A stretch of 64,000 bases of DNA from Ferruginibacter sp. HRS2-29. GTDB lineage: Bacteria > Bacteroidota > Bacteroidia > Chitinophagales > Chitinophagaceae. Within the stretch, counting starts at the first letter, position 1. The number at the start of each line of letters is the position of its first letter. Both the position numbers and the translations under genes were made by a program. Under the pieces are notes generated by a model that ran no database searches, was not told the origin of the DNA, and saw only the letters and a list, made by a program, of their open reading frames with translations. The stretch lies in contig NZ_RJUB01000123.1 of NCBI RefSeq assembly GCF_024343615.1, forward strand, positions 62,001 through 126,000, read 5' to 3'. Of the stretch, positions 1-64,000 are shown piece by piece.

Positions 1-62
1 AGCACTTTGAAAAACAAAGTAAATCTTTAAAATCCACATCCGCAAATAAATAAGGGGAAATT

Positions 63-1244
63 TTAAAGATTATCGAGGATTCGCAGGATCGTATTGCAGG
101 CATCGGAAATTTCTTCTTCACTGATGTTTAACGGAGGTACGATACGAAATGCATTGGCCGCAAAAAGGAACCAGTCGGTAAAAACGCCTTGCTCTATCAG
201 CAGGTCGATGACTTTCTTGTTGGTTTCAAAACTGTCAAACTCAACCGCCATCATCAAGCCATGGCTGCTGATATTCTGGATGGCTTTGTGTTGCAAAAGG
301 TTGCGAAAAAGCTTTTCTTTTCCAGGAACCGTATCGATCATTTTTTCCTCCAGCAACACCTGCATGCCCGCCAGGCCGGCAGCACAGCTGACCGGGTGGC
401 CGCCGAAAGTATTGATATGCCCCAGCACGGGATTGTTGGTAAATGAATCCATGATCTTTTTATCTGAAACGAATGCGCCCAATGGCATACCGCCACCCAA
501 TGCTTTGCCAAGTAATAAGATATCTGGTACCACATCAAACTGCTCAAAAGCCCATAACGAGCCGTTGCGCCCGAAGCCACATTGTATCTCATCCAGCACC
601 AGTAAAGTTCCTGTGGCTGTACATCGTTCCCGCAATGCTTTCATCCAGCCATCTTTCGGTGCTATCACGCCGGCTTCGGCCTGAATGGTTTCGGCCACCA
701 CGCATGCTGTACGCTCCGTGATATTTTCAAGGCCTTCGAAATTATTATAGCACAGTTGCATCGTATCCGGCAACAACGGACGGAAAGCCTGCTGCCAGTA
801 TTCGCTACCCATGATGCTGAGTGCGCCTTGTGTGCTTCCGTGGTAAGAATTTTTGAAGGAAATGATCTGTGTGCGGCCGGTATAACGTTTGGCCAGCTTC
901 ATAGCACCTTCTGTAGCTTCTGCCCCGCTTGCCGTATAAAATACGGCATTGAGCGATGAAGGCAAATGCTCCGTAATGAGTTTTGCGTACTGCACCTGCG
1001 GGTTTTCAATAAACTCTCCGTATACCATGATGTGGAGGTATTCGTCTACCTGCTTCTTAATCGCTTCCACCACTTTCGGATGCCGGTGCCCGATATTGCA
1101 GACACTGATGCCCGCTATCAGGTCGATGTATTCCTTTCCCTCCGCATCCCACATTTTGCTACCCGAAGCTTTTACTATATTCAGGCACAGGGGAGCTGCG
1201 GAAGTTTGTCCTACATGGTTCAAAAAAAGCTGACGAAGGTTCAT
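63..1244 (-). CDS. Class III (ornithine/acetylornithine-type) PLP aminotransferase
   Basis: A 393-residue fold-type I PLP enzyme of the class III aminotransferase family, which moves an amino group between an omega-amine or amino acid and a 2-oxo acid. The cofactor-binding GAE(A)T stretch lies near residues 107-111, the Asp-Glu pair that contacts the pyridine ring is at 218-219 (LVLDEIQ), and the Schiff-base lysine is Lys247 in LLLGKALGGG. Length is normal for the family and no signal peptide is present. It stands alone, divergent from the carbonic anhydrase gene, so the neighbours do not reveal the substrate. Acetylornithine, ornithine or 4-aminobutyrate are all possible, and Bacteroidota often carry this type under the name aspartate aminotransferase family protein. 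Confidence 0.9.
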   Translation of the reverse strand: MNLRQLFLNHVGQTSAAPLCLNIVKASGSKMWDAEGKEYIDLIAGISVCNIGHRHPKVVEAIKKQVDEYLHIMVYGEFIENPQVQYAKLITEHLPSSLNAVFYTASGAEATEGAMKLAKRYTGRTQIISFKNSYHGSTQGALSIMGSEYWQQAFRPLLPDTMQLCYNNFEGLENITERTACVVAETIQAEAGVIAPKDGWMKALRERCTATGTLLVLDEIQCGFGRNGSLWAFEQFDVVPDILLLGKALGGGMPLGAFVSDKKIMDSFTNNPVLGHINTFGGHPVSCAAGLAGMQVLLEEKMIDTVPGKEKLFRNLLQHKAIQNISSHGLMMAVEFDSFETNKKVIDLLIEQGVFTDWFLFAANAFRIVPPLNISEEEISDACNTILRILDNL

Positions 1245-1269
1245 GGCTGCAAAATTAATGCTTAGTTTT

Positions 1270-1391
1270 GAGTAATGGATAATGGTATAATGGATAACGG
1301 ATAATGATCTTCCGGATCTTATATCTTTCGGTAACCGAAAAACTTTCAGACGGGAAAATTATCCATTATCAATTATAAATTATCAATTATC
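1270..1391. repeat. Intergenic inverted repeat, ATAATGG word
   Basis: The spacer between two divergent genes is mostly repeat. The left arm (about 1270-1309) contains four copies of an ATAATGG-like word, and the right arm (about 1352-1391) contains the complementary ATTATC words. The middle holds a TTTCGG-TAA-CCGAAA hairpin at 1326-1340. The right arm ends on the base just before the ATG at 1392. The same word recurs near 13.1 kb and 59.9 kb. Confidence 0.8.
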
Positions 1392-1904
1392 ATGAGTATA
1401 ATTCTTCCTGTAAAAGGTATTCTCCCCATCATGGGTGAAGATTGTTTTGTAGCCCCGAATGCCACTATTGTCGGCGATGTGGTGATGGGCGATCAGTGCA
1501 GCGTATGGTTCAATGCGGTGATAAGGGGCGATGTGAACAGCATCCGCATGGGAAATAAGGTAAATGTTCAGGATGGCGCTGTTATTCACTGCACTTATGA
1601 GAAAACCAAGGCCATCATCGGAAATAATGTTAGCATCGGACACAATGCAATCGTACATGGATGCGTTATAGATGACAATGTTCTTATCGGGATGGGCTCC
1701 ATAGTAATGGATAATGTGCATGTCGGGAGCAATAGTATAGTGGCCGCCGGGGCAGTAGTGCTTGAAAATACGGTGATTGAGCCGGGTTCGATATACGCCG
1801 GGGTACCCGCCAAAAAGGTGAAGGATATCAGCCAGGAACTGATCCGCGGGGAAATCAACAGGATTGCAGATAATTACCTTAAATACAGCGGATGGTTTAA
1901 ATAG
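1392..1904 (+). CDS. Gamma carbonic anhydrase family protein (left-handed beta-helix)
   Basis: A 170-residue cytosolic protein made almost entirely of hexapeptide repeats, as in the gamma carbonic anhydrase / YrdA / PaaY family of trimeric left-handed beta-helices. Histidines placed as zinc ligands in this family are visible in DGAVIHCTY, SIGHNAIVHGC and the following turn. Family members hydrate CO2 or are inactive relatives, so catalytic activity is not certain. The gene begins with ATG directly after a low-complexity repeat, so no normal ribosome-binding region separates repeat and start. It is transcribed alone, with a small lipoprotein gene about 110 bp downstream. Confidence 0.88.
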   Translation: MSIILPVKGILPIMGEDCFVAPNATIVGDVVMGDQCSVWFNAVIRGDVNSIRMGNKVNVQDGAVIHCTYEKTKAIIGNNVSIGHNAIVHGCVIDDNVLIGMGSIVMDNVHVGSNSIVAAGAVVLENTVIEPGSIYAGVPAKKVKDISQELIRGEINRIADNYLKYSGWFK

Positions 1905-1905
1905 T

Positions 1906-1994
1906 GAATGGTCAATAGTGAATAGTCAACCCTTTAAAGGGTACAGGTTTGTCGAAAGTTTTTGCCCTTTGCCTATTGCCCATTGTCTATTGGT
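1906..1994. repeat. Intergenic inverted repeat, TATTG/CAATA word
   Basis: The left arm (1906-1931) carries GTCAATAGTGAATAGTC-like units and the right arm (about 1973-1994) the complementary TATTG units. A perfect 14-bp palindrome ACCCTTTAAAGGGT lies at 1929-1942. The element follows the carbonic anhydrase stop codon and could act as a terminator. Confidence 0.6.
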
Positions 1995-2015
1995 CGTTTT
2001 ATCTTATTTTTAAAT

Positions 2016-2180
2016 ATGAAAAAGAATATTGTCGTTTTAGTGACTGTTTCTCTCGTGTTCAGTATGAGCAGTTGTTTTATTTTTCGTAAAAAAGAAAAAT
2101 ATGGCTGCCCCAATGATGCACGTAATATGACTGAAGAACAGATCAATGCGAAAGCGCAGAAAAGGAAATTCAAGAGTTAA
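2016..2180 (+). CDS. Small lipoprotein, 54 residues
   Basis: The ATG at 2016 is preferred over an in-frame ATG 54 bases upstream because it puts a clean MKKN signal peptide at the N-terminus and keeps the gene out of the preceding repeat. The peptide has a hydrophobic segment and a lipobox-like SMSSC with Cys20, then a basic tail containing YGCP and KRKFK. This is the layout of small outer- or inner-membrane lipoproteins common in Bacteroidota. The function is not known to me. It may be cotranscribed with the downstream 100-residue gene (61-bp gap). Confidence 0.6.
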   Translation: MKKNIVVLVTVSLVFSMSSCFIFRKKEKYGCPNDARNMTEEQINAKAQKRKFKS

Positions 2181-2241
2181 GTTTCCCGGCCTGCAAAAAA
2201 CAATACCCGACTAATCCTTTACCAGTAAAAACCAATAACCT

Positions 2242-2544
2242 ATGTGTTACGAATTAAAAACCACTTTCGGTGGTGTAGAAGCTGTAATTGATGATAATTG
2301 CGGCGTTTCAAAATTCTATGCGATTGCCGACACACTCACAGAATTACTGCACATCAAATTCATGAACCAGGTCGACGACTCAGATACGCTCGACTGGGAT
2401 TTCAGGTACAAAAATGAATTGCTCACTTTGCATTACAACATCTTCAATGGTGTAAGTATTTATCCTCAACAGGTAAGAAAAGCGTCCACGCAAAACCACC
2501 TGGCGATGGAAGTAGCTCATTTCCTGGAGAAACGTGCTTTTTAA
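2242..2544 (+). CDS. Hypothetical protein, 100 residues
   Basis: I do not recognise this protein. It starts MCYELKTTFG, has no signal peptide or membrane helix, and is acidic in the middle (DDSDTLDWDF), so it is probably a small soluble cytosolic protein. The reading frame is intact and lies between two supported genes on the same strand logic. Its stop codon overlaps the stop codon of convergent rsgA: the four bases TTAA at 2541-2544 serve both genes, leaving no room for a terminator between them. Confidence 0.6.
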   Translation: MCYELKTTFGGVEAVIDDNCGVSKFYAIADTLTELLHIKFMNQVDDSDTLDWDFRYKNELLTLHYNIFNGVSIYPQQVRKASTQNHLAMEVAHFLEKRAF

Positions 2545-3464
2545 TAACTTTTTTCGTTGATGCTATCCCGGATGCTCAGGTAACTGACGTAGCGTTCTGC
2601 ATGGATGCTGCCATCGTTTACAGCTGCCTTCACGGCACAGCCGGGCTCGTCTATGTGGTTGCAATTGTTGAAATGACAGTTGCCCATCACTGCACGCATT
2701 TCAGGGAAATAATGTGCGAGTTCCTGTTTGGAGATATCTACCAGCCCCATTTCCCTGATACCGGGTGTATCTATCACGCGACCACCAAAAGGCAGGTTGT
2801 ACATTTCAGCAAAAGTGGTGGTATGCAAACCTTTTCCGCTCCAACCACTGACATCCTGTGTCTTCAATTTTTTTTCAGGGAAAAGATAATTGATGAAGGA
2901 TGATTTTCCTACACCCGAATGCCCGCTCAAAAGTGTGATCCTATCTTTCAGCAATGCTTCCACTTCTTTCACCCCTTCACTTTTTTCAATACTCATCAGC
3001 TTGATGGTATAACCAATAGGTTCGTAAATTTCTTTTACCAGTTCAAATTTTTCGAGCTCTTTATCCTTATACAGATCTGATTTGTTGAAAACAATGATAG
3101 CAGGCACTCCATAAGCTTCAGATATTACCAGGAAACGATCAATAAAACCAAGGGAAGTTTTGGGATTTTTCAGCGTGGCGAAAAGCAACGACTGATCAAG
3201 GTTGGCAGCTACTATATGATGCTGGTTCTTATTATGCGGTGATACCCTGTTGATGTAATTCCTTCTTTCATATATTTCACTGATCACCGTATTCTCCTCT
3301 TCTTCTTCCTGGCTGATCTCCACGATATCTCCTACCGCAATCGGATTGGTAGACGTGATGCCATCGATCTTGAATTTACCTTTGATCCGGGCATTGTAAA
3401 TCTCCCCCTTATCATTCTGGACTATATACCAGCTACCTGTACTTTTATAAACCGTTGCTTTCAT
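2541..3464 (-). CDS. rsgA: Ribosome small-subunit-dependent GTPase RsgA
   Basis: RsgA is a circularly permuted GTPase that helps mature the 30S subunit. The order of motifs shows the permutation: an N-terminal OB-fold (about 1-75), then G4 NKSD at 127-130, then G1 GHSGVGKSS at 181-189, then G3 DTPG at 232-235. The C-terminal zinc knuckle is present with Cys263, Cys268, His270 and Cys276. The 307-residue length is typical. The gene is downstream of the Bat genes but separated by a 95-bp repeat-filled spacer, and its 3' end overlaps the convergent hypothetical gene. Confidence 0.96.
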   Translation of the reverse strand: MKATVYKSTGSWYIVQNDKGEIYNARIKGKFKIDGITSTNPIAVGDIVEISQEEEEENTVISEIYERRNYINRVSPHNKNQHHIVAANLDQSLLFATLKNPKTSLGFIDRFLVISEAYGVPAIIVFNKSDLYKDKELEKFELVKEIYEPIGYTIKLMSIEKSEGVKEVEALLKDRITLLSGHSGVGKSSFINYLFPEKKLKTQDVSGWSGKGLHTTTFAEMYNLPFGGRVIDTPGIREMGLVDISKQELAHYFPEMRAVMGNCHFNNCNHIDEPGCAVKAAVNDGSIHAERYVSYLSIRDSINEKSY

Positions 3465-3478
3465 TGATACGAAGATAT

Positions 3479-3556
3479 GAGTTTAGAGACTAGAGATCAG
3501 GGTTTAGGTTTCAGATTGGTAATGCTCCCCTAAACTCTAATCACTAATCTCTGACC
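3479..3556. repeat. Intergenic inverted repeat, GATTAGAG/TTTAGGG word
   Basis: The left arm (3479-3508) reads as GTTTAGAG, CTAGAGAT, CAGGGTTTAGG units. The right arm (3527-3556) is its imperfect reverse complement (CCCCTAAACTCTAATC...CTAATCTCTGACC). It fills the spacer between the Bat operon end and rsgA. A similar word recurs at 16255-16320 and 36401-36427. Confidence 0.75.
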
Positions 3557-3559
3557 TTT

Positions 3560-4561
3560 CTATGGAAATTTTCGGAATACTAAATACCGGAACAGCACTT
3601 CCATGAACAAAAAGAAGATCGCTGCCATTACCAGCGGGAAAAATTTATCCTGGAAACGGATGGTTTTGGTGATCTCGACTTTTGATTTTTCGAGGCCGTC
3701 GATGGTAGTATAAATTTCGGAAAGCGAGTTGTTATCTTTTGCACGGAAATATTTGCCGCCGGTTTCAGTGGCGATCTCGGTCAGTAATTTTTCATCGATC
3801 GAAACTTTCTGGCTTTTCATCACTACTCCAAGAGGAGTATTTTCGGGTTGGGGCGCCATTCCATCCGTACCAACACCGATCGTGTATACTTTTATGCCGT
3901 ATGTCTTCGCAATTTCCTTCGCGGTCTTGGGATCTATGAGTCCCCCGTTATTTTCACCATCAGTGAGCAACACCACCACTTTCGATTTGGAAGTGCCGGT
4001 ACGAAGCCTGTCGACACTGGTGCTCAGCCCCGACCCTATCGCCGTACCGTCTTCCAGCAAGCCGTTGCGTATATTCTGGATCGCCGCTATCAATACGGAT
4101 TGATCGGTTGTGAGCGGGCATTGCGTAAAGCTTTCGCCGGAAAATATTACGATCCCTATGCGGTCCGTAGGCCGCCTGTTTACAAAATCGATGGCCACAT
4201 TCTTCGCAGCTTCCAACCTGTTGGGTGTGAGATCCTGCGCCGTCATGCTTCCGCTCACATCAATACAAAGGATGATATCGATCCCTTCACCTTCGGCACG
4301 TTGCTGCTCGTCCCTCGTCTGCGGCCTCGCCAGCGCTACGATGATCGCAGAAAGGGCGAGCAAACGCAATATGAATGGCAGATGTATAAAAGTTGCTTTC
4401 CACGAGCCCATTCCCTTTGCCGCCGTGGTGGATACAGTAATGGAAGCACTGCGTTTCCTGTTGGTAAGATAGTACCAGGTGATGAGTAACGGCAACAGGA
4501 TGAACAGGCCAAAGAAATAGGGCTGCGCAAATTGTATATTATTGAAATAATCAAAAACCAA
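3560..4561 (-). CDS. batA: BatA-like von Willebrand factor A membrane protein
   Basis: A 333-residue inner-membrane protein with the BatA layout: two N-terminal helices (about 14-31 and 61-79), a periplasm-facing VWA domain with an intact MIDAS motif Asp101-x-Ser103-x-Ser105 (DVSGSM), and a C-terminal helix near 307-326. Bat proteins work with a MoxR ATPase and have been linked to aerotolerance and envelope stress in Bacteroides and Leptospira. The client here is unknown. It is the last gene of a four-gene run (MoxR, DUF58, BatD-like, BatA) with 10- to 30-bp gaps between the last three. No second VWA gene (BatB) or TPR gene (BatC) follows; rsgA does. Confidence 0.9.
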   Translation of the reverse strand: MVFDYFNNIQFAQPYFFGLFILLPLLITWYYLTNRKRSASITVSTTAAKGMGSWKATFIHLPFILRLLALSAIIVALARPQTRDEQQRAEGEGIDIILCIDVSGSMTAQDLTPNRLEAAKNVAIDFVNRRPTDRIGIVIFSGESFTQCPLTTDQSVLIAAIQNIRNGLLEDGTAIGSGLSTSVDRLRTGTSKSKVVVLLTDGENNGGLIDPKTAKEIAKTYGIKVYTIGVGTDGMAPQPENTPLGVVMKSQKVSIDEKLLTEIATETGGKYFRAKDNNSLSEIYTTIDGLEKSKVEITKTIRFQDKFFPLVMAAIFFLFMEVLFRYLVFRKFP

Positions 4562-4571
4562 ACTGTATGAA

Positions 4572-5510
4572 TTAATTTTTATCGATCGACTTTTCTATTT
4601 GTTCAATGGTATTCCCCACCTGCGAAAGGCTTTGCCTGTTTTCGTCTTCGGCCGGTACATACTTTGCAAACTTCACCGCATCTGCCCTTCTCAAAGCTTC
4701 TGCAAGGCCTGATAAAGCGGAAGCGTCGAGGTTTGTTTGTTTGAGCGACAACAACACTTCCCCTGTTGTTTTATTCAAAAGATCCTGTTGTTTTTTTCTG
4801 CTGTAATATCGTTTAAAGATATTGCCCATCATCGTATAAAAAACTTTCGCTTCGTCTGAACCAACACTGGCGTGGCCCGCCAGCTTTTTCAATTCCTGCA
4901 TCGCTTCTTCAAATGGCGAAAGAGCAGAATTGAATAATGGCGGTTGTCTTTTCGGCCTTCTCCTGATATAACGGTATAAAAGGAAGAGCAGTACCAAGAG
5001 GATCACTACGCCAATACCTACATAGACCCAGAACGGATCAAAATAAAACACATCCATTACCGGCTTGATATCCCGGAGCTGGCCGGTAGTATCTGCTTTC
5101 GCGTAACCGACATTGATGAGCACCTGGTCTGTATTAAGCGTATACACGGCATTGTCGGCGGTATTCCTGATCTTGATCGGAAAAGACGGAATTGCCCAGC
5201 TACCGGAATCCCAACTGGTAAGCACCAGTGTTTGCAACACCAGGTAATTGCCCCGGGCATTATTGGAATCCGATTTCACCTTGTCCATTATTTCGAAATG
5301 GGGGAAGGAATCAGGCACATTGAATTCTATTCTGTAAGTGGTGGTAGGTAAAGTAAATTGTAACCGGTAAGTTATCGGCTCGCCTATCAGGATATCCTTC
5401 CGGTCGATGGAAGTCTGGATACTTTGCCCGGCAACAGTTTGTATGCATAAAGTAAAACAAATCACTATTGCCATCCATGAAAGAGACCGCCTTAAGTTTT
5501 TGTTTACCAT
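4572..5510 (-). CDS. BatD-like membrane protein of the Bat operon
   Basis: A 312-residue protein with a signal peptide (about 1-28), a periplasmic beta-rich region (30-150), one membrane helix at about 160-180 and a cytoplasmic helical tail of about 130 residues. The periplasmic part starts with the BatD-like pattern of a ligand-coverage domain (IQTSIDRKDILIGEPITYRL). It is much shorter than classical BatD (about 550 residues or more) and could also be classed as a DUF4381-like protein. The position between DUF58 and BatA supports a role in the same membrane complex. The name is by position and topology, not by a clear motif. Confidence 0.65.
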   Translation of the reverse strand: MVNKNLRRSLSWMAIVICFTLCIQTVAGQSIQTSIDRKDILIGEPITYRLQFTLPTTTYRIEFNVPDSFPHFEIMDKVKSDSNNARGNYLVLQTLVLTSWDSGSWAIPSFPIKIRNTADNAVYTLNTDQVLINVGYAKADTTGQLRDIKPVMDVFYFDPFWVYVGIGVVILLVLLFLLYRYIRRRPKRQPPLFNSALSPFEEAMQELKKLAGHASVGSDEAKVFYTMMGNIFKRYYSRKKQQDLLNKTTGEVLLSLKQTNLDASALSGLAEALRRADAVKFAKYVPAEDENRQSLSQVGNTIEQIEKSIDKN

Positions 5511-5538
5511 TAATTGTCGATTATCCTGTTATTGATTC

Positions 5539-6408
5539 CTATTTCCTTTTATGAAAAAACTGTTGTAAAATTTTCACGTAATCTTCGTCTGTCCTGATGT
5601 GCAGCAGATCGGCGCCCGCCTTTCTGAAATATTTTTTGGTGGCTTCGCTTTGCGAAAAAAAATGCTGTTGATAGTTATGCCTGACCAGTTCGTTGGAAGT
5701 ATCGATCCAGCTGACTTTTCCCGTTTCAGCATCTTCTAGCTGCAACAAACCCGCATCGGGCAATTGCATGTCCATCCTGTCATACACTTTCAACCCGATA
5801 ACATCATGCTTTTTGCCAATGATTTTCAGATCATCTTCGTAACCAGCGTCCAAAAAATCGCTCAATAAAAAAGCGATACTTTTCTGGCTGGTCGTGTTGT
5901 TGAAATATTTGATCGCTTCATCCAGGTTGGTGCCTTTTGCATGCGGTTCTATCGTCAGCAATTCGCGAACGATGTATAATGCATGCGCCCTTCCTTTCTT
6001 CGGTGGAATGTATTTTTCTATCCGGTCGCTGAAAAAGATCACTCCTACTTTATCATTGTTACTTACTGCACTAAACGTGATCACGGCGCCCATTTCGGTG
6101 ATAAGGTCTTTTTTTCTCCGGCCAATAGTGCCAAACAAATTACTGGTACTCGTATCTACCAGCAGCATCACCGTAAGTTCCCTTTCTTCTTCAAATAACT
6201 TTGTAAATGGTGCCGAAAATCTTGCACTCACATTCCAGTCGATAAACCGTACATCGTCGCCTGCGCTGTATTCCCGCACTTCCCGAAAGCTCATCCCTTT
6301 TCCTTTGAAAGCAGAATGGTATTCACCGGTAAAAAGATGGGTAGTGATCTTTTTACTTTTGATTTCCAGCTCGCGGACTTTTTTTAATATGTCGTTTGTT
6401 GTCAACAA
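5539..6408 (-). CDS. DUF58 domain protein of the MoxR/Bat operon
   Basis: A 289-residue soluble DUF58 protein. The family signature SAGDDVRFIDWNVSARF lies at about 48-64, followed by a VWA-like fold that begins with the modified metal site LLVDTSTSN (83-90). DUF58 proteins always travel with MoxR AAA+ ATPases and are thought to be adaptors between the ATPase and membrane VWA proteins. Here the MoxR gene lies upstream, separated by a 115-bp repeat spacer, and the BatD-like gene follows after 28 bp. Confidence 0.9.
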   Translation of the reverse strand: MLTTNDILKKVRELEIKSKKITTHLFTGEYHSAFKGKGMSFREVREYSAGDDVRFIDWNVSARFSAPFTKLFEEERELTVMLLVDTSTSNLFGTIGRRKKDLITEMGAVITFSAVSNNDKVGVIFFSDRIEKYIPPKKGRAHALYIVRELLTIEPHAKGTNLDEAIKYFNNTTSQKSIAFLLSDFLDAGYEDDLKIIGKKHDVIGLKVYDRMDMQLPDAGLLQLEDAETGKVSWIDTSNELVRHNYQQHFFSQSEATKKYFRKAGADLLHIRTDEDYVKILQQFFHKRK

Positions 6409-6418
6409 GAAAAGTAAT

Positions 6419-6523
6419 GAGTTATAAGTGATAAGTTATAAGTTCTGTAAGTAACGAGTATAGGTTGTAAATTATAAGCAATGGTCTTTTAACTTATCAC
6501 TTATAACCCATAACTTATAACTC
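6419..6523. repeat. Intergenic inverted repeat, GTTATAAG word
   Basis: The left arm (6419-6445) is built from GAGTTATAAG, TGATAAG, TTATAAG units. The right arm (6491-6523) is the matching AACTTATCACTTATAACCC, ATAACTTATAACTC run. Together they bracket about 45 bp of related low-complexity DNA. It sits inside the MoxR-DUF58 operon, so it may reduce or process read-through. Confidence 0.78.
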
Positions 6524-7525
6524 TTAAGGTACATTCACCGTTCTCAAGATCTCTTCGATCACATCTTCCACGTTCACATTTTCCGCCTCTGCTTCATAGG
6601 TCAATCCGATCCTGTGCCGTAGTACATCTTTGCAGATATTGCGCACATCTTCGGGGATAACGTACCCTCTTTTGTTCAGGAAAGCATACGCTTTCGATGC
6701 CAATGCCAGATTGATGCTTGCCCGTGGCGATCCACCGAAACCTATGAGTGGCTTCAGTTTGGACAGATTGTATTTTTCAGGAAAACGTGTTGCGAATACG
6801 ATATCAAGGATATAATTTTCTACTTTCTCATCCACATACACCTGGCGTACCAGTTCTTTCGCTGTCAATATTTCTGATGTAGAGGCAACCGGGTTGATCA
6901 CCGGAGCCGCAAGGTTCATGGTATTCTGGCGGATGATCATCTGCTCATCTGATTTGGTCGGATAACCAACTACTACTTTCAGCATGAACCTGTCTACCTG
7001 TGCTTCGGGCAACGGATAAGTACCTTCCTGCTCTATCGGGTTTTGCGTAGCCAGTACAAGAAATGGCTCAGGTAATTTGTAACTCGTTTCGCTGATGGTT
7101 ACCTGGCGCTCCTGCATGGCTTCCAGGAGGGCACTCTGCACTTTGGCGGGGGCACGGTTGATCTCATCGGCAAGGATGAAGTTGGCGAAGATCGGCCCTT
7201 TACGTACTACAAATTCATTTCGTTGCTGCTGGTAGATCATCGTACCGATGACATCGGCAGGCAGCAGATCCGGCGTAAACTGTATACGGCTGAATTGCGC
7301 CATGATGGTTTGGGAAAGCGATTTGATGGCAAGAGTTTTTGCCAGCCCGGGAACCCCTTCCAGCAGAACGTGCCCGTTGCTCAGCAATCCTATCAGTAAT
7401 CGTTCGATCATGGTTTGCTGGCCTACGATCACTTTGCCTAATTCGTCGTTGATGCGGGTAACAAATCCGGCGGCGTTATTGATCTTTTCATTTAACAGGC
7501 GGATATCCTCTGCGGTTTGGAGCAT
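6524..7525 (-). CDS. MoxR-family AAA+ ATPase
   Basis: A 333-residue MoxR AAA+ ATPase. Walker A is EGVPGLAKT (Gly57 to Lys63-Thr64), Walker B is ILADE with Asp120 and Glu121, and sensor 1 lies in LVLATQNPIEQEGTYPLPEAQ. MoxR proteins act as chaperones that insert cofactors or remodel partner complexes, typically with VWA-domain proteins. The downstream DUF58, BatD-like and BatA genes are those partners. The region upstream carries three evenly spaced GAGTTGTCAACTC palindromes, which may regulate this operon or end nadE-side transcription. Confidence 0.93.
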   Translation of the reverse strand: MLQTAEDIRLLNEKINNAAGFVTRINDELGKVIVGQQTMIERLLIGLLSNGHVLLEGVPGLAKTLAIKSLSQTIMAQFSRIQFTPDLLPADVIGTMIYQQQRNEFVVRKGPIFANFILADEINRAPAKVQSALLEAMQERQVTISETSYKLPEPFLVLATQNPIEQEGTYPLPEAQVDRFMLKVVVGYPTKSDEQMIIRQNTMNLAAPVINPVASTSEILTAKELVRQVYVDEKVENYILDIVFATRFPEKYNLSKLKPLIGFGGSPRASINLALASKAYAFLNKRGYVIPEDVRNICKDVLRHRIGLTYEAEAENVNVEDVIEEILRTVNVP

Positions 7526-7648
7526 ACTTATATTATTTTTCTAATATTGCAAATTACGAACTAGTAGTAAACAAAAATGCTGCCATTAACATAAACGGCG
7601 AAAAACTATGTTAAAAGGAGTCGTATAAATTTATCATCAGTGAATTCC

Positions 7649-7695
7649 GAGTTGTCAACTCTTATGAGTTGTCAACTCATGGGAGTAGTCAACTC
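7649..7695. repeat. Three tandem GAGTTGTCAACTC palindromes, 17-bp spacing
   Basis: The near-perfect dyad GAGTTG-T-CAACTC occurs at 7649-7661 and 7666-7678, and a variant GAGTAGTCAACTC at 7683-7695, giving a regular 17-bp period. It lies in the 180-bp spacer between the nadE stop and the MoxR start. It could be a set of operator sites, or another member of the low-complexity inverted-repeat class seen in other spacers. Confidence 0.6.
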
Positions 7696-7705
7696 AATCT
7701 TGTGG

Positions 7706-9388
7706 TCAGCTTAAATACTTGGCTACGATCGGCAATCTCCTTCCCACTCCAAATGCCTTCGGCGATACCCGGATGATCGGACAAAACTGGTTACGTTTAT
7801 ATTCATTCATATTTACCATTTTAAGAATGCGGTCTGTAATTGCAGCATCAAAGCCTTTTGCCTTGATCTCATCAGGCCCTTTGCTTTGCTCGATGTATTG
7901 ATAAAGTATTTTGTCGAGGATGCTGTAATCAGGCAGGCTGTCGCTGTCCTTTTGCCCCGGCCTTAGTTCAGCACTCGGTGGTTTGGTGATGATATTGACA
8001 GGTATGATCTCTTTTTCACGATTGATATATTTTGCCAGTTCAAATATCTGCAGTTTGTAACAATCTCCCAGCACACCAATACCGCCGGCCATATCGCCAT
8101 ATAGCGTTCCATAGCCGGTAGATAATTCACTTTTGTTGGACGTATTCAATAAGATATACCCGAATTTATTGGCGATCGCCATCAACAGGTTTCCGCGGGT
8201 ACGGCTCTGGATATTTTCTTCCGCTACGCTGAATGGAAGATCTTTGAAGATAGGTTTCAGTTCTGCCAGGAAAGTATCATAGATATTGCGGATCGGAACG
8301 ATGTCGTAAGGATTACCGAGATTGATGCTCAGTTGTTCAGCATCCTCCACCGAATGTGAGGTGGAGTATTCCGACGGCATCAGCACGGCCCGCACATTTC
8401 CCGCCCCCAGGGCTTCGCAGGCAAGCGCCAGGGTAACTGCACTGTCGATACCGCCACTGCTGCCAAGTATCGCTTTGGTGAAACCCATCTTTTTGAAATA
8501 ATCGCTGATGCCCATCACCAGTGCATCATGCACCTGGGCAATGTTCAATTTTTCTTCCAGGTTTTCGGGATTAAGGTCTTTATCCCTGATCACCTGCGCA
8601 GGTTCAATTATTGCCGCATCAATAGTACCATCATCGTTGAGGACGAAACTTTGCAGGTCTTCCTTAAAACTCAGCAACCTCCCGCAAAGATTGGCATCCT
8701 TGTCAAACACCAGCGAAGTGCCATCAAACACCACTTCGGTCTGGCTGCCCACACAATTGCAGTAAAACATCGGTATCCTGTATTTCAATACATTCGCTTT
8801 TACAGCACCTTTCCTGTCTTCGTCGTGTGTATAATCAAACGGTGAAGCGGAAAGATTGATCATCACATCCGGCGAGTGATTGATAAGGTTGTCCATCGGG
8901 CAATAGGTGTACAACGGGTTATCACCGAGGTTCCAGATGTCTTCACAGATCGTTACCGCCAGGCGTTTATTTTTAAACTCCACGATATTCCATTCTGTAG
9001 CAGCTTCAAAATAACGGTCTTCATCAAACACATCATAAGTAGGCAGGCATGTTTTATGGATGACCTGCCTGATCATTCTGTTTTCGAGAAAATAAGCTGC
9101 GTTAAACAGGTCTTTTCCCTTCACCGAAGGGTTCCTGTGCGGGGCTCCTACCAATACCGCAATACCATCGGCGTATTCTTTGATCGTGTTGATGGCGGTG
9201 TAACATTTATCTATAAAATCGTTGAAATATAAAAAATCACGGGGAGGGTAAGCGCAGATGCACAGCTCACTAAAAACAATAAGATCGCCACCCTGCACTT
9301 TCGCCTGCTGTATGGCTTCGATGATCTTACGCGTATTATCTTCAAAATTGCCCACATGATAATTTTGCTGGGCGAGAAATATTTTCAT
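7706..9388 (-). CDS. nadE: Glutamine-dependent NAD+ synthase
   Basis: The 560-residue enzyme makes NAD+ from deamido-NAD+, ATP and glutamine. The N-terminal nitrilase-type glutaminase has the Glu41-Lys112-Cys148 triad (FSELCI, HKTCLPTYDVF, VTICEDIWN). The C-terminal synthetase begins near 280 and has the pyrophosphate loop LGSSGGIDSA at about 309-317. Length fits the glutamine-dependent class. It is divergent from gldB, an arrangement I recall for other Bacteroidota, where nadE often neighbours gldB. It also complements nadC elsewhere in the window, which supplies the same pathway. Confidence 0.96.
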   Translation of the reverse strand: MKIFLAQQNYHVGNFEDNTRKIIEAIQQAKVQGGDLIVFSELCICAYPPRDFLYFNDFIDKCYTAINTIKEYADGIAVLVGAPHRNPSVKGKDLFNAAYFLENRMIRQVIHKTCLPTYDVFDEDRYFEAATEWNIVEFKNKRLAVTICEDIWNLGDNPLYTYCPMDNLINHSPDVMINLSASPFDYTHDEDRKGAVKANVLKYRIPMFYCNCVGSQTEVVFDGTSLVFDKDANLCGRLLSFKEDLQSFVLNDDGTIDAAIIEPAQVIRDKDLNPENLEEKLNIAQVHDALVMGISDYFKKMGFTKAILGSSGGIDSAVTLALACEALGAGNVRAVLMPSEYSTSHSVEDAEQLSINLGNPYDIVPIRNIYDTFLAELKPIFKDLPFSVAEENIQSRTRGNLLMAIANKFGYILLNTSNKSELSTGYGTLYGDMAGGIGVLGDCYKLQIFELAKYINREKEIIPVNIITKPPSAELRPGQKDSDSLPDYSILDKILYQYIEQSKGPDEIKAKGFDAAITDRILKMVNMNEYKRNQFCPIIRVSPKAFGVGRRLPIVAKYLS

Positions 9389-9480
9389 CTGTTACTCTTT
9401 AAATTTTGTGATACAAAGACCTTTGCTTATCCTGTTAAATCGCGTGCAAAAATCTCATTCCCTAAAAATGATTCTTCGCA

Positions 9481-9511
9481 AATTCGTGTAATTCGCTTTA
9501 ATTCGTGTAAT
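9481..9511. repeat. AATTCGTGTAAT-family intergenic repeat
   Basis: Two exact copies of AATTCGTGTAAT (9481-9492, 9500-9511) separated by TCGCTTT. The 31-bp unit is almost identical (one difference) to the one at 10677-10707 on the far side of gldB. It lies upstream of gldB in the nadE-gldB divergent spacer. Confidence 0.8.
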
Positions 9512-9547
9512 CAAAAATGCATCTTTGCAAAGTTAAATCATCTCCTT

Positions 9548-10561
9548 ATGCGCCTGTTATTTAGTTTGGTTGTGGCCTGTATTTTTTTTGCTTCCTGCAA
9601 TAGTAATAATACCCCCAATGTAGACAATGTAAAAGTTAATCTTACCACCGAGCGTTTCGATAAAGACCTGTTTGCGATGGATACTACCCGCATGGTTTCC
9701 GAACTCGACAGGCTGATGGCGAAATATCCTACTTTCGGCAAGACCTTTCTTACACAGATCATCAATGTAGATCCGCTGTGGTCATCAGATACGATTGCCA
9801 ATTATATCAAAAGTTTCATCGGCTCCTACCGGAACATTTACGACAGTTCGGAAAAGATCTTCGCCGATTTTTCAAAATATGAAAAGGAAATAAAGAAGGG
9901 TATGCAGTATGTAAAGCACTATTTTCCGGCTTATAAACTACCTTCAAAGGTATACACGTATATCGGCCCGCTGGACGGGACAGGCGATGGCCTGAATGAA
10001 GATGGATTCTGCATTGGCCTGCAGGCCCACCTGGGCGGCGATTTCAGCCTGTATAAAACTACCTGGGTACAGGAAACTTATCCGGATTATATGAGCAGGC
10101 GTTTTGAGCCATCCTATATCGCTGTCAATTCGATGAACAGGATCGTGGAGGATATGTTTCCCGAAAAAGGCAATGATGATAAGACGATGGTGATGCAGAT
10201 GGTGGAAAAAGGCAAGCGGCTTTATTTGCTGAGCAAATTTCTGCCGGCAACGCCCGAGTTCAAACTGATCGGTTATACCGAAAAGCAGCTTAAAGAAAGT
10301 TATGATCATGAAGCTTCGATCTGGGCTTTGTTTGTGCAAAACAATATGCTGCAGACCATCGATTACAATGTGATCAAAAACTACGTTGGTGAAGGGCCCA
10401 AAACTCCCGAACTGGGCGAAGCTTCGCCGGGTAATATCGGCTCATTTGCCGGATGGCAGATCGTAAAAAAATATATGGATAAACATTCCGATACACAATT
10501 GAAGGACCTGATGATGATGGATGCGGAGAAGCTGTTTCAGGATGCGAAGTATAAACCTTAA
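9548..10561 (+). CDS. gldB: Gliding motility lipoprotein GldB
   Basis: A 337-residue lipoprotein. ATG 9548 is chosen because it gives an immediate signal peptide (MRLLFSLVVACIFFASC) with lipobox Cys17; longer in-frame starts would place 60 odd residues ahead of it. The body matches the GldB pattern, including FDKDLFAMD near the N-terminus and the C-terminal stretch HEASIWALF...GEGPKTPELGEASPGNIG. GldB is needed for gliding in Flavobacterium; its exact role is unknown. The location next to nadE supports the call. The neighbouring gldC of flavobacteria is not seen here. Confidence 0.85.
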   Translation: MRLLFSLVVACIFFASCNSNNTPNVDNVKVNLTTERFDKDLFAMDTTRMVSELDRLMAKYPTFGKTFLTQIINVDPLWSSDTIANYIKSFIGSYRNIYDSSEKIFADFSKYEKEIKKGMQYVKHYFPAYKLPSKVYTYIGPLDGTGDGLNEDGFCIGLQAHLGGDFSLYKTTWVQETYPDYMSRRFEPSYIAVNSMNRIVEDMFPEKGNDDKTMVMQMVEKGKRLYLLSKFLPATPEFKLIGYTEKQLKESYDHEASIWALFVQNNMLQTIDYNVIKNYVGEGPKTPELGEASPGNIGSFAGWQIVKKYMDKHSDTQLKDLMMMDAEKLFQDAKYKP

Positions 10562-10566
10562 GATGG

Positions 10567-10707
10567 ATTACACGAATTAAAGCGGATTACGCGAATCAGC
10601 AGAGATAGAAGCGAATCATACAAACCATGCTAATGGAAGGATTTTAAATTAAGGAATGACCTTCTCAAATAAAGGTAATTCGTGTAATCCGCTTTAATTC
10701 GTGTAAT
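10567..10707. repeat. AATTCGTGTAAT-family inverted repeat between convergent genes
   Basis: The left arm (10567-10597) contains ATTACACGAATT followed by AAAGCGGATTAC. The right arm (10677-10707) contains the reverse complement, with two exact AATTCGTGTAAT copies. At least 24 bp pair perfectly. It separates convergent gldB and the desaturase gene and may serve as a terminator for both. Confidence 0.85.
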
Positions 10708-10712
10708 AAAAC

Positions 10713-11819
10713 CTAAGCTGCCTGCTGAGTTTCCAGCACTACTTTTTCAGGCTTTACCCCAAGTTGTCTCATCACACGGAAGTGAGAAGCCAGTGCTTCG
10801 GAGAAAGTTGGATATTGATTATAAGGCAAGCCGAATTCCTTACATTTTTGCTGAACGATCTTGCTGATCTCAGGATAATGTACATGGCTCACACGAGGAA
10901 AAAGATGATGTTCGATCTGGTAATTCAATCCGCCTACAAACCAGGAGATCACTTTGTTACCCATGGCAAAATTTGCGGTTGTTTTGATCTGGTGTTCCGC
11001 CCAGGCTGTTTCCAGGTGTTTGGTTTCATCCAGGGGAATGTGTTCAAATTCTGTATTTTCCACCACATGTGCCAACTGGAATACGAGCGATAAAGTCAGC
11101 CCCATAGCTGCATTCATTACCAGGAAACCCACCAGCCAACCCTGCCAGCCCCAAACATAAATCGGCAGCGCAATGAAAGTCACTGCATAATGCAATTTGG
11201 TCAGCCAGAAGATCACATGATTCTTCGCGGTCAATTTCCACGCTTCGGTGGTATAGATACGGCGGGTAAAATATTTGGTGAAATCCATAAAGAATATCCA
11301 GAAGATAGAAGATAATGCGTATACCGGTATCAGGTATAAATGCTGCACTTTATGGGCCGGTACCCATACCTGGCTTTCGCACTGGCGGATGATCGGGCTT
11401 TTAGCTATATCATCATCGATACCATCAATATTGGTATAGGTATGATGGATGATATTATGCTTTTGTTTCCAGAAATAAGAACTGGCTCCAAGCGCATTTG
11501 CCGAGAGACCGAGGAAATCATTTAACTTTTGATTAGGACTATAACTGCCGTGGTTTGCATCGTGCATCACACTAAAACCGATGCAGGCGCCTGTATAACC
11601 CAACACTACGCATAGCAACAAAGCAGGCAAAGCGCTCATATTTACCAGCATGAGAACGGCGTAAACTCCCAGCATCACGGAAGTCAAAACAATCGTTTTT
11701 GTAAAGAGACGCCAATCACCTGTACGTTCTATCTTATTATCTTTAAAATACGCATCAACACTGATTTTCAAGCTCGTGAAGAACTCATTATTCTTGTTGT
11801 TGAAAGTGATTTTTGCCAT
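10713..11819 (-). CDS. Membrane fatty acid desaturase (acyl-CoA/lipid type)
   Basis: A 368-residue di-iron membrane desaturase. The three histidine boxes are intact: HDANH (His86, His90), HNIIHH (His121, His125, His126) and QIEHH (Gln301, His304, His305). The Gln in the third box is typical of front-end and linoleoyl-CoA-like desaturases, but no cytochrome b5 domain is fused. Hydrophobic segments lie near 40-82 and 165-250. It inserts a double bond into acyl chains of membrane lipids. The position of the double bond cannot be told from sequence. It is transcribed alone. Confidence 0.9.
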   Translation of the reverse strand: MAKITFNNKNNEFFTSLKISVDAYFKDNKIERTGDWRLFTKTIVLTSVMLGVYAVLMLVNMSALPALLLCVVLGYTGACIGFSVMHDANHGSYSPNQKLNDFLGLSANALGASSYFWKQKHNIIHHTYTNIDGIDDDIAKSPIIRQCESQVWVPAHKVQHLYLIPVYALSSIFWIFFMDFTKYFTRRIYTTEAWKLTAKNHVIFWLTKLHYAVTFIALPIYVWGWQGWLVGFLVMNAAMGLTLSLVFQLAHVVENTEFEHIPLDETKHLETAWAEHQIKTTANFAMGNKVISWFVGGLNYQIEHHLFPRVSHVHYPEISKIVQQKCKEFGLPYNQYPTFSEALASHFRVMRQLGVKPEKVVLETQQAA

Positions 11820-11953
11820 TGTAGATTACTGGTTTTTCCTAAACTGTGAACACTGTTTTTTAACCGGGGGTATCATATGAAAGCAGATGATGACCGATGA
11901 TTTTTCTGAATGCTATATGGGTAAAAATAAGGAAAAAACGGTATAATAATGCG

Positions 11954-12340
11954 CTAATTCATTTTAAATGGCACGAGCAGGTTAAATGACGGAATAATGA
12001 CCGTAAAAGTGGTCTTGTTCAGCACGTTTTCAATAAGATAGGTACCCGACATTTTGCCGAGCTCACTGCGTAGGTTGCAGCCGCTTACATACTGATAGGA
12101 GGTGCCGGGATTTATGACAGGTTGTACCCCCACCACGCCGTCGCCCTCCACTTCCCTTTTGCTGCCATTGCTATCGGCAATATCCCAGTGCCGGCTGATC
12201 AGTTTGATGGGAAAAATATTGTTGTTTTCGATAGTGATACGATACGCAAACATGAACTCGCTGTTCATCGGATTACTGTATTCCGGCTGGTAGAACGTTT
12301 CTACCGATACCTTTACACCTCCTGAAATTTTGCTTGTCAT
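11954..12340 (-). CDS. apaG: ApaG domain protein
   Basis: A 128-residue single-domain ApaG protein with an immunoglobulin-like beta-sandwich. Recognisable family stretches are AYRITIENN, LISRHWDI, GVVGVQPVINPGTSYQYVSGC and GTYLIENV near the C-terminus. ApaG is linked to divalent cation homeostasis and diadenosine tetraphosphate metabolism in enterobacteria, and its molecular role in Bacteroidota is unknown. The gene is monocistronic, 134 bp from the desaturase start, and divergent from the small Fe-S protein gene. Confidence 0.93.
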   Translation of the reverse strand: MTSKISGGVKVSVETFYQPEYSNPMNSEFMFAYRITIENNNIFPIKLISRHWDIADSNGSKREVEGDGVVGVQPVINPGTSYQYVSGCNLRSELGKMSGTYLIENVLNKTTFTVIIPSFNLLVPFKMN

Positions 12341-12418
12341 GTATCTTGGTTTTACTATAAAATTATTGAAATAAAGCTTATTTTTAAGCAGAAATCTTCA
12401 ATTATTAAAATATTAACT

Positions 12419-12634
12419 ATGCCGCTGGATAAACTTAGTTACCCGAAAGAAGATATAACGGTAATATGGCAACCAAAATTATGTACACATTCGGCTATTT
12501 GCTTTAAGGGGTTGCCTTCCGTATTCGATCCGAGAAGAAAGCCGTGGGTGATCACCGCAAATGCGGATAAAGAAACCATTGTGGCGCAGGTGGCGAAATG
12601 CCCGAGTGGAGCACTCAGCATAAAGGATAAATAA
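12419..12634 (+). CDS. YjdI-type (4Fe-4S) mono-cluster protein
   Basis: A 71-residue protein of the divergent mono-cluster ferredoxin-like family (YjdI, Fer4_19). The three cysteines are Cys22, Cys28 and Cys61, with His24 between the first two (CTHSAIC) and the closing CPSGAL motif. In longer members this domain accompanies a GNAT or CDGSH partner, but none is adjacent here. It is probably an electron carrier or an Fe-S accessory protein. A long palindromic repeat follows its stop codon. Confidence 0.85.
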   Translation: MPLDKLSYPKEDITVIWQPKLCTHSAICFKGLPSVFDPRRKPWVITANADKETIVAQVAKCPSGALSIKDK

Positions 12635-12643
12635 ATCTCCTTC

Positions 12644-12707
12644 GTCATCCTGAGCTTGTCGAAGGATGGTTTCGTGAACGGATATCCTTCGACAAGCTCA
12701 GGATGAC
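12644..12707. repeat. 24-bp perfect inverted repeat (REP-like hairpin)
   Basis: The left arm 12644-12667 and right arm 12684-12707 are perfect reverse complements (GTCATCCTGAGC...GAAGGAT), with a 16-bp loop. It sits between two convergent genes, so it can end transcription from both sides. The sequence resembles a dispersed palindrome I have seen in unrelated bacterial genomes, so it may be a mobile REP-like unit. Confidence 0.85.
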
Positions 12708-12721
12708 AGCCGTTTTACCCA

Positions 12722-13063
12722 TCACACTTTCTTCGTCTTTGTGTACCCATTCTTCATCAGCCACTGCAGCACTTTATCCCGGTGATCGCCCTGCACGATG
12801 ATCTCGCCATCCTTTACTGCTCCCCCGGTGCCGCAAAATGCTTTCAGCTTCTTTCCAAGTTCTTCTTTTTGTTCTTCGCTGCCGCGAAAATTATCTACCA
12901 ATGTCACCGCTTTGCCTGCACGGTGTTTCGTTTCGAGTTTCACTTTAATAAGTTGCTGAGCAGGTTCTGGAAAGGCTTCATTGATCTCTTCTTCCGAAAA
13001 GCCCTTGAAATCAGGATCGGTGGAATAAACGAGACCGGAAGTGCTGATATGTTTTTTTGCCAT
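12722..13063 (-). CDS. SUI1/YciH-type translation factor
   Basis: A 113-residue protein of the eIF1/SUI1 family (bacterial YciH). The N-terminal half is acidic and flexible (GFSEEEINEAFPEP). The C-terminal SUI1 fold contains TLVDNFRGSEEQ and the conserved CGTGGAVKDGEIIVQGDHR strand-loop. Bacterial members are proposed to act in initiation fidelity or stress. It is separated from nadC by a repeat-filled spacer and seems to be transcribed on its own. Confidence 0.9.
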   Translation of the reverse strand: MAKKHISTSGLVYSTDPDFKGFSEEEINEAFPEPAQQLIKVKLETKHRAGKAVTLVDNFRGSEEQKEELGKKLKAFCGTGGAVKDGEIIVQGDHRDKVLQWLMKNGYTKTKKV

Positions 13064-13082
13064 CGTAAATTTTTTATTAATA

Positions 13083-13199
13083 AAATGGATAATAATTCAA
13101 TGGATAATTGATAATGCTTACGATTCAAAATTACTACAGCAGTCTTTGAGATTTTAGGCTGGGGGCATTATCCATTATAACATTATCAATTATCAATTA
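13083..13199. repeat. ATAATGG-word inverted repeat that enters the nadC 3' end
   Basis: The left arm (13083-13116) reads AATGGATAATAATTC, AATGGATAATTGATAATGC. The right arm (13165-13199) is the complementary run. Bases 13186-13199 belong to nadC: its last codons (Val-Ile-Asp-Asn) and the TGA stop are formed by the repeat word ATTGATAATTG. The repeat therefore overlaps coding sequence. Confidence 0.85.
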
Positions 13200-14043
13200 C
13201 CACCGCTTTCAAACTCAGGTCCAGGCTCACCGCCTGGTGAATGATCGATCCGCTGGAAATGAAATCAACACCTGTTGCCGCATAAGATTGAATGTTGTCG
13301 TAATGAATGCCCCCACTCGCTTCCGTTTCGTATTTTCCGTTGATCAGCTTCAACGCTTCGGTAATTTTTTCGGGAGTGAAATTATCCAGCATGATCCTGT
13401 CTATATGCCCGGTCTTCATCACTTTTTCCACATCCTCCAGGCTACGGGTTTCCACTTCAATTTTTAGATCCAACCCTTTGCTTTTTACATAATCATAAGC
13501 TTTGCCGATCGCTTTTTCAATGCCGCCACAATAATCGATATGGTTGTCTTTCAGCATGATCATATCGTATAGGCCAATGCGGTGGTTGATTGCCCCGCCG
13601 ATACGCACCGCTTCTTTTTCCAGCAGGCGAAAATTGGGAGTGGTCTTTCTCGTGTCGAGGAGCCGGGTATGATAACCTTCGAGTTTGTCTACATATTTCC
13701 TGGTAAGTGTGGCGATACCGCTCATGCGTTGCATGGTGTTCAGCACCAGCCTTTCGCACATCAGTATTGTATGGATTTTAGCAGTTACTTCAAAAGCCTT
13801 TTCGCCAAAAGACATCATTTCGCCATCTTTTTTAAACGCTTCGAAAACGATGCCCGGCTCCACCTGGCTGAATATTTTTTCCGCCACATGCATACCGGCA
13901 AGAATACCGTCCTGCTTTACTTTCAGCACAGCTTTGCCTTTCAGCTCCGCATCGATGGTAGATAAGGTAGAATGATCGCCATCACCGATATCTTCCGCTA
14001 AGGCATTGGTAATGAGAAAGGTCAATTGTTCGTCGTAAGTCAT
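13186..14043 (-). CDS. nadC: Nicotinate-nucleotide diphosphorylase (carboxylating)
   Basis: NadC turns quinolinate and phosphoribosyl diphosphate into nicotinate mononucleotide. ATG 14043 is chosen because the protein then starts MTYDEQLTFLITNALAEDIG, the usual N-terminus; an in-frame start 96 bases upstream would lie inside a CATACAT repeat. The 285 residues include the family stretches EDIGDGDHST, LNTMQRMSGIAT, LDTRKTTPNFRLLEK, GGAINHRIGLYDMIMLKDNH and the C-terminal SGGIHYDNI...GVDFISSGSI. The final four residues are encoded by an intergenic-type repeat. Confidence 0.95.
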   Translation of the reverse strand: MTYDEQLTFLITNALAEDIGDGDHSTLSTIDAELKGKAVLKVKQDGILAGMHVAEKIFSQVEPGIVFEAFKKDGEMMSFGEKAFEVTAKIHTILMCERLVLNTMQRMSGIATLTRKYVDKLEGYHTRLLDTRKTTPNFRLLEKEAVRIGGAINHRIGLYDMIMLKDNHIDYCGGIEKAIGKAYDYVKSKGLDLKIEVETRSLEDVEKVMKTGHIDRIMLDNFTPEKITEALKLINGKYETEASGGIHYDNIQSYAATGVDFISSGSIIHQAVSLDLSLKAVVIDN

Positions 14044-14052
14044 AGTACAAAT

Positions 14053-14176
14053 GTAGGATGTATGAAGTAAGATGTATGATATTTTTGGGATTGAAAGAGT
14101 ATCCGAAATTAAAGAACATTTCAGACCAGGAGAAATCATACATCATACATCATACATCTTACATCATACATCCTGG
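14053..14176. repeat. Intergenic inverted repeat, CATACAT word
   Basis: The left arm (14053-14082) contains GGATGTATGAAGTAAGATG, TATGAT units. The right arm (14134-14176) contains five CATACAT/CATCTTACAT units. Both lie between nadC and the DUF4783 gene, on the nadC promoter side. Confidence 0.8.
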
Positions 14177-14178
14177 CA

Positions 14179-14200
14179 AAAAAAAACTCCCTTCCGGGAG
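14179..14200 (-). terminator. Rho-independent terminator of the DUF4783 gene
   Basis: On the minus strand a CTCCC-GGAA-GGGAG hairpin (14187-14200) is followed by a run of nine T residues. It lies 21 bp past the DUF4783 stop codon. Confidence 0.75.
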
Positions 14201-14221
14201 CAAACTATCATTCTTAAAAAA

Positions 14222-14602
14222 CTATTTATTCTCAAATCTGATTTCCTGCAATAACTGCTTATCCCCCTTTTGTTTCATGTAAATGGTGGTACGGTAAGTG
14301 GCCGTTTTTGTAAGCAACGTACCGATGCAATATTGCGAGCCGGCATTATCGCCCTGGTGTATCAGTGTAAAACTTTTAACAGGATTATTGGTAAAAAAAT
14401 CACGTAAAATCAATTCCGCCTGGCTCTTGCTGTAGCTGTTGCTTTTTTCGGGTAAAGTGATCTCTACAGTATTGTCGAAATATTTTGCGATCTGTGCGGA
14501 ATTGCCGGCTTTTAATGCGCTCACCACATCATTTATACCTCCCAGAAGTGTAAAGGAAGCCAGTATCAACCCTGATAAACATATGAGTAAAAAACGTTTC
14601 AT
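14222..14602 (-). CDS. DUF4783 domain protein, exported
   Basis: A 126-residue protein that fits the DUF4783 family common in Bacteroidota. ATG 14602 gives a clear signal peptide (MKRFLLICLSGLILASFTLL); a longer in-frame start would add 78 non-signal residues overlapping the divergent gpmI promoter region. The mature part resembles an NTF2-like alpha+beta fold: helices (VVSALKAGNSAQIAKYFDN), then strands with TYRTTIYMKQKG. The function is unknown. It is monocistronic, divergent from gpmI, and ends in a good terminator. Confidence 0.75.
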   Translation of the reverse strand: MKRFLLICLSGLILASFTLLGGINDVVSALKAGNSAQIAKYFDNTVEITLPEKSNSYSKSQAELILRDFFTNNPVKSFTLIHQGDNAGSQYCIGTLLTKTATYRTTIYMKQKGDKQLLQEIRFENK

Positions 14603-14735
14603 AATAGGTAAATTTGTCATCCCTGAATGGGCTAAAAACGTGCCAACAACCATGTTTAGTACATAGTGGCATTCTTTTTTCGGTCTTATTTCAGAGAAGC
14701 GGTGAATAAACTTTTCAAATATATAGCTTTGCAAA

Positions 14736-16250
14736 ATGGAAAATAAAAAAACGATCTTAATTATTATGGACGGATGGGGTCTCGGACAGGTAAAATCGAG
14801 CGATGCCATCCAGAATGCGAACGTACCATTTGTCACTTCGCTTTATTCAAAATATCCCAACAGCACGCTCATCACCTGCGGTACCGATGTAGGGTTGCCG
14901 GAAGGGCAGATGGGCAACAGCGAAGTAGGCCATCTTAATCTTGGCGCCGGCCGCATCGTTTACCAGGAACTCGAACGCATCAATGTAGCGATCCGGAATA
15001 ACGAATTTCAGCATCACCCCGTTTTGCTGGAAGCCATCAATTATGCAAAAACAAACAATAAGAAACTGCACCTGCTCGGCCTCGTAAGCGATGGTGGTGT
15101 ACACTCCCATATCAATCACGTAAAAGCGATCGCCGACACCTGCGCTGCCAACGGTTTTCACAATATGCTGGTACATGCTTTCACCGATGGAAGGGATACC
15201 GATCCGAAAAGCGGCTTAGGGTTTATCCATGACCTGCAGAATCACCTGGCCGAATCAACCGGCAAGATTGCCACCGTGACGGGGCGTTATTATGCCATGG
15301 ACCGCGACAAACGCTGGGAAAGGGTGAAGATAGCCTATGACGCCATGGTACATGCTACCGGTGAACCTACCAATGACCTGCTGGCGTCGATCAAAGAAAG
15401 TTACAACAGGAACGTGACCGACGAATTCCTCATGCCGCTGATCAACTCCTCCATCGGGAATACCAAAATAGAAGAAGGCGATGCGGTGCTTGCATTCAAC
15501 TTCCGTACAGATCGTTGCCGCGAGATCACCGAAGTGCTTACCCAGCAAGCTTTCCCTGAGCAACATATGTACCCGCTGCAGCTGCATTATGTAACCATGA
15601 CGATGTATGACCATAGCTTCAACAACATTTCCGTTATTTACCAAAAAGATGACCTGGTGAATACACTGGGCGATGTGCTGGCGCAAAACGGAAGATCACA
15701 GGTACGCATAGCCGAAACTGAAAAATATCCGCATGTGAGTTTCTTCTTCAGTGGCGGCAGGGAAACTCCTTTTGCAAATGAAAAAAGACTCATGGTCCCT
15801 TCTCCTAAAGTAGCCACTTATGACCTGCAGCCGGAAATGAGTGCTTACGAAGTGACAGACACCATTGTAAAGGAGATACACGAAAATCAACCCGATTTTA
15901 TCTGCCTTAATTTTGCCAATGCCGACATGGTAGGCCATACCGGCGTGTGGAATGCGGTGATAAAAGCAGTAGAAACCGTAGACGCCTGCGTAGAAAAAGT
16001 GGTGGGTGCCGCTTTGCAACACGATTATGCCATCTTCCTGCTTGCCGACCATGGCAACGCCGATTACGAGATCAATGAAGATGGAACCCCCAATACAGCA
16101 CATACCCTCAATCTTGTCCCTTTCTTTGTAATAGACAACAACTGGCGGGGAACAGTTTTGCCCGGCAAACTGGGGGATGTGGCTCCTACCATCCTCAAAA
16201 TGATGAATGTGCCTATCCCCACGGAAATGAGCGGTAACATACTGATATAG
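14736..16250 (+). CDS. gpmI: 2,3-bisphosphoglycerate-independent phosphoglycerate mutase
   Basis: GpmI interconverts 3- and 2-phosphoglycerate in glycolysis using two manganese ions. The N-terminal metal aspartate is Asp12 (IMDGWGLG) and the phosphoserine nucleophile is Ser62 (MGNSEVGH). Other family stretches are LVSDGGVHSH, AFTDGRDTDP, GRYYAMDRD, FNFRTDR and the C-terminal FANADMVGHTG and LLADHGNAD. The 504-residue length is standard. No other glycolytic gene is adjacent. Upstream is a divergent DUF4783 gene. Confidence 0.97.
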   Translation: MENKKTILIIMDGWGLGQVKSSDAIQNANVPFVTSLYSKYPNSTLITCGTDVGLPEGQMGNSEVGHLNLGAGRIVYQELERINVAIRNNEFQHHPVLLEAINYAKTNNKKLHLLGLVSDGGVHSHINHVKAIADTCAANGFHNMLVHAFTDGRDTDPKSGLGFIHDLQNHLAESTGKIATVTGRYYAMDRDKRWERVKIAYDAMVHATGEPTNDLLASIKESYNRNVTDEFLMPLINSSIGNTKIEEGDAVLAFNFRTDRCREITEVLTQQAFPEQHMYPLQLHYVTMTMYDHSFNNISVIYQKDDLVNTLGDVLAQNGRSQVRIAETEKYPHVSFFFSGGRETPFANEKRLMVPSPKVATYDLQPEMSAYEVTDTIVKEIHENQPDFICLNFANADMVGHTGVWNAVIKAVETVDACVEKVVGAALQHDYAIFLLADHGNADYEINEDGTPNTAHTLNLVPFFVIDNNWRGTVLPGKLGDVAPTILKMMNVPIPTEMSGNILI

Positions 16251-16254
16251 TATA

Positions 16255-16320
16255 GATTAGGGATTAGGGATCAGGGGTTAGGCGATTAAAGTAGAAACTA
16301 TAATTACTAACCCCTGATCT
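16255..16320. repeat. Intergenic inverted repeat, GATTAGGG word
   Basis: The left arm (16255-16283) is made of GATTAGG, GATTAGGG, ATCAGGGGTTAGG units. The right arm (16307-16319) is the exact complement of 16269-16281 (13 bp). It lies just after the gpmI stop and could act as a terminator. Confidence 0.75.
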
Positions 16321-16386
16321 TTTATGTCGATGCAGCATCATTCATAGAAAATATGTCCTATATTTATTGGCATTAAATTATTCCTT

Positions 16387-16968
16387 ATGACCGAAGAGCA
16401 AATGCTTGCCGGAGTTATAAAGAACAATGCAGCCGCCCAGGAAGCATTGTATAACCGTTTCAGCCCCCGCATGTTGGGGGTTTGCTATCGGTTTGCCAAA
16501 AACCGTGAGGATGCGGAAGACATGTTGCAGGAAGGTTTTATCAAGGTATTCACCCAACTGCATCAGTACCGCAACGAAGGAGCACTCGAAGGCTGGATAC
16601 GCCGCATCGTAGTGCACACGTGCATCAACATCCTGAAGAAAAATAAAAAATTCACCGACAGCGTAGACATCATCCACGCGAATGGCATTCATATCAAAGA
16701 AGATATGATACCTGCGATCATGCAGGCCAAACAGGTGGTGGAATGCATCAGGATATTACCGATCGGTTATCGTACGGTGCTGAACCTTTATGCCATCGAA
16801 GGATTTTCTCACCGCGAGATCGGCCAGTTATTAGACATTGAAGAAAGTACCAGCCGCAGCCAGTATACCAGGGCAAAAGCAATGCTGGAAGAAATATTGG
16901 TGAAGAAAAGTATCATTTACAAAACAAGTGGCAAAAGTCTTTACGGCAAAACGGGTGTCGTAAGATAA
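16387..16968 (+). CDS. ECF-type RNA polymerase sigma factor
   Basis: A 193-residue ECF sigma factor. Region 2 is seen at about 20-90 (ALYNRFSPRMLGVCYRF, EDAEDMLQEGFIKVF, GALEGWIRRIVVH), and region 4 at about 120-175 (LPIGYRTVLNLYAIEGFSHREIGQLL, followed by STSRSQYTRAKAML). There is no extra domain. The next gene, 71 bp downstream on the same strand, encodes a protein with the features of a membrane-bound anti-sigma factor, so the two are probably a regulatory pair. The genes it controls cannot be read from this window. Confidence 0.93.
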   Translation: MTEEQMLAGVIKNNAAAQEALYNRFSPRMLGVCYRFAKNREDAEDMLQEGFIKVFTQLHQYRNEGALEGWIRRIVVHTCINILKKNKKFTDSVDIIHANGIHIKEDMIPAIMQAKQVVECIRILPIGYRTVLNLYAIEGFSHREIGQLLDIEESTSRSQYTRAKAMLEEILVKKSIIYKTSGKSLYGKTGVVR

Positions 16969-17039
16969 TATGAAGTGAAAAAGAAAATGACGATAAGGAT
17001 CCCGTTCAACCAAACTAACTAAAAAGCTTTTTGTGAAAC

Positions 17040-18557
17040 ATGGAAAATAAGTTTTACACAGACGACGAATTCGAACAGTTTTTGAAGGAAACCACTGATA
17101 ATTTCAGGATGTATCCTTCAAAGAAGGTATGGTACAGCATTTACAACGATCTGCACCCAAGCCGCAAATGGCCTTCGCTGGCGGTTTGCCTGCTGCTGAT
17201 CTTCGCTATATTGTTTGTAGGCATCACCAATAATAATTCAATCAACAAATCAAAAAGATCCCTCAACGGAAATAATTATTTCGCTTCCACATCTGAAAAT
17301 ACTGCAGATGAAACAGAAAATGCTCAAGAAGAAAGAACTGTGGCGATATTGGGTACAAGCAAAAACCCCCGGTCTTCTGCCATTGACCAGGATGGAAATG
17401 TAACCGGCAGCAGGGTGTCCGGTATGCTTACGCAAAAGGATCTGTCTACCTATTTTTTCCAGGATAATGGGACTAACCTGGCGACGCCTGGCAGCAACAT
17501 CTTAGTCGCACAAAATGACAACAACATAAATCCTGTCCTGTCTACAGCTTCCGCAAAAACTACTGCAACATCAAATCTTCCTGTTACAGCCAGCAGATCC
17601 GCAGCTATAAGCGGCGAAGAAAACAACACAACTGTTGATAACGATCTTACTGCGGCGAATGTTCAGCTTGAAGCCAACACACCTGAATCCAAAGAAGCCC
17701 TAAAAGCGACTCCAGACAAAGCCAATATCCTGAAAGACATGCTTTCCAAAGAGGATAAGGAATGGATTGAAAATTACGCTTACAACAATCAGGCTTCCAT
17801 CAGCAAATTCAAATCCAGGGCTGCGATACAATATTATGTGACTCCTTCTATCGGCTTCCGTTTCCTGAAAAGAAATAACGACTTTCATCCCAATATGAAC
17901 CAGCAGACATTGGTTTCATCCAATGGGCAACCCCAGCCAATATTGGATATAAATGATGAAGTGACACAAAAATCTGCCATCAACATGGAAGCGGGTGTGG
18001 TGGTATTGTACAACATTTCGAAAAGAACAAGGCTTAAAGGCGGTCTGCAATTCAACTATACCAGCTATATTTCTTTTGCCGATGGGCTGAAGCATCCGAC
18101 TCAGAGTTATCTTTTGCTCAACAACAACGGAGGTTACACCATGGCACCATGCCTGAGCGGTTATTCCAACAGTATCACCGGTGATAAAAATGAAAGACTG
18201 AACAACAAGACTGTACAATTGTCTTTACCTCTTGGAGCCGATTTCAAACTGCTGGGGAAGGATAAGCTGAAATGGTATGCCGGTGCCACCGTACAACCAA
18301 GCTTTACTACCGGCGGCCAGGTGTACGCAATTTCCGCAGATACAAAAAATTATGTGGAACAAAACGACCTGCTTCGCAAATGGAATTTCGCCGCAGGTGT
18401 CGAAACATTCGTGAGCTTCAAAACCCCGGGCGGGATCACTATCAATGCGGGGCCGCAACTGAGGTACCAGTTCCTTTCTACTTATAAAAAACAATACAGC
18501 TATACCGAAAAATTGTACAACGTAGGTATCAAGCTTGGCCTTACAAAATCATTCTGA
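17040..18557 (+). CDS. Probable dual-membrane-spanning anti-sigma factor (N-terminal cytoplasmic domain, TM helix, outer-membrane barrel)
   Basis: A 505-residue protein with an unusual layout. Residues 1-42 are charged and soluble (FEQFLKETTDNFRMYPSKK, VWYSIYNDLHPSRKW). Residues about 43-62 form one membrane helix (PSLAVCLLLIFAILFVGITN). About 65-250 is a long Ser/Thr/Asn-rich linker, and 260-505 is a beta-rich domain ending in Phe, typical of outer-membrane barrels. There is no cleavable signal peptide, so the N-terminus would stay in the cytosol. This matches the dual-membrane anti-sigma (Dma) proteins that I recall being described in Bacteroides thetaiotaomicron next to ECF sigma factors. 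The pairing with the sigma gene 71 bp upstream supports this. Barrel identity is inferred from pattern only. Confidence 0.7.
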   Translation: MENKFYTDDEFEQFLKETTDNFRMYPSKKVWYSIYNDLHPSRKWPSLAVCLLLIFAILFVGITNNNSINKSKRSLNGNNYFASTSENTADETENAQEERTVAILGTSKNPRSSAIDQDGNVTGSRVSGMLTQKDLSTYFFQDNGTNLATPGSNILVAQNDNNINPVLSTASAKTTATSNLPVTASRSAAISGEENNTTVDNDLTAANVQLEANTPESKEALKATPDKANILKDMLSKEDKEWIENYAYNNQASISKFKSRAAIQYYVTPSIGFRFLKRNNDFHPNMNQQTLVSSNGQPQPILDINDEVTQKSAINMEAGVVVLYNISKRTRLKGGLQFNYTSYISFADGLKHPTQSYLLLNNNGGYTMAPCLSGYSNSITGDKNERLNNKTVQLSLPLGADFKLLGKDKLKWYAGATVQPSFTTGGQVYAISADTKNYVEQNDLLRKWNFAAGVETFVSFKTPGGITINAGPQLRYQFLSTYKKQYSYTEKLYNVGIKLGLTKSF

Positions 18558-18573
18558 TAACAGTTCATATTTC

Positions 18574-18606
18574 AAAAGCGCAACGTCAGATGTTGCGCTT
18601 TTTTTA
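18574..18606 (+). terminator. Rho-independent terminator of the sigma/anti-sigma pair
   Basis: AAAGCGCAAC (18575-18584) pairs with GTTGCGCTTT (18592-18601) around a 7-base loop, followed by T residues to 18606. It lies 17 bp after the stop codon of the barrel protein. Confidence 0.88.
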
Positions 18607-18650
18607 TGCCGGCATTAGTTGCGATAGCAGATAAGAGTTAATTTTGAAGA

Positions 18651-19241
18651 ATGAAAATGATCCTTTCCATATTTTTAAGTACACTCATTCTATTCGGTTG
18701 CAAAGGCAAAAAATCCGCAGGCGACACTGCAGGCACTACTGCTACTGATACGGCAGAAGTTCTGCGTTATTTCCCTGTAACCAATTACATCAAAGGGCAG
18801 GTTGCCGACATTAAATCGATTGGTATAAACCCTTTAAAATATATCACCAGGGGGAATCAGCAGGATTCTGTATGGATAAAAGATGATGGATTATTGCAGG
18901 AAGTCACTGCTTTCCTGCAGCCTGTCATTGATACCGCGAATATGATACCCTTTTTCAGAGAAGAGAAATTTCTCGATCAGAGCGTGAATGCTTATACATT
19001 TACTTATTCCCCTATCGGAAAACTCCCCGACAGTATCCAGTTGCGGCATTGGGATGTGTATATAGATCCTCAGGAGGGTAAAGTGCGTAGGGTGTACATG
19101 GTAAAAGACCTGGGAAACGGCAGGCAGCAACAATTGACCTGGAATGCTTCGGAAAAATGGTGTAAGATACTTGAGCTTTCCACAAAACCTGATGGAACGG
19201 CTTTTGTAGATAGTGAACAAAAGATCATCTGGAATTTTTAA
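18651..19241 (+). CDS. Uncharacterised lipoprotein, 196 residues
   Basis: The N-terminus MKMILSIFLSTLILFGC is a lipoprotein signal with Cys17. A Thr/Ala/Gly-rich linker follows (AGDTAGTTATDTAEV). The mature domain of about 155 residues has no motif that I recognise; it contains LRYFPVTNYIKGQVADIKSI and a later FTYSPIGKLPDSIQLRHWDVYIDPQ, suggesting an alpha+beta fold. It is transcribed just upstream of uvrC (6 bp between stop and start), so the two are probably cotranscribed, although no functional link to DNA repair is evident. Confidence 0.75.
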   Translation: MKMILSIFLSTLILFGCKGKKSAGDTAGTTATDTAEVLRYFPVTNYIKGQVADIKSIGINPLKYITRGNQQDSVWIKDDGLLQEVTAFLQPVIDTANMIPFFREEKFLDQSVNAYTFTYSPIGKLPDSIQLRHWDVYIDPQEGKVRRVYMVKDLGNGRQQQLTWNASEKWCKILELSTKPDGTAFVDSEQKIIWNF

Positions 19242-19247
19242 GATAAC

Positions 19248-21053
19248 ATGACAGCAGAACAATTTTCAGCGATTTCATCTACCATACCTGCTGCCCCGGG
19301 AATTTACAAGTATTTCGATGCTTCCGGCAAGATCATTTATGTAGGAAAAGCAAAGCACCTGCGTAAAAGGGTCAGTAGTTATTTTGCCAGGAATAAGACA
19401 AATTATAAAACGATCGAACTGGTGCACCGCATCAGCAAAATTGAATTCACCATAGTGAACAACGAGCACGATGCCTTCCTGCTGGAGAATACGCTCATCA
19501 AAGAACATCAGCCACAATTCAATATCGACCTGAAGGATGACAAGAGTTATCCTTACATCGTAGTGAAGAATGAAGCCTTTCCCCGCATTTTTCTCACAAG
19601 AAGAAAGATAAAGGACGGATCGCAATATTTCGGGCCTTATACATCCGTGGCCAAAGTCCGCGACCTGCTGAACTTCATCAAACAAAACATACAATTGCGA
19701 ACCTGTAAGCTGAACCTTACGGATTCCAACATCAAGAAAAATAAGTTCAAAGTTTGTCTCGAATATCACCTGGGCAATTGCAAGGGACCATGCGAAGGGC
19801 TGCAATCGGCGGAAGATTACAATGATGGGTTGTTGCAGTTGAAAAGCCTGCTGAAAGGTAATATTTCGCCGGTGTTGCAAAATTTCAAAACCCGGCAAAA
19901 GGTACATATCGAAAAAATGGAGTTTGAAAAAGCAGCTTTCTACCAGAGTAAGATCGAACACCTGCAGCAATACCAATCCCGTTCTTCGGTGGTGAATACC
20001 AACACGGGAACTGTGGATGTTTTCAGCATAATTGAAGAAGGCGATACGGCTTATGTGAATTACCTGGCGGTGAGTAACGGCAGTATCATTCAGACAAAAA
20101 CCATCACCCTCGAAAAGAAACTGGATGAAAGCCCGGAAGAGGTACTGGCATTCGCGATCATACAGCTAAGGCAGGTTTTTGAAAGTGAAGCCACGGAAAT
20201 CATTGTGCCTATGCCGTTGGATTATGCGGAGCCGGGCATTACAGTTACTGTTCCTAAAGCAGGTGATAAAAAACGGCTGCTGGATCTCTCTGAGAAGAAC
20301 GTGAATTATTTCACCGAAGAATTAAAGGCAAAGAAAATACTCAGGCTGGAAGGAAAAACGACTGATGAGAAGATGAAAGTGCTGGAGCAGCTGCAGGAAG
20401 ACCTTCATTTATCGGCGTTGCCGGTGCATATAGAATGTTTTGATAACTCCAATTTCCAGGGAAGTTACCCGGTAGCAGCGATGGTTTGTTTTAAGAACGG
20501 GGAGCCGAGTAAAAAAGATTACCGGCATTTTAATATCAAAACAGTGGAAGGCATCAACGATTTCGCATCTATGTCTGAAGTGGTTTACAGGCGTTATAAG
20601 CGTGTGCTCGAGGAAAATGCGCCATTGCCCCAGCTCATTATCATTGATGGAGGTAAAGGGCAGCTGAGCGCTGCTATGCAAAGCATCGATGAGCTTGACC
20701 TCAGGGGTAAAGTAACATTGGTGGGTTTGGCAAAAAATGAAGAAGAATTGTTTTATGCCGGCGATACTTCGTCATTAAAGCTTGCCTGGGATAGTGAAAG
20801 CCTGAAGCTGATCCGCCGAATCAGGGATGAAGTGCATCGTTTCGGTATTACATTTCACCGGAACAAGCGTAGCAAAGGCACATTCAAAAACGAACTGGAA
20901 GGCATTAAAGGTATCGGCAAGGAAACTGCTTCTATGCTGTTGAAAATGTTCAAATCTGTGAAGAAAATAAAGGAAGCCGATACTGCTGAAATAGAAAAAC
21001 TGATCGGCAAGTCAAAAACCCTCATACTTAAGGAAGGGCTGAAAGTTGAGTAA
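19248..21053 (+). CDS. uvrC: Excinuclease ABC subunit C
   Basis: UvrC makes both incisions in nucleotide excision repair. The N-terminal GIY-YIG nuclease is at about 15-95 (APGIYKYFDASGKIIYVGKA, with Tyr20 and Tyr31). A cysteine-containing linker follows (CLEYHLGNCKGPCEGLQS), then the UVR motif near 205-240, the RNase H-like second nuclease (ECFDNSNFQGSYPVAAMV) near 385-405, and C-terminal helix-hairpin-helix repeats (GIKGIGKETASMLLKMF). At 601 residues it is standard length. The C-terminal part of uvrA is at the other end of the window, about 42 kb away, so the genes are not an operon. Confidence 0.96.
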   Translation: MTAEQFSAISSTIPAAPGIYKYFDASGKIIYVGKAKHLRKRVSSYFARNKTNYKTIELVHRISKIEFTIVNNEHDAFLLENTLIKEHQPQFNIDLKDDKSYPYIVVKNEAFPRIFLTRRKIKDGSQYFGPYTSVAKVRDLLNFIKQNIQLRTCKLNLTDSNIKKNKFKVCLEYHLGNCKGPCEGLQSAEDYNDGLLQLKSLLKGNISPVLQNFKTRQKVHIEKMEFEKAAFYQSKIEHLQQYQSRSSVVNTNTGTVDVFSIIEEGDTAYVNYLAVSNGSIIQTKTITLEKKLDESPEEVLAFAIIQLRQVFESEATEIIVPMPLDYAEPGITVTVPKAGDKKRLLDLSEKNVNYFTEELKAKKILRLEGKTTDEKMKVLEQLQEDLHLSALPVHIECFDNSNFQGSYPVAAMVCFKNGEPSKKDYRHFNIKTVEGINDFASMSEVVYRRYKRVLEENAPLPQLIIIDGGKGQLSAAMQSIDELDLRGKVTLVGLAKNEEELFYAGDTSSLKLAWDSESLKLIRRIRDEVHRFGITFHRNKRSKGTFKNELEGIKGIGKETASMLLKMFKSVKKIKEADTAEIEKLIGKSKTLILKEGLKVE

Positions 21054-21145
21054 TGTACGCTGAAGCCCTGTTTTGGCCGGGGCAATGGTCAATGGTGAAA
21101 TCTTCGGGGGTGTTTTAGAAAACGCATGGTTAAAATAACTGCCCT

Positions 21146-21190
21146 TATTCGTGTAATTCGTGTAATTCGTGTAATTAGTTTAATTCGTGG
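21146..21190. repeat. Tandem GTGTAATTC array (AATTCGTGTAAT family)
   Basis: A 9-bp period array: three GTGTAATTC-type units (21151-21177) flanked by degenerate copies, giving two exact AATTCGTGTAAT 12-mers at 21155-21166 and 21164-21175. It has one arm only; no complementary arm was found in the spacer. Confidence 0.75.
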
Positions 21191-21191
21191 T

Positions 21192-21223
21192 AAAAAAAAG
21201 GGCCAGGATAGAAATCCAGCCCC
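21192..21223 (-). terminator. Second minus-strand terminator beyond gldN
   Basis: On the minus strand GGGGCTGGAT and ATCCTGGCCC pair (two mismatches, loop TTCT, 21200-21223), followed by eight T residues (21192-21199). It backs up the stronger terminator at 21325-21355. Confidence 0.55.
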
Positions 21224-21324
21224 GTTTTAAAATCCAATATCCTATGAAAAACCGATGTAAAAGTAAGGTGGTTTTGTATATCTGCCAATACCCAATAAGG
21301 GGTATTTTTAAAATATTTCCCACA

Positions 21325-21355
21325 AATAAAAAACCCTCCGATAAATCGGAGGGTT
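21325..21355 (-). terminator. Terminator of the gldKLMN operon
   Basis: On the minus strand AACCCTCCGA pairs with TCGGAGGGTT (perfect 10 bp, loop TTTA, bases 21332-21355) and is followed by a T-rich run (TTTTATTTG). It lies 22 bp past the gldN stop. Confidence 0.9.
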
Positions 21356-21377
21356 CCTAAGAAATTAGTATTGGTAT

Positions 21378-22397
21378 TTAATAACTCCACAGATCCTGTT
21401 CGTAATTAAATATTTTTTCCTTGATATTTTCACCTTCAAGTAGTTGAAGGATAGTGTTATCTGACAAACCTGGATAATTTTTGATCAGCCTGTCGTAAGG
21501 ATTATCGATGGTGCTTTTGATGATACGGCCATAGAACATGCGGCTTTCGAACAGTTCTTCCCAGGTCATGCGTGCACCAAAGTTTTTACCATTGTATACT
21601 TCGTATTTGGCAAATGTTGCACGCATGTCAGGGTAGTAAACCCAGAACAATTCAGTTTCTCCTAAGTTAACACCTTGAGAAGTAATAACATTTTTTACCG
21701 GTGCTATCCCAAGTATCCTCCAGAATAACCTGGAGCTTTCCTTATCGAAGATCACTTCTTCCTTGATACGGAACTTGTAGAATGAATCATAACTGATATC
21801 ATTATATTTCTTCACAGTACCAGTCAGGTTACCCAACGTGTCATACATTGGAACGTCGATCGGATCGCCAGTGATGGCTTTGGCTACTTCGCCTACAGTC
21901 ATGGGGGTGGTGAACCGATCGTCAATATTGCTAAAGACAGTCACCGCACTATCCTGGATCGCCTGCAGGAGAATAGAAATGAAGCGCTGGTTACCGTTGC
22001 TCTCATCTGCAGAGTAGCGGAAAGGCAGGTTTATCTTTTCCCGGGTATCTATCTCACGCCAGATCTTGTGCCTGTATACCGCATCATCTGCACGCAGATG
22101 TTCGTATGGCAATGGGGTACGATCCCTCAAAACTGTTGTTTCCACAGCTTCATCCGGGCGTAACGACTTCAATACCTTTTTGATCGGCAAAGTATCTATT
22201 GCCGGAGCGGGAGCTGCTACCACTGCCGCGATAGTATCCACTACCGGGGCCGATTGCTGTATCTTAGCCTTTGTCTTGGTCTTGGTGGTACGTTTGGTTG
22301 ATTTACGCGCCGGCGCTTTTTTCTTTTGGGCAAAAGCTCCGTCGGCAATACCGCCTAACAATACCATCAACAAAAGAATTCTCGAAAACTTTTTCAT
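21378..22397 (-). CDS. gldN: Gliding motility / type IX secretion protein GldN
   Basis: GldN (PorN) is a periplasmic component that, with GldK, forms a ring at the outer membrane of the type IX secretion system. ATG 22397 is chosen for the signal peptide MKKFSRILLLMVLLGGIADGAFAQ; a longer start would overlap gldM. After a Lys/Thr/Ala-rich linker (about 25-75) comes the conserved domain with REKINLPFRYSADE, SIL LQAIQDSAV-type helices, RIKEEVIFDKESS, and the C-terminal ARMTWEELFESRMFYGRIIKSTIDNPYD. Length 339. It is the last gene of gldK-gldL-gldM-gldN, 10 bp from gldM, with a strong terminator after it. Confidence 0.94.
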   Translation of the reverse strand: MKKFSRILLLMVLLGGIADGAFAQKKKAPARKSTKRTTKTKTKAKIQQSAPVVDTIAAVVAAPAPAIDTLPIKKVLKSLRPDEAVETTVLRDRTPLPYEHLRADDAVYRHKIWREIDTREKINLPFRYSADESNGNQRFISILLQAIQDSAVTVFSNIDDRFTTPMTVGEVAKAITGDPIDVPMYDTLGNLTGTVKKYNDISYDSFYKFRIKEEVIFDKESSRLFWRILGIAPVKNVITSQGVNLGETELFWVYYPDMRATFAKYEVYNGKNFGARMTWEELFESRMFYGRIIKSTIDNPYDRLIKNYPGLSDNTILQLLEGENIKEKIFNYEQDLWSY

Positions 22398-22407
22398 ACT
22401 TATTATT

Positions 22408-23922
22408 TTAATACAGTGCGATGGATTTACCATCAATTGATCTTACGCCGTCTGGACCAGATACTTTGATATTGTCAAAAGAAATAACTGAACCCGGACC
22501 ACATCTCTGCATGAACGCAGACAAACCACCCAGGCTGTTCCCGTTTATAGAAGCGGTAACTACGTTAGGGAAATTTGCACCGGAGAAATAAACAGTAGCA
22601 CTTACTACGCTATACCTCAGGTCGAAATCAAAGTTTTCCAACTCTGCCCTGCAGCTTGTCTGGCTTTTAAACGCAACGGATGCCATCCTTATTTTACCGT
22701 CACCTACTTTAAATACCGGATCAGGAATCCTTTTCACCCTGAAATCGAACTTGCTTGGGTTACCATCAGCAACAACACTGATACTTGCAGCACCGATAGC
22801 GCTTACACGCACGGTCCTTTTAGAACCTGTTCCGATAATAGTACCGCCACTCATACTAACCGTTGTTTTATCCCAACCAGTCGGTGAACCGATAGTTACA
22901 GGATTATCCACGCCGATGTAGAATACGTTCATCTTATCAAGCATCACAGCGGCTCCACCAGGAGTACCTACGGTATACTCAACATTTTTAGTTTCTGTTT
23001 TTTCAATACCATCCTGGTCTTTGTAACGGATAGTTACAGGAACAGAATGTGAACCGCCGCCATTAGCTTTAACTTTGTAAGTACCTTGTCCATCAACAAC
23101 TGGTACGCCAGAACCACCGATAGTGATCTGTGGAGCTGCAGCAGAGCTGTAAGCACCAATACCGGCTGTGATAGTAACTTCATCACCAGGCATTACATAG
23201 TTAGCGCTCTGCCCGAGCAAAACACCAGTTTTGTCGAAACGGATCGCCACCGCATCAATCTGGCTATGAGCATAAGCCACTACCTGATTTTCAGCATTCT
23301 TAATGTTATTCTGGTATTTACTAAGCAAAGTGATGGCTGCCACTGTTGGCATCATCCTGAAGCTTGCTGTTGTATTGTCTTTTCCATCAGCAGATACATC
23401 TACCGGAAAAGTAGCTTCGAATTGTTTTTTGATAGCCGGGTCGATGTTCAGCATCGCAGTACGATAAGCACGCAACCTGTCATCAAGATCTTTACCCTTT
23501 TTTTCTGTATCCATCAAACGGGAAGAAGCATTCAGATCATCTAATTTATAATCCTGTTCTCCGTGCTCGTTCAACACTATATTTCCAGCCGCATCCTTTT
23601 TCAAGCCTGATGCTGTTTTAAGTTCTGTTTTCAGAGTTTCCAAATAGTTATTCAGATCTTCAGAAAGTTTCTTTGCCTGATCGGCTTTAGGTTTCCAAAT
23701 CTCAGCTTTCGCCTTTGTTTTCTCATCCGCCAATTTGCCATCTAATGACTTGAATAAAGTCTGATTCGAAGTCTCGATATTGTTGTTAGAAGTCATAAGA
23801 CTTTTATCAACTGTTTTAAAGGCATCGATCACTTCCGCTGATACGTTCAATGCTAACAATGCTGTAAGCACCAAATACATCAGGTTGATCATCTTCTGCC
23901 GGGGCTCTTTAGGTAAAGCCAT
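22408..23922 (-). CDS. gldM: Gliding motility / type IX secretion motor protein GldM
   Basis: GldM (PorM) forms, with GldL, the proton-driven inner-membrane motor of type IX secretion and gliding. The 504-residue protein has a short cytoplasmic N-terminus with Arg8 (KEPRQK) just before a single membrane helix (about 11-30, INLMYLVLTALLALNVSAEV). The periplasmic part follows in four domains; the D2 region contains GQSANYVMPGDEVTITAGIG and ends about residue 325, followed by D3-D4 with NPVTIGSPTGW and CGPGSVISFDNIKV. It is in an operon with gldK, gldL and gldN. A shorter, related lipoprotein lies at 62.3 kb. Confidence 0.96.
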   Translation of the reverse strand: MALPKEPRQKMINLMYLVLTALLALNVSAEVIDAFKTVDKSLMTSNNNIETSNQTLFKSLDGKLADEKTKAKAEIWKPKADQAKKLSEDLNNYLETLKTELKTASGLKKDAAGNIVLNEHGEQDYKLDDLNASSRLMDTEKKGKDLDDRLRAYRTAMLNIDPAIKKQFEATFPVDVSADGKDNTTASFRMMPTVAAITLLSKYQNNIKNAENQVVAYAHSQIDAVAIRFDKTGVLLGQSANYVMPGDEVTITAGIGAYSSAAAPQITIGGSGVPVVDGQGTYKVKANGGGSHSVPVTIRYKDQDGIEKTETKNVEYTVGTPGGAAVMLDKMNVFYIGVDNPVTIGSPTGWDKTTVSMSGGTIIGTGSKRTVRVSAIGAASISVVADGNPSKFDFRVKRIPDPVFKVGDGKIRMASVAFKSQTSCRAELENFDFDLRYSVVSATVYFSGANFPNVVTASINGNSLGGLSAFMQRCGPGSVISFDNIKVSGPDGVRSIDGKSIALY

Positions 23923-23984
23923 ATCTGGTTAGTATTTTTGGTTTTGTTAAATATTGTTTGGATTAAGAGACAATCATTCACTGA

Positions 23985-24740
23985 TTATCTGCCCTGCATA
24001 GCGCTCAACATGTTTCCGTAAACAGAGTTCAGTTTGCTCAGGTTGGTAGCCAATGCGCCGATCTGATCTTTTGCTTTGTTAGCATCGTCAACACTGCTCA
24101 TCATAGCCTGGCTGGCTTCAGCCATTTTACCATAAAAACCATTCAATGCTTTCAGGTGGTTGTTGCTTTCTTTCAATTCCAGTTCGTAGATAGTGTTCAA
24201 AGAACCAAGGTTCTTGGTCAATACCTGTACTTGTTCGTGGAAACCTTTAGCGCTTTCAGAAGCGTTGTTGAAAGAAGCCATGGTAGTAGCGCTCGCACTG
24301 AATGCAGTTGCCATGTTACCGATAGCGGTAGTTGCTTCTTTTGTTTTTGTGCTGAAATCGCTGGTAGATTTTACAACATCACCAACTTCAGATATACCGG
24401 TTACAGTAGTTCCCAGTTTCTGGAAACCTTCGCCTAATTTTTTAAGATTTGCCGGAGTGATATCCGCTTCCTGCAGCATTTTATCCATGCTTTTCAGGGC
24501 AGGGTTGCCTGTTTCAACAGTAGCAACTGATACAGCTCCTTCCGGAGGCGGTGCCAACAGGTAAAGTAATGCGTATCCAAGGAAGATTGCAGCTTCCGTA
24601 TAAAGACCTATTTTAAGCCAAAGATCAGCGCCTGGAGCGTGAGTGATTTTGAAAAGTGCTCCGAGAAGTACAGGTACAGCCGCAGCTGAAACTAGGATGT
24701 TAAGAACGCGATCGATTGGACGTGATTGACCAGCAGCCAT
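23985..24740 (-). CDS. gldL: Gliding motility / type IX secretion motor protein GldL
   Basis: GldL pairs with GldM as the type IX secretion motor. Two N-terminal membrane helices are visible (about 11-29, RVLNILVSAAAVPVLLGALF, and 44-62). The membrane-embedded glutamate that matters for proton use in the family is present at Glu49 (GLYTEAAIFLGYAL). The remaining 180 residues are a long helical cytoplasmic region rich in Ala, Gln and Lys (probably coiled coil). Length 251, with the usual C-terminal tail. It lies between gldK and gldM, 62 bp upstream of gldM. Confidence 0.95.
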   Translation of the reverse strand: MAAGQSRPIDRVLNILVSAAAVPVLLGALFKITHAPGADLWLKIGLYTEAAIFLGYALLYLLAPPPEGAVSVATVETGNPALKSMDKMLQEADITPANLKKLGEGFQKLGTTVTGISEVGDVVKSTSDFSTKTKEATTAIGNMATAFSASATTMASFNNASESAKGFHEQVQVLTKNLGSLNTIYELELKESNNHLKALNGFYGKMAEASQAMMSSVDDANKAKDQIGALATNLSKLNSVYGNMLSAMQGR

Positions 24741-24808
24741 AATTTAAAGAGTTTTAAGTTTTAAATGGGATTGTTATTGTTGATTAATTAGAGAAAAGTT
24801 CGGGAAAT

Positions 24809-24844
24809 AATAACCCATTTCATTTTTAATTAAAATGGGTTATT
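24809..24844. repeat. Stem-loop in the gldK-gldL spacer
   Basis: AATAACCCATTT (24809-24820) and AAATGGGTTATT (24833-24844) form a perfect 12-bp stem. No T-run follows it on the minus strand, so a complete terminator is unlikely. It may tune transcript level or processing between gldK and gldL. Confidence 0.65.
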
Positions 24845-24895
24845 ACAGTAAGTTATGTTGAACTAGAATTGTTATCTATAGAATGATATTTATTA

Positions 24896-26191
24896 TTACC
24901 TGCCGCGTTTGTTTGGAGCTGGGGGCAGATCGATAACACACCTGAATCCGATGTATGATTTTGAAGTATCCTGGTATTCGTAAGCGCGGGTGCTGGTCTG
25001 TAGGAAATAACCAACATCTTTCCAGCTACCGCCGCGTAAAACCTTACGTTTCATACGTGGAGGATCTGAGTCTTTGGCGTTGAAACGAACATCCGGGTTA
25101 AGATCGTGCTGGAAGTTATAAGAACCTTCGTAATATAAAGAAGAAGTCCATTCTGCTACGTTACCTGCCATGTTATACAATCCGAAGTCATTTGGCCAGT
25201 AAGCATCTGCCCTCACAGTATACAAACCGCCGTCTTCAGGATAGTTACCGCGGCCTGGTTTAAAGTTTGCCAACAGGCAACCCTTTTTGTTCCTCAGGTA
25301 AGGACCACCCCAAGGGTAAGACATCTGAGAACGGCCGCCACGGGCTGCATATTCCCATTGTGCTTCTGTCGGAAGACGGAAATCAGATTCTGCAGTGCGT
25401 TTTTTGCCTTCAAGCCATGCGTTCAGGTAATGGGTTCTCCATTCGCAGAAAGCAGTAGCCTGTTTCCAGCTAACACCTACTACAGGATAGTTTCCGTAAG
25501 CAGGGTGGCTGTAATATTTTTTCGCCATTGGCTCATTGTAAGAATAAGCGAAATCACGTACCCAGCAAAGTGAATCGGGGTAAACCGGTATCTGTTGCTT
25601 AACAATGAATGCGGAACGAGGTACGGTTACGTCCTTGTTTTGAGCAGCCGCTTTATAATCGAATATTTCTGACTGATAAACGATCTTTTTAGCGTCTAAT
25701 TCTTTTTTACCGAAAATACGGTTATCCGGTGTAACGATGATCGCATCGATCTTTTCGATCGTTGCTTTATCACCCCATTTGATTGTGCTTGCTTTTTTCC
25801 AGTCGATATATTCGTTGCCATCCTGTCCTTGTTTAACATACCCCATCAGCTTTGCAGCGATAGAATCACGTACCCAATTGGTAAACTGGCGATATTCGTT
25901 ATTGGTAATTTCGGTGGCATCCATCCAGAACCCGCTGATTGAAACCTGTTTGTTCCTTGCGGTATAGGCATAGTTAACATCTTCATCGCTTGGGCCCATG
26001 TGAAATGTCCCTGGTGGTACATATACCATGCCTGGCGGCTTGGTCAGGTTCCACCTGACGCCCGGTGCAACGCCGTGCAGCTGGCCGTCGTTTGGCAACC
26101 CAGATTTCTTTTTCCCACTTAGCATCTTGCAGCTGCTTGCGGAAGTAGCAATAGCAGCTACAGCTAATACGTAGAATAACCGATTGTTCAT
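24896..26191 (-). CDS. gldK: Gliding motility / type IX secretion lipoprotein GldK
   Basis: GldK (PorK) is an outer-membrane lipoprotein that builds the type IX ring with GldN. ATG 26191 gives the signal MNNRLFYVLAVAAIATSASSC with lipobox Cys21. The mature protein is an FGE-sulfatase-type domain: PGTFHMGPSDEDVNYAY, DATEITNNEYRQFTNWV, LPTEAQWEYAARGG and GNVAEWTSS are classical motifs, ending RGGSWKDVGYFLQTSTRAYE and GFRCV. As in other GldK proteins the enzyme fold is probably structural. It is first in the gldK-L-M-N operon and has a promoter-like signal just upstream. Confidence 0.95.
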   Translation of the reverse strand: MNNRLFYVLAVAAIATSASSCKMLSGKKKSGLPNDGQLHGVAPGVRWNLTKPPGMVYVPPGTFHMGPSDEDVNYAYTARNKQVSISGFWMDATEITNNEYRQFTNWVRDSIAAKLMGYVKQGQDGNEYIDWKKASTIKWGDKATIEKIDAIIVTPDNRIFGKKELDAKKIVYQSEIFDYKAAAQNKDVTVPRSAFIVKQQIPVYPDSLCWVRDFAYSYNEPMAKKYYSHPAYGNYPVVGVSWKQATAFCEWRTHYLNAWLEGKKRTAESDFRLPTEAQWEYAARGGRSQMSYPWGGPYLRNKKGCLLANFKPGRGNYPEDGGLYTVRADAYWPNDFGLYNMAGNVAEWTSSLYYEGSYNFQHDLNPDVRFNAKDSDPPRMKRKVLRGGSWKDVGYFLQTSTRAYEYQDTSKSYIGFRCVIDLPPAPNKRGR

Positions 26192-26215
26192 TTTTTTTAA
26201 CTTTGAGGGTAATAG

Positions 26216-26247
26216 CAAATGTAATGATTATTTTGATTTAACATCAA
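26216..26247 (-). promoter_or_regulatory. Bacteroidota-type promoter of the gldKLMN operon
   Basis: On the minus strand TTG (26245-26247) and TACATTTG (26216-26223) are 21 bp apart and match the TTG ... TAnnTTTG pattern. The transcript would start about 20 bp before the gldK ATG. The signal is short and has not been tested. Confidence 0.6.
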
Positions 26248-26350
26248 CTGCTCTTATTTGTTTTTTTGGGTATTTATCAACAAAATACCGTACTCTGAAC
26301 TATAATAAACGAGCAAATTATTTAAATATTGTGAACAAAAAACATTCCCG

Positions 26351-28405
26351 TTAATTATTTTTCAGTTGATTAAGCAACTCAGCCACCGTTGAAACAGGAG
26401 CTTCGCATGCATAATTCCGGCATAAATATAAGGAACCTTTGTCTGAAAAGGACTTCCCGTTCAACAAAGACATATTAATATAATATTCACTGCTTTGCAA
26501 AACCCTGTTCGGGATGAAAGCCGAGAGTACTTCTTTTCGTAACATTTCAATCGCCCCGCCTGTGATCACCAACTCGTTGATACCAACCGACTCCTGCTGG
26601 AAGCCCAGCGCCCAGATGGAAAAAGACCCCGGATGTTTCAGGACCGCCCCCGATACCGTTTGTAGCATTTCGAGAGAACGGTTTCGCCATTCCTTTTCAT
26701 CAAAGACTATGGACAAATAAGCAAGGTTGCCCGCCATCACCGCATTTGCCGAAGGCGTTGCCCCATCATAAAGTTCAATTTTCCTGACAATTACATCTCC
26801 CTGCCCTGCCCTTGTATAAAAAAAGAACGGGCTTTCCGTGTCGGAAAATTGTTCAACCACATACTCCGTAAGGCTTTTTGCCCTTAAAAGATAATCCTGG
26901 TCGCCGGATATTTCCTGCAGATGGAAGCACGCCTGAATATACCAGGCATGATCGTCGAGAAATGCGGGGAACCGGGCAACGCCATCTTTGTAAGTGTGTA
27001 GTAAAGTACGGTAGTTTTTATCGGCGAGATTTTTTTCGAGGAAATGAAAAAGTTTTTGGGCGGCTGCTTTGTAAGATTCTTCGCCGAGGCTGGAAAATGC
27101 CCTGCAGAAAGCCGTCAGTAATAATGCATTCCAGCCAAGCAATATTTTATCATCTGTGATGGGGCGGATGCGTTTGTTTCTTGCCTCCAGTATTTTTTCA
27201 TTTGCGGACGCAATGATGTGTTGAGCCGCTTCCAATTCGATATCCAGTTGCTTTGCAACCGCTTCAAGTGGCCGGGTTACATGAAGGATATTCTGATGCT
27301 CCCAATTCCCTCCGGCGGAAACATTGTAATAAGCGCAATACAATGCTGCATCTTCTCCAAGCAACTGTTCCACTTCCTCTTTCTGCCACACATAGAACTT
27401 ACCTTCCACGCCTTCACTATCTGCATCGATGGCCGCATAATAGCCCCCATCAGGATGTTTCATTTCCCGGGAAATAAAAGAAAGGATATCCCTGATGGCA
27501 TCAGCATACAAATTTTTTTTAGTCATCTGGTAGGCATCGCAAAGCGTAAGGACCAACAGGGCATTGTCATACAGCATTTTTTCAAAATGTGGCACAAGCC
27601 AGTGAGCATCGGTACTGTAGCGTGATATACCACCGCCCACCTGGTCGTATATTCCGCCATTGATCATGCTTTGCAAAGAATGTTCAGCGTGTTGTAACGC
27701 TAACGGATAGCCGAAAAAATGTGCCTGCCGGAAAAGGTATTGCAACGAACCGGTTTGCAGGAATTTGGGGGGTGCGCCAAATCCGCCATCCTTACGATCC
27801 GCGTTCTTCAGGATGTTTTCTGCGATCGCTTCGCAATTATTCTTTGTAAAAAGCTGATCGCTTTCTGACTGCGGAACAATGTTTTTTATTGCAGCAAAAT
27901 TGTTTGCTTTCGCAATATGAGTTGTCAACTGAGCAGCCTGTTCTTCTATCTCCTCCCGCCTGTTCTTCCAGGCATCGAAGATGGAAAGTAATACATCCGT
28001 CCACGAATTTCTTCCATATGCTTTTTGAGGGGGAAAATAAGTGCCCCCATAAAAGGGCTTTGCATCGGGTGTAAGAAAAACGTTCAACGGCCATCCGCCA
28101 TTGCCGGCAATCGCCTGAACGGCATCCATGTAAATATGATCGAGGTCAGGGCGCTCTTCGCGGTCTATCTTGATGTTGATGAAATGTTCGTTCATTACCG
28201 CCGCCGTAGCTTCATTTTCAAAACTCTCTTTTTCCATTACATGACACCAATGGCAGGCTGCATAACCGATGCTCACAAGTATAGGTTTCTGCTCTTCTTT
28301 GGCGGCCTGCAAAGCCGCATCCCCCCAGGCAAACCAATGCACAGGATTATTGGCATGCTGCAAAAGGTACGGGCTGCTTTCGTATTTTAACTGGTTGCTG
28401 TGCAT
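26351..28405 (-). CDS. YyaL / SPATA20-type thioredoxin-like protein (DUF255)
   Basis: A 684-residue cytosolic protein of the YyaL / spermatogenesis-associated protein 20 family. The N-terminal thioredoxin-like DUF255 domain carries the motif ACHWCHVM with Cys51 and Cys54, plus [18 protein letters not shown]. The remaining 500 residues form an (alpha/alpha)6 barrel of the glucosaminidase/cellulase type, with [12 protein letters not shown] and [12 protein letters not shown] visible. Activity is not established; members have been proposed as N-acylglucosamine epimerase-like or redox proteins. It is transcribed alone, downstream of a GTTCAAAAG repeat. Confidence 0.9.
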
Positions 28406-28412
28406 GAGGAAA

Positions 28413-28487
28413 GTTTTGAAAGTTCAAAAGGTTCAAATGTTCAAAAGTTAAACCAACCTTTTGAACATTTGAACCTTTTGAACAATT
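28413..28487. repeat. Intergenic inverted repeat, GTTCAAAAG word
   Basis: The left arm (28413-28449) has GTTCAAAAG, GTTCAAATG, TTCAAAAG units. The right arm (28455-28487) has CCTTTTGAACATTTGAAC and CTTTTGAAC. Nearly the whole 94-bp spacer between YyaL and hemD folds into one hairpin. The same word occurs near 40.6 and 43.3 kb. Confidence 0.85.
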
Positions 28488-28499
28488 GACCTATTATAT

Positions 28500-29291
28500 T
28501 TATTTTTTCTTTTCTGAAACTATATATTTCTCGAGAGCGCTTACCATACTCGGACTTTGGGGCATCGGTGCTTTGATGTCGAGAATGAGACCTGCATCTT
28601 CGGCTGCTTTAAATGTGTTTATCCCGAAAGCACCGATCCTTGTACCGTTTTGTTTGAAAGAAGGGAAATTTTCCATCAGGCTTTTTACTCCACCCGGAGT
28701 AAAAAAGCAGATAACGTCATAATTCCTCCCGATGACTTCCTTGATATCGTTGCTGACGATCTTGTACAAAACGGGAGTAGCGTAACCACAGTTATGACCG
28801 CGAAGCCAGTTGGTAATCTCACTATCGAAAGCTTCTGAGCAAGGGTAAAGGAATTTTTCGTTGTCCTTATGTTTATTGATCACGTCAAACAGGCTCTTGT
28901 TGGTACCATCGGCGCCATAGAAAACCTTGCGTTTGCGGTATAGGATGAATTTCTGGAGATAAAGCGCTACAGCTTCGGTTATGCAGAAGTATTTCGTATC
29001 CTGGGATACGGTCACTTTCATTTCATCACATATGCGAAAGAAATGATCGATTGCATTCCTGCTGGTGAAGATGACTGCTGTAAAAGCAGCTATGTCAATC
29101 TTTTGCTTGCGAAAATCTTTGGCTGGAATACCCTCCACGACTATGAAAGGGAAGAAGTCCAACGTAAGATTATATTTCTTAGCAAGATCGAAATAGGGCG
29201 ATTTCAGACCTTCGGGCTTAGGTTGGGCAATAAGTACTTTTTTAACTTTTTTGGCTGATACACCAGCCTCTTTTACAGCGTTTTTTATCAT
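28500..29291 (-). CDS. hemD: Uroporphyrinogen-III synthase
   Basis: HemD closes hydroxymethylbilane to uroporphyrinogen III in heme synthesis. The start at ATG 29291 (263 residues, MIKNAVKEAG) avoids overlap with the preceding DUF4271 stop at 29318; a longer in-frame start is also possible. The sequence is the divergent Bacteroidota version with the two-domain pattern: KKVLIAQPKPEG, DIAAFTAVIFTSRNAIDHFF, the central FLYPCSEAFDSEITNWL, and C-terminal YDVICFFTPGGVKSLMENFP. HemD sequences diverge widely, so the call rests on these two TxxN/F-type stretches and the frequent pairing with a DUF4271 gene. Confidence 0.85.
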   Translation of the reverse strand: MIKNAVKEAGVSAKKVKKVLIAQPKPEGLKSPYFDLAKKYNLTLDFFPFIVVEGIPAKDFRKQKIDIAAFTAVIFTSRNAIDHFFRICDEMKVTVSQDTKYFCITEAVALYLQKFILYRKRKVFYGADGTNKSLFDVINKHKDNEKFLYPCSEAFDSEITNWLRGHNCGYATPVLYKIVSNDIKEVIGRNYDVICFFTPGGVKSLMENFPSFKQNGTRIGAFGINTFKAAEDAGLILDIKAPMPQSPSMVSALEKYIVSEKKK

Positions 29292-29317
29292 ACTCACATC
29301 CAAATGGTAATACGAAA

Positions 29318-30199
29318 TTACCAATTTTTATTCAAAAAAAGCACCGCGGCCTTATAAATGATAAAAAGCGGCAATATCTCTACAGAGAATATATAGAGAA
29401 AAAAGTGAAACCTACTCACTTTTATCCTCGCTTCCAGCAAGCCATACGACCGGTAAAAACGCATAAGCAACAATACCCCTACCAGGATTGCCGATATCAT
29501 CACGAACACAGAAGCTACCTGCATTTCGGAAAAAGCCAGTACGATCACTACCGGTAAAAGGCATATACCGATGATCTTATTGATGAGAAAAATTATAAAG
29601 GTATAAATATCCGCCTCCTGCTTGTAACCGGTGATCCAGCCTGTAAATTTCAATGTGATATATTTCACAAAATACACCGCCCCGAAAAGTAATACGCAAA
29701 GTCCCATCAGTTTCCAGTCTGTGGAAGAAGGGATCAAGCCATAAAAACGAATCAGGAAATACAAATAAAGTCCTCCACACAATACGAACAGCAAATTAAA
29801 TATCAATGAAGGCAACTGATCCTGTACCAGCTGATCCGTGAGTTGGCTCTGCCGCAAAGAAGAGTTGAAGAATACTCTGAAAAGATTAGCAAAATATCTT
29901 GAATAAGCTGCCTTTACGATCCCAAACAGCAAGGTGATCCCCAGCAACAAATAAAAATAGCCGTCCTCACCCATTACTTTTCTCGGCCGTATAGCCATGG
30001 TTACCGGCTGTGCTTTACTGTTCAGGTAAATATTTTCTTCTGTCAATGATTTCTGAACAGATACCGGAATCTTTTCAACTACCGGCAGTGATGTGTCTTT
30101 ACGCACAGCAGCTGTATCTACCACCTGGGCACCTGCGCTCAGTTGCAAAAGCAGGAACAATAAAAATAAGAGGGTGGTTAATTTCAATCTGATGGTCAT
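29318..30199 (-). CDS. DUF4271 membrane protein
   Basis: An integral membrane protein of the DUF4271 family, usually found beside hemD in Bacteroidota. ATG 30199 (293 residues) is preferred; an upstream in-frame GTG at 30208 would add three residues. A signal-like N-terminal helix (TLLFLLFLLLQLSAG) is followed by a periplasmic loop and several membrane helices, for example GYFYLLLGITLLFGIVKAAY, DWKLMGLCVLLFGAVYFV, GICLLPVVIVLAFSEMQVAS and VEILPLFIIYKAAVLFL. The function is unknown. It precedes hemD by 26 bp and is likely cotranscribed. Confidence 0.8.
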   Translation of the reverse strand: MTIRLKLTTLLFLLFLLLQLSAGAQVVDTAAVRKDTSLPVVEKIPVSVQKSLTEENIYLNSKAQPVTMAIRPRKVMGEDGYFYLLLGITLLFGIVKAAYSRYFANLFRVFFNSSLRQSQLTDQLVQDQLPSLIFNLLFVLCGGLYLYFLIRFYGLIPSSTDWKLMGLCVLLFGAVYFVKYITLKFTGWITGYKQEADIYTFIIFLINKIIGICLLPVVIVLAFSEMQVASVFVMISAILVGVLLLMRFYRSYGLLEARIKVSRFHFFLYIFSVEILPLFIIYKAAVLFLNKNW

Positions 30200-30233
30200 T
30201 TGTGGCACAAAAATAATTGAATTAAATACTGCT

Positions 30234-32072
30234 TTAAAAGTAATTTATATACCCGAAATGTATTTTTGAAGATTCCCTCAGGTTAAACTTCACATCATTT
30301 CTCTTCCCCACAGCAAGACTTAAATTAAGCAAGCCTGCTTTTGTCTCAAATAATATCCCCAAGCCCCCACCGGTGAACTTGTTGTTGAGAGCAACATCCT
30401 GGTATTTGTTGTTCACCCATCCCACATCCACAAAAGTGAAAAGGTACGAGTTGAGCCCAATGAGGTACCGGTATTCTGCCGTGGCTACTGCATATTGAGT
30501 GGCATATATGCTTTCCTCGTCGAACCCCCTCAGCAGTTTATACCCGCCAATCTGAAAAAGTTCATTCCTGAATATTGACGGGCTGGTGTAATAGCCTGAA
30601 TTCACTCCGAGTTTGAAAGTTCCTGCTTTGCCTATCGGGAAATAATGCGCTGCCGCTAATTTTACACGAAGCTGGTAACTTTTCAATTTGATAGAATCAT
30701 ACAGGCTTTCATAGTTGAAGGAAGGGTCTTTCAGGCTGGTGATGGTATTGTTTTTTTTAATGTTTTTGATACCTACTACCGAAACCAGGTTCACTTCATT
30801 TCCTTTCCGGGGATTGAACCTGTAATTCGTTCCCTGCCACTCATAATTGAACCCTACGTTTACCGCACTCACATCGATATTCAGCGGCAATGTTTTTTGA
30901 ACCTTTATCACATTCGTATCTATGGCGCCCTCCAGCAGGCTGGCATTCTGCAACTGCACGAACAACTTCCCCGTCTGATTATTTGCCAGGCTAAACTGTA
31001 CCCCTGCCTGTGCATTGACCTGTATGAAACTGGAATCTTTTTTAAAAAGATCAAACAGGAAATTGAATCCAAAAGGGGAATTGAAAATATATGGCTGATC
31101 AAAGCCTAAGTTCAATCTTGGTGATTTCGGCTGCAACTGCTGCCATTTCAATAAGAAATTTTCGCCCGTTCCCAACAGGTTTTTCAGATCCAGGTTCACA
31201 TCACCAGTTACCTGCAGTTTTTTAGAATCATTTCCCGATGGCAGGAAACCGACCAGGAAATTGACCTGGCTGCTGCGTTTTGGCTGTACATATAAATTCA
31301 GTACTGCCCCACTCCCCAGCATAGTGAGATCCGATGACTGAACCGGTGTCAGATAGGGCAGCTCCAGCATTTTTTTATCCACCTGCCCCAACCGTTCTTT
31401 GGAATAGATGCTGCCATTAGGGATCGAAAGGTAACGCTGCAGAAACCGTTTATTGATCTTTATGTTGCCAAATACCCTGATGCTATCGATGTGATACAAT
31501 ACTCCTTTCTCCGTTTTGAGCGCCGCAGTTATCTTATCGTCTTCCACCCGGATACTATCCAGATAAACTTTCGCGAAAGGGTGACCGTTCTTTTCATAAT
31601 AGCCCAAAATGCGTTGCTGCAACAATTGCAGCTGTGAAATATTCAAGGGCTTATTGGTGAAATTCTTTTCTATATAACCACCTGCTTCCAATGCCGCCGG
31701 CTCTACATTATTTACCTGTAATTGCACCAGGTTATATTTCGTTCCTGGGTAAAGATCAACATGCAATTCGTTATTCACCTCCCAGATGCTGTCTGCAGAA
31801 GCAACCGGATAACCCTTTGAAGCCAGCAATGCGGGAAGTTTTACGATATAACCATACGCTTCGGCACTATTTGAAAAACTTTGCTGTAGTCCAAGTTGCT
31901 CCACGTTAAACGAACTATCTTTGCCCACCAGATGATAATGCATGGGGAACCCTTTGTTTGGAGCATTCGCGTGCTGAGCCACAGCAGGATGCAGCAACAA
32001 GCAGGCAAGCACTAACACAGCAGCAGCTTTGGTGGTATACTTGCAGAAAAAGTTCATTCGTTCTGTAAACAT
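30234..32072 (-). CDS. BamA/TamA-family outer-membrane protein
   Basis: A 612-residue outer-membrane protein with a signal peptide (KAAAVLVLACLLLHPAVAQ), POTRA-like repeats over about 50-270, and a C-terminal 16-stranded surface-antigen barrel ending in GYINYF with the C-terminal Phe. The barrel contains FRNELFQIGGYKLLRGFDEE, which resembles the RGF loop of BamA/TamA. It is shorter than BamA (about 800) and more like TamA or a second insertase. The role could be outer-membrane protein or lipid handling. It is divergent from hemW with only 23 bp between starts. The N-terminal start may be 5 residues shorter. Confidence 0.78.
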   Translation of the reverse strand: MFTERMNFFCKYTTKAAAVLVLACLLLHPAVAQHANAPNKGFPMHYHLVGKDSSFNVEQLGLQQSFSNSAEAYGYIVKLPALLASKGYPVASADSIWEVNNELHVDLYPGTKYNLVQLQVNNVEPAALEAGGYIEKNFTNKPLNISQLQLLQQRILGYYEKNGHPFAKVYLDSIRVEDDKITAALKTEKGVLYHIDSIRVFGNIKINKRFLQRYLSIPNGSIYSKERLGQVDKKMLELPYLTPVQSSDLTMLGSGAVLNLYVQPKRSSQVNFLVGFLPSGNDSKKLQVTGDVNLDLKNLLGTGENFLLKWQQLQPKSPRLNLGFDQPYIFNSPFGFNFLFDLFKKDSSFIQVNAQAGVQFSLANNQTGKLFVQLQNASLLEGAIDTNVIKVQKTLPLNIDVSAVNVGFNYEWQGTNYRFNPRKGNEVNLVSVVGIKNIKKNNTITSLKDPSFNYESLYDSIKLKSYQLRVKLAAAHYFPIGKAGTFKLGVNSGYYTSPSIFRNELFQIGGYKLLRGFDEESIYATQYAVATAEYRYLIGLNSYLFTFVDVGWVNNKYQDVALNNKFTGGGLGILFETKAGLLNLSLAVGKRNDVKFNLRESSKIHFGYINYF

Positions 32073-32095
32073 TCTAAAACGTAAATCTACAATCT

Positions 32096-33229
32096 TTGAC
32101 GGGCATTTATATACATATCCCTTTTTGTAAAAAAGCCTGCACTTATTGCAATTTTCATTTCTCTACTTCCTTGCAAACAAAAGGCACGTTGCTTGAAGCA
32201 TTGAAGAAAGAAATATCCATAACTGAATTGTATGATTCTACAGGTAATGATGTGGCCACCATATATTTTGGCGGCGGTACACCAAGCCTGCTTTCGGCTG
32301 AAGAACTATCGTCGACCCTGGTTCAAATCCACTCAAAATTCCAGGTAAGGGATCATGCTGAAATAACCCTTGAGGCAAATCCCGACGACATCAATCCCGA
32401 CACGTTGCAAAGCTGGCTGCAACTTGGCATCAACCGGCTCAGCGTGGGTATCCAATCCTTCAATGAAAAAGAACTGGGCTGGATGAACCGGGCTCACAAC
32501 GCTACCGAATCCCTTCAATGCATTGAAGACATCAAAAGGGCGGGCTTTACCAATTTTTCCGTAGACCTGATTTACGGCTCGCCACTGCAAAGCAATGATG
32601 ATCTTCATCGGAACCTCGATATCATCTTTTCAAATAATATCCCACACATCAGTTGTTACGCTCTTACTGTAGAGCCCAAAACCGCCCTGAATAAAATGAT
32701 TGAATTGCACACTTCTCCCCCGGTAGATACCGACAGGCAGGCAGAACAGTTCCAGTTGCTTTTATCCAGGATGCAGCAAGCGGGTTACGAACAATATGAG
32801 ATCAGCAATTTCGCAAAACCAGGGTTTCGCAGCAGGCACAATAGCAGCTACTGGCAAGGCAAGCCGTATTACGGATTTGGTCCGGCAGCACATTCTTTCG
32901 ACGGCAACAACACGCGTCGCTGGAATGTTGCCAACAATGCACTCTACATCCAATCCTTATCCAAAGACATACTTCCTTTTGAAGCTGAAACGCTCACCGA
33001 CACCCAGCGATTGAACGAATACATCATGACTTCACTACGCACTTCTGAAGGGCTGGATCTGAAAAGGGTAAGGGAAGAATTTGGCGAAAAACATTCCTCC
33101 CGGATCTCTGTACAAAGCATTGATTTTATCCGGCAGCAGCATATGATCCTGTCGAACGAATGCCTCATTCTTACCAATGAAGGCAAGTTTTTAGCTGACG
33201 GGATAGCCAGTGACCTTTTTGCTGACTGA
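32096..33229 (+). CDS. hemW: Radical SAM protein HemW (coproporphyrinogen oxidase-like)
   Basis: HemW is a radical SAM heme chaperone related to coproporphyrinogen III dehydrogenase. The cluster motif CKKACTYC supplies Cys11, Cys15 and Cys18. Other family stretches are YFGGGTPSLL, EANPDDI, RLSVGIQSFNEKELGWMNR, DLIYGSPLQ and the C-terminal RRWNVAN-type region. The 377-residue length matches HemW. The start codon is TTG at 32096, with no better ATG nearby that keeps the family N-terminus MTGIYIHIPF. Only 23 bp separate it from the divergent barrel gene. Confidence 0.92.
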   Translation: MTGIYIHIPFCKKACTYCNFHFSTSLQTKGTLLEALKKEISITELYDSTGNDVATIYFGGGTPSLLSAEELSSTLVQIHSKFQVRDHAEITLEANPDDINPDTLQSWLQLGINRLSVGIQSFNEKELGWMNRAHNATESLQCIEDIKRAGFTNFSVDLIYGSPLQSNDDLHRNLDIIFSNNIPHISCYALTVEPKTALNKMIELHTSPPVDTDRQAEQFQLLLSRMQQAGYEQYEISNFAKPGFRSRHNSSYWQGKPYYGFGPAAHSFDGNNTRRWNVANNALYIQSLSKDILPFEAETLTDTQRLNEYIMTSLRTSEGLDLKRVREEFGEKHSSRISVQSIDFIRQQHMILSNECLILTNEGKFLADGIASDLFAD

Positions 33230-33250
33230 TCAGGTCTTATTATCCAGCAC

Positions 33251-33739
33251 TTACCAACCCTTTTCCACTTTCTCCATTTCAATCCGTCCTTCCGTGGAAA
33301 TGACGATCATATCCCCGTACCAGAAACTCAACTGCCCATTTCCAGGATACTCTTTTTTCAGGGATGTAACGAATCTTTTTAAAGCCTTGGAGGAAAGATT
33401 TATTACTACCGGCCCTTTCACCTTATAATAACGATAGGGAATAATGTATGACCTTAAACTATCAAAAGGCTCCGGCGTGATCTTTTTCAATTTTTCCCTC
33501 GAAAATCCACTGGCATCAAATAACATAAGATTATTGAAACTGGTATCTTTTGCAAAGTTTTCCTGCACGATCTTATACTTCCCCATACAAGGCGAACACC
33601 ACAATGCAGTAAAGAATATCCGAACCGGCTTTGAATTATTAAAATGCAGATCCTGTATATCAAGTTCGCGAAATTGCGCTCTCACACCACAGTTGAGCAA
33701 CATGCAAATAATCAATAAAAAAATTACCCTGGTTTTCAT
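33251..33739 (-). CDS. Exported thioredoxin-like protein
   Basis: A 162-residue protein with a signal peptide ending near VRAQ (about residue 22) and a thioredoxin-like core. The motif WCSPC gives Cys48 and Cys51, which fits the CxxC active site (ALWCSPCMGKYKIVQ). It should act in the periplasm or at the outer membrane as a thiol oxidoreductase. It is smaller than TlpA/ResA relatives, and the rest of the fold is divergent, so I give no gene name. It runs convergent with hemW, 21 bp away. Confidence 0.72.
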   Translation of the reverse strand: MKTRVIFLLIICMLLNCGVRAQFRELDIQDLHFNNSKPVRIFFTALWCSPCMGKYKIVQENFAKDTSFNNLMLFDASGFSREKLKKITPEPFDSLRSYIIPYRYYKVKGPVVINLSSKALKRFVTSLKKEYPGNGQLSFWYGDMIVISTEGRIEMEKVEKGW

Positions 33740-33779
33740 GTAAAGAGTTTAGAATTACGAATAGCAGCAAGATATCTCA

Positions 33780-34178
33780 TTAATTATTCGACAGGAAGTC
33801 CCAATCCACCGGATTGATAAATTTAACAACAACGATCTTACCTACCACTTTCAATTCAACTTCCTGCTGCCGCGATCTTTGTGGATGCTTCAATTGCGGA
33901 CCCGGACTTGGATTCATTGGACAGTCGAATATCCCGCACTTAAATCCTATACCACCCCGGCAATTTTTTTTCTGGCTACCGATAGTGATACATAAACGCC
34001 CGCTGAGCTTATCCGAAATTTCAGAGAATTCTTCCATGGAGAAACTTATCTCTGAACTACCGTCTTTATTAATGCTGACTTTCCGGATACCATCCTCCGT
34101 TTCTAATTGTCTGGTTGTTTGTGCCGTCACTCCATACGTTGCTATCAGGCATAGCGATGCCATTATGATCTTTTTCAT
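33780..34178 (-). CDS. Hypothetical exported protein, 132 residues
   Basis: I do not recognise this protein. It has a clear signal peptide (MKKIIMASLCLIATYGVTAQ) and a mature part with four Cys (LCITIG, KNCRGGIGFKCGIFDCPMNP) that could form two disulfides, then a Pro-rich, basic stretch (PSPGPQLKHPQRSRQQEVEL). The neighbouring upstream gene encodes a thioredoxin-like protein 41 bp away, which suggests a joint role in the envelope, but this is inference. An operator-like palindrome lies about 70 bp upstream of its start. Confidence 0.6.
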   Translation of the reverse strand: MKKIIMASLCLIATYGVTAQTTRQLETEDGIRKVSINKDGSSEISFSMEEFSEISDKLSGRLCITIGSQKKNCRGGIGFKCGIFDCPMNPSPGPQLKHPQRSRQQEVELKVVGKIVVVKFINPVDWDFLSNN

Positions 34179-34248
34179 TTTTTTTATTTTAATAATAAAG
34201 GATTGTACCAGGCCGCAGACATGCAGCCTGATGTTGAGTTTTTTTTTA

Positions 34249-34268
34249 ATTTTACCAGCTGGTAAAAT
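34249..34268. promoter_or_regulatory. 20-bp perfect palindrome upstream of the exported-protein gene
   Basis: ATTTTACCAGCTGGTAAAAT at 34249-34268 is a perfect dyad with no loop. It is flanked by a poly-T run on one side, about 70 bp before the start at 34178. It could be an operator, or a hairpin at the end of a transcript coming from gpsA. The rest of the 259-bp spacer holds nothing else clear. Confidence 0.4.
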
Positions 34269-34437
34269 GAGCCGTACTATCTAGAATCATACAGCTCATT
34301 ATCCCTACTAACCTTAACAGTTCAAAAGTAGCTCACTTGAAAAGAGTGACATAATTTTAGCGCTAAACAAAGTTTAGTCTGACTGCAATAAAGTTCAGTG
34401 TAAAAATTTGGTAGGGAGAAATGAAACTCTTATTGTA

Positions 34438-35472
34438 TCAAATCATTATTTCCTCAATAGCGGCAAAACTTTCCTTCGCAGGTGAATTGTTCCAGAGAAT
34501 GTTGAAGACGGCATTTGCGATCGGCATATCCGCTCCTATTTTTTTGTTGATGTGTTCCATACATTTGCTGGCAGTGTATCCTTCGGCCACCATGCTCATT
34601 TCGAGCTGTGCGGCTTTGACTGAATATCCTTTGCCTATCATGTTTCCAAAAGCCCTGTTGCGGCTATGCAGCGAATAACAGGTTACCAGAAGATCGCCAA
34701 GATAAACCGATGCCGCATAATTATTATGCAGCTGATTTTTCGCCGCACTGTGATCGATGTACCCTACTTCCGCATTGATGATCCCGGCTTTGCGAAGGAA
34801 ACCGGCCATTTCATCGGCACTATTCGCGATGAGCACGCTCAGGAAATTATCGCCGTAATCCAGGCCATGTGCGATACCAGCACCCACTGCATAAATATTT
34901 TTAAGTACGGCTGCATATTGCACGCCATAGATATCTTTATTGAGCACAGTGTTGAGATAATCTGTTTTGAAATAAGCGGCGATCTGTTCTGTCAGCACTT
35001 CATTCACACCGGTAAAAGTGAGGTAAGATAATTTCTCCGCGGCCACTTCTTCCGCATGACAAGGCCCCAGCACTGCGAAATAATCTTCCAAAGGAATATT
35101 GAAAGCATCTTTCAGGTAATCGTTGAGTAAAAGATTATTTTGGGGGATGATGCCTTTGATGGCCGAAACGATCTTTTTCCCGGCGAGTATATTTTTATCG
35201 AGTTGATCCAGCGCATCCAATGCATAAGCTGATGGTACGGCAATTACAATGACATCCGAATTTTTGACCACATCATTGGGGCAGGTGGTGAGTGTAAGCT
35301 GCTTGATATCAAATTTTGCCGAAGGCAGGTATTGAGGATTGTGGTGGCGGTTGCGGAATTGCTGTATGGCAGTCTCACTGCGGTTCCACCAGTATATCGA
35401 CTGGCCGTTATCGGTTAAGATCTTTGCCAGGGCTGTACCCCAGCTTCCGCTCCCTAATATACCAAACTTCAT
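34438..35472 (-). CDS. gpsA: NAD(P)H-dependent glycerol-3-phosphate dehydrogenase
   Basis: GpsA makes sn-glycerol-3-phosphate for phospholipid synthesis. The nucleotide-binding loop GSGSWGTALAKIL is at residues 6-18. Other family stretches are QYAAVLKNIYAVGAGIAHGLDYGDN, SRNRAFG and the KGIIPQNNLLLNDYL region. The 344-residue length is normal. It stands between the spacer repeat after rnc and the exported protein gene. The upstream rnc-fabF-acpP cluster is part of lipid metabolism, so gpsA fits the neighbourhood. Confidence 0.95.
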   Translation of the reverse strand: MKFGILGSGSWGTALAKILTDNGQSIYWWNRSETAIQQFRNRHHNPQYLPSAKFDIKQLTLTTCPNDVVKNSDVIVIAVPSAYALDALDQLDKNILAGKKIVSAIKGIIPQNNLLLNDYLKDAFNIPLEDYFAVLGPCHAEEVAAEKLSYLTFTGVNEVLTEQIAAYFKTDYLNTVLNKDIYGVQYAAVLKNIYAVGAGIAHGLDYGDNFLSVLIANSADEMAGFLRKAGIINAEVGYIDHSAAKNQLHNNYAASVYLGDLLVTCYSLHSRNRAFGNMIGKGYSVKAAQLEMSMVAEGYTASKCMEHINKKIGADMPIANAVFNILWNNSPAKESFAAIEEIMI

Positions 35473-35480
35473 CCTAAAAA

Positions 35481-35547
35481 AATTACGAATTACGAATTAC
35501 GAATTACGACTGAACGAAACCTAATTCGTAATTCGTAATTCGTAATT
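35481..35547. repeat. Intergenic inverted repeat, AATTACG word
   Basis: The left arm (35481-35510) is four tandem AATTACG units. The right arm (35521-35547) is the complement, made of TAATTCG units. The two arms are separated by only about 10 bp, so the spacer between gpsA and rnc is essentially one hairpin. The same word bounds the 53.6-53.9 kb spacer. Confidence 0.85.
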
Positions 35548-35556
35548 GATAACTAA

Positions 35557-36198
35557 TTAAAGTCCTAATTTTTCCACCGCCAACTGCGCCGCAATCTGGC
35601 TGGCGTCTTTTTTGTTATATCCTTTCGCCTGGGCTACCAGTTCGCCATCTACTGTGGCGCCGATGGTGAAGAGCCGGCGGCCGTTCTCGAATTTCTCGTC
35701 GAGTGTCGCAAATTCAAGGGCTTTGCCATTCTTGTTTGCCCAGCCGTATAACCTGTTCTTGATATTTATTTCGAGCACTTCCAGGTCATCGGTAAAAAGA
35801 TGCGGAAGGATGATGAATTTCTCCACCCAACCCTGCGTCTTTTTATACCCTTTATCGAGATAAACCGCGCCAATCAGAGCTTCCAGCGTATTGCCGAATA
35901 TCTGCGAAACTTTAAGTGCGTTATCAAACTTATTGTAGAAAGTGATCTTTTTTAATCCCATTTTCAGTGCGATCTCGTTCAGCTTCTGGCGGTTCACCAT
36001 CTTGCTCCGCATTTCTGTAAGGAAACCTTCGCCTTTGTAGGGATATTTTCTGAAAAGATAATGTGCGATGATGGAGCTCAATACCGCATCGCCCAAAAAC
36101 TCCAGCCGCTCATTGTTTTCGTCCGCGCCTTCCCTCACCGAGCGGTGGCTGAGCGCAGTCTTATACAACGTAACATCGCCTGGCGTGAAACCCAGCAC
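35557..36198 (-). CDS. rnc: Ribonuclease III
   Basis: RNase III cleaves double-stranded RNA. The family signature is NERLEFLGDAVLSSI (catalytic residues included), with the second acidic set in FGNTLEALIGAVYLDKGY, followed by a C-terminal double-stranded RNA-binding domain (KNRLYGWANKNGKALEFATLD to AAQLAVEKL). The start at GTG 36198 gives 213 residues beginning MLGFTPGDV, which is short for the N-terminal helix. The same frame runs on upstream for 27 codons (to a TAG at 36280) without ATG, GTG or TTG, and reads plausible protein (FIKDIFETEPKKKAFKKQ). So the true start may be a non-standard codon or is not resolved. It is downstream of fabF. Confidence 0.88.
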   Translation of the reverse strand: MLGFTPGDVTLYKTALSHRSVREGADENNERLEFLGDAVLSSIIAHYLFRKYPYKGEGFLTEMRSKMVNRQKLNEIALKMGLKKITFYNKFDNALKVSQIFGNTLEALIGAVYLDKGYKKTQGWVEKFIILPHLFTDDLEVLEINIKNRLYGWANKNGKALEFATLDEKFENGRRLFTIGATVDGELVAQAKGYNKKDASQIAAQLAVEKLGL

Positions 36199-36294
36199 AT
36201 TGTTGAGCTGTTTTTTGAAAGCCTTTTTTTTGGGCTCCGTTTCAAAAATATCTTTAATGAATTGTAGTGTACTGATAACCTAATTTTTTTGAAA

Positions 36295-36427
36295 ATTACA
36301 CGAATTTTCGCGAATTACACGAATTAGCGGAGATGTATTTTAAAGACATAAATTTAAAGACACGAATTTTAGTTCGAATTAAAAGAATTGAGTCGAATTC
36401 TAAACTCTAATCCCTAATCTCTAAACC
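36295..36427. repeat. Two repeat words in the rnc-fabF spacer
   Basis: ATTACACGAATT occurs exactly at 36295-36306 and 36314-36325 (AATTCGTGTAAT family). A second word CTAATCCCTAATCTCTAAACC (GATTAGGG family) covers 36401-36427. No full complementary arm was found. Both lie in the 250-bp spacer that separates rnc from fabF. Confidence 0.65.
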
Positions 36428-36449
36428 AAAAGGCGCCACAGGCACGTTC

Positions 36450-37703
36450 CTAAGGAACATATTTCCTGATGATCACAGAAGCATTGTGTCCGCCGAAGCC
36501 GAAAGTATTGCTAAGGGCTGCGTTGACAGTTTTATGCTGTGCTTTATTGAAGGTAAAATTCAGCTTCGGATCCAGTTCAGGGTCATCGGTGAAATGATTG
36601 ATCGTTGGAGGGATCACGTCTTTTGTAACCGCCATGATACAAGCCAGTGCTTCCAGCGCTCCCGCTGCACCCAGGCAATGGCCTGTCATGCTTTTGGTAG
36701 AACTGATGTTAAGGTCGTATGCATGATCGCCGAATACGCTGAGGATCGCTTTTGTTTCGGCAATATCGCCGAGAGGGGTGGAAGTACCATGAACATTGAT
36801 GTAATCGATGTCTTCAGGTTTCAAACCGGCATCCGCCAGGGCTGCTCCCATTACATTTTTTGCGCCTAATCCTTCCGGATGTGGGGCGGTAATGTGGTAG
36901 GCATCGGCAGTTGCGCCGCCGCCGGCTATTTCGCAATAGATCTTGGCGCCACGGGCCAATGCATGTTCGAGGCTTTCGAGCACCAGCACGCCGGCGCCTT
37001 CTCCCATTACAAAACCGTCGCGGTCCTTATCGAAAGGCCGGCTGGCTGTTTTAGGATCGTCATTGCGTTCGCTGAGCGCTTTCATGGCGTTGAACCCACC
37101 CACCCCTGCGGCACTGATCACCGCTTCGCTGCCACCGGTGATAACGATATCTGCTTTATTAAGGCGGATATTGTCAAATGCATCGATGATGGCATTGGTA
37201 GAGGAGGCACAGGCGCTTACAACTGCGAAGTTGGGACCCCTGAAACCATGGCGCATGGATATCTGCCCTGCGGCTATATCCAATATCATTTTGGGAATAA
37301 AGAAAGGATTAAAGCGGGGGGTTCCGTCGCCGGAGGCGAAATTGACCACTTCTTCCTGGAAGGTGATCAGCCCACCAATACCGCTGGCGAAAATGACACC
37401 GACACGATCGGGGTTGACATTTTCCTTCGTGATACCGGCATCTTTTACTGCCTCATCGCTTGCTACGAGTGCAAACTGGCAGTAACGGTCCATTTTCCTG
37501 GCTTCTTTCCTATCGAAATAGTCGGTAGGCTCGAAATTTTTAACCTCACAGGCAAACCTGGTTTTGAATTTGGAGATATCGAATTGCTGAACCAGGTCGC
37601 ATCCGCTAACGCCATCAGTTAATCCCTGCCAATATTCGTCAACAGTTTTACCCAATGGAGTAAGGGCACCCAATCCGGTAACGACTACTCTTTTTAAAGC
37701 CAT
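36450..37703 (-). CDS. fabF: 3-oxoacyl-[acyl-carrier-protein] synthase II
   Basis: FabF extends acyl-ACP by two carbons in fatty acid synthesis. The catalytic triad is Cys165 (VVSACASSTNA), His305 (NVHGTSTPLGD) and His342 (SMTGHCLGAAG), all intact. The 417-residue length is typical. The gene directly follows acpP (35 bp) and precedes rnc, an acpP-fabF-rnc order I recall for many Bacteroidota. It is probably transcribed from the promoter upstream of acpP. Confidence 0.97.
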   Translation of the reverse strand: MALKRVVVTGLGALTPLGKTVDEYWQGLTDGVSGCDLVQQFDISKFKTRFACEVKNFEPTDYFDRKEARKMDRYCQFALVASDEAVKDAGITKENVNPDRVGVIFASGIGGLITFQEEVVNFASGDGTPRFNPFFIPKMILDIAAGQISMRHGFRGPNFAVVSACASSTNAIIDAFDNIRLNKADIVITGGSEAVISAAGVGGFNAMKALSERNDDPKTASRPFDKDRDGFVMGEGAGVLVLESLEHALARGAKIYCEIAGGGATADAYHITAPHPEGLGAKNVMGAALADAGLKPEDIDYINVHGTSTPLGDIAETKAILSVFGDHAYDLNISSTKSMTGHCLGAAGALEALACIMAVTKDVIPPTINHFTDDPELDPKLNFTFNKAQHKTVNAALSNTFGFGGHNASVIIRKYVP

Positions 37704-37738
37704 ACAATTTGCCTGTGATAGTTAAATGAGATGATGAA

Positions 37739-37975
37739 TTACTTAGCGTTTTCTTCTAAATAAGAAACAGCCTGGCCAACAGTAGTGATGGTTTCAGCTT
37801 GTTCATCAGGAATAGAAATATTAAATTCTTTTTCAAATTCCATAATTAGCTCAACGGTGTCCAGAGAATCGGCACCAAGATCATTAGTGAAAGAAGCTTC
37901 CGGAGTAACCTCGGCTTCATCTACACCTAATTTGTCAACAATAATTTTCTTTACCCTTGTTGAAATGTCTGACAT
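37739..37975 (-). CDS. acpP: Acyl carrier protein
   Basis: The 78-residue carrier of acyl chains. The phosphopantetheine attachment site is Ser37 in [10 protein letters not shown]. The protein is acidic and lacks other domains (helices [34 protein letters not shown]). It is first in an operon with fabF and likely rnc, and the TTG/TAnnTTTG promoter upstream supports this. Confidence 0.97.
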
Positions 37976-38003
37976 GATAGTAAAATTTAGTTTGTACTGG
38001 TTG

Positions 38004-38033
38004 CAAAAATATACTTTTTGATGTAATTACAAA
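38004..38033 (-). promoter_or_regulatory. Promoter of acpP-fabF
   Basis: On the minus strand TTTG (38030-38033) and TATTTTTG (38004-38011) are 18 bp apart, matching the TTTG...TAnnTTTG pattern. The predicted start site lies about 20 bp before the acpP ATG. The rest of the 250-bp spacer up to the divergent acetyltransferase holds nothing clear. Confidence 0.6.
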
Positions 38034-38225
38034 GAAATACTAAAAAGCACCTGGAAATCACTGCGAAATTAATGCCGCTTTGGCACGAATCAGGTAGGAA
38101 TTTAGGCTGTTTTTTTTACATAAAAAAGGGAAAAACAGGTCTGTGACTACGGAAAATGTTGGATTTTTTTTATATATTGTAATTTCTTCGGCAGCTGACA
38201 CAATTATTTTAAATTTATTTAAACG

Positions 38226-38657
38226 ATGGGACTAAAACAGATAGATCACGGAAGTAAGGAATATCAGCAGATGGTTCAGTTGAGGAGCCTCATATTGCGA
38301 CAACCGCTGGGATTGTCGTTCTCACAGGAGGAATTAGACAGGGAGGTGAATGATATTTTGATCGCTGCTTTCGATGAAGAAGTGATGCTGGGGTGCTGTA
38401 TTTTATCCAAACTCGACCCGCAAACGATGCGGTTGCGGCAGATGGCCGTCAATAATAATCTCCAGGGAAAAGGCATCGGCGCTTCCATCATGTCATTTAC
38501 AGAAAGCATCGCTTCAGATAAGGGCTATCGCAAAATAATGATGCATGCACGGGATACTGCCATCGGGTTTTATGAAAAATTCGGGTATAAAGTGGTGGGA
38601 AACCAGTTTTACGAGGTAAATCTTCCACATTATATCATGGAAAAGCGGATCAGGTGA
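38226..38657 (+). CDS. GNAT-family N-acetyltransferase
   Basis: A 143-residue GNAT acetyltransferase that moves an acetyl group from acetyl-CoA to an amine. The acetyl-CoA loop is in QMAVNNNLQGKGIGASIM (the QGxGxG/A-type motif A). The C-terminal part has AIGFYEKFGYKVVGNQFYE and PHYIMEKRI. The substrate is unknown. It lies alone between acpP and a YcxB-like gene on opposite strands. Confidence 0.88.
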   Translation: MGLKQIDHGSKEYQQMVQLRSLILRQPLGLSFSQEELDREVNDILIAAFDEEVMLGCCILSKLDPQTMRLRQMAVNNNLQGKGIGASIMSFTESIASDKGYRKIMMHARDTAIGFYEKFGYKVVGNQFYEVNLPHYIMEKRIR

Positions 38658-38662
38658 AGTAA

Positions 38663-38696
38663 AGACGACAGACCACGGACGACTGACCACGGACGG
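38663..38696. repeat. Single-arm repeat, CCACGGACGACTGA word
   Basis: GACGACAGACCACGGACGACTGACCACGGACGG covers 38663-38696 in two overlapping units with a period of about 16 bp. The reverse-complement form of this word occurs at 57078-57121. It fills the 39-bp gap between two convergent genes. Confidence 0.6.
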
Positions 38697-39173
38697 CTAC
38701 TTCTTTATTTTGGATTGAAATATCTTCCTTGCTTCGTGCTCTTCGTCGCCATCAAATGCGTCTTTAGGCAGGATGAAAAAAGAACGCGGGTTGAAATAGA
38801 GATGAAAAAAATGCGGGCTTTCCGTCCAGCCACTGAAACTTTCCCATTCCCATCCCCTGCTGCTTTGTTCATTTTCCAGGGTAAAACTGGTATTGCTGAG
38901 GTATGCTTTGAACCTGTCGCGGAAAGTTTTGTTCTGGCGGTAAACTGTATTAGGTAATATATACCAGAAAAGTATCATCAGGAAAAACCACAGGATCGAA
39001 CTCACCAAAAACGCAAACGGGCTGATCTCTTTAAAATAGAAAAGTGCCGCCGATCCGATCGCAAACACATTCACCAGTATCATCATGATCTTGATCTCCT
39101 TGCGGCTGATAAAATGGTACCGTAATGCCTGTATGACTTTAGCTTTTGTGTAAGTGAAGTAAGATGTGGTCAT
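38697..39173 (-). CDS. YcxB-like membrane protein
   Basis: A 158-residue protein with two adjacent membrane helices (about 29-47, MMILVNVFAIGSAALFYF, and 51-74, PFAFLVSSILWFFLMILFWYIL), followed by a C-terminal soluble region (FTLENEQSSRGWEWESFSGW) that looks like a small pleckstrin/YcxB-type beta domain. The family name is by topology and this C-terminal pattern. The function is unknown. It is the first of three minus-strand genes (YcxB, MazG, GxxExxY). Confidence 0.6.
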   Translation of the reverse strand: MTTSYFTYTKAKVIQALRYHFISRKEIKIMMILVNVFAIGSAALFYFKEISPFAFLVSSILWFFLMILFWYILPNTVYRQNKTFRDRFKAYLSNTSFTLENEQSSRGWEWESFSGWTESPHFFHLYFNPRSFFILPKDAFDGDEEHEARKIFQSKIKK

Positions 39174-39205
39174 TATAATGCTGAAATTTTCTGCAAATTA
39201 AGCAT

Positions 39206-39532
39206 CTATTTCAATTTGTCGTTCTCTTTATGGCGTTCCGCATCGCGGATCGTTTTCTTTTCCATGTTTTTCTGTAATGCTTCGGTAAGGTTTACGCCGG
39301 TCTGGTTGGCCAGGCAGATCAGCACCCAAAGCACATCCGCCATTTCATCGCCAAGGTCTTTACCCTTATCGCTTTCTTTAAATGACTGCTCACCGTATTT
39401 GCGCACCATCAACCGGCTGAGTTCGCCCACTTCTTCCATGAGGATACCAAGGTTGGTGAGTTCGGAGAAATACCTGACACCGATGGTGTTGATCCATTGA
39501 TCGACGGAGGATTGGGCTTGCTGGATAGTCAT
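39206..39532 (-). CDS. MazG-like nucleotide pyrophosphohydrolase
   Basis: A 108-residue single-domain member of the MazG/NTP-PPase fold, a house-cleaning enzyme that hydrolyses nucleoside triphosphates to monophosphates. The metal-binding acidic set is visible: LMEEVGELSRLM near 30-40 and GDEMADVLWVLICLA near 70-85. The length suits a dimeric short MazG. It follows the YcxB-like gene by 32 bp. Substrate unknown. Confidence 0.85.
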   Translation of the reverse strand: MTIQQAQSSVDQWINTIGVRYFSELTNLGILMEEVGELSRLMVRKYGEQSFKESDKGKDLGDEMADVLWVLICLANQTGVNLTEALQKNMEKKTIRDAERHKENDKLK

Positions 39533-39537
39533 AATAT

Positions 39538-39582
39538 TTTTTTATTACACGAATTTTTCGAATTTCACGGATTACACCAATT
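39538..39582. repeat. Left terminal inverted repeat of the GxxExxY element
   Basis: A 45-bp arm that pairs with 40054-40098 with one mismatch (at 39578). It contains an exact ATTACACGAATT (39544-39555) and continues GAATTTCACGGATTACAC. The arms lie 471 bp apart and enclose exactly the GxxExxY gene. Confidence 0.9.
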
Positions 39583-39587
39583 ATCTT

Positions 39588-39962
39588 TTACAAAATTACT
39601 CTTTGCCAGGTTAATGAACGCTCTCCAAAATTTATCAGCAAGCCTAACTTCAATCCTGTTACAGCAAGATAACTCAATGTTTGTGCTTTATGAGCATCAA
39701 TGAGAACTGGAACAGATTTTATTTCTAACACTATCAAATCATTCAAAATAAAATCGGCGACGTAAGGATTTTTTAATTCGACATTTTTGTATTTGACAGC
39801 GAACCGTTTTTCCCTTTCATAAATAAATCCGTTTTCCACAAACTCAATTTCCATAGCATCCTTGTAGTTAATCTCTTTTAAACCCATGCCCAAATAACGA
39901 TGTATTGACATGCAAATGCCTATAATTTTAAAAGACTCTTCGGGATATAAAATACTGGCCAT
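39588..39962 (-). CDS. GxxExxY protein, PD-(D/E)XK nuclease-like
   Basis: A 124-residue protein of the GxxExxY family. The name-giving motif is GLKEINY (Gly27, Glu30, Tyr33). The nuclease-like core has Asp70 and Glu80-x-Lys82 (YVADFILNDLIVLEIKSV), which fits a PD-(D/E)XK active site. Members are frequent in Bacteroidota, usually of unknown function. Here the gene sits within a 45-bp inverted repeat, 5 bp inside the left arm and 91 bp inside the right, as though it were the cargo or driver of a small element. Its start is ATG 39962, and no intact neighbour in the same strand shares its transcript obviously. Confidence 0.85.
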   Translation of the reverse strand: MASILYPEESFKIIGICMSIHRYLGMGLKEINYKDAMEIEFVENGFIYEREKRFAVKYKNVELKNPYVADFILNDLIVLEIKSVPVLIDAHKAQTLSYLAVTGLKLGLLINFGERSLTWQRVIL

Positions 39963-40053
39963 TTCGAAACTACTTAAGTTCCGTAAACGTAGCCATTGAA
40001 TTGCTTATCAACAAAGGTTAAACAACAACAAACAATGCTTTTTTTCTGAAAAA

Positions 40054-40098
40054 AATTCGTGTAATCCGTGAAATTCGAAAAATTCGTGTAATAAAAAA
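40054..40098. repeat. Right terminal inverted repeat of the GxxExxY element
   Basis: The 45-bp arm is the reverse complement of 39538-39582 with one mismatch. It holds two exact AATTCGTGTAAT copies (40054-40065, 40081-40092). It ends two bases before the stop codon of dtd (40100-40102). Confidence 0.9.
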
Positions 40099-40099
40099 A

Positions 40100-40552
40100 T
40101 TACTCTTTATTCTTCGAATCTATCACTATCGTCACCGGTCCGTCATTCAGTAACGCCACTTTCATATCAGCACCAAATTCCCCGGTGAAAATTTTCTTCC
40201 CGAGATCATTTTCCAGTTGCCCGATAAATTTTTCGTATTTGGGTATCGCCACTTCACCTTTACTCGCTTTCAGATAACTCGGCCTGTTGCCTTTTTTGGT
40301 AGAAGCCTGCAGCGTAAACTGGCTGATAAGCAGGATATCGCCGCCATTTTCTTTTACAGAAACATTGGGCACTTTATTTTCATCGTCGAAGATGCGGAGG
40401 TTGGCGATCTTGTTGCTGAGCCATGCAATGTCCGTATCGTCATCAGCGTCTTCGATGCCGGCTAATACTAACAGACCATTATTGATGGAAGATTTTACCG
40501 CCCCATTGATGGAGACGGAAGCCGATGTTACCCTTTGTATCACTACTTTCAT
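40100..40552 (-). CDS. dtd: D-aminoacyl-tRNA deacylase
   Basis: DTD removes D-amino acids from tRNA. ATG 40552 gives the usual N-terminus MKVVIQRVTSASV; a start 18 bases upstream would add MNYFCF. The two active-site motifs are present: SQFTLQAS near residue 78 and NDGPVTIVID near the C-terminus (the NxGPVT motif). The 150-residue length is standard. Its 3' end abuts the right arm of the GxxExxY element, with 1 bp between. Confidence 0.94.
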   Translation of the reverse strand: MKVVIQRVTSASVSINGAVKSSINNGLLVLAGIEDADDDTDIAWLSNKIANLRIFDDENKVPNVSVKENGGDILLISQFTLQASTKKGNRPSYLKASKGEVAIPKYEKFIGQLENDLGKKIFTGEFGADMKVALLNDGPVTIVIDSKNKE

Positions 40553-40563
40553 GAAGCAAAAAT

Positions 40564-40683
40564 AGTTCAAAAGTTCAAGAGGTTCAAAAGGTTCAAAAGG
40601 TTCAAAAGTTCAAAAGTTCGAAAGTTCAAAATGTTCAATGATTCCTCAACCTTTTGAACTTTTGAACTTTGAACTTTTGAAAC
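40564..40683. repeat. Intergenic inverted repeat, GTTCAAAAG word
   Basis: The left arm (40564-40640) has about eight GTTCAAAAG-type units. The right arm (40648-40683) has the CTTTTGAAC complement. It fills almost the whole spacer between dtd and the phosphatase-superfamily gene. Confidence 0.88.
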
Positions 40684-41778
40684 CTACCTTAATGCGAGCG
40701 TTGGCAATATCGAACGCTGCTTCCCAAACTGTTCGCCGAACAGCCCCGCGATGGTTTGGGCAATTTGTTTCTGATAAAGCTGCCCCGGAGTTTTCACTTC
40801 GCCGCGAGGCTCAATATGTTTGCCCAGCAATACCAGCCATGCCTGCGAAGAACCTTTGATGAACGGCCCGTGGGATGTCCACTTATTATGCTGTCCGCGA
40901 CCATGATCGGTGGTGATCACAAACGTAGTGTTATTTTTATATCCCGGTGTACTCTGGGCCCAGTGCCACAATTCGGCGATAATATGATCCGCTTCATTCG
41001 CCTTCTGCAGGTAAGTGGCATAGTCTTTCGCGTGAGCATATTCATCCGTTTCGCCGAGGCCAAGGTATAATATCTTCGGCTTCTTTTTCTGAAGATATTC
41101 TTTCGCAGCAATGTAGGTCAGCATGTCCTGGCGGGTGCCCGGTTTTACATCCATATCGTCCTGCACTTTGTTGAACGCAGCCATACACGTAGAATCCGCA
41201 TGCCCGATATTTTCATAACCGCAATTCATTTCTATACCCGAGCGCTTTTCATTGAGCGCAAACGACAGTACATCCCATGAAGTAAAAATGCCGATCCTGC
41301 CTTTGTAAGGCTCCTTGCTTTCCAGAAATTCAAATACGTTGGTATTGGGATTGTATACCTTGTTGTTATTGGCGATCGTGATATCCGTAGTGCCGGTAAA
41401 CATTTCGTTGTAACCCGGATAAGACACCGCATAAATATTGGCCACATTCACGTTGTTATCAAATTCCCTATTGCCATATAGCTGCCCTTTTTTTGCCACG
41501 ACATTCCACATGAAGGGCATCAGTTTTTTACGCCTGGCTGTGGCGTCATCCGCCCAATACATCATATTGGCCATGGCTGTATCGGAAGTAAATTTTTCAT
41601 CGTTGATGATGGATCCTTCGGCACCGTCGAAGAGTTCCTGCCAGCGCAGGCCATCGATAGTGATGATGAAGACATTGCCGCTGGTGTCCGCCGGATGATC
41701 TGCCCTGAATTCTGTGCCACCGGCTTCGGGGAGTTGTGAAATACCTAACAAAAGGAAAAGGCTTAATAGTCGTTTCAT
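40684..41778 (-). CDS. Exported alkaline phosphatase-superfamily protein
   Basis: A 364-residue protein with a signal peptide (MKRLLSLFLLLGISQLPEAG) and an alkaline phosphatase-superfamily fold (sulfatase/phosphodiesterase type). The first metal-binding segment is VFIITIDGLRWQELFDGAEG, the central one LGLGETDEYAHAKDYATYL, and the C-terminal histidine motif is TTDHGRGQHNKWTSHG. The family is widespread in Bacteroidota as an uncharacterised exported enzyme acting on phosphate or sulfate esters. It lies between GTTCAAAAG repeats, so it is monocistronic. Confidence 0.85.
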   Translation of the reverse strand: MKRLLSLFLLLGISQLPEAGGTEFRADHPADTSGNVFIITIDGLRWQELFDGAEGSIINDEKFTSDTAMANMMYWADDATARRKKLMPFMWNVVAKKGQLYGNREFDNNVNVANIYAVSYPGYNEMFTGTTDITIANNNKVYNPNTNVFEFLESKEPYKGRIGIFTSWDVLSFALNEKRSGIEMNCGYENIGHADSTCMAAFNKVQDDMDVKPGTRQDMLTYIAAKEYLQKKKPKILYLGLGETDEYAHAKDYATYLQKANEADHIIAELWHWAQSTPGYKNNTTFVITTDHGRGQHNKWTSHGPFIKGSSQAWLVLLGKHIEPRGEVKTPGQLYQKQIAQTIAGLFGEQFGKQRSILPTLALR

Positions 41779-42025
41779 TAATAGAGGTTTTGCAAAACTC
41801 CCTCTGTTGCATGAACTCGACGTTAGGACATCGTTAATGAAATATTAAGGAATTATCTTTTTAATGTTAAGAAGAAAAAGGAAAGATAAACTCTTGAAAA
41901 ATATAGAAGGTCATACGAATTATAAAAAGCCCGATAGTCAGGATAACAAGGCATTGCCTCCGGATACGGGATCTTGTTTTTTGCAATTTCACCGACTACG
42001 ATATCGGCCTATAATTTATCTTCTG

Positions 42026-43285
42026 TCATAAAACAACCTTATTTTTCCTGTTTTCCACTACCCGTGCATAAATATTTTCATCCAAAGCATTTTCACTTTT
42101 TGCAATCACCACAGTCGCCACAGTATTCCCGATAAAATTCACGATCGCCCTTCCTTCACTCATAAACCTATCCACACCAATCAGCAATGCAAGCCCTTCC
42201 AGCGGTATTACTTTTAATGCAGTCAGCGTGGAGGCCAGCACGATGAACCCGCTGCCTGTAACGCCTGCAGCGCCTTTGCTGGTGATGAGCAAAATTCCGA
42301 TGATGGTAAGTTGCTGCCCGATGGTGAGATCAATATTAAACACCTGGGCCAGGAAAATAATGCTCATGCTTAAATAAATTGTTGTGCCGTCGAGGTTAAA
42401 ACTGTAACCCGTTGGGATCACCAGCCCTACCACTTCTTTTTCGCAACCTGCTTCTTCCAGTTTTTTCATCACCGAAGGCAAAGCCGCTTCACTGCTGCTG
42501 CTGCCGAGTACGATCAGGATCTCTTCTTTAATATACCCTAGAAGTTTCCAAAGACTGAAACGATATTTCCAGGCTATCAGGTTAAGGACCACAAATACAA
42601 ATAACAATCCTGTACCATAAAAAGTAAGCAACAATTTTCCTAATAAATGCAGGCTTCCGAAACCGAACTTCCCAATCGTATACGCCATCCCGCCAAAAGC
42701 GCCGATGGGACTCAAGCGCATCACGATCTTCATGATGTTGAACAACACCTGGTTGATCTTTTCAAAAGTGATGATGAGAGAAGTACCATTGGGGCCCATC
42801 CATTTGAGCCCGATGGCAAATAAAATGCTGAAAAAAAGTATCTGTAAAATATCCCCTTTAGCAAATGAATCGATGATGTTGGAAGGCACGATATGTGAAA
42901 AGAATTCGCCCCAATTGAGCTCACCGGCTTTACTGCTGTATTCGGCTACTTTGGTTGCATCCAGCGATTCGTGCTGTATCCCCACACCCGGCTTAATAAT
43001 ATTGGCCATCAGCAACCCTATTACCAATGCAACCGTAGTTACGATCTCGAAATAAAGAATGGCTTTTCCCCCAATGCGGCCGGCTTTCCTGAGGTCGCCC
43101 GCGCCGGCAATCCCCAGCACGATGGTGAAGAAGATGATCGGCGCTATCACCATCCGTATCATATTGATGAATGTCTCGCTGATCAGCTTCGCCGCAGGCG
43201 CAAAAGCCGGAAAGTAATATCCTGCGGCTACACCGGCTGCAATGCCGATCAATACCTGTATGTAGAGTATTTTGAGATACTTCAT
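42026..43285 (-). CDS. Dicarboxylate/amino acid:cation symporter (DAACS)
   Basis: A 419-residue DAACS transporter for glutamate, aspartate or C4-dicarboxylates coupled to Na+ or H+. Family hallmarks include the serine-rich hairpin (VLGSSSSEAALPSVMKKLEEAG) and the GYSFNLDGTTIYLSMS segment, plus the C-terminal RAIVNFIGNTVATVVIAK. About eight membrane helices and two re-entrant loops are expected. The gene is flanked by spacers of repeats and has no partner. The 247-bp spacer on its 3' side contains a weak hairpin (GGCAATGCC near 41950) and little else. Confidence 0.92.
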   Translation of the reverse strand: MKYLKILYIQVLIGIAAGVAAGYYFPAFAPAAKLISETFINMIRMVIAPIIFFTIVLGIAGAGDLRKAGRIGGKAILYFEIVTTVALVIGLLMANIIKPGVGIQHESLDATKVAEYSSKAGELNWGEFFSHIVPSNIIDSFAKGDILQILFFSILFAIGLKWMGPNGTSLIITFEKINQVLFNIMKIVMRLSPIGAFGGMAYTIGKFGFGSLHLLGKLLLTFYGTGLLFVFVVLNLIAWKYRFSLWKLLGYIKEEILIVLGSSSSEAALPSVMKKLEEAGCEKEVVGLVIPTGYSFNLDGTTIYLSMSIIFLAQVFNIDLTIGQQLTIIGILLITSKGAAGVTGSGFIVLASTLTALKVIPLEGLALLIGVDRFMSEGRAIVNFIGNTVATVVIAKSENALDENIYARVVENRKNKVVL

Positions 43286-43287
43286 AG

Positions 43288-43416
43288 AACGTTCAACAGT
43301 TTAAAAGGTTCAAGAGTTCAAAAGGTTCAAGAGTTCAAAGTTCAAAACGTTCAGAAAGATCATACCGTTTGAATAACGTTTTGAACCTTTTGAACTCTTG
43401 AACTTTTGAACTTTTG
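43288..43416. repeat. Intergenic inverted repeat, GTTCAAAAG word
   Basis: The left arm (43288-43353) is built from GTTCAA, AAGGTTCAAGAG, GTTCAAAAC units. The right arm (43367-43416) is the complement (CTTTTGAACTCTTGAAC and others). Together they fill the spacer between the symporter and the 798-residue lipoprotein gene. Confidence 0.85.
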
Positions 43417-43422
43417 CTGAAT

Positions 43423-45819
43423 TTAATTCTTTTTGATAAAATCTCTCAAATAACTGCAACTGGTAAGCGCTTCCTGATAGAATTTTGTGTTGCCGTATTC
43501 TTTTATAAACTGCGGAAAATATTTGTTATTCCTGAAATTATCGTAGTATTTTTTCGCGGCGGCATCATAATCATCATACTTGTCATAGCCGAAATCGCTG
43601 TACTGTGGCTGACGTAAAACTTTCTGATCACATTTTGCCATCATGAAAAGGCATTTCGCTTTAAACTCTGCATTGTTGCTTTCCTGCATCGCCCTTTTAA
43701 AATATCCGTGTGCCGTAAAACATCCGTAATATTCCTTCTGGAAACCGGTAGCGCCTTCCGGAATAAAATATCCGTCGCTGCCGCTGCGGTAATATTGCAC
43801 CAGCTGCCACGCATGGCCATAATAGGTGGTATTATATAAACCCAATGCCATCTTGTAAAGATATTTAGCAGCATTAACTTTATCAGTTTCAGCAAGTTTT
43901 TTCAATCGCAGCATTTCCTGCGCAAAAGCAAGTTTGGTCGTTTTTTTTGTTTCAAAAGAAAACCGCTCTTCCCTGTCGTAAAGCAATTCGATGAACGGGT
44001 CTGTATCGATCTCATATTTTTTTGCCGTGGCCGACTTATTGAACCATTTGATCGCTTCGGCATACTTACGGTCACGTAGAAACGCAGTTCCGGCAAAGTC
44101 GGTCACATCGGCCATGCTGAGGGAATTATTGCGCACCAGATAATCTTCAAAAGCAGTTTTGTTTTTTGAGTTCAGCAATGCGTATAATTTTTCAACATCC
44201 CCGCTTACAAGGTTATTCCTCAGGTAATCCAATGCATTCTGATTATAACCATATTCTCTTTCGCGGTAGATATTGTCGGCACTGCCTATCGCCAACACTT
44301 CCTTCTGCAGATCGCCTTGCGCATGATATCGCTTGGAGATTATTTCACTCATCAGGTTGCGGTAAAATATTTTCCACTGCGATTGTTCGTAATAACCGTT
44401 TTTAAAAGGTTTATCCGATAAAGCTTTTTGCTGCAACCATTTCACTGATGGCAATATCTGCGCTTCAAAAGCCGCATCGATTTTCTCCTGTCGGTTGATG
44501 GCGACCAGCATATTGGTAAGTGACCATTGATCCTGAACTTTCGGCGTCAGCTTCATCCGCTTTGCATCTTCAAGTACAGACGTAGCGCCGCTGTAATCCC
44601 GCATCATGAACGAGAGATACGCCGCCGCCGTTTGAAAAAGCCCATCGTTACTGGTTTTCCCCGATTTTGCTGCGGAAAGGCAAATGTCTTTCAATTTTAT
44701 CACCCGTCTTTCATTTACTTTCATGGCACTGTCGTTGGCCGGGCTACTCCAGGTGTAATAGAATTCTTTGCCGCCTTTCTGTTCGTTGAGCAGTGGTGTC
44801 AGGTATACTTCTTCCAGTTTGTTCACTTCCCGTGTCACCAGTACTTCAAGCATATTCAGCCCCGGCTGGAGATCATATATTTCTTTAATAGCCGCGTTCT
44901 GATCGCCGGTGTTGCCCATGGCAAATAACGACAGCATTGCCGCTTTCTCCGAATTATTCTTACACAGTTTCGTGTATTCCTTCACGTTATCCCTGCTATC
45001 TACGCTCCAGAAAAAGCTGAGGTAATTGGATATTCTTTTTACATCATTCTCCGAAAAAGCCTTGCTGAACAGATAAGCCGCTTCTTTCTGTTTTCCGGTT
45101 CGGTATAAAGCGCCGGCTTTCAATGCCAGGCACATCGGCTGAAGCACACTCTCCGTTTTGTTTTGCGGAATATAGGCATCATAAAACCGGATGGCTTCTT
45201 CGTATCTCCCGCTGTAGTGCGCCAGCCTGATAAGCTGGTAGGCATATTTGAGTTTGAACAGTTCCTGTTTTGCCGCAGCATATAGCTGCAACCCACCTTT
45301 TATCTGCTTTGCCATGATCACACTATCCCGTTTCATCGGCTCCCATTGGTTGAACTCCCCGGTAACGTTTGGTTGTACCTGCTTCGCAAAAAGGATATAC
45401 CCCAACGCTTCCAGGTCTTTCTTTTCCTGGAAAAATTTTGTCATGCTGTTGCGCTTCACGCTATCGGGGATTTTCAAAGGCTGCGCTTTTTCGAGGTGGT
45501 AATAAAGATTATTGACGTCTTTGTAGCCATATTCCGTCACGAATTGCCTGGCATCTTTTTCATTCGCAACGGCGCCGGTGTAAGCCGACCACTCTTTTGC
45601 CAGCACATCAGTTGATTGTACCGGGTCATTTTCGTCGTATAAAAAATTATAGCCGGTATAATAAAACGGTTGAAACGTATTGCTGCCGGATATATGCTGG
45701 TAAAAAAATGAAGTATAATAATCGTATGGATCGATTTCGGGACCGCAGCCGATGATATTTTGCGGAAAGAAAATAATGGATGAGCTAACGAAGGCTGTTG
45801 TAAATATTTTCCAGTTCAT
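43423..45819 (-). CDS. Large uncharacterised lipoprotein with TPR-like helical repeats
   Basis: A 798-residue exported protein. The N-terminus MNWKIFTTAFVSSSIIFF ends in IIGC, a lipobox with a Cys near residue 25. The body is a helical repeat, with paired tetratricopeptide-like segments such as YQLIRLAHYSGRYEEAIRFY, CLALKAGALYRTGKQKEAAY and FLRDRKYAEAIKWFNKSA. No enzyme motif is evident. The gene begins within the end of the next upstream gene (35-bp overlap), so the two are translationally coupled and probably act together. The function of the pair is unknown. Confidence 0.7.
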   Translation of the reverse strand: MNWKIFTTAFVSSSIIFFPQNIIGCGPEIDPYDYYTSFFYQHISGSNTFQPFYYTGYNFLYDENDPVQSTDVLAKEWSAYTGAVANEKDARQFVTEYGYKDVNNLYYHLEKAQPLKIPDSVKRNSMTKFFQEKKDLEALGYILFAKQVQPNVTGEFNQWEPMKRDSVIMAKQIKGGLQLYAAAKQELFKLKYAYQLIRLAHYSGRYEEAIRFYDAYIPQNKTESVLQPMCLALKAGALYRTGKQKEAAYLFSKAFSENDVKRISNYLSFFWSVDSRDNVKEYTKLCKNNSEKAAMLSLFAMGNTGDQNAAIKEIYDLQPGLNMLEVLVTREVNKLEEVYLTPLLNEQKGGKEFYYTWSSPANDSAMKVNERRVIKLKDICLSAAKSGKTSNDGLFQTAAAYLSFMMRDYSGATSVLEDAKRMKLTPKVQDQWSLTNMLVAINRQEKIDAAFEAQILPSVKWLQQKALSDKPFKNGYYEQSQWKIFYRNLMSEIISKRYHAQGDLQKEVLAIGSADNIYREREYGYNQNALDYLRNNLVSGDVEKLYALLNSKNKTAFEDYLVRNNSLSMADVTDFAGTAFLRDRKYAEAIKWFNKSATAKKYEIDTDPFIELLYDREERFSFETKKTTKLAFAQEMLRLKKLAETDKVNAAKYLYKMALGLYNTTYYGHAWQLVQYYRSGSDGYFIPEGATGFQKEYYGCFTAHGYFKRAMQESNNAEFKAKCLFMMAKCDQKVLRQPQYSDFGYDKYDDYDAAAKKYYDNFRNNKYFPQFIKEYGNTKFYQEALTSCSYLRDFIKKN

Positions 45820-46837
45820 ACGAAGTGTATTTACTTAAAGTTAAAGAATCGAGGTGATAGAGAGAAACGTTGATGGCACCGGCTTTCAAACGGCCGGCCA
45901 GCATTTTCCCACTGGCCAGCACTACTTCGTACCCGCTAGTTTCGTTGCGGAGCACATCCTCTTTTTTAAATGAATACCCGTCCAGTGTTGTGTCGGCCAA
46001 TACCCTGTACCGGTTCCCGCTTTTTGCGAAAGCGGCAGAATTCAGCTGCCGGGCATCAAAGTTTTGTATAAGCCCTGCAAATTGTCCTTTGCGCAACAAT
46101 ACATTCCATTCAAATACCGGTAACCCCACGTCCAGCGGCAATGGATACCTGTCAAGCTTGCCGATGTACTTTTCCAGCTCTGCTTTTTCTATAATGGAAT
46201 TATCTGTCTTGATATTTTTCAGGTTGCCCATATTATAACACATCAGCAGTCCTTTATTTACCGGTGGAACTCCTGTCTTCTCCAGGTATTTCACCTGGTG
46301 CAGGCGTATGGTAGCCGATACGGTGAGTGCAGGGTTCAACTCACGGATGGCCGAAAGCAAGGCGAAATAGTTGTTTTTGGAAACAGATGTCCAGTCGCAA
46401 TCTATCTGTATCTCCTCGATACCATGCAGATTATTTGCTGCCGCGATAGCATTCACCAGCCCGGAAATTTTCTGCGCAAAAGACCTCACTTTCAGGCTAT
46501 CCGCCTGCTGTATGCATTCATTGGTGATAAAAACGGCAGGTATGATTTTTTTGTGCTGAAGAAATACCGTGTCAACTATCCTCACCTGTGCTACCGGCAC
46601 TTCCGCCCGGGTCCTGGCATCCCATTCCACATCAAAAAATTTGAGATAGATCGTGTTAATGTCAAGATCCTGTATCGATTTCTTTTCCTGTGCGGATAAT
46701 TTAAAAACGGATTTCCAGAAATAAACCGAGCGGTGGATGGTGCGTGGCGGATGCGTGGAAGTTTCCCGGCAGGAGACGATGGCTGCCAATAGCAGCAACA
46801 TTATTATCTTTAAGCCGATATTTTTTTGCTGCATCAT
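45785..46837 (-). CDS. Uncharacterised lipoprotein with TIM-barrel-like domain
   Basis: A 350-residue lipoprotein (MLLLLAAIVSC, Cys23). The mature region looks like a (beta/alpha)8 barrel: NTIYLKFFDVEWDA, an EIQIDCDWT strand with Asp146 and Asp148 that resembles a GH18-type catalytic strand, then MCYNMGN and DVGLPVFEW. GH18 enzymes need a glutamate at the end of the DxxDxDxE motif; here Thr follows Trp, so activity is doubtful. It overlaps the 798-residue TPR-like gene by 35 bp, upstream of it in the same transcript. Confidence 0.65.
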   Translation of the reverse strand: MMQQKNIGLKIIMLLLLAAIVSCRETSTHPPRTIHRSVYFWKSVFKLSAQEKKSIQDLDINTIYLKFFDVEWDARTRAEVPVAQVRIVDTVFLQHKKIIPAVFITNECIQQADSLKVRSFAQKISGLVNAIAAANNLHGIEEIQIDCDWTSVSKNNYFALLSAIRELNPALTVSATIRLHQVKYLEKTGVPPVNKGLLMCYNMGNLKNIKTDNSIIEKAELEKYIGKLDRYPLPLDVGLPVFEWNVLLRKGQFAGLIQNFDARQLNSAAFAKSGNRYRVLADTTLDGYSFKKEDVLRNETSGYEVVLASGKMLAGRLKAGAINVSLYHLDSLTLSKYTSYELENIYNSLR

Positions 46838-46855
46838 GGATGTAAATTAAAATAA

Positions 46856-46889
46856 AAACCCCGGAGGTTTTGTAAAACCTCCGGGGTTT
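46856..46889. repeat. 16-bp perfect hairpin, AAACCCCGGAGGTTTT
   Basis: The left arm 46856-46871 and right arm 46874-46889 are perfect complements with a 2-bp loop. It sits between the divergent lipoprotein and ABC genes. On the minus strand a T-rich run follows, as in a terminator, yet the next gene on that strand starts right after, so its role is unclear. Confidence 0.7.
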
Positions 46890-46914
46890 GATCCGATTGC
46901 TTTCGGTAAATTTG
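46887..46914 (+). promoter_or_regulatory. Weak candidate promoter of the ABC exporter pair
   Basis: TTTG (46887-46890) and TAAATTTG (46907-46914) are 16 bp apart, shorter than the usual spacing. The TAnnTTTG element is clear, the upstream element less so. It would start transcription about 40 bp before the ATPase gene. Confidence 0.4.
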
Positions 46915-46962
46915 TAACAAATCTCTTAACACAGCATCAAACCTCAAAATACTATCATCAAT

Positions 46963-47889
46963 ATGAATCTACTGGAAGTAAAAAATGTACAAAAATATTT
47001 TGCTACCCAAAAAGCGGTAGACGATATCAGCTTCACGATCGAAAAGGGCAGCATCTTTGGGTTGCTCGGGCCAAACGGTGCCGGCAAGACGACGCTGCTG
47101 AGGATGATCACCGGGATCTTTTACCAGGATAGCGGCGATATCACTTTCCAGGGCAAACCCTTCAGGGCACTGGAAGATGCCGCCAACATTGGCTACATGC
47201 CTGAAGAAAGGGGATTGTATAAAAAAATGAAGATAGGCGAGCAGGCCATTTACCTGGCAAGACTCAAAGGATTGAGCAAAACCGAAGCCACGGAAAGAGT
47301 GAAGGAATGGTTTGCCAGATTTGAAATGCAAAGCTGGTGGAACAAAAAAGTAGAAGACCTCAGCAAGGGTATGAGCCAGAAGCTCCAGTTTGTAACCACC
47401 GTGCTGCACAAGCCTTCCCTGATCATACTGGATGAGCCTTTCAGCGGACTGGATCCCGTAAATGCAAACCTGATAAAAGACGAGATATTCAAGCTGGCGA
47501 AGAATGGCAGCACGATCATTTTCAGCACACACCGTATGGAACAGGTGGAAGAGATCTGCGACCATATCATCCTGCTCAACAAAGGAAAGAAGATACTGGA
47601 TGGCACGATCAGGAGTGTAAAACAAGAGTTTAAGGATAATGTATACCAGGTAGGCGTATCAACACGCCCCGAAGATCTCGCTACTTACCTTTTTGATGTG
47701 GTAGAGCATCAGCCCGATCAGCTGCTTATCAAACTGGCACACGATTCTACACCCAACGATGTGTTGAGTTACTTCATCGGCAAGAACATCCCGATCACTT
47801 CGTTCAATGAAGTGATGCCTTCGCTGAACGATATTTTCATCAAGCTGGTGGAAGGCACACAGGCGGCAAGACAATTTCAAAAGATCTGA
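46963..47889 (+). CDS. ABC-2 transporter ATP-binding protein
   Basis: A 308-residue ATPase. Walker A is GPNGAGKTT (near residue 38), the signature loop is LSKGMSQKLQ, Walker B is LIILDEPFSGLDP and the H-loop is in STHRMEQ. The C-terminal 80 residues resemble the DUF4162 domain of NatA-type and drug/sodium exporters. The permease gene follows 20 bp later. Substrate unknown. Confidence 0.93.
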   Translation: MNLLEVKNVQKYFATQKAVDDISFTIEKGSIFGLLGPNGAGKTTLLRMITGIFYQDSGDITFQGKPFRALEDAANIGYMPEERGLYKKMKIGEQAIYLARLKGLSKTEATERVKEWFARFEMQSWWNKKVEDLSKGMSQKLQFVTTVLHKPSLIILDEPFSGLDPVNANLIKDEIFKLAKNGSTIIFSTHRMEQVEEICDHIILLNKGKKILDGTIRSVKQEFKDNVYQVGVSTRPEDLATYLFDVVEHQPDQLLIKLAHDSTPNDVLSYFIGKNIPITSFNEVMPSLNDIFIKLVEGTQAARQFQKI

Positions 47890-47909
47890 TAACTTTTTAA
47901 AGTATTATA

Positions 47910-49175
47910 ATGAACAAGATTGGATTAATAATCGGCAGAGAATATTTTACCCGGGTAAAGAAAAAATCATTTTTATTGACTACCATATTGGTTCCCCTGG
48001 TGATATTGGGTTTTTATGTCGCTATTATCGCGATAGCAGTAAAAGGCGGTTCTGACAAACAGCTGATCGGCATCGTAGATGAAGGCGGGATCTTTTCCGA
48101 TAGCAGCATCGTGGTACCGGGCAGCACTACTTCTTTCAAGTTGATAAAAAATGAAACGGAAAACAGTTTTATCCCTAAATACAAATCAGCAGGGTACAGC
48201 GCTTTCATATACGTACCAAAGATCGCCCTCGATGCGCCCTCCGGGATCGTGCTGCACAGTACAGCATCGGCCAGTATGAGCACTTTAAAAACGGTAAGGA
48301 TGCTTGTAAACGGGGCGGTGCAAAACAAGCGACTGGTAGCCGGCGGCATAGATCCGGTAAAATTCAGGGCTATTTCAGCGCAGGTGAATGTGGAGAATAC
48401 CATCGACACAAACGATGGCAGCAAAAAAGGTAATACCGGCGTGGCTTACGGGTTCTCACTGGCCTGCGGAATGCTGATCTACCTGATGATGATCATTTAC
48501 GGTACACAGGTGATGCGTGGTGTTACTGAAGAAAAAACAAACAGGATCGCGGAAGTGGTGATCAGCTCTGTAAAACCATTTGAACTGATGATGGGTAAGA
48601 TCATAGGCATCGGCGCCGTAGGACTTACACAATTCGCCATCTGGATATTACTGGCCACGGCAGGCACGCAGCTTGTGCCTTTACTGATACCTGCAGCAGC
48701 CGGACAGGGCTCCATGTTAACAACATTTTTCCAGGGATTGGCTTCCTTGCCATTATTAAAATCAGGCTTTTATTTCCTCTTTTATTTCCTTGGCGGATAT
48801 CTTACTTATGCCTCTTTATTTGCAGCCGTAGGCAGCGTGGTAAGCGAAGACCAGCAGGAAGCGCAGCAGCTTATGTTCCCGATACTCATGCCGATCATCC
48901 TTGGCTTTGTGATCATGATGCAGGCCATCAATGAACCCAACAGCAGCCTGGCAGTCTTCGGCAGTCTTTTCCCACTCACCTCACCGATCGTGATGATGGG
49001 CAGGATCACTTCCGAAATACCTTTATGGCAGGTGGCTGCTTCTATGCTGCTGCTGGTAGGATGTTTCCTCTTCCTCACCTGGATAACAGGCAAGATATAC
49101 CGCACCGGGATATTGATGTACGGTAAGAAACCAAGCTGGAAAGAAATGTTGAAATGGGCTTTTAGAAAATCATAA
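47910..49175 (+). CDS. ABC-2 transporter permease (NatB-like)
   Basis: A 421-residue membrane protein with an N-terminal helix (SFLLTTILVPLVILGFYVAI), a large extracytoplasmic domain (about 50-180), then at least five helices near the C-terminus (for example GFSLACGMLIYLMMIIYGTQ, LPLLKSGFYFLFYFLGGYLT). This is the NatB/ABC-2 exporter shape. The short gap to the ATPase gene supports a two-gene exporter, possibly for sodium or a peptide/drug. It ends 3 bp before the convergent Wzz gene's stop. Confidence 0.88.
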   Translation: MNKIGLIIGREYFTRVKKKSFLLTTILVPLVILGFYVAIIAIAVKGGSDKQLIGIVDEGGIFSDSSIVVPGSTTSFKLIKNETENSFIPKYKSAGYSAFIYVPKIALDAPSGIVLHSTASASMSTLKTVRMLVNGAVQNKRLVAGGIDPVKFRAISAQVNVENTIDTNDGSKKGNTGVAYGFSLACGMLIYLMMIIYGTQVMRGVTEEKTNRIAEVVISSVKPFELMMGKIIGIGAVGLTQFAIWILLATAGTQLVPLLIPAAAGQGSMLTTFFQGLASLPLLKSGFYFLFYFLGGYLTYASLFAAVGSVVSEDQQEAQQLMFPILMPIILGFVIMMQAINEPNSSLAVFGSLFPLTSPIVMMGRITSEIPLWQVAASMLLLVGCFLFLTWITGKIYRTGILMYGKKPSWKEMLKWAFRKS

Positions 49176-49178
49176 ATT

Positions 49179-50237
49179 CTATGCTGTAGTGGCAGTAGTG
49201 GATGTAGCATCCGCTGCTGCCGTTGCAGTTTTTTCGTCCCCGAATACAGCATTGTTGATCTCATCGTTGATATATTTATAAACGATATCACTGATGAGAA
49301 CGATGGCACCCAAAAAGCAGCCTAATGCAAAACCAAGCACTGCATAAACCATTGCCGAAGTCCTTTTTTCTTCAAATGGCGGATCGGGTTTATCCAGCGT
49401 TTCGATGATCGGTGTTACTTTCTGCCAGCGCCATAAAGCTTCTTCACGATTATTGGCAGCCGCATCGCGTTGATGCACCACACGACTTTTATCGTTGATG
49501 AGATTTTCTTTCGGGATGACGTATTCTATCTTTTCCGCCGGAACAAATAAAGTGGTATTGGCCATGTGAATGGCTTTTTTGTCATACGTATCCAGTACTT
49601 CGTTCAGAGAATCCATTTTACGCACGGTAAAATCATAATCAAAACGGGCCTTTTTTACTTTAAGGTCCTTATAGAATTGTGATATCTTATCGATCAACAC
49701 ATAGCTGATAGGTGATATGATATTCTTATCCGTACTGCTGAAAGTAAGTTCCAGAATTCCGTTCTTATTGATCTTTGCCGTCATGCCCAACTTGATGATC
49801 TCGCCACCAATGGCTCTCATGGCGGTATCGCTCCTGGGATTTTTAAATGTCTTGCCAAAGAATGATGTTGAATTATTCTCATTGTCCATCAACAGCTCCG
49901 CGATGCGTTTGTTGCCCAGTTCAGGCACTCTTTCCATCGCCACGGCTTCACGGGTGGTACGGCTTGTTGCCAGCTCCACGATGTTGATGGAAGCTTCCTG
50001 GCTGAAACTTTTTGGCGCATCGGAAATACCGGTAAGCGTACTGATAAGACTGCTGGTTGCAGAGTTTTCGTTGGAAGCAGTAAGGGGAAAAACAGATGCT
50101 TTTGCCGTGTAGACCACAGGGATTCGCTTGGCATATATATACAACGCACCACCCAGCAATATTCCTGCTACCAATATCAGCAACTTGAGCTTTCCGAGCC
50201 TTCTGACTATTTTTCGTGTAAGTTCTATTGTCGTCAC
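49179..50237 (-). CDS. Wzz/GumC-type polysaccharide chain-length determinant
   Basis: A 352-residue inner-membrane protein of the Wzz/GumC family. Two helices flank a large periplasmic region: KLLILVAGILLGGALYIYA (about 17-35) and VYAVLGFALGCFLGAIVLISD (about 293-315). The periplasmic part is helical (KKARFDYDFTVRKMDSLNEVLD). No tyrosine-kinase domain follows; the tail is Ala/Thr-rich. It follows the SLBB export gene (12 bp apart), so both probably export and size an extracellular or capsular polysaccharide. Glycosyltransferases are not present in the window. Confidence 0.85.
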   Translation of the reverse strand: MTTIELTRKIVRRLGKLKLLILVAGILLGGALYIYAKRIPVVYTAKASVFPLTASNENSATSSLISTLTGISDAPKSFSQEASINIVELATSRTTREAVAMERVPELGNKRIAELLMDNENNSTSFFGKTFKNPRSDTAMRAIGGEIIKLGMTAKINKNGILELTFSSTDKNIISPISYVLIDKISQFYKDLKVKKARFDYDFTVRKMDSLNEVLDTYDKKAIHMANTTLFVPAEKIEYVIPKENLINDKSRVVHQRDAAANNREEALWRWQKVTPIIETLDKPDPPFEEKRTSAMVYAVLGFALGCFLGAIVLISDIVYKYINDEINNAVFGDEKTATAAADATSTTATTA

Positions 50238-50249
50238 CGGTTACAAGAT

Positions 50250-52643
50250 TTAATTGATGCTTCTTAAAAGGATAGCTGTTAATACTACCGGTATTGCAGC
50301 TACCAGTACAGATTTGGTAAGGTCGCCAACTTCCTGGCCTTTAGGCCGTACAGGTACGATGATGACTGAACCTTCTTCCACCTTCGGGTAGAAGTTGAAG
50401 AAAAGGAAACTTCTCGTACGCCTGCTCCTTCCGTTTGCATAGGTTACAAAAACCCTTTTGCGCCATGGTCTTACACCAAAACCACCAGCCTTGTCTATAT
50501 AATAAAGAAGGTTGGTATGTTCCTTATCAAACGTAATTTTCAATGGTGCCTGTACACTTCCTTCCACTGTTACGAAAGGATTGATCTCCGGAACGAATAC
50601 CACATCTTTTTCCTGGAGGATGATATCGTATTTTGAATTGCGGTATTTCAGCGCTTTGTACAGATCGATGCTCACCGGCTCATCTATTGATTTGGCTTTT
50701 GCGATCAGCAAACTATCCACCCCTTTGCCCAGGCCGTTTGTATCGATCCGTGGCCTTTCCACAATGTTCTCCCTCAACAGGTCGGTCTTTGGCCTCATCA
50801 ACACAGCGCCGCTAAGATTGGCATTGTCTTTAAGCCCGCCTGCCCTGTCGATGAAAGAAGAAAGCCGTTCATATTTACTCAGGCGTGGGTATAAACCCGG
50901 GTATTTCACCAACCCACTCAGCGTGATATTTTGTTGCAGTTCGAAAGACGGGTTCTTGCGCACAAATATCTGGTCATAAGGCTTCAGCTTTATCAATGCT
51001 GATGCTGAGTCCAGTTGCAGATCCGATGGGATCGCATAAGATTTTACAATCGTACGTGTAGGCTTGATGGCTTTTTTTGCAGAATCGATATCAACGATAC
51101 TGGATATTTCCAGGCGGCCGTATTCTGCAGATTGTTTGATCCCCCCCGACAAATAGATCAGATCCTGCAAGGTCATGCCTCCGTATTTTTTTACTTTGCC
51201 TTCTTTGCGTACTTCACCAAAAATTTCAACGAATTGCTGCTCGCCAAAATCGCTTTGCGAAAACAATTGAATGACATCGTTTGCCTGCAGCAATACATTA
51301 CTGCCGTTATTTACATTATCATCGTCAATACCTGTAAGATCTATTTCCAGCCTGTCGGATTGCAGGTTGGTAGAATCGCCCGCCCCGCGGAAAATATATG
51401 CTCTTGGCAGATAGGTATTACGTGTAACGCCACCAGCCCTATTGATCACATCGAATAAACGATCGCCTTTCCGCAATTCATAAACGGCCGGATAAGTGAT
51501 CTCGCCGCGTACCTCCACCTTATTGGAAATACCGGCTTTGATAAGATCCACTTTCACGATATCACCATCCTGCAGTAAAAAATCTTCTCCTGAAAATTTC
51601 AGGATCGCATTGGCGTTCACGTCACGCTGCATCTGCTGTTCATTCTCTGTGCGGATAACTTTGAGATTGGAGGCCAACGCGTCTGCGTTGAAACCGCCGG
51701 AATATTTCAGCAATGCCTTTACCCCTTCATCACTTTTCAACTGGTAATACATCGGCCTTTTGAACTGTCCGGTTGCCAATACTTTCTTTTCTACAAAACT
51801 TACGATGACAAAATCGTTGTTCTGCAGGTAGATATGTTTACCAAAATCGCCACTGGTAAGATATTTATATACATCCAGCGTTTCGATCGTTACACCGGCT
51901 CTTTTGATCTGTATGTTGCGGAGGTTCCCGAACTGCGATACGCCTCCCGCTTTTGAAATAACATTGAACGCGTTGCTGAAGGCAGAAACCGTCTGGATGC
52001 CAGGCTGGTTTACTTCTCCCACCACGTTCACATTGATGGAACGCGGCTGGCCGATGGAAATGGAAATATTCGTCCCCACAGGCACCACGCTTTTGAACCT
52101 GGAGTACACGATGGCACGTGCATTTTCAAAGGTCATGCCCGCCACATTTATTTTCCCTAATCCCTGCGGGAAAATAGCGCCATCCCTTGCCACTACATAA
52201 CTTTCCTGGAATTCCGCAGCGCCCCAGAGCGCCACGATGATATGATCGCCCACCCCCAATGGATAATCCAGCGGCGGAGTAGATAATTCAGAAAGATCGG
52301 TTACCGCCGCACTGCTGAAGATGTCTTCACCATAGGTTTTATCGGGAGAATAACCGCTTCTTTTGATATTATCCTTGATATTATCCTGCATTACGCTATC
52401 CTGATCTACCTTATTGTTGGTAGCCATTTTCGCATTCTTATCCTGGCCGGTCTGCCTGTTTTTATCGCTTAATAAAGTAGACAACTGGGTCTGCGTATAA
52501 TTTTTGTAATCGGTTGGAAGTTCTCCAGGGTTCTGGATGTTCGGAATTTCTGGTGGTGGCTGGCAAAGCGCCGAAAAGGCTGAAAACATTAAAAGTGCCA
52601 TGACAAAAAACCGATATAAAAAACTCCTTATTCCAAGTTGCAT
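50250..52643 (-). CDS. SLBB-domain polysaccharide export protein (Wza-like)
   Basis: An outer-membrane polysaccharide export channel component. ATG 52643 (797 residues) is chosen: a TTG 39 bases upstream falls inside the predicted promoter element. It has an N-terminal signal (LYRFFVMALLMFSAFSALCQ), a Poly_export domain near 100-180 (GVGDHIIVALWGAAEF...VARDGAIFPQGLGKINVAGM), then about six SLBB repeats (for example VNVVGEVNQPGIQTVSAFSN, VEVRGEITYPAVYELRKGDR). A short C-terminal helix ends the protein (SVLVAAIPVVLTAILL). No lipobox is obvious, unlike Wza. Confidence 0.88.
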   Translation of the reverse strand: MQLGIRSFLYRFFVMALLMFSAFSALCQPPPEIPNIQNPGELPTDYKNYTQTQLSTLLSDKNRQTGQDKNAKMATNNKVDQDSVMQDNIKDNIKRSGYSPDKTYGEDIFSSAAVTDLSELSTPPLDYPLGVGDHIIVALWGAAEFQESYVVARDGAIFPQGLGKINVAGMTFENARAIVYSRFKSVVPVGTNISISIGQPRSINVNVVGEVNQPGIQTVSAFSNAFNVISKAGGVSQFGNLRNIQIKRAGVTIETLDVYKYLTSGDFGKHIYLQNNDFVIVSFVEKKVLATGQFKRPMYYQLKSDEGVKALLKYSGGFNADALASNLKVIRTENEQQMQRDVNANAILKFSGEDFLLQDGDIVKVDLIKAGISNKVEVRGEITYPAVYELRKGDRLFDVINRAGGVTRNTYLPRAYIFRGAGDSTNLQSDRLEIDLTGIDDDNVNNGSNVLLQANDVIQLFSQSDFGEQQFVEIFGEVRKEGKVKKYGGMTLQDLIYLSGGIKQSAEYGRLEISSIVDIDSAKKAIKPTRTIVKSYAIPSDLQLDSASALIKLKPYDQIFVRKNPSFELQQNITLSGLVKYPGLYPRLSKYERLSSFIDRAGGLKDNANLSGAVLMRPKTDLLRENIVERPRIDTNGLGKGVDSLLIAKAKSIDEPVSIDLYKALKYRNSKYDIILQEKDVVFVPEINPFVTVEGSVQAPLKITFDKEHTNLLYYIDKAGGFGVRPWRKRVFVTYANGRSRRTRSFLFFNFYPKVEEGSVIIVPVRPKGQEVGDLTKSVLVAAIPVVLTAILLRSIN

Positions 52644-52679
52644 CTGAGTGGTGGGATTGGTGTTAAATTTTATTATGGG

Positions 52680-52687
52680 CAAATATA
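52680..52687 (-). promoter_or_regulatory. Candidate -7 element (TATATTTG) of the export pair
   Basis: A TATATTTG box on the minus strand lies about 37 bp before ATG 52643. No clear TTG is found at the right distance, so this is weak. It helps decide the start because an upstream TTG (52682) would sit inside the box. Confidence 0.4.
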
Positions 52688-52692
52688 ATGTT

Positions 52693-53640
52693 TTATTTGT
52701 GTGTCTGAGGCAGATACAGCCTGTACTCTTCCCAGATCTCCTTTACTATTTCCGCCGCAGGTTTTATTTCGCCGATCAGGGCGCTCACCTGCCCTATTTC
52801 CAGTTCGCCTTCTTCCAGGTCGCCGTCAAACATACCCTTTTTGGCCCTTCCTCTTCCGAGCAATTGCTCCAGCTCCGGTATGGCGGCCCCTGATAATTCG
52901 GCCTGGCGTACGGCTTCGTAAAATTTATTCTTCAATAAACGCACGGGAGTCAGTTGTTTAAGCGATAAGGCCGTATCGCCTTCTTTGGCCTTGATAACAA
53001 GGTGTTTAAAATTATCGTGATTGGAAGCTTCCCTGCTGGCCACAAAGCGGCTCCCGATCGAAACGCCTTCTGCACCAAGTACCATCGCTGCCATCATCTG
53101 CCGGCCTGTAGCTATTCCACCTGCGGCAATGACGGGAATCTCCACTGCCTGGCTTACCGCCGGGATCAATACCATCGTGGTCGTTTCTTCCCGGCCATTG
53201 TGCCCGCCGGCTTCAAATCCTTCCGCTACCACAGCATCGCAACCCGCATCCTGCGCTTTCAGCGCAAATTTTGAACTGCTCACCACATGCACCACTTTGA
53301 TACCATGCTGCTGCAGTTGTGCAGTGTATGTTTTTGGGTTGCCGGCACTGCTGAAAACCACCGGCACTTGTTGCTCGATGATCGTTTGGATATGTTCGCC
53401 GATATCGGGATATAATAATGGTATGTTGACCCCGAAAGGTTTGCCGGTAGCAGCCTTACATTTGATGATATGTTCTTTGAGCACTTCGGGGTACATGCTC
53501 CCGCTGCCGATCACTCCCATTCCGCCAGCATTGCTGACGGCACTCGCCAGCCTCCATCCGCTGGTCCAGATCATTCCGGCCTGGATAATGGGGATTTCAA
53601 TACCGAACAGATCGGTGATTCTTTTGGTGGAAATTTTCAT
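52693..53640 (-). CDS. Nitronate monooxygenase-like flavoprotein
   Basis: A 315-residue FMN-binding TIM barrel of the nitronate monooxygenase / 2-nitropropane dioxygenase family. Recognisable regions are IIQAGMIWTSGWRLASAVSNAG, the GG loop EGFEAGGHNG and IPVIAAGGIATGRQMMAAMVLGAEGVSIGSRF near the phosphate. Relatives also act as enoyl-ACP reductases (FabK), so substrate is uncertain. It lies just upstream of the SLBB export gene on the same strand but likely has its own promoter in the spacer repeat region. Confidence 0.85.
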   Translation of the reverse strand: MKISTKRITDLFGIEIPIIQAGMIWTSGWRLASAVSNAGGMGVIGSGSMYPEVLKEHIIKCKAATGKPFGVNIPLLYPDIGEHIQTIIEQQVPVVFSSAGNPKTYTAQLQQHGIKVVHVVSSSKFALKAQDAGCDAVVAEGFEAGGHNGREETTTMVLIPAVSQAVEIPVIAAGGIATGRQMMAAMVLGAEGVSIGSRFVASREASNHDNFKHLVIKAKEGDTALSLKQLTPVRLLKNKFYEAVRQAELSGAAIPELEQLLGRGRAKKGMFDGDLEEGELEIGQVSALIGEIKPAAEIVKEIWEEYRLYLPQTHK

Positions 53641-53644
53641 GGGG

Positions 53645-53941
53645 CAAATTACGAATTACAAATTACGAATTACGAATTAAGGAGGAGAAGATGGAAGGGG
53701 GAAAAGGAGCACAGATTTTAAAGGGATGAAGGGGATTGCACAGATTGTTTTTCACAAAGTGAAAAACGGAAATGCAGTTTATAAATCTTTAGGCTTTAAT
53801 AAAAATTACAATATTTATAAACTGGATTTCGGTTTTCTGCGAAGTAGAAAACAATCTGTGCAATCCCCTTCATCCCTTTGAAATCCGCGATCCACTCTCG
53901 CTTCGATCACATTCGTAATTCGTAATTAATAATTCTTAATT
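53645..53941. repeat. 305-bp spacer (53641-53945) folding as a nested hairpin
   Basis: Three nested inverted repeats. The outer arms are AATTACG words at 53645-53679 and 53911-53941. The middle arms, 53715-53751 and 53848-53884, are 37 bp with 2 mismatches (GGGATGAAGGGGATTGCACAG core). The inner arms, 53775-53786 and 53813-53824 (CAGTTTATAAAT), extend outward to about 24 bp with 2 mismatches. The whole region can fold into one stem. It contains one short open frame described separately. Confidence 0.8.
53726..53881 (+). pseudogene. 51-codon open frame with acetyltransferase-like piece
   Basis: ATG 53726 opens a 51-codon frame to a TGA at 53881, within the nested hairpin. The middle reads KNGNAVYKSLGFNKNYNIYK, similar to the C-terminal segment of GNAT acetyltransferases (YKSLGF). 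The rest of a GNAT domain is missing. It may be a fragment of a gene captured between the repeat arms. It could also be chance, because part of the codons is imposed by the inverted repeats. I do not assert that it is expressed. Confidence 0.3.
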
Positions 53942-53945
53942 GATT

Positions 53946-54953
53946 TTATCTTCCGCTTCCTCCCAGGTCTATCGCTGTATTATCGCCGATATTCAGGTTT
54001 CGGCTCACACCTTTCACTTCGGCATCGCTGCCAATGAGGGAGTTGTTGAGTACGATCTCATAAAGGTTGGAATAGGCGCCAATGATAGAGTCTTTTATGA
54101 TGGCATGGTTCACGATCGTGTGGTCGCCGATGGCCACATTGGGACCGATCACCGAATTCTGGATCACACAGCCTGTACCGATGCTTACCGGGGGAATAAT
54201 GATGCTGTTAGAATAATCTTCTGAAGTCTTTGCGTTTCCGCCGAATTTTTTAAGCAGGATGGCATTGGATGCCAGCAGGGATTCTTTTTTTCCGCAATCG
54301 AACCAGTTCTGCACTTTAAACGCCTGGAATTTCGCCCCTTGCTGGATCATACATTCGAGCGCATCGGTGAGGTTGAATTCGTCGTAGCTCCTGATCTGGT
54401 TGTCCTGGATCTTTTTCAGGCAGCCGAAAAGCAGGTCGGTCTCTTTTATTTTATATACTCCCACCAGGGCCATGTTACTTTTGGGAATAGATGGTTTTTC
54501 TACTACGCGGCTGATGAAAAAACTGTCATCTTCCATTTCGGCCACGCCGAAATTTCGTGGATCATCCACTTTTTTCACCCCAAGCATGGAAAATGGGGTG
54601 CGGATCATTTCCGTTACATCATACTCGGCGATGGTATCCCCCAGCACGATGAGCACTTCATCGTGCCCCACAATTTCCCTGGTAAGGTCGATGGCATGAC
54701 CTGTTCCATGGCGTTCGCTCTGTGTAACAAAGTGACAATTGAGGTCGGGGTAATTGCTGGTGACATAATCCTGGATCTTTTCGCCCAGGTACCCGATGAT
54801 GAAGATAAAATCCCTGATTCCGGCATCGCGTAGCTGATCCACGATGATGCTGAGTATGGTTTTCCCGGCAAGCGGGATCAATGCTTTTGGTTGCGTGTAG
54901 GTATGTGGCCGGAGCTTCGTGCCTGCGCCCGCCACTGGTATGATAGCCTTCAT
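53946..54953 (-). CDS. Sugar-phosphate nucleotidylyltransferase with beta-helix tail
   Basis: A 335-residue NTP transferase. The N-terminal catalytic loop is AIIPVAGAGTKLRPHTYTQPKAL (the GxGTxLxP motif with a following PK). The domain continues to about 230, and a hexapeptide left-handed beta-helix follows (VSIGTGCVIQNSVIGPNVAIG, DHTIVNHAIIKDSIIGAYSN). This is the shape of glucose-1-phosphate thymidylyltransferase-like and UTP-glucose-1-phosphate-like enzymes, and could supply precursors for the export pair. Substrate is not fixed by the motifs. Confidence 0.88.
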   Translation of the reverse strand: MKAIIPVAGAGTKLRPHTYTQPKALIPLAGKTILSIIVDQLRDAGIRDFIFIIGYLGEKIQDYVTSNYPDLNCHFVTQSERHGTGHAIDLTREIVGHDEVLIVLGDTIAEYDVTEMIRTPFSMLGVKKVDDPRNFGVAEMEDDSFFISRVVEKPSIPKSNMALVGVYKIKETDLLFGCLKKIQDNQIRSYDEFNLTDALECMIQQGAKFQAFKVQNWFDCGKKESLLASNAILLKKFGGNAKTSEDYSNSIIIPPVSIGTGCVIQNSVIGPNVAIGDHTIVNHAIIKDSIIGAYSNLYEIVLNNSLIGSDAEVKGVSRNLNIGDNTAIDLGGSGR

Positions 54954-55025
54954 TTATAAACGCGTCCGTTATTACGGAGTCTTTGGTTTACAATATAATT
55001 CTCTGCTTAAAACCCGGAAGATATG

Positions 55026-55098
55026 TTAGCCGGGAAGACGGGAAGAAAACTCAAAATATCTCACAACATTCCTGCTTTCTTCCCGTCTTCCCGGCTAA
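55026..55098. repeat. 23-bp perfect inverted repeat between divergent genes
   Basis: The left arm 55026-55048 (starting TTAGCCGGGAAGACGGG) and right arm 55076-55098 are perfect complements with a 27-bp loop. No terminator is needed between divergent genes, so this is a free-standing palindrome of the spacer class. Confidence 0.85.
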
Positions 55099-55181
55099 AC
55101 GACTTCCGCATCAAAAGTGAAAGTAATACATTTTAGATAACAGCGTATCAATCGTCACTTTAATTAGACATTATTTAAAAA

Positions 55182-55212
55182 TTGCGTAAAAACTATGCCA
55201 TGCTTATATTTG
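55182..55212 (+). promoter_or_regulatory. Promoter of glyA
   Basis: TTG (55182-55184), 20 bp, TATATTTG (55205-55212) is a good match to the Bacteroidota sigma-factor consensus. Transcription would begin about 15 bp before the ATG at 55232. Confidence 0.7.
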
Positions 55213-55231
55213 CGCTACAAAAAAATCCTCC

Positions 55232-56512
55232 ATGCAAAGAGATACCGTCATTTTCGACCTCATCGATAAAGAACTTGAAAGACAACGCAAAGGGATCGAG
55301 CTCATCGCCAGCGAAAACTTCACCAGCCTGCAGGTAATACAAGCCATGGGCACATCGCTTACCAATAAGTATGCGGAAGGTTATCCCGGCAGGCGTTATT
55401 ATGGTGGTTGCGAAGTGATCGACCAGATAGAACAACTGGCGATCGACCGTATCAAAGAAGTGTTCAATTGCGAATATGCCAACGTGCAGCCACATAGCGG
55501 CGCACAGGCCAATGCCGCACTGATGCTGGCCATCCTTCAGCCCGGAGATAAGATCCTGGGGCTCGACCTCAGTATGGGCGGACATCTTACCCACGGCTCA
55601 CCAGTAAATTTTTCGGGGAAATTATATCAGCCGCATTTTTACACAGTAAAAAATGATACCGGCCTCATCGATTATGAAATGCTGGAAGAAAAAGCACGTG
55701 CTGAAAAGCCAAAGCTGATCATTGCCGGCGCATCGGCTTACAGCCGCGACATCGATTATCCACGTATCCGCAAAGTGGCCGACGAAATAGGCGCCTTTGT
55801 AATGTGTGATATGGCACATCCTGCGGGATTGATCGCCAAAGGTTTGCTGAGCTCCCCATTCGATCATTGCCATTTCGTAACCAGCACTACGCATAAAACT
55901 TTACGCGGCCCTCGCGGCGGTATCATCCTCATGAAAAAGGATTTTGAAAACCCATTCGGGCTCAAAGATCTCAAAGGCAATACCCGTATGATGAGCAACC
56001 TGCTGGACATGGCGGTTTTTCCGGGTACGCAGGGAGGCCCGCTCGAGCATGTAATCGCTGCCAAAGCAGTCGCCTTCGGGGAATTGCTCACCGACGAATA
56101 CACAACTTATATTACCCAGGTACAAAAGAATGCCCAGGCGATGGCTAAAGCATTTGTAGCAAAAGATTATAATATCATCAGCGGCGGTACAGACAATCAC
56201 CTGATGCTGATCGATCTCCGCAATAAAAATATCAGTGGTAAAAAAGCGCAGGAAACACTGGATAAAGCACATATCACGCTGAATAAAAACGCAGTGCCTT
56301 ACGATGATAAGAGCCCGTTCGTCACCAGTGGCATCCGTGTAGGTGTGCCGGCCGTTACTACCCGCGGCATGAAGGAAGAGCATATGCAGACCATCGTAGA
56401 CCTGATCGACAAAGTGCTGATGAATGTTGATGACGAAGCTGTGATTAATTCCGTAAAAGAAGAGGTATTTACATTTATGGCACAATTTCCGCTTTATCCT
56501 GAACTACCATAA
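55232..56512 (+). CDS. glyA: Serine hydroxymethyltransferase
   Basis: GlyA converts serine and tetrahydrofolate to glycine and methylenetetrahydrofolate with PLP. Family motifs present: [10 protein letters not shown] near residue 20, [27 protein letters not shown] loop ([19 protein letters not shown]), and the PLP lysine in [14 protein letters not shown]. The 426-residue length is normal. A DUF4293 gene follows after 12 bp, so the two likely share a transcript. Confidence 0.97.
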
Positions 56513-56524
56513 TAAAAACAATTT

Positions 56525-56944
56525 ATGTTACAACGTATACAATCCATCTGGTTATTACTTGCTTCTGCCTGTGCCTTCGCGGGATTGAAGTTTCCATTTT
56601 ACAGCGGCACCGACAAAACCGGCATCCCCTCCTCTTTGCTGAGTGGCGCATCTAAAAGTGCCCCCATCTACCTGCTCATACTCACGGTAGCCGTAGCTGT
56701 GATCGCCCTGGTGACGATATTTCTTTTTAAGAACAGAACTTTGCAGATCCGCTTGTGCATTGTGAATCTATTGCTGCAGGCTGGTCTCACTTATCTGTAT
56801 TATCATCAGTCCACCTTATTTACCGGGGGTACATTTGCCCTTACTTCCATCCTGCAACCGGCAGTACTGGTGTTCCTGGTTCTCGCCATCGGCGGCATAA
56901 GGAAGGATAGTAAGATCATTGCGGATAGCAACAGGCTTCGATAG
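56525..56944 (+). CDS. DUF4293 membrane protein
   Basis: A 139-residue membrane protein with four helices: IWLLLASACAFAGLKFPFY (about 8-26), APIYLLILTVAVAVIALVTI, the short one near LCIVNLLLQAGLTYLYY, and LQPAVLVFLVLAIGGI. It fits the DUF4293 family of Bacteroidota, function unknown. It follows glyA by 12 bp and precedes a terminator at 57022-57052. Confidence 0.8.
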   Translation: MLQRIQSIWLLLASACAFAGLKFPFYSGTDKTGIPSSLLSGASKSAPIYLLILTVAVAVIALVTIFLFKNRTLQIRLCIVNLLLQAGLTYLYYHQSTLFTGGTFALTSILQPAVLVFLVLAIGGIRKDSKIIADSNRLR

Positions 56945-57021
56945 AGTGCAGACTACCGATGACCGCTGGTTCTTTAGAGTTGACTATTTTTTTGGTATAA
57001 ACCCTTTAATACAATTGATAA

Positions 57022-57052
57022 ATGCCTGCATAATAGCGGGTATTTTTATTTA
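57022..57052 (+). terminator. Terminator of the glyA-DUF4293 operon
   Basis: ATGCCTGC (57022-57029) pairs with GCGGGTAT (57036-57043) with two G-U pairs and a 6-base loop, followed by TTTTATTTATA. It lies 78 bp past the DUF4293 stop. Confidence 0.65.
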
Positions 57053-57198
57053 TATGCAATTATAAAGCAAGAACAATGATCGATCGTCGGTTGTCTGTGG
57101 TCGGTCGTCCGTCGTTGGTGGTTGCAATCGCCGTTCAACATTTAAAAAATTTCTAACTGTTTAAGGTTTTTTCTGAAATATTTCCTACATTAGTGCTG

Positions 57199-57279
57199 AT
57201 GTTTTACAACAACACACATATTTCCCCGCTTTTTACAGTAGTTTTTTCAACTACTGCCACAACAATTACAACCCGCTAA
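57199..57279 (+). CDS. thrL: Threonine operon leader peptide
   Basis: A 26-codon open frame, too short for usual gene finders. The peptide is MFYNNTHISPLFTVV, then FSTTATTITTR and TAA. Eight of 26 residues are Thr, six of them in the last ten, with one Ile. This is the hallmark of a thr operon leader peptide, like the classic Thr/Ile-rich leader of Escherichia coli. It lies 98 bp before thrA on the same strand. The gene name is by analogy; no sequence homology is claimed. Confidence 0.82.
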   Translation: MFYNNTHISPLFTVVFSTTATTITTR

Positions 57280-57293
57280 GGGTTGCACTTTTT
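57269..57293 (+). terminator. thr attenuator (terminator overlapping the leader end)
   Basis: CAACCC (57269-57274) pairs with GGGTTG (57280-57285), loop GCTAA, followed by CAC and five T residues. The 5' arm holds the last Thr-Arg codons and the loop holds the stop codon. A ribosome stalled at the Thr codons would cover the 5' arm and prevent termination. An 8-bp stem CAGTAGTT/AACTACTG (57236-57256) lies upstream inside the leader and may be a pause or competing hairpin. Confidence 0.7.
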
Positions 57294-57377
57294 CATATCA
57301 CCCCATGGGCATAACGCTTTTCCCCCTTCAGGGATTCGGACAATTTTCTTATTCATTCTTATTCTTAAATCAACAAC

Positions 57378-59825
57378 ATGCAGGTATTGAAATTTGGCGG
57401 CAGTTCGGTTGCCAATGCGGAAAATATAAAAAAGGTGATCGCGGTCATCAGGGATAAAAGTAAAGACGAAAAGACGGTAACAGTGGTTTCGGCATTGGGT
57501 GGCATCACCGATCTTTTACTACATTGCAGCGAACTGGCGGCAGCGGGCAACGAAATTTACAAAGACAGGATCCGCGAAATAGAACAACGCCATCTCCAGG
57601 CCGTACGCGACCTCATCCTGGTTACCAACCAAAGCAGCGTATTGAGTTTTGTAAAAACACAATGCAACGAAATGGAAGACATCCTCAATGGTATCTTTTT
57701 GCTGAAAGAGTTATCGGCACGTACCAAAGACAGGATCGTGAGTTATGGCGAACTACTTTCATCAAAGATCATATCGGCTGCCTTAAATACCACTAACACT
57801 CCTGTACAATGGATTGATGCCCGTGAACTGATCGTGACTGATTCTAATTTCGGCAATGCCGTAGTTGATTTTGAAACTACCAATCAGAATATTTCGGCCT
57901 ATTTCCAGGAGAGTACTGCAGGACTGTTTCTCGTTCCGGGTTTTATAGCTGCCAACAAAGAAGGCATTCAAACCACACTGGGTCGCGGGGGTTCAGATTA
58001 CACCGCAGCTATTTTTGCAGCGGCCCTGGATGTTCAGGTCCTGGAAATATGGACTGATGTGTCGGGCATGATGACCGCAGACCCGAGGTTGGTTTCTACT
58101 GCAAAGATCATTCCCCAGATATCTTACCAGGAGGCTATGGAATTATCGCACTTTGGTGCAAAAGTCATTTATCCGCCCACTATACAGCCCGTAATGAACA
58201 AGGGTATCAGCGTATGGATCAAAAATACTTTTGCTCCCGGAGATGAAGGCACCGTGATAAGGCAATTGCTCGACACAAAAGAAGATTCCGCTATCACCGG
58301 CATTTCAAGCGTGAATAAAATTGCATTGATCAGCCTCGAAGGGAGCGGCATGATCGGCATACCGGGTTTTTCAAGAAGGCTATTCGCGGCGCTTGCCAGC
58401 GAAAAAATAAATGTCATCCTCATCACACAAAGCTCTTCGGAACATTCTATCTGTGTAGGTATCAGTGAAGATAATTCCGTGATAGCGAAAAGAGTGATAG
58501 ATACGGCGTTCGAATACGAGATCGCTTCGAAAAAAGTAGAACCTTTGATCGTGGAGAATAATCTTTCCATTGTAGCACTTGTGGGCGACCGCATGAAAAA
58601 CCACACCGGTATCAGCGGACGTTTGTTCAATGCCCTTGGCAAAAACGGTATCAATGTGAGAGCAATTTCGCAGGGCTCTTCCGAAAGGAATATTTCAACC
58701 GTGATCAGCAGCAATGATGTAAAAAAAGCGATCAACGTTATCCATGAAGCATTCTTCGAAACCGGGCTGAAGGAAGTAAATGTGTTCCTGGCGGGTGTGG
58801 GAAATGTTGGTACAAAACTGCTGACACAGATCAACAAACAACAATCTTACCTGCTCAATAAATTAAAACTTAAACTGAAGATCGTAGGTGTAGCCAATAG
58901 TAAAAAGTTTGCGATGAACGAAGACGGCATCGATCTTTCCAAATGGCAGGATGCTTTAAACGAAGGCCAGTCAGGCTCTACCAGCGATTATATAGATGTC
59001 ATCAAAAGCAAAAATCTCCGCAACATGGTTTTTGCCGATGTGACGGCCAATGAAACCGTAGCGGCCTGTTATGACAGTTTGCTCGAAAAAACGATCGCTG
59101 TGGTGGCATGTAACAAGATTGCCTGTTCTTCTCCCTATCCTTATTACAAGAAAATAAAGGACCTGGCTACAGAATACAATGCTCATTTTCTTTTTGAGAC
59201 AAACGTTGGCGCCAGCCTTCCTATCATTGGCACCCTGAACGACCTGATGCGCAGCGGCGATACAGTTCACCGCATGCAGGCGGTATTAAGTGGCACATTG
59301 AATTTTGTTTTTAATAATTACGATGGCCGGAAAAGTTTTGCTTCAGTGGTAAAACAAGCGCAGGAAGAGGGTTATACAGAACCTGATCCACGCCTGGATC
59401 TTGGTGGAAAAGATGTGATGCGCAAGATCATGATACTTGCCCGCGAAAGCGGTGAAGAAATGGAAATGGAAGATATCGAAAACAATTCTTTCATGCCGGA
59501 AGAATGTATGCAGGGAAGTGTGGAAGATTTTTATGCTTCCATGGAAAAACATGAAGCGCATTTTAAAAAGATATTCGACGAAGCGCATGCCGCCGGCTGC
59601 AAGTTGAAATTTGTGGCTAGCTACAATAATGGCAAGGCTTCGGTTGGTTTACAACACATTGATCCGCAGCACGATTTTTATCATTTGTATGGCAAAGACA
59701 ATATCGTTTTATTTTACACAGACCGGTATGTAGATCAGCCTTTGGTGGTAAAAGGCGCAGGCGCAGGCGCGGATGTGACGGCATCGGGTATATTTGCCGA
59801 TATAATCAGGGCATCGAAATCATAA
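57378..59825 (+). CDS. thrA: Bifunctional aspartate kinase / homoserine dehydrogenase
   Basis: ThrA phosphorylates aspartate (first step) and reduces aspartate semialdehyde to homoserine (third step) for threonine, methionine and related amino acids. The 815 residues comprise an aspartokinase (MQVLKFGGSSVANAENIKKV, LGRGGSDYTAAIFAAAL), two ACT regulatory domains (about 300-460) and a homoserine dehydrogenase (VFLAGVGNVGTKLL, near 465, then NKIACSSPYPYYKKIKDLA). It is the first gene after the leader and attenuator, followed by thrB and thrC. Confidence 0.97.
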   Translation: MQVLKFGGSSVANAENIKKVIAVIRDKSKDEKTVTVVSALGGITDLLLHCSELAAAGNEIYKDRIREIEQRHLQAVRDLILVTNQSSVLSFVKTQCNEMEDILNGIFLLKELSARTKDRIVSYGELLSSKIISAALNTTNTPVQWIDARELIVTDSNFGNAVVDFETTNQNISAYFQESTAGLFLVPGFIAANKEGIQTTLGRGGSDYTAAIFAAALDVQVLEIWTDVSGMMTADPRLVSTAKIIPQISYQEAMELSHFGAKVIYPPTIQPVMNKGISVWIKNTFAPGDEGTVIRQLLDTKEDSAITGISSVNKIALISLEGSGMIGIPGFSRRLFAALASEKINVILITQSSSEHSICVGISEDNSVIAKRVIDTAFEYEIASKKVEPLIVENNLSIVALVGDRMKNHTGISGRLFNALGKNGINVRAISQGSSERNISTVISSNDVKKAINVIHEAFFETGLKEVNVFLAGVGNVGTKLLTQINKQQSYLLNKLKLKLKIVGVANSKKFAMNEDGIDLSKWQDALNEGQSGSTSDYIDVIKSKNLRNMVFADVTANETVAACYDSLLEKTIAVVACNKIACSSPYPYYKKIKDLATEYNAHFLFETNVGASLPIIGTLNDLMRSGDTVHRMQAVLSGTLNFVFNNYDGRKSFASVVKQAQEEGYTEPDPRLDLGGKDVMRKIMILARESGEEMEMEDIENNSFMPEECMQGSVEDFYASMEKHEAHFKKIFDEAHAAGCKLKFVASYNNGKASVGLQHIDPQHDFYHLYGKDNIVLFYTDRYVDQPLVVKGAGAGADVTASGIFADIIRASKS

Positions 59826-59826
59826 A

Positions 59827-59937
59827 TAATGGATAATGATACAATGGATAATGAATAATTTTCTCCAGAGGAAATTATTTCATGTAACTGGATAATTTTC
59901 AGATCAGACATATTATCCATTGTATCATTATCCATTA
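59827..59937. repeat. 26-bp perfect inverted repeat, ATAATGG word, in the thr operon
   Basis: The left arm 59827-59852 (TAATGGATAATGATACAATGG...) and right arm 59912-59937 are perfect complements. An inner hairpin AATAATTTTC/GGAAATTATT lies between them. It separates thrA from thrB inside one operon and ends 9 bp before the thrB start. Confidence 0.9.
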
Positions 59938-59946
59938 CCTCAAGCT

Positions 59947-60900
59947 ATGGCAAAAATAATTTTTGAAGAAGGCAAAAAAGTCACGGTAAAATCTCCGGCC
60001 ACGGTAGCCAATCTCGTATGTGGCTTTGATGTGCTCGGCATGTGCCTCGAAGCACCATACGACATCATGGAAGTGCGGATGCTCAACGAGCAGAAAGTGA
60101 TCATACAAAGCACGGATGGCTACCCGCTGCCTACCGATCCCATGCTCAATACCGCAGGTGCGCCCTTGGTTGAAATGATCGCCGAATTAAATGCAGGCAT
60201 CGGTTTTGAAGTATTGATCACCAAACAGATCAAACCCGGCAGCGGACTGGGGTCCAGCGCCGCAAGCGCTGCAGGGTCCGTAGTAGCAGCCAATCATTTA
60301 CTCGGAAATATCTTCAGCAAACCAGACCTCGTGCGCTTTGCCATGACCGGCGAGAAAGTCGCATCGGGGGTAAAGCATGCAGACAATGTTGCCCCCTGTA
60401 TCTATGGAGGTGTAACATTGATACGCAGCATATTCCCACTCGATATCATCAGCATTCCTTCTCCGCGTCTGTACGTTACCGTTGTACACCCGCAGATAGA
60501 AGTGAAGACAGCTGACGCCAGGCAGATCTTACGTAAAGAAGTACTACTGAAAGATGCTATCAAGCAGTGGGGCAATATCGCCGGGCTGGTGGCTGGTTTC
60601 ATGCAAAACGATCTCGAACTCATCGGCCGAAGCCTTGAAGATGTGATCATAGAACCCGTAAGGAGCATACTCATACCGGCATTCGACGATGTAAAGAATG
60701 GCAGCAAAGCCGCAGGGGCATTGGGTGGTGGCATTTCCGGCTCAGGGCCTTCTATTTTTATGCTGAGCAGGGATGAAGCGACTGCAAAAAAAATAGAATT
60801 GCTGATGCAGGATATCTATACAAATATTGAACTGCCTTTCTACACCTATGTTACAACCATCAATCAACAAGGCGTACAGATTATCGATAGCAATTCTTAA
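59947..60900 (+). CDS. thrB: Homoserine kinase
   Basis: ThrB is a GHMP kinase that phosphorylates homoserine. ATG 59947 gives the start MAKIIFEEGKKVTVKSPATVANL; a start 27 bases upstream would sit in the repeat. The ATP-binding motif is KPGSGLGSSAASAAGSVVAA (about residues 98-117), with the N-terminal SPATVANLVCGFDVLGMC. At 317 residues it is normal in length. It lies between thrA and thrC. Confidence 0.95.
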   Translation: MAKIIFEEGKKVTVKSPATVANLVCGFDVLGMCLEAPYDIMEVRMLNEQKVIIQSTDGYPLPTDPMLNTAGAPLVEMIAELNAGIGFEVLITKQIKPGSGLGSSAASAAGSVVAANHLLGNIFSKPDLVRFAMTGEKVASGVKHADNVAPCIYGGVTLIRSIFPLDIISIPSPRLYVTVVHPQIEVKTADARQILRKEVLLKDAIKQWGNIAGLVAGFMQNDLELIGRSLEDVIIEPVRSILIPAFDDVKNGSKAAGALGGGISGSGPSIFMLSRDEATAKKIELLMQDIYTNIELPFYTYVTTINQQGVQIIDSNS

Positions 60901-60926
60901 TTTTTAATTCTTAATTCTTAATTGAC

Positions 60927-62225
60927 TTGAACTATTACAGCACCAACAATAATTCCCCGGTAGTAAATTTCAAAGATGCCACGATCAACGGACAGGCACC
61001 CGACAAAGGATTGTACTTTCCCGAATTCATACCGGCATTACCGGAAGGCCTGATTGAAAACATCGAAGGGCTTTCGAATGAAGAGATCGCTTTTCGCATC
61101 ATCCAGCCTTATGTGGGAAATACGATCCCGGAAGATGTGCTGAAAACAATCGTGACCGAAACCGTCAACTTTTCCATTCCGCTGGTACCCGTTACCGATA
61201 GTATCTCTTCGCTGGAATTGTATCATGGGCCTACACTGGCTTTTAAAGATATCGGCGCAAGGTTCATGAGCCGCTGCCTGAGTTATTTTGTGCGGAATGA
61301 AAATAAAAAAGTCACCGTGCTGGTTGCTACTTCCGGCGATACCGGAGGTGCTGTTGCCAATGGTTTCTACGACGTACCCAATGTAGATGTGATCATTTTA
61401 TACCCTTCGGGAAAAGTGAGCAGCGTGCAGGAAAAACAGTTGACAACTCTTGGGAAAAATATCCATGCGCTTGAAATCAACGGCACTTTTGACGATTGTC
61501 AGCAGATGGTGAAAAATGCATTCATGGATGAAGAACTAACGGGCAAAATATTTTTGACTTCCGCTAATTCAATCAATGTTGCCCGTTGGCTGCCGCAACA
61601 ATTCTATTATTTTTTCGCATACAAACAATGGGCAGACAAAACCGACCCTCCGGTAATATCCGTGCCCAGCGGCAATTTCGGGAATATCTGCGCGGGCATC
61701 CTGGCGCAGGCTTCGGGGTTGCCGGTGAAACATTTCATTGCAGCTTGTAATGCCAACGATGTAGTTCCTCGTTTTTTGGATACCAATCAATATCAGCCTA
61801 AAAAAGCCGTGGCCACCATTTCCAATGCGATGGATGTGGGTGAGCCAAGCAATTTTGTACGCATCCTGAAAATATTTTCAGAAAATGTTGCCGACCTGAA
61901 AACAAAACTTTCGGGCTGGAGCGTTTCGGATGAACAGACCAAAGCAACCATTAAATTAGTTTTTGAAGAAGAAGGTTATTTATTGGATCCGCACGGCGCT
62001 GTGGGTTACTTTGCATTGAATGAATACCTGCGTGATCATCCGGAAGAAAAAGGGCTGGTGATAGAAACAGCGCATCCGGTAAAGTTCTATGATGTGGTGG
62101 AACCGGTGATCGGCACCAAAGTAGTAATTCCTGCCGTTGTGGAAGAACAGCTGAAACTGGAGAAAAAAAGTGTTTGGATGGAAAATGATTATGAAAGTTT
62201 GAAAGGATATTTATTGAAGAAATAA
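60927..62225 (+). CDS. thrC: Threonine synthase
   Basis: ThrC converts O-phosphohomoserine to threonine with PLP. The start is TTG at 60927, giving the family N-terminus MNYYSTNNNSPVVNF; no better ATG fits. The PLP lysine is Lys107 (HGPTLAFKDIGARF). Other stretches are LVATSGDTGGAVANGFYDVP, GTFDDCQQMVKNAF and SANSINVARWLPQQFYY. The 432-residue length is normal. A TTAATTC-word run fills the 26-bp gap to thrB. Confidence 0.96.
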   Translation: MNYYSTNNNSPVVNFKDATINGQAPDKGLYFPEFIPALPEGLIENIEGLSNEEIAFRIIQPYVGNTIPEDVLKTIVTETVNFSIPLVPVTDSISSLELYHGPTLAFKDIGARFMSRCLSYFVRNENKKVTVLVATSGDTGGAVANGFYDVPNVDVIILYPSGKVSSVQEKQLTTLGKNIHALEINGTFDDCQQMVKNAFMDEELTGKIFLTSANSINVARWLPQQFYYFFAYKQWADKTDPPVISVPSGNFGNICAGILAQASGLPVKHFIAACNANDVVPRFLDTNQYQPKKAVATISNAMDVGEPSNFVRILKIFSENVADLKTKLSGWSVSDEQTKATIKLVFEEEGYLLDPHGAVGYFALNEYLRDHPEEKGLVIETAHPVKFYDVVEPVIGTKVVIPAVVEEQLKLEKKSVWMENDYESLKGYLLKK

Positions 62226-62283
62226 AGTTGAATCAAGATGGCTTAAAAACAAGATGAAACATCCAGAACTTTATTTTTATGGT

Positions 62284-62301
62284 AAAAACCGTTAGGTTTT
62301 T
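62284..62301. terminator. Bidirectional terminator between thrC and the GldM-like gene
   Basis: AAAAACC (62284-62290) pairs with GGTTTTT (62295-62301) with a GTTA loop, with T-rich flanks. It lies 58 bp past thrC and touches the stop codon (62300-62302) of the convergent GldM-like gene. Confidence 0.65.
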
Positions 62302-63202
62302 AAAAGTTTTTAGGATCAGCGACTGTATATTCAATTGAAAAATCATTTACTTTTTTCATTCCATCAGGTTGTATGAATTCAATCTTTACAGGCACGATAT
62401 ATTTCCCTGGCCGTCCTGATGCTCTGATCTTTTTTGTAGCAGTGGCGCTACCATCCACAGCTACAATTTCTCCATTAATTATTACTTTAGGCTTCGCTGC
62501 AGCACTAAATGCACCTATGCCAGCTGTGATTTCAACGTCATCTCCTGGCTTGACAATTTTTGAACTTTGCCCAATAATAGCAGAAAAAACTTCGAAGCGT
62601 TCAATGGTCGCCCCGATCTGGTTGATAAAATAGGTGCTGATCTGATCTTCAAAAACCTTCATATTGCTTTTAATCATCGCTAAGCTTAATGCAGTTTCTT
62701 GAAGAGATTTATATTCAAAAATGGTTTTATAAAAAACCGCAGGCGGTACCATCGAGTCTTTCCCCCTGGGAATCACACCATTTTTTTGAAATATTTTTTT
62801 CAAATTACTATCCAGGCCAAAAACAGTCGCTTCGTAATTTTTCAGTTTTTCATAAAAAATGCTGGTAACATACTTTTCCGAGAATAGACTGGTAGCATCC
62901 GTTTCCTTCCAGTCGGAAATTAAAATCAAGCTATCAAGATATTTAGTGATAGCCTCCGATTCTGTCTGAATAGCTTTAAAATGACCAGCCTGTCTTGCAG
63001 CCTGATAGCTGTAATCCGGATCATTTTTTTTAGATTCAAACTCCTGGTAAGTTTTTAAAATCCCATAATTGATCGCTTGTGTAGAATTTTCAAATGACAT
63101 TCTCAAAGAATTTGCCCTATTCTTTTCATTTTCGGAATCAGGGCTGCAAGAGGCGAATAGCAGGATAGAGCAGGCAAACAAAAAATATGTTCGTGTTATC
63201 AT
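62300..63202 (-). CDS. GldM-like lipoprotein lacking the membrane helix and C-terminal domains
   Basis: A 300-residue lipoprotein (ATG 63202, MITRTYFLFACSILLFASC, lipobox Cys19). The C-terminal half is closely similar to the D2 region of GldM in this window: IIGQSSKIVKPGDDVEITAG parallels LLGQSANYVMPGDEVTITAG, then IGAFSAAAKPKVIING and FSIEYTVADP near the end. The preceding part is helical, like D1 of GldM (SLAMIKSNMKVFEDQISTYF). It ends at about the D2 boundary, lacking D3-D4, and has a lipid anchor instead of the inner-membrane helix. It could be a decoy, a regulatory or an assembly partner of the motor. It is far from gldKLMN. Confidence 0.78.
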   Translation of the reverse strand: MITRTYFLFACSILLFASCSPDSENEKNRANSLRMSFENSTQAINYGILKTYQEFESKKNDPDYSYQAARQAGHFKAIQTESEAITKYLDSLILISDWKETDATSLFSEKYVTSIFYEKLKNYEATVFGLDSNLKKIFQKNGVIPRGKDSMVPPAVFYKTIFEYKSLQETALSLAMIKSNMKVFEDQISTYFINQIGATIERFEVFSAIIGQSSKIVKPGDDVEITAGIGAFSAAAKPKVIINGEIVAVDGSATATKKIRASGRPGKYIVPVKIEFIQPDGMKKVNDFSIEYTVADPKNF

Positions 63203-63211
63203 AGTGTAATG

Positions 63212-63314
63212 TTTTACCACAAAAGTTTCGCAGAATTATTTTCACAGAGTTCCACTAAGTTCTCTTTCTCTATGCTGCTCTGTGAAAATAACTCCTTTGC
63301 CTCTGTGGTAAAAA
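63212..63314. repeat. Intergenic inverted repeat, CCACAGAGG word
   Basis: The left arm (63212-63249) begins TTTTACCAC and ends TTATTTTCACAGAG. The right arm (63278-63314) is its imperfect complement, with CTGTGAAAATAACTCC and CCTCTGTGGTAAAA. It lies between uvrA and the GldM-like gene. Confidence 0.75.
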
Positions 63315-63336
63315 TAAATTTCTTACGCCTTTGTAG

Positions 63337-64000
63337 TTACAAAAACTTCCCGGTATAACTTCCCTTCACCTTCTTCAGATCTGCTGGTTTCCCTTCAAAC
63401 ACCAGGTTACCCCCGTCGGCTCCTGCTTCAGGCCCGAGATCGATGATCCAGTCGGCGCTCTTCAATACATCGGTATTATGTTCGATCACAAAGATCGAAT
63501 GCCCCTGTTCGATGAGTGCATTGAAAGAAGTGAGCAATTTTTTGATATCATTAAAATGAAGCCCTGTAGTAGGTTCATCAAAGATGAAAAGTATATGCCC
63601 CTGCCCTTTTCCTTTTCCTAAAAAAGATGCCAGCTTCACCCGCTGCGCCTCGCCACCACTGAGGGTATTAGACGATTGGCCAAGTTTCACATAACCAAGC
63701 CCAACATCACTCAAAGGTTGTATTCGCTTCGCTACATCAGCGCCCTGTTTTTTATCCTGGCTAAAAAATCCGATCGCTTCATCCACACTCATTTCAAGGA
63801 TATCGTGAATATTTTTTTCCTGGAATTTCACATCCAGCACTTCCTCCTTGAATTTTTTTCCCTGGCACACTTCACACACCAGGTGTACATCTGCCAGGAA
63901 CTGCATTTCCACTACCTGTTCGCCTTCTCCTTTGCAGGTATCGCACCTTCCTGCATCTACGTTGAAAGAAAAGTGTTTGGGTTGAAACCCCCGCATCTTG
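63337..64000 (-). CDS. uvrA: Excinuclease ABC subunit A, C-terminal part (runs off the window)
   Basis: UvrA is the damage-sensing ATPase of nucleotide excision repair. Only about the last 220 residues are in the window, and the frame is open to the edge. The visible part has a zinc-finger region (DAGRCDTCKGEGEQV, CEVCQG), the ABC signature LSGGEAQRVKLA, Walker B ILFIFDEPTTGLHF and the H-loop VIEHNTDVL. It ends FVFEGKP-type (NLVFEGKPADLKKVKGSYTGKFL region). The remainder lies beyond 64000. Confidence 0.95.
   Translation of the reverse strand, partial: KMRGFQPKHFSFNVDAGRCDTCKGEGEQVVEMQFLADVHLVCEVCQGKKFKEEVLDVKFQEKNIHDILEMSVDEAIGFFSQDKKQGADVAKRIQPLSDVGLGYVKLGQSSNTLSGGEAQRVKLASFLGKGKGQGHILFIFDEPTTGLHFNDIKKLLTSFNALIEQGHSIFVIEHNTDVLKSADWIIDLGPEAGADGGNLVFEGKPADLKKVKGSYTGKFL

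Follow-up and report, generated by a model that had tools for sequence, protein, structure and literature searches.

How does a small gene with a nuclease fold come to lie between two inverted copies of a repeat that also recurs, without the gene, in the surrounding intergenic DNA? We addressed this question at a locus of Ferruginibacter sp. HRS2-29, within a stretch of 64,000 nucleotides that we refer to as the window (contig NZ_RJUB01000123.1, positions 62,001 to 126,000; all coordinates below count from its first letter). A first-pass annotation, made from the letters alone, had proposed that the block is the coding member of a family of repeats whose solo copies are spread through intergenic DNA.

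A nuclease-fold gene between two inverted arms

The gene (39588-39962, minus strand) encodes a protein of 124 amino acids and is, as first annotated, the sole gene between the arms. The arms had been described as 45-nt reverse complements that differ at one position (39538-39582 and 40054-40098). This is correct, and the full inverted repeat is slightly larger, 52 nt with 94% complementarity: 39536-39587 (minus strand) on the 3' side of the gene and 40049-40100 (plus strand) on the 5' side. The arms consist of degenerate units of 9-11 nt (ACACGAATT, CACGGATT and TCGAATT) and not of one exact word. The 3' arm, with ACACGAATT-type units, adjoins the start codon of a gene that we take to encode a MazG-like pyrophosphohydrolase (39206-39532, minus strand), and the 5' arm adjoins the stop codon of a presumed dtd-like gene (D-aminoacyl-tRNA deacylase; 40100-40555, minus strand). 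Both genes served as synteny anchors.

The protein is a member of the GxxExxY/PDDEXK_3 family. In a profile search it passed the curated cut-offs of TIGR04256 (GxxExxY; 123.9 bits, cut-off 35) and PF13366 (PDDEXK_3; 112.1 bits, cut-off 22). At E <= 0.001 these two profiles alone were matched, and there was no HUH Y1 transposase domain. Asp70, Glu80 and Lys82, singled out in the first-pass annotation as PD-(D/E)XK-like, did not vary in any of three alignments, with 8, 26 and 48 sequences. With Glu30, also invariant across the 48, they form an intact catalytic core. The AlphaFold2 model (pLDDT 95.2, pTM 0.86) has its helices and strands in the core order expected of the PD-(D/E)XK fold. The best structural matches in the PDB (Foldseek) were SSO0001, which we take to be a Cas4, the Cas4 Pcal_0546 and the LHK exonuclease (LHK-Exo); E <= 0.001 was reached solely by four SSO0001 chains. 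Apart from a weak match to a Cas4b profile in PADLOC (E 9e-4), searches of Rfam, of the PDB by sequence and of PADLOC gave no better name for the element or the protein. The databases examined name GxxExxY genes by motif or fold only. Of 395 genomes sampled from the phylum, 186 have such genes.

Most GxxExxY genes are bracketed by inverted repeats

The window's own genome has nine profile matches to GxxExxY, and their flanks, read directly, show inverted repeats that differ from one another. The units are GCCGGGAAGACGGGAAG and the GCCGGGAAG type at L001, ACCACAAAGGCGCAAAG at L002, AACGCTGATTTT..CGCAGAT at L003, GCCACGAATGCACGAAT at L004, ACCGCAGAG..GCAGAG at L005 and ACACGAATT at L008. L007 scored below the threshold given below and has clear units upstream only, and L009 is a fragment. 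L005 and L006 are one element at contig ends with the same flanks, and L006 was dropped as a duplicate.

We scored bracketing by aligning the 250-nt flanks of each gene to each other's reverse complement, with a threshold of >=27. Loci with a flank shorter than 100 nt were set aside (7 of 117 in relatives, 4 of 80 in a named set), adjacent matches of one broken gene were merged into a single locus (broken copies of GxxExxY genes do exist), and a below-cut-off match in G053 was left out. In relatives, 76 of the 110 usable loci reached the threshold. Among full-length loci 72 of 103 did so, leaving 31 with no arm pair above it. The named set was built with a single query (L065) and comprised the best 80 of 90 loci, mostly from Bacteroidota; 57 of its 76 usable loci were bracketed and 19 had no arm pair above the threshold. 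One of its loci (L288) is the query itself, so that the set is not fully independent and the new loci amount to 56 of 75. Records titled otherwise than Bacteroidota both passed (Kiritimatiellaeota L289, Leptospiraceae L293, Planctomycetota L315 and Tindallia L348) and failed (Lentisphaerae L312, Ignavibacteriae L321, and Balneolaceae L339, L343 and L346).

Shuffled flank pairs made a poor control. Their 99th percentile was 42 for GxxExxY and 90 for UPF0102 genes, inflated because related loci lie on opposite strands and share arm types. We therefore took UPF0102 genes and random positions as controls. UPF0102, presumably likewise a family of small nuclease-fold proteins, gave no bracketed locus among 30 drawn from 54 matches in the same relatives. 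Random positions in the window's own genome reached the threshold in 24 of 4000 cases, and three of these belong to L044 or the window element, both already known as elements.

The first-pass annotation had asked whether other GxxExxY genes are bracketed by the same repeats: most are bracketed, but mostly by different repeats that track the protein lineage. Repeats around GxxExxY genes were not described in the open-access literature among the matches listed, an absence that is no proof. At one further site, judged by eye, GxxExxY elements of two genomes lie beside the same downstream gene start; one (L003, in G000) has a clear arm pair and the other (L095, in G008) scored below the threshold.

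Arm sequence and protein lineage

We refer to the arm sequence of a given lineage as its dialect. Protein identity predicted arm similarity. Starting from 108 full-length loci, we removed five with short flanks and 31 with no scored repeat, and compared the remaining 72 in pairs drawn from different genomes and different sites. Across 2432 pairs rho was 0.178 (permutation sd 0.044), and none of 2000 permutations was as high. The same held for between-family pairs alone (n=1211, rho 0.213, 0/2000) and had held in a first pass of the test (51 loci, 1210 pairs, rho 0.308, 0/2000). Similar arms (score >=25) were found in 3% of the 690 pairs with protein identity below 30%, and in 75% of the 12 pairs above 70%. 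Paralogues within one genome had similar arms in 5% of 81 pairs.

In a tree of the 108 proteins, clades mix families. One group, for example, consists of L001, L058, L072, L094 and L098; the four members with a listed arm pair all have (GC)CGG(G/T)AAG-type arms. Arm sequence follows the lineage of the protein and not the host genome. That close relatives tend to have similar arms and distant ones different arms points to an undescribed kind of small, repeat-scattering mobile DNA.

The window also contains words of the L001 dialect, in an inverted pair GCCGGGAAGA / TCTTCCCGGC at 55029-55095. The two are 57 nt apart, start to start, a gap too short for a GxxExxY gene.

Solo copies of the window's repeat

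The window has exactly 12 copies of the word AATTCGTGTAAT, as had been counted, where 0.02 are expected. Searched against the full genome of 5.07 Mb, it gave 226 copies, and the reversed word gave none. The 12 copies had been placed in six spacers, which is right if each side of the GxxExxY gene is counted separately; otherwise they lie in five intergenic regions. They had also been said never to fall within a gene. Crude gene calls agree (0 of 12), but these calls missed gldB, whose longest open reading frame (9356-10561) would span the words at 9481-9511. We have taken gldB to start near 9548, judged by eye.

Solo copies take several forms. A single arm with two words lies at 9481-9511 (plus strand). 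A pair of arms with no gene between them (10557-10596, minus strand, and 10678-10717, plus strand) fills the junction of what we take to be gldB and a desaturase gene. Four 9-nt units, two of them exact words and two with 1-2 mismatches, form an array at 21146-21184 (plus strand), and an arm array with two exact words and two with 2 mismatches lies at 36295-36389 (minus strand). In a sample of the window's genome, ten of the 11 gene-less solo clusters with words on both strands run minus then plus, with facing words 56-134 nt apart, and one runs in the reverse order. Of 33 multi-unit arms, 22 had the outer end, and one the inner end, no more than 25 nt from a crude gene edge.

The solos have unrelated interiors (0 of 45 pairwise alignments scored >=27). 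A 77-nt part of the interior at the gldB-desaturase junction, searched against its own genome, matched itself alone, and several interiors resemble ordinary terminators by eye. We found no target-site duplication: 0 of 79 framed spacers had a direct repeat scoring >=16, a score that 1.9% of permuted pairs reached. A lone suggestive duplication at the gldB-desaturase junction (AAACCTTAAG / AAACCTAAG) was rejected, not being supported by the wider set; its CTTAAG part is a palindrome and thus merely extends the inverted repeat. The two arms of a copy matched each other weakly better than arms of different copies for the solos and the window element (326 of 20000 permutations as high). In this set the own arm scored highest in its row for 4 of 11 copies (signed-rank p=0.12), and it did so for three of the six dtd-mazG elements.

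The first-pass annotation had likened the solos to MITEs and their parent elements. The repeat family is supported; the unrelated interiors and the missing target duplication do not fit that likeness.

Inverted framing extends beyond this one dialect. In the own-genome sample (L178-L217 and the window), 79 of 371 intergenic regions of 90-900 nt had inverted-repeat edges, in various dialects, as against 58 of 5000 mismatched edge pairs. The regions were delimited by crude gene calls (longest ATG open reading frames, with gldB missed). Framing was found in 33 of 73 convergent and 9 of 80 divergent regions. The window dialect has many solos and several others have fewer: the commonest arm 11-mer occurred in the sample 88 times for L008, ten for L004, eight for L005, six for L009, four for L007 and three for L002.

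Site occupancy in relatives

We compared the dtd-mazG and gldB-desaturase sites with those of relatives (30 loci fetched per site). In 27 of 29 relatives dtd lies beside mazG within the locus. Five of these 27 have a GxxExxY element in the spacer, one of them broken. The other 22 spacers are unoccupied and 11-128 bp long. The empty sites that the annotation had asked for are present, which favors its reading: these 22 spacers have no gene, and 21 of them have no arms, judged by the exact arm word. One of the 21 has a word with one mismatch, which may be chance. The remaining spacer (L220, in G021) has an exact arm word in a remnant, AACACGAATTCGTGG, with no gene; this is either a deleted element or a solo that precedes insertion. 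The 128-bp unoccupied spacer of L230 has a repeat of a different kind. The five labelled occupied copies, the window's included, do not form one clade: their distribution takes 3 changes, at least 2 of them forced by supported branches. Therefore, the dtd-mazG site has probably been hit more than once.

At the second site, 24 of 29 relatives allowed gldB and the desaturase gene to be read next to each other. In 19 of these 24 the two stop codons are separated by 0-6 bp, and in three by 35-38 bp. In the window's genome the junction is 151 bp long and consists of the two arms and their interior. At this one compared site the solo pair is an insertion; on the simplest reading, the arms and interior would have come in together. 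Two relatives have other sequence here, one of 328 bp with inverted-repeat edges and one of 176 bp without them. The 328-bp insert (L385, in G002) contains a near-tandem triplication of TTTAG-type units and sequence like the 3' end of gldB, and is another dialect's sequence at the same junction.

Copy number and a model for spread

We compared genomes by whether they have a GxxExxY gene of the AATTCGTG dialect, assigned from its flanks by a loose word test. AATTCGTGTAAT was commoner in the 11 genomes with such a gene (0, 0, 0, 1, 2, 7, 7, 10, 31, 36 and 226 copies) than in the 48 without (0-3 copies, except for 5, 5, 13 and 30; Mann-Whitney p=0.0018). There are exceptions both ways, and they weigh as much as the trend. 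G002, G038 and G058 have the gene and no copy of the word, and G018 (30 copies) and G025 (13) have many copies and no detected gene of the dialect. In these cases the cognate gene may have been lost or may be absent from an incomplete draft assembly, or the gene may be dispensable for movement.

The block is probably a small mobile unit, in which a minimal PD-(D/E)XK nuclease gene lies between arms that are its own recognition sites. This reading draws on four patterns seen in the sequences: the bracketing, the covariation of arm and protein, arms and their contents at sites that are empty in most relatives, and the excess of the repeat word where a cognate gene is present. Against it weigh the loci with no arm pair above the threshold, the exceptions in copy number, the unrelated solo interiors, the missing target duplication and the weak matching of arms within a copy. 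We infer from these patterns that the nuclease is catalytically active, recognizes the arms and moves them. A minimal Cas4/RecB-like nuclease would recognize the arms of its own dialect, probably when their DNA is exposed, as in a folded single strand, and would help them to be copied or inserted into gaps between genes. Its action would be in cis for the unit that has the gene, and in trans for single arms and for pairs with no gene. GxxExxY lineages differ in the dialect of their arms.

Alternatively, the nuclease might parasitize repeats that another agent spreads: GxxExxY would cut solos of its dialect, and repair from a gene-bearing copy would insert the gene, as in homing. Such spread would account for the shared dialect of gene-bearing and solo units, for dialects that track the protein, for the single-arm remnant at the dtd-mazG site in L220, and for the high copy numbers in G018 and G025. 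However, 21 of the 22 unoccupied dtd-mazG spacers have no exact arm word to serve as a target, and several dialects have few solos (3-10 copies of the arm 11-mer, against 88 for L008). We consider homing unlikely.

A second protein family with the same architecture

Genes of the four-helix-bundle family TIGR02436, which we take to be the 23S rRNA IVS protein family, are bracketed in the same way by other units. At the same threshold, 29 of 38 loci were bracketed (30 from relatives, at most one per genome, and 8 of the 9 in the window's genome; L048 overlaps L047 and was left out). Their arm units are degenerate and differ between copies (L040-L047 in the window's genome, L148-L177 in relatives). 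The relation of dialect to protein was weaker here (rho 0.176 for 372 pairs from 29 loci, a value reached in 24 of 2000 permutations).

Dialects of these genes also occur in the window. Hairpins of GTTCAAAAG units, the dialect of L047, lie at 28422-28483, 40564-40685 and 43288-43416. Inverted arrays of AATTACGAATT, the dialect of L041, lie at 35481-35547 and 53647-53927, and the 11-mer of this dialect has 93 exact copies in an 864-kb sample of the genome. Inverted pairs of TAATGGATAAT / ATTATCCATTA, about 85-100 nt apart and in the L042 dialect, lie at 1273-1368 and 59827-59937.

The occurrence of one architecture with two unrelated proteins suggests either that the class is defined by its arms instead of by enzyme chemistry, or that the chemistry comes from a third factor. 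TIGR02436 is not known as a nuclease, and the nuclease may therefore not be the mover. It could also be that the arms act in RNA, pairing in the transcript for excision by RNase III so that the units are tolerated in operons, with movement a separate matter. The shared architecture of the four-helix-bundle family favors this, as does the Coxiella IVS, which is described as having an S23 open reading frame, terminal inverted repeats that form a 28-bp stem, cleavage by RNase III, and suggested mobility (PMC4990558). A role of the S23/IVS protein in mobility is an idea cited there from Ralph and McClelland in 1993. But arm mismatches are balanced, with 44 G.U and 43 A.C in 51 GxxExxY loci and 48 and 39 in 29 four-helix-bundle loci, giving no sign of a constraint for pairing on the sense strand, and framed spacers are richest between convergent genes and not divergent ones. 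We regard an RNA-level role as quite improbable. Equally doubtful is a now immobile, host-domesticated system of terminator-like or architectural sites with GxxExxY as processing enzyme, which would suit solos with outer ends close to gene edges and framing densest at convergent regions, but not the patchy presence at orthologous sites, the broken gene copies or the protein clades that mix families.

Returning to the reading of the block as a mobile unit, it is possible, at somewhat less than an even chance, that such units form a class of mobile DNA of their own, in which GxxExxY proteins and, in parallel, S23/IVS proteins determine and spread inverted arms of their own that diverge fast ("nuclease-dialect elements"). 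Such a class would explain why about a fifth of the sampled intergenic regions of this genome have inverted framing, and would disperse without HUH, DDE, tyrosine or reverse-transcriptase chemistry. It would suggest where the short intergenic repeats of these genomes came from and, if true, add a new class of repeat-dispersal enzyme. The pairing of protein lineage and dialect supplies cognate and non-cognate substrates.

Comparison with known systems

The element resembles known systems in parts. Like a MITE and its parent insertion sequence, it is bounded by inverted repeats and has gene-bearing and gene-less copies; unlike them, it has neither a transposase between its arms nor a target duplication, and its copies have no common interior. 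Like the 23S rRNA IVS, it has a small open reading frame between terminal inverted repeats, as do the TIGR02436 genes of this genome. It differs from the IVS in that the reading frame has a nuclease fold, the neighbors of the window element are protein genes (dtd-like and mazG-like) and its site is not within rRNA (Rfam gave no match in the window at gathering scores), and the balanced G.U and A.C mismatches give no signature of RNA pairing. We place the element in neither group.

The best structural matches and the weak Cas4b profile match link the protein to Cas4 and the lambda-exonuclease (RecB-like) nucleases. The hallmark of Cas4 is a four-Cys iron-sulphur cluster. The window protein has only 124 residues and one Cys, and so is without such a cluster. 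We rejected Cas4 proper on this ground.

The closest parallel is with REPIN-RAYT (TnpA-REP, or REPtron) systems, which are defined by an HUH Y1 transposase and whose repeat is a palindrome with a GTAG-type tag. Here the fold is PD-(D/E)XK and not HUH Y1, the arms are tandem degenerate units of 8-11 nt instead of one GTAG-tagged palindrome, and the interiors, up to the length of a gene, are unrelated. In both, a single-gene enzyme lies between short inverted repeats that also occur in many gene-less intergenic copies, with cognate repeats around the gene and scattered as solos. The REPIN-RAYT mechanism is expected to leave no target duplication, and none was found here in the 79 framed spacers either. 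The TnpA-REP enzyme and its repeat co-evolve (PMC8266576), and here the arm dialect tracks the protein. The element would work like REPIN-RAYT but has no HUH domain, and we therefore do not assign it to that family. It is best read as a REPIN-RAYT-like system in which a PD-(D/E)XK nuclease takes the place of the HUH transposase.
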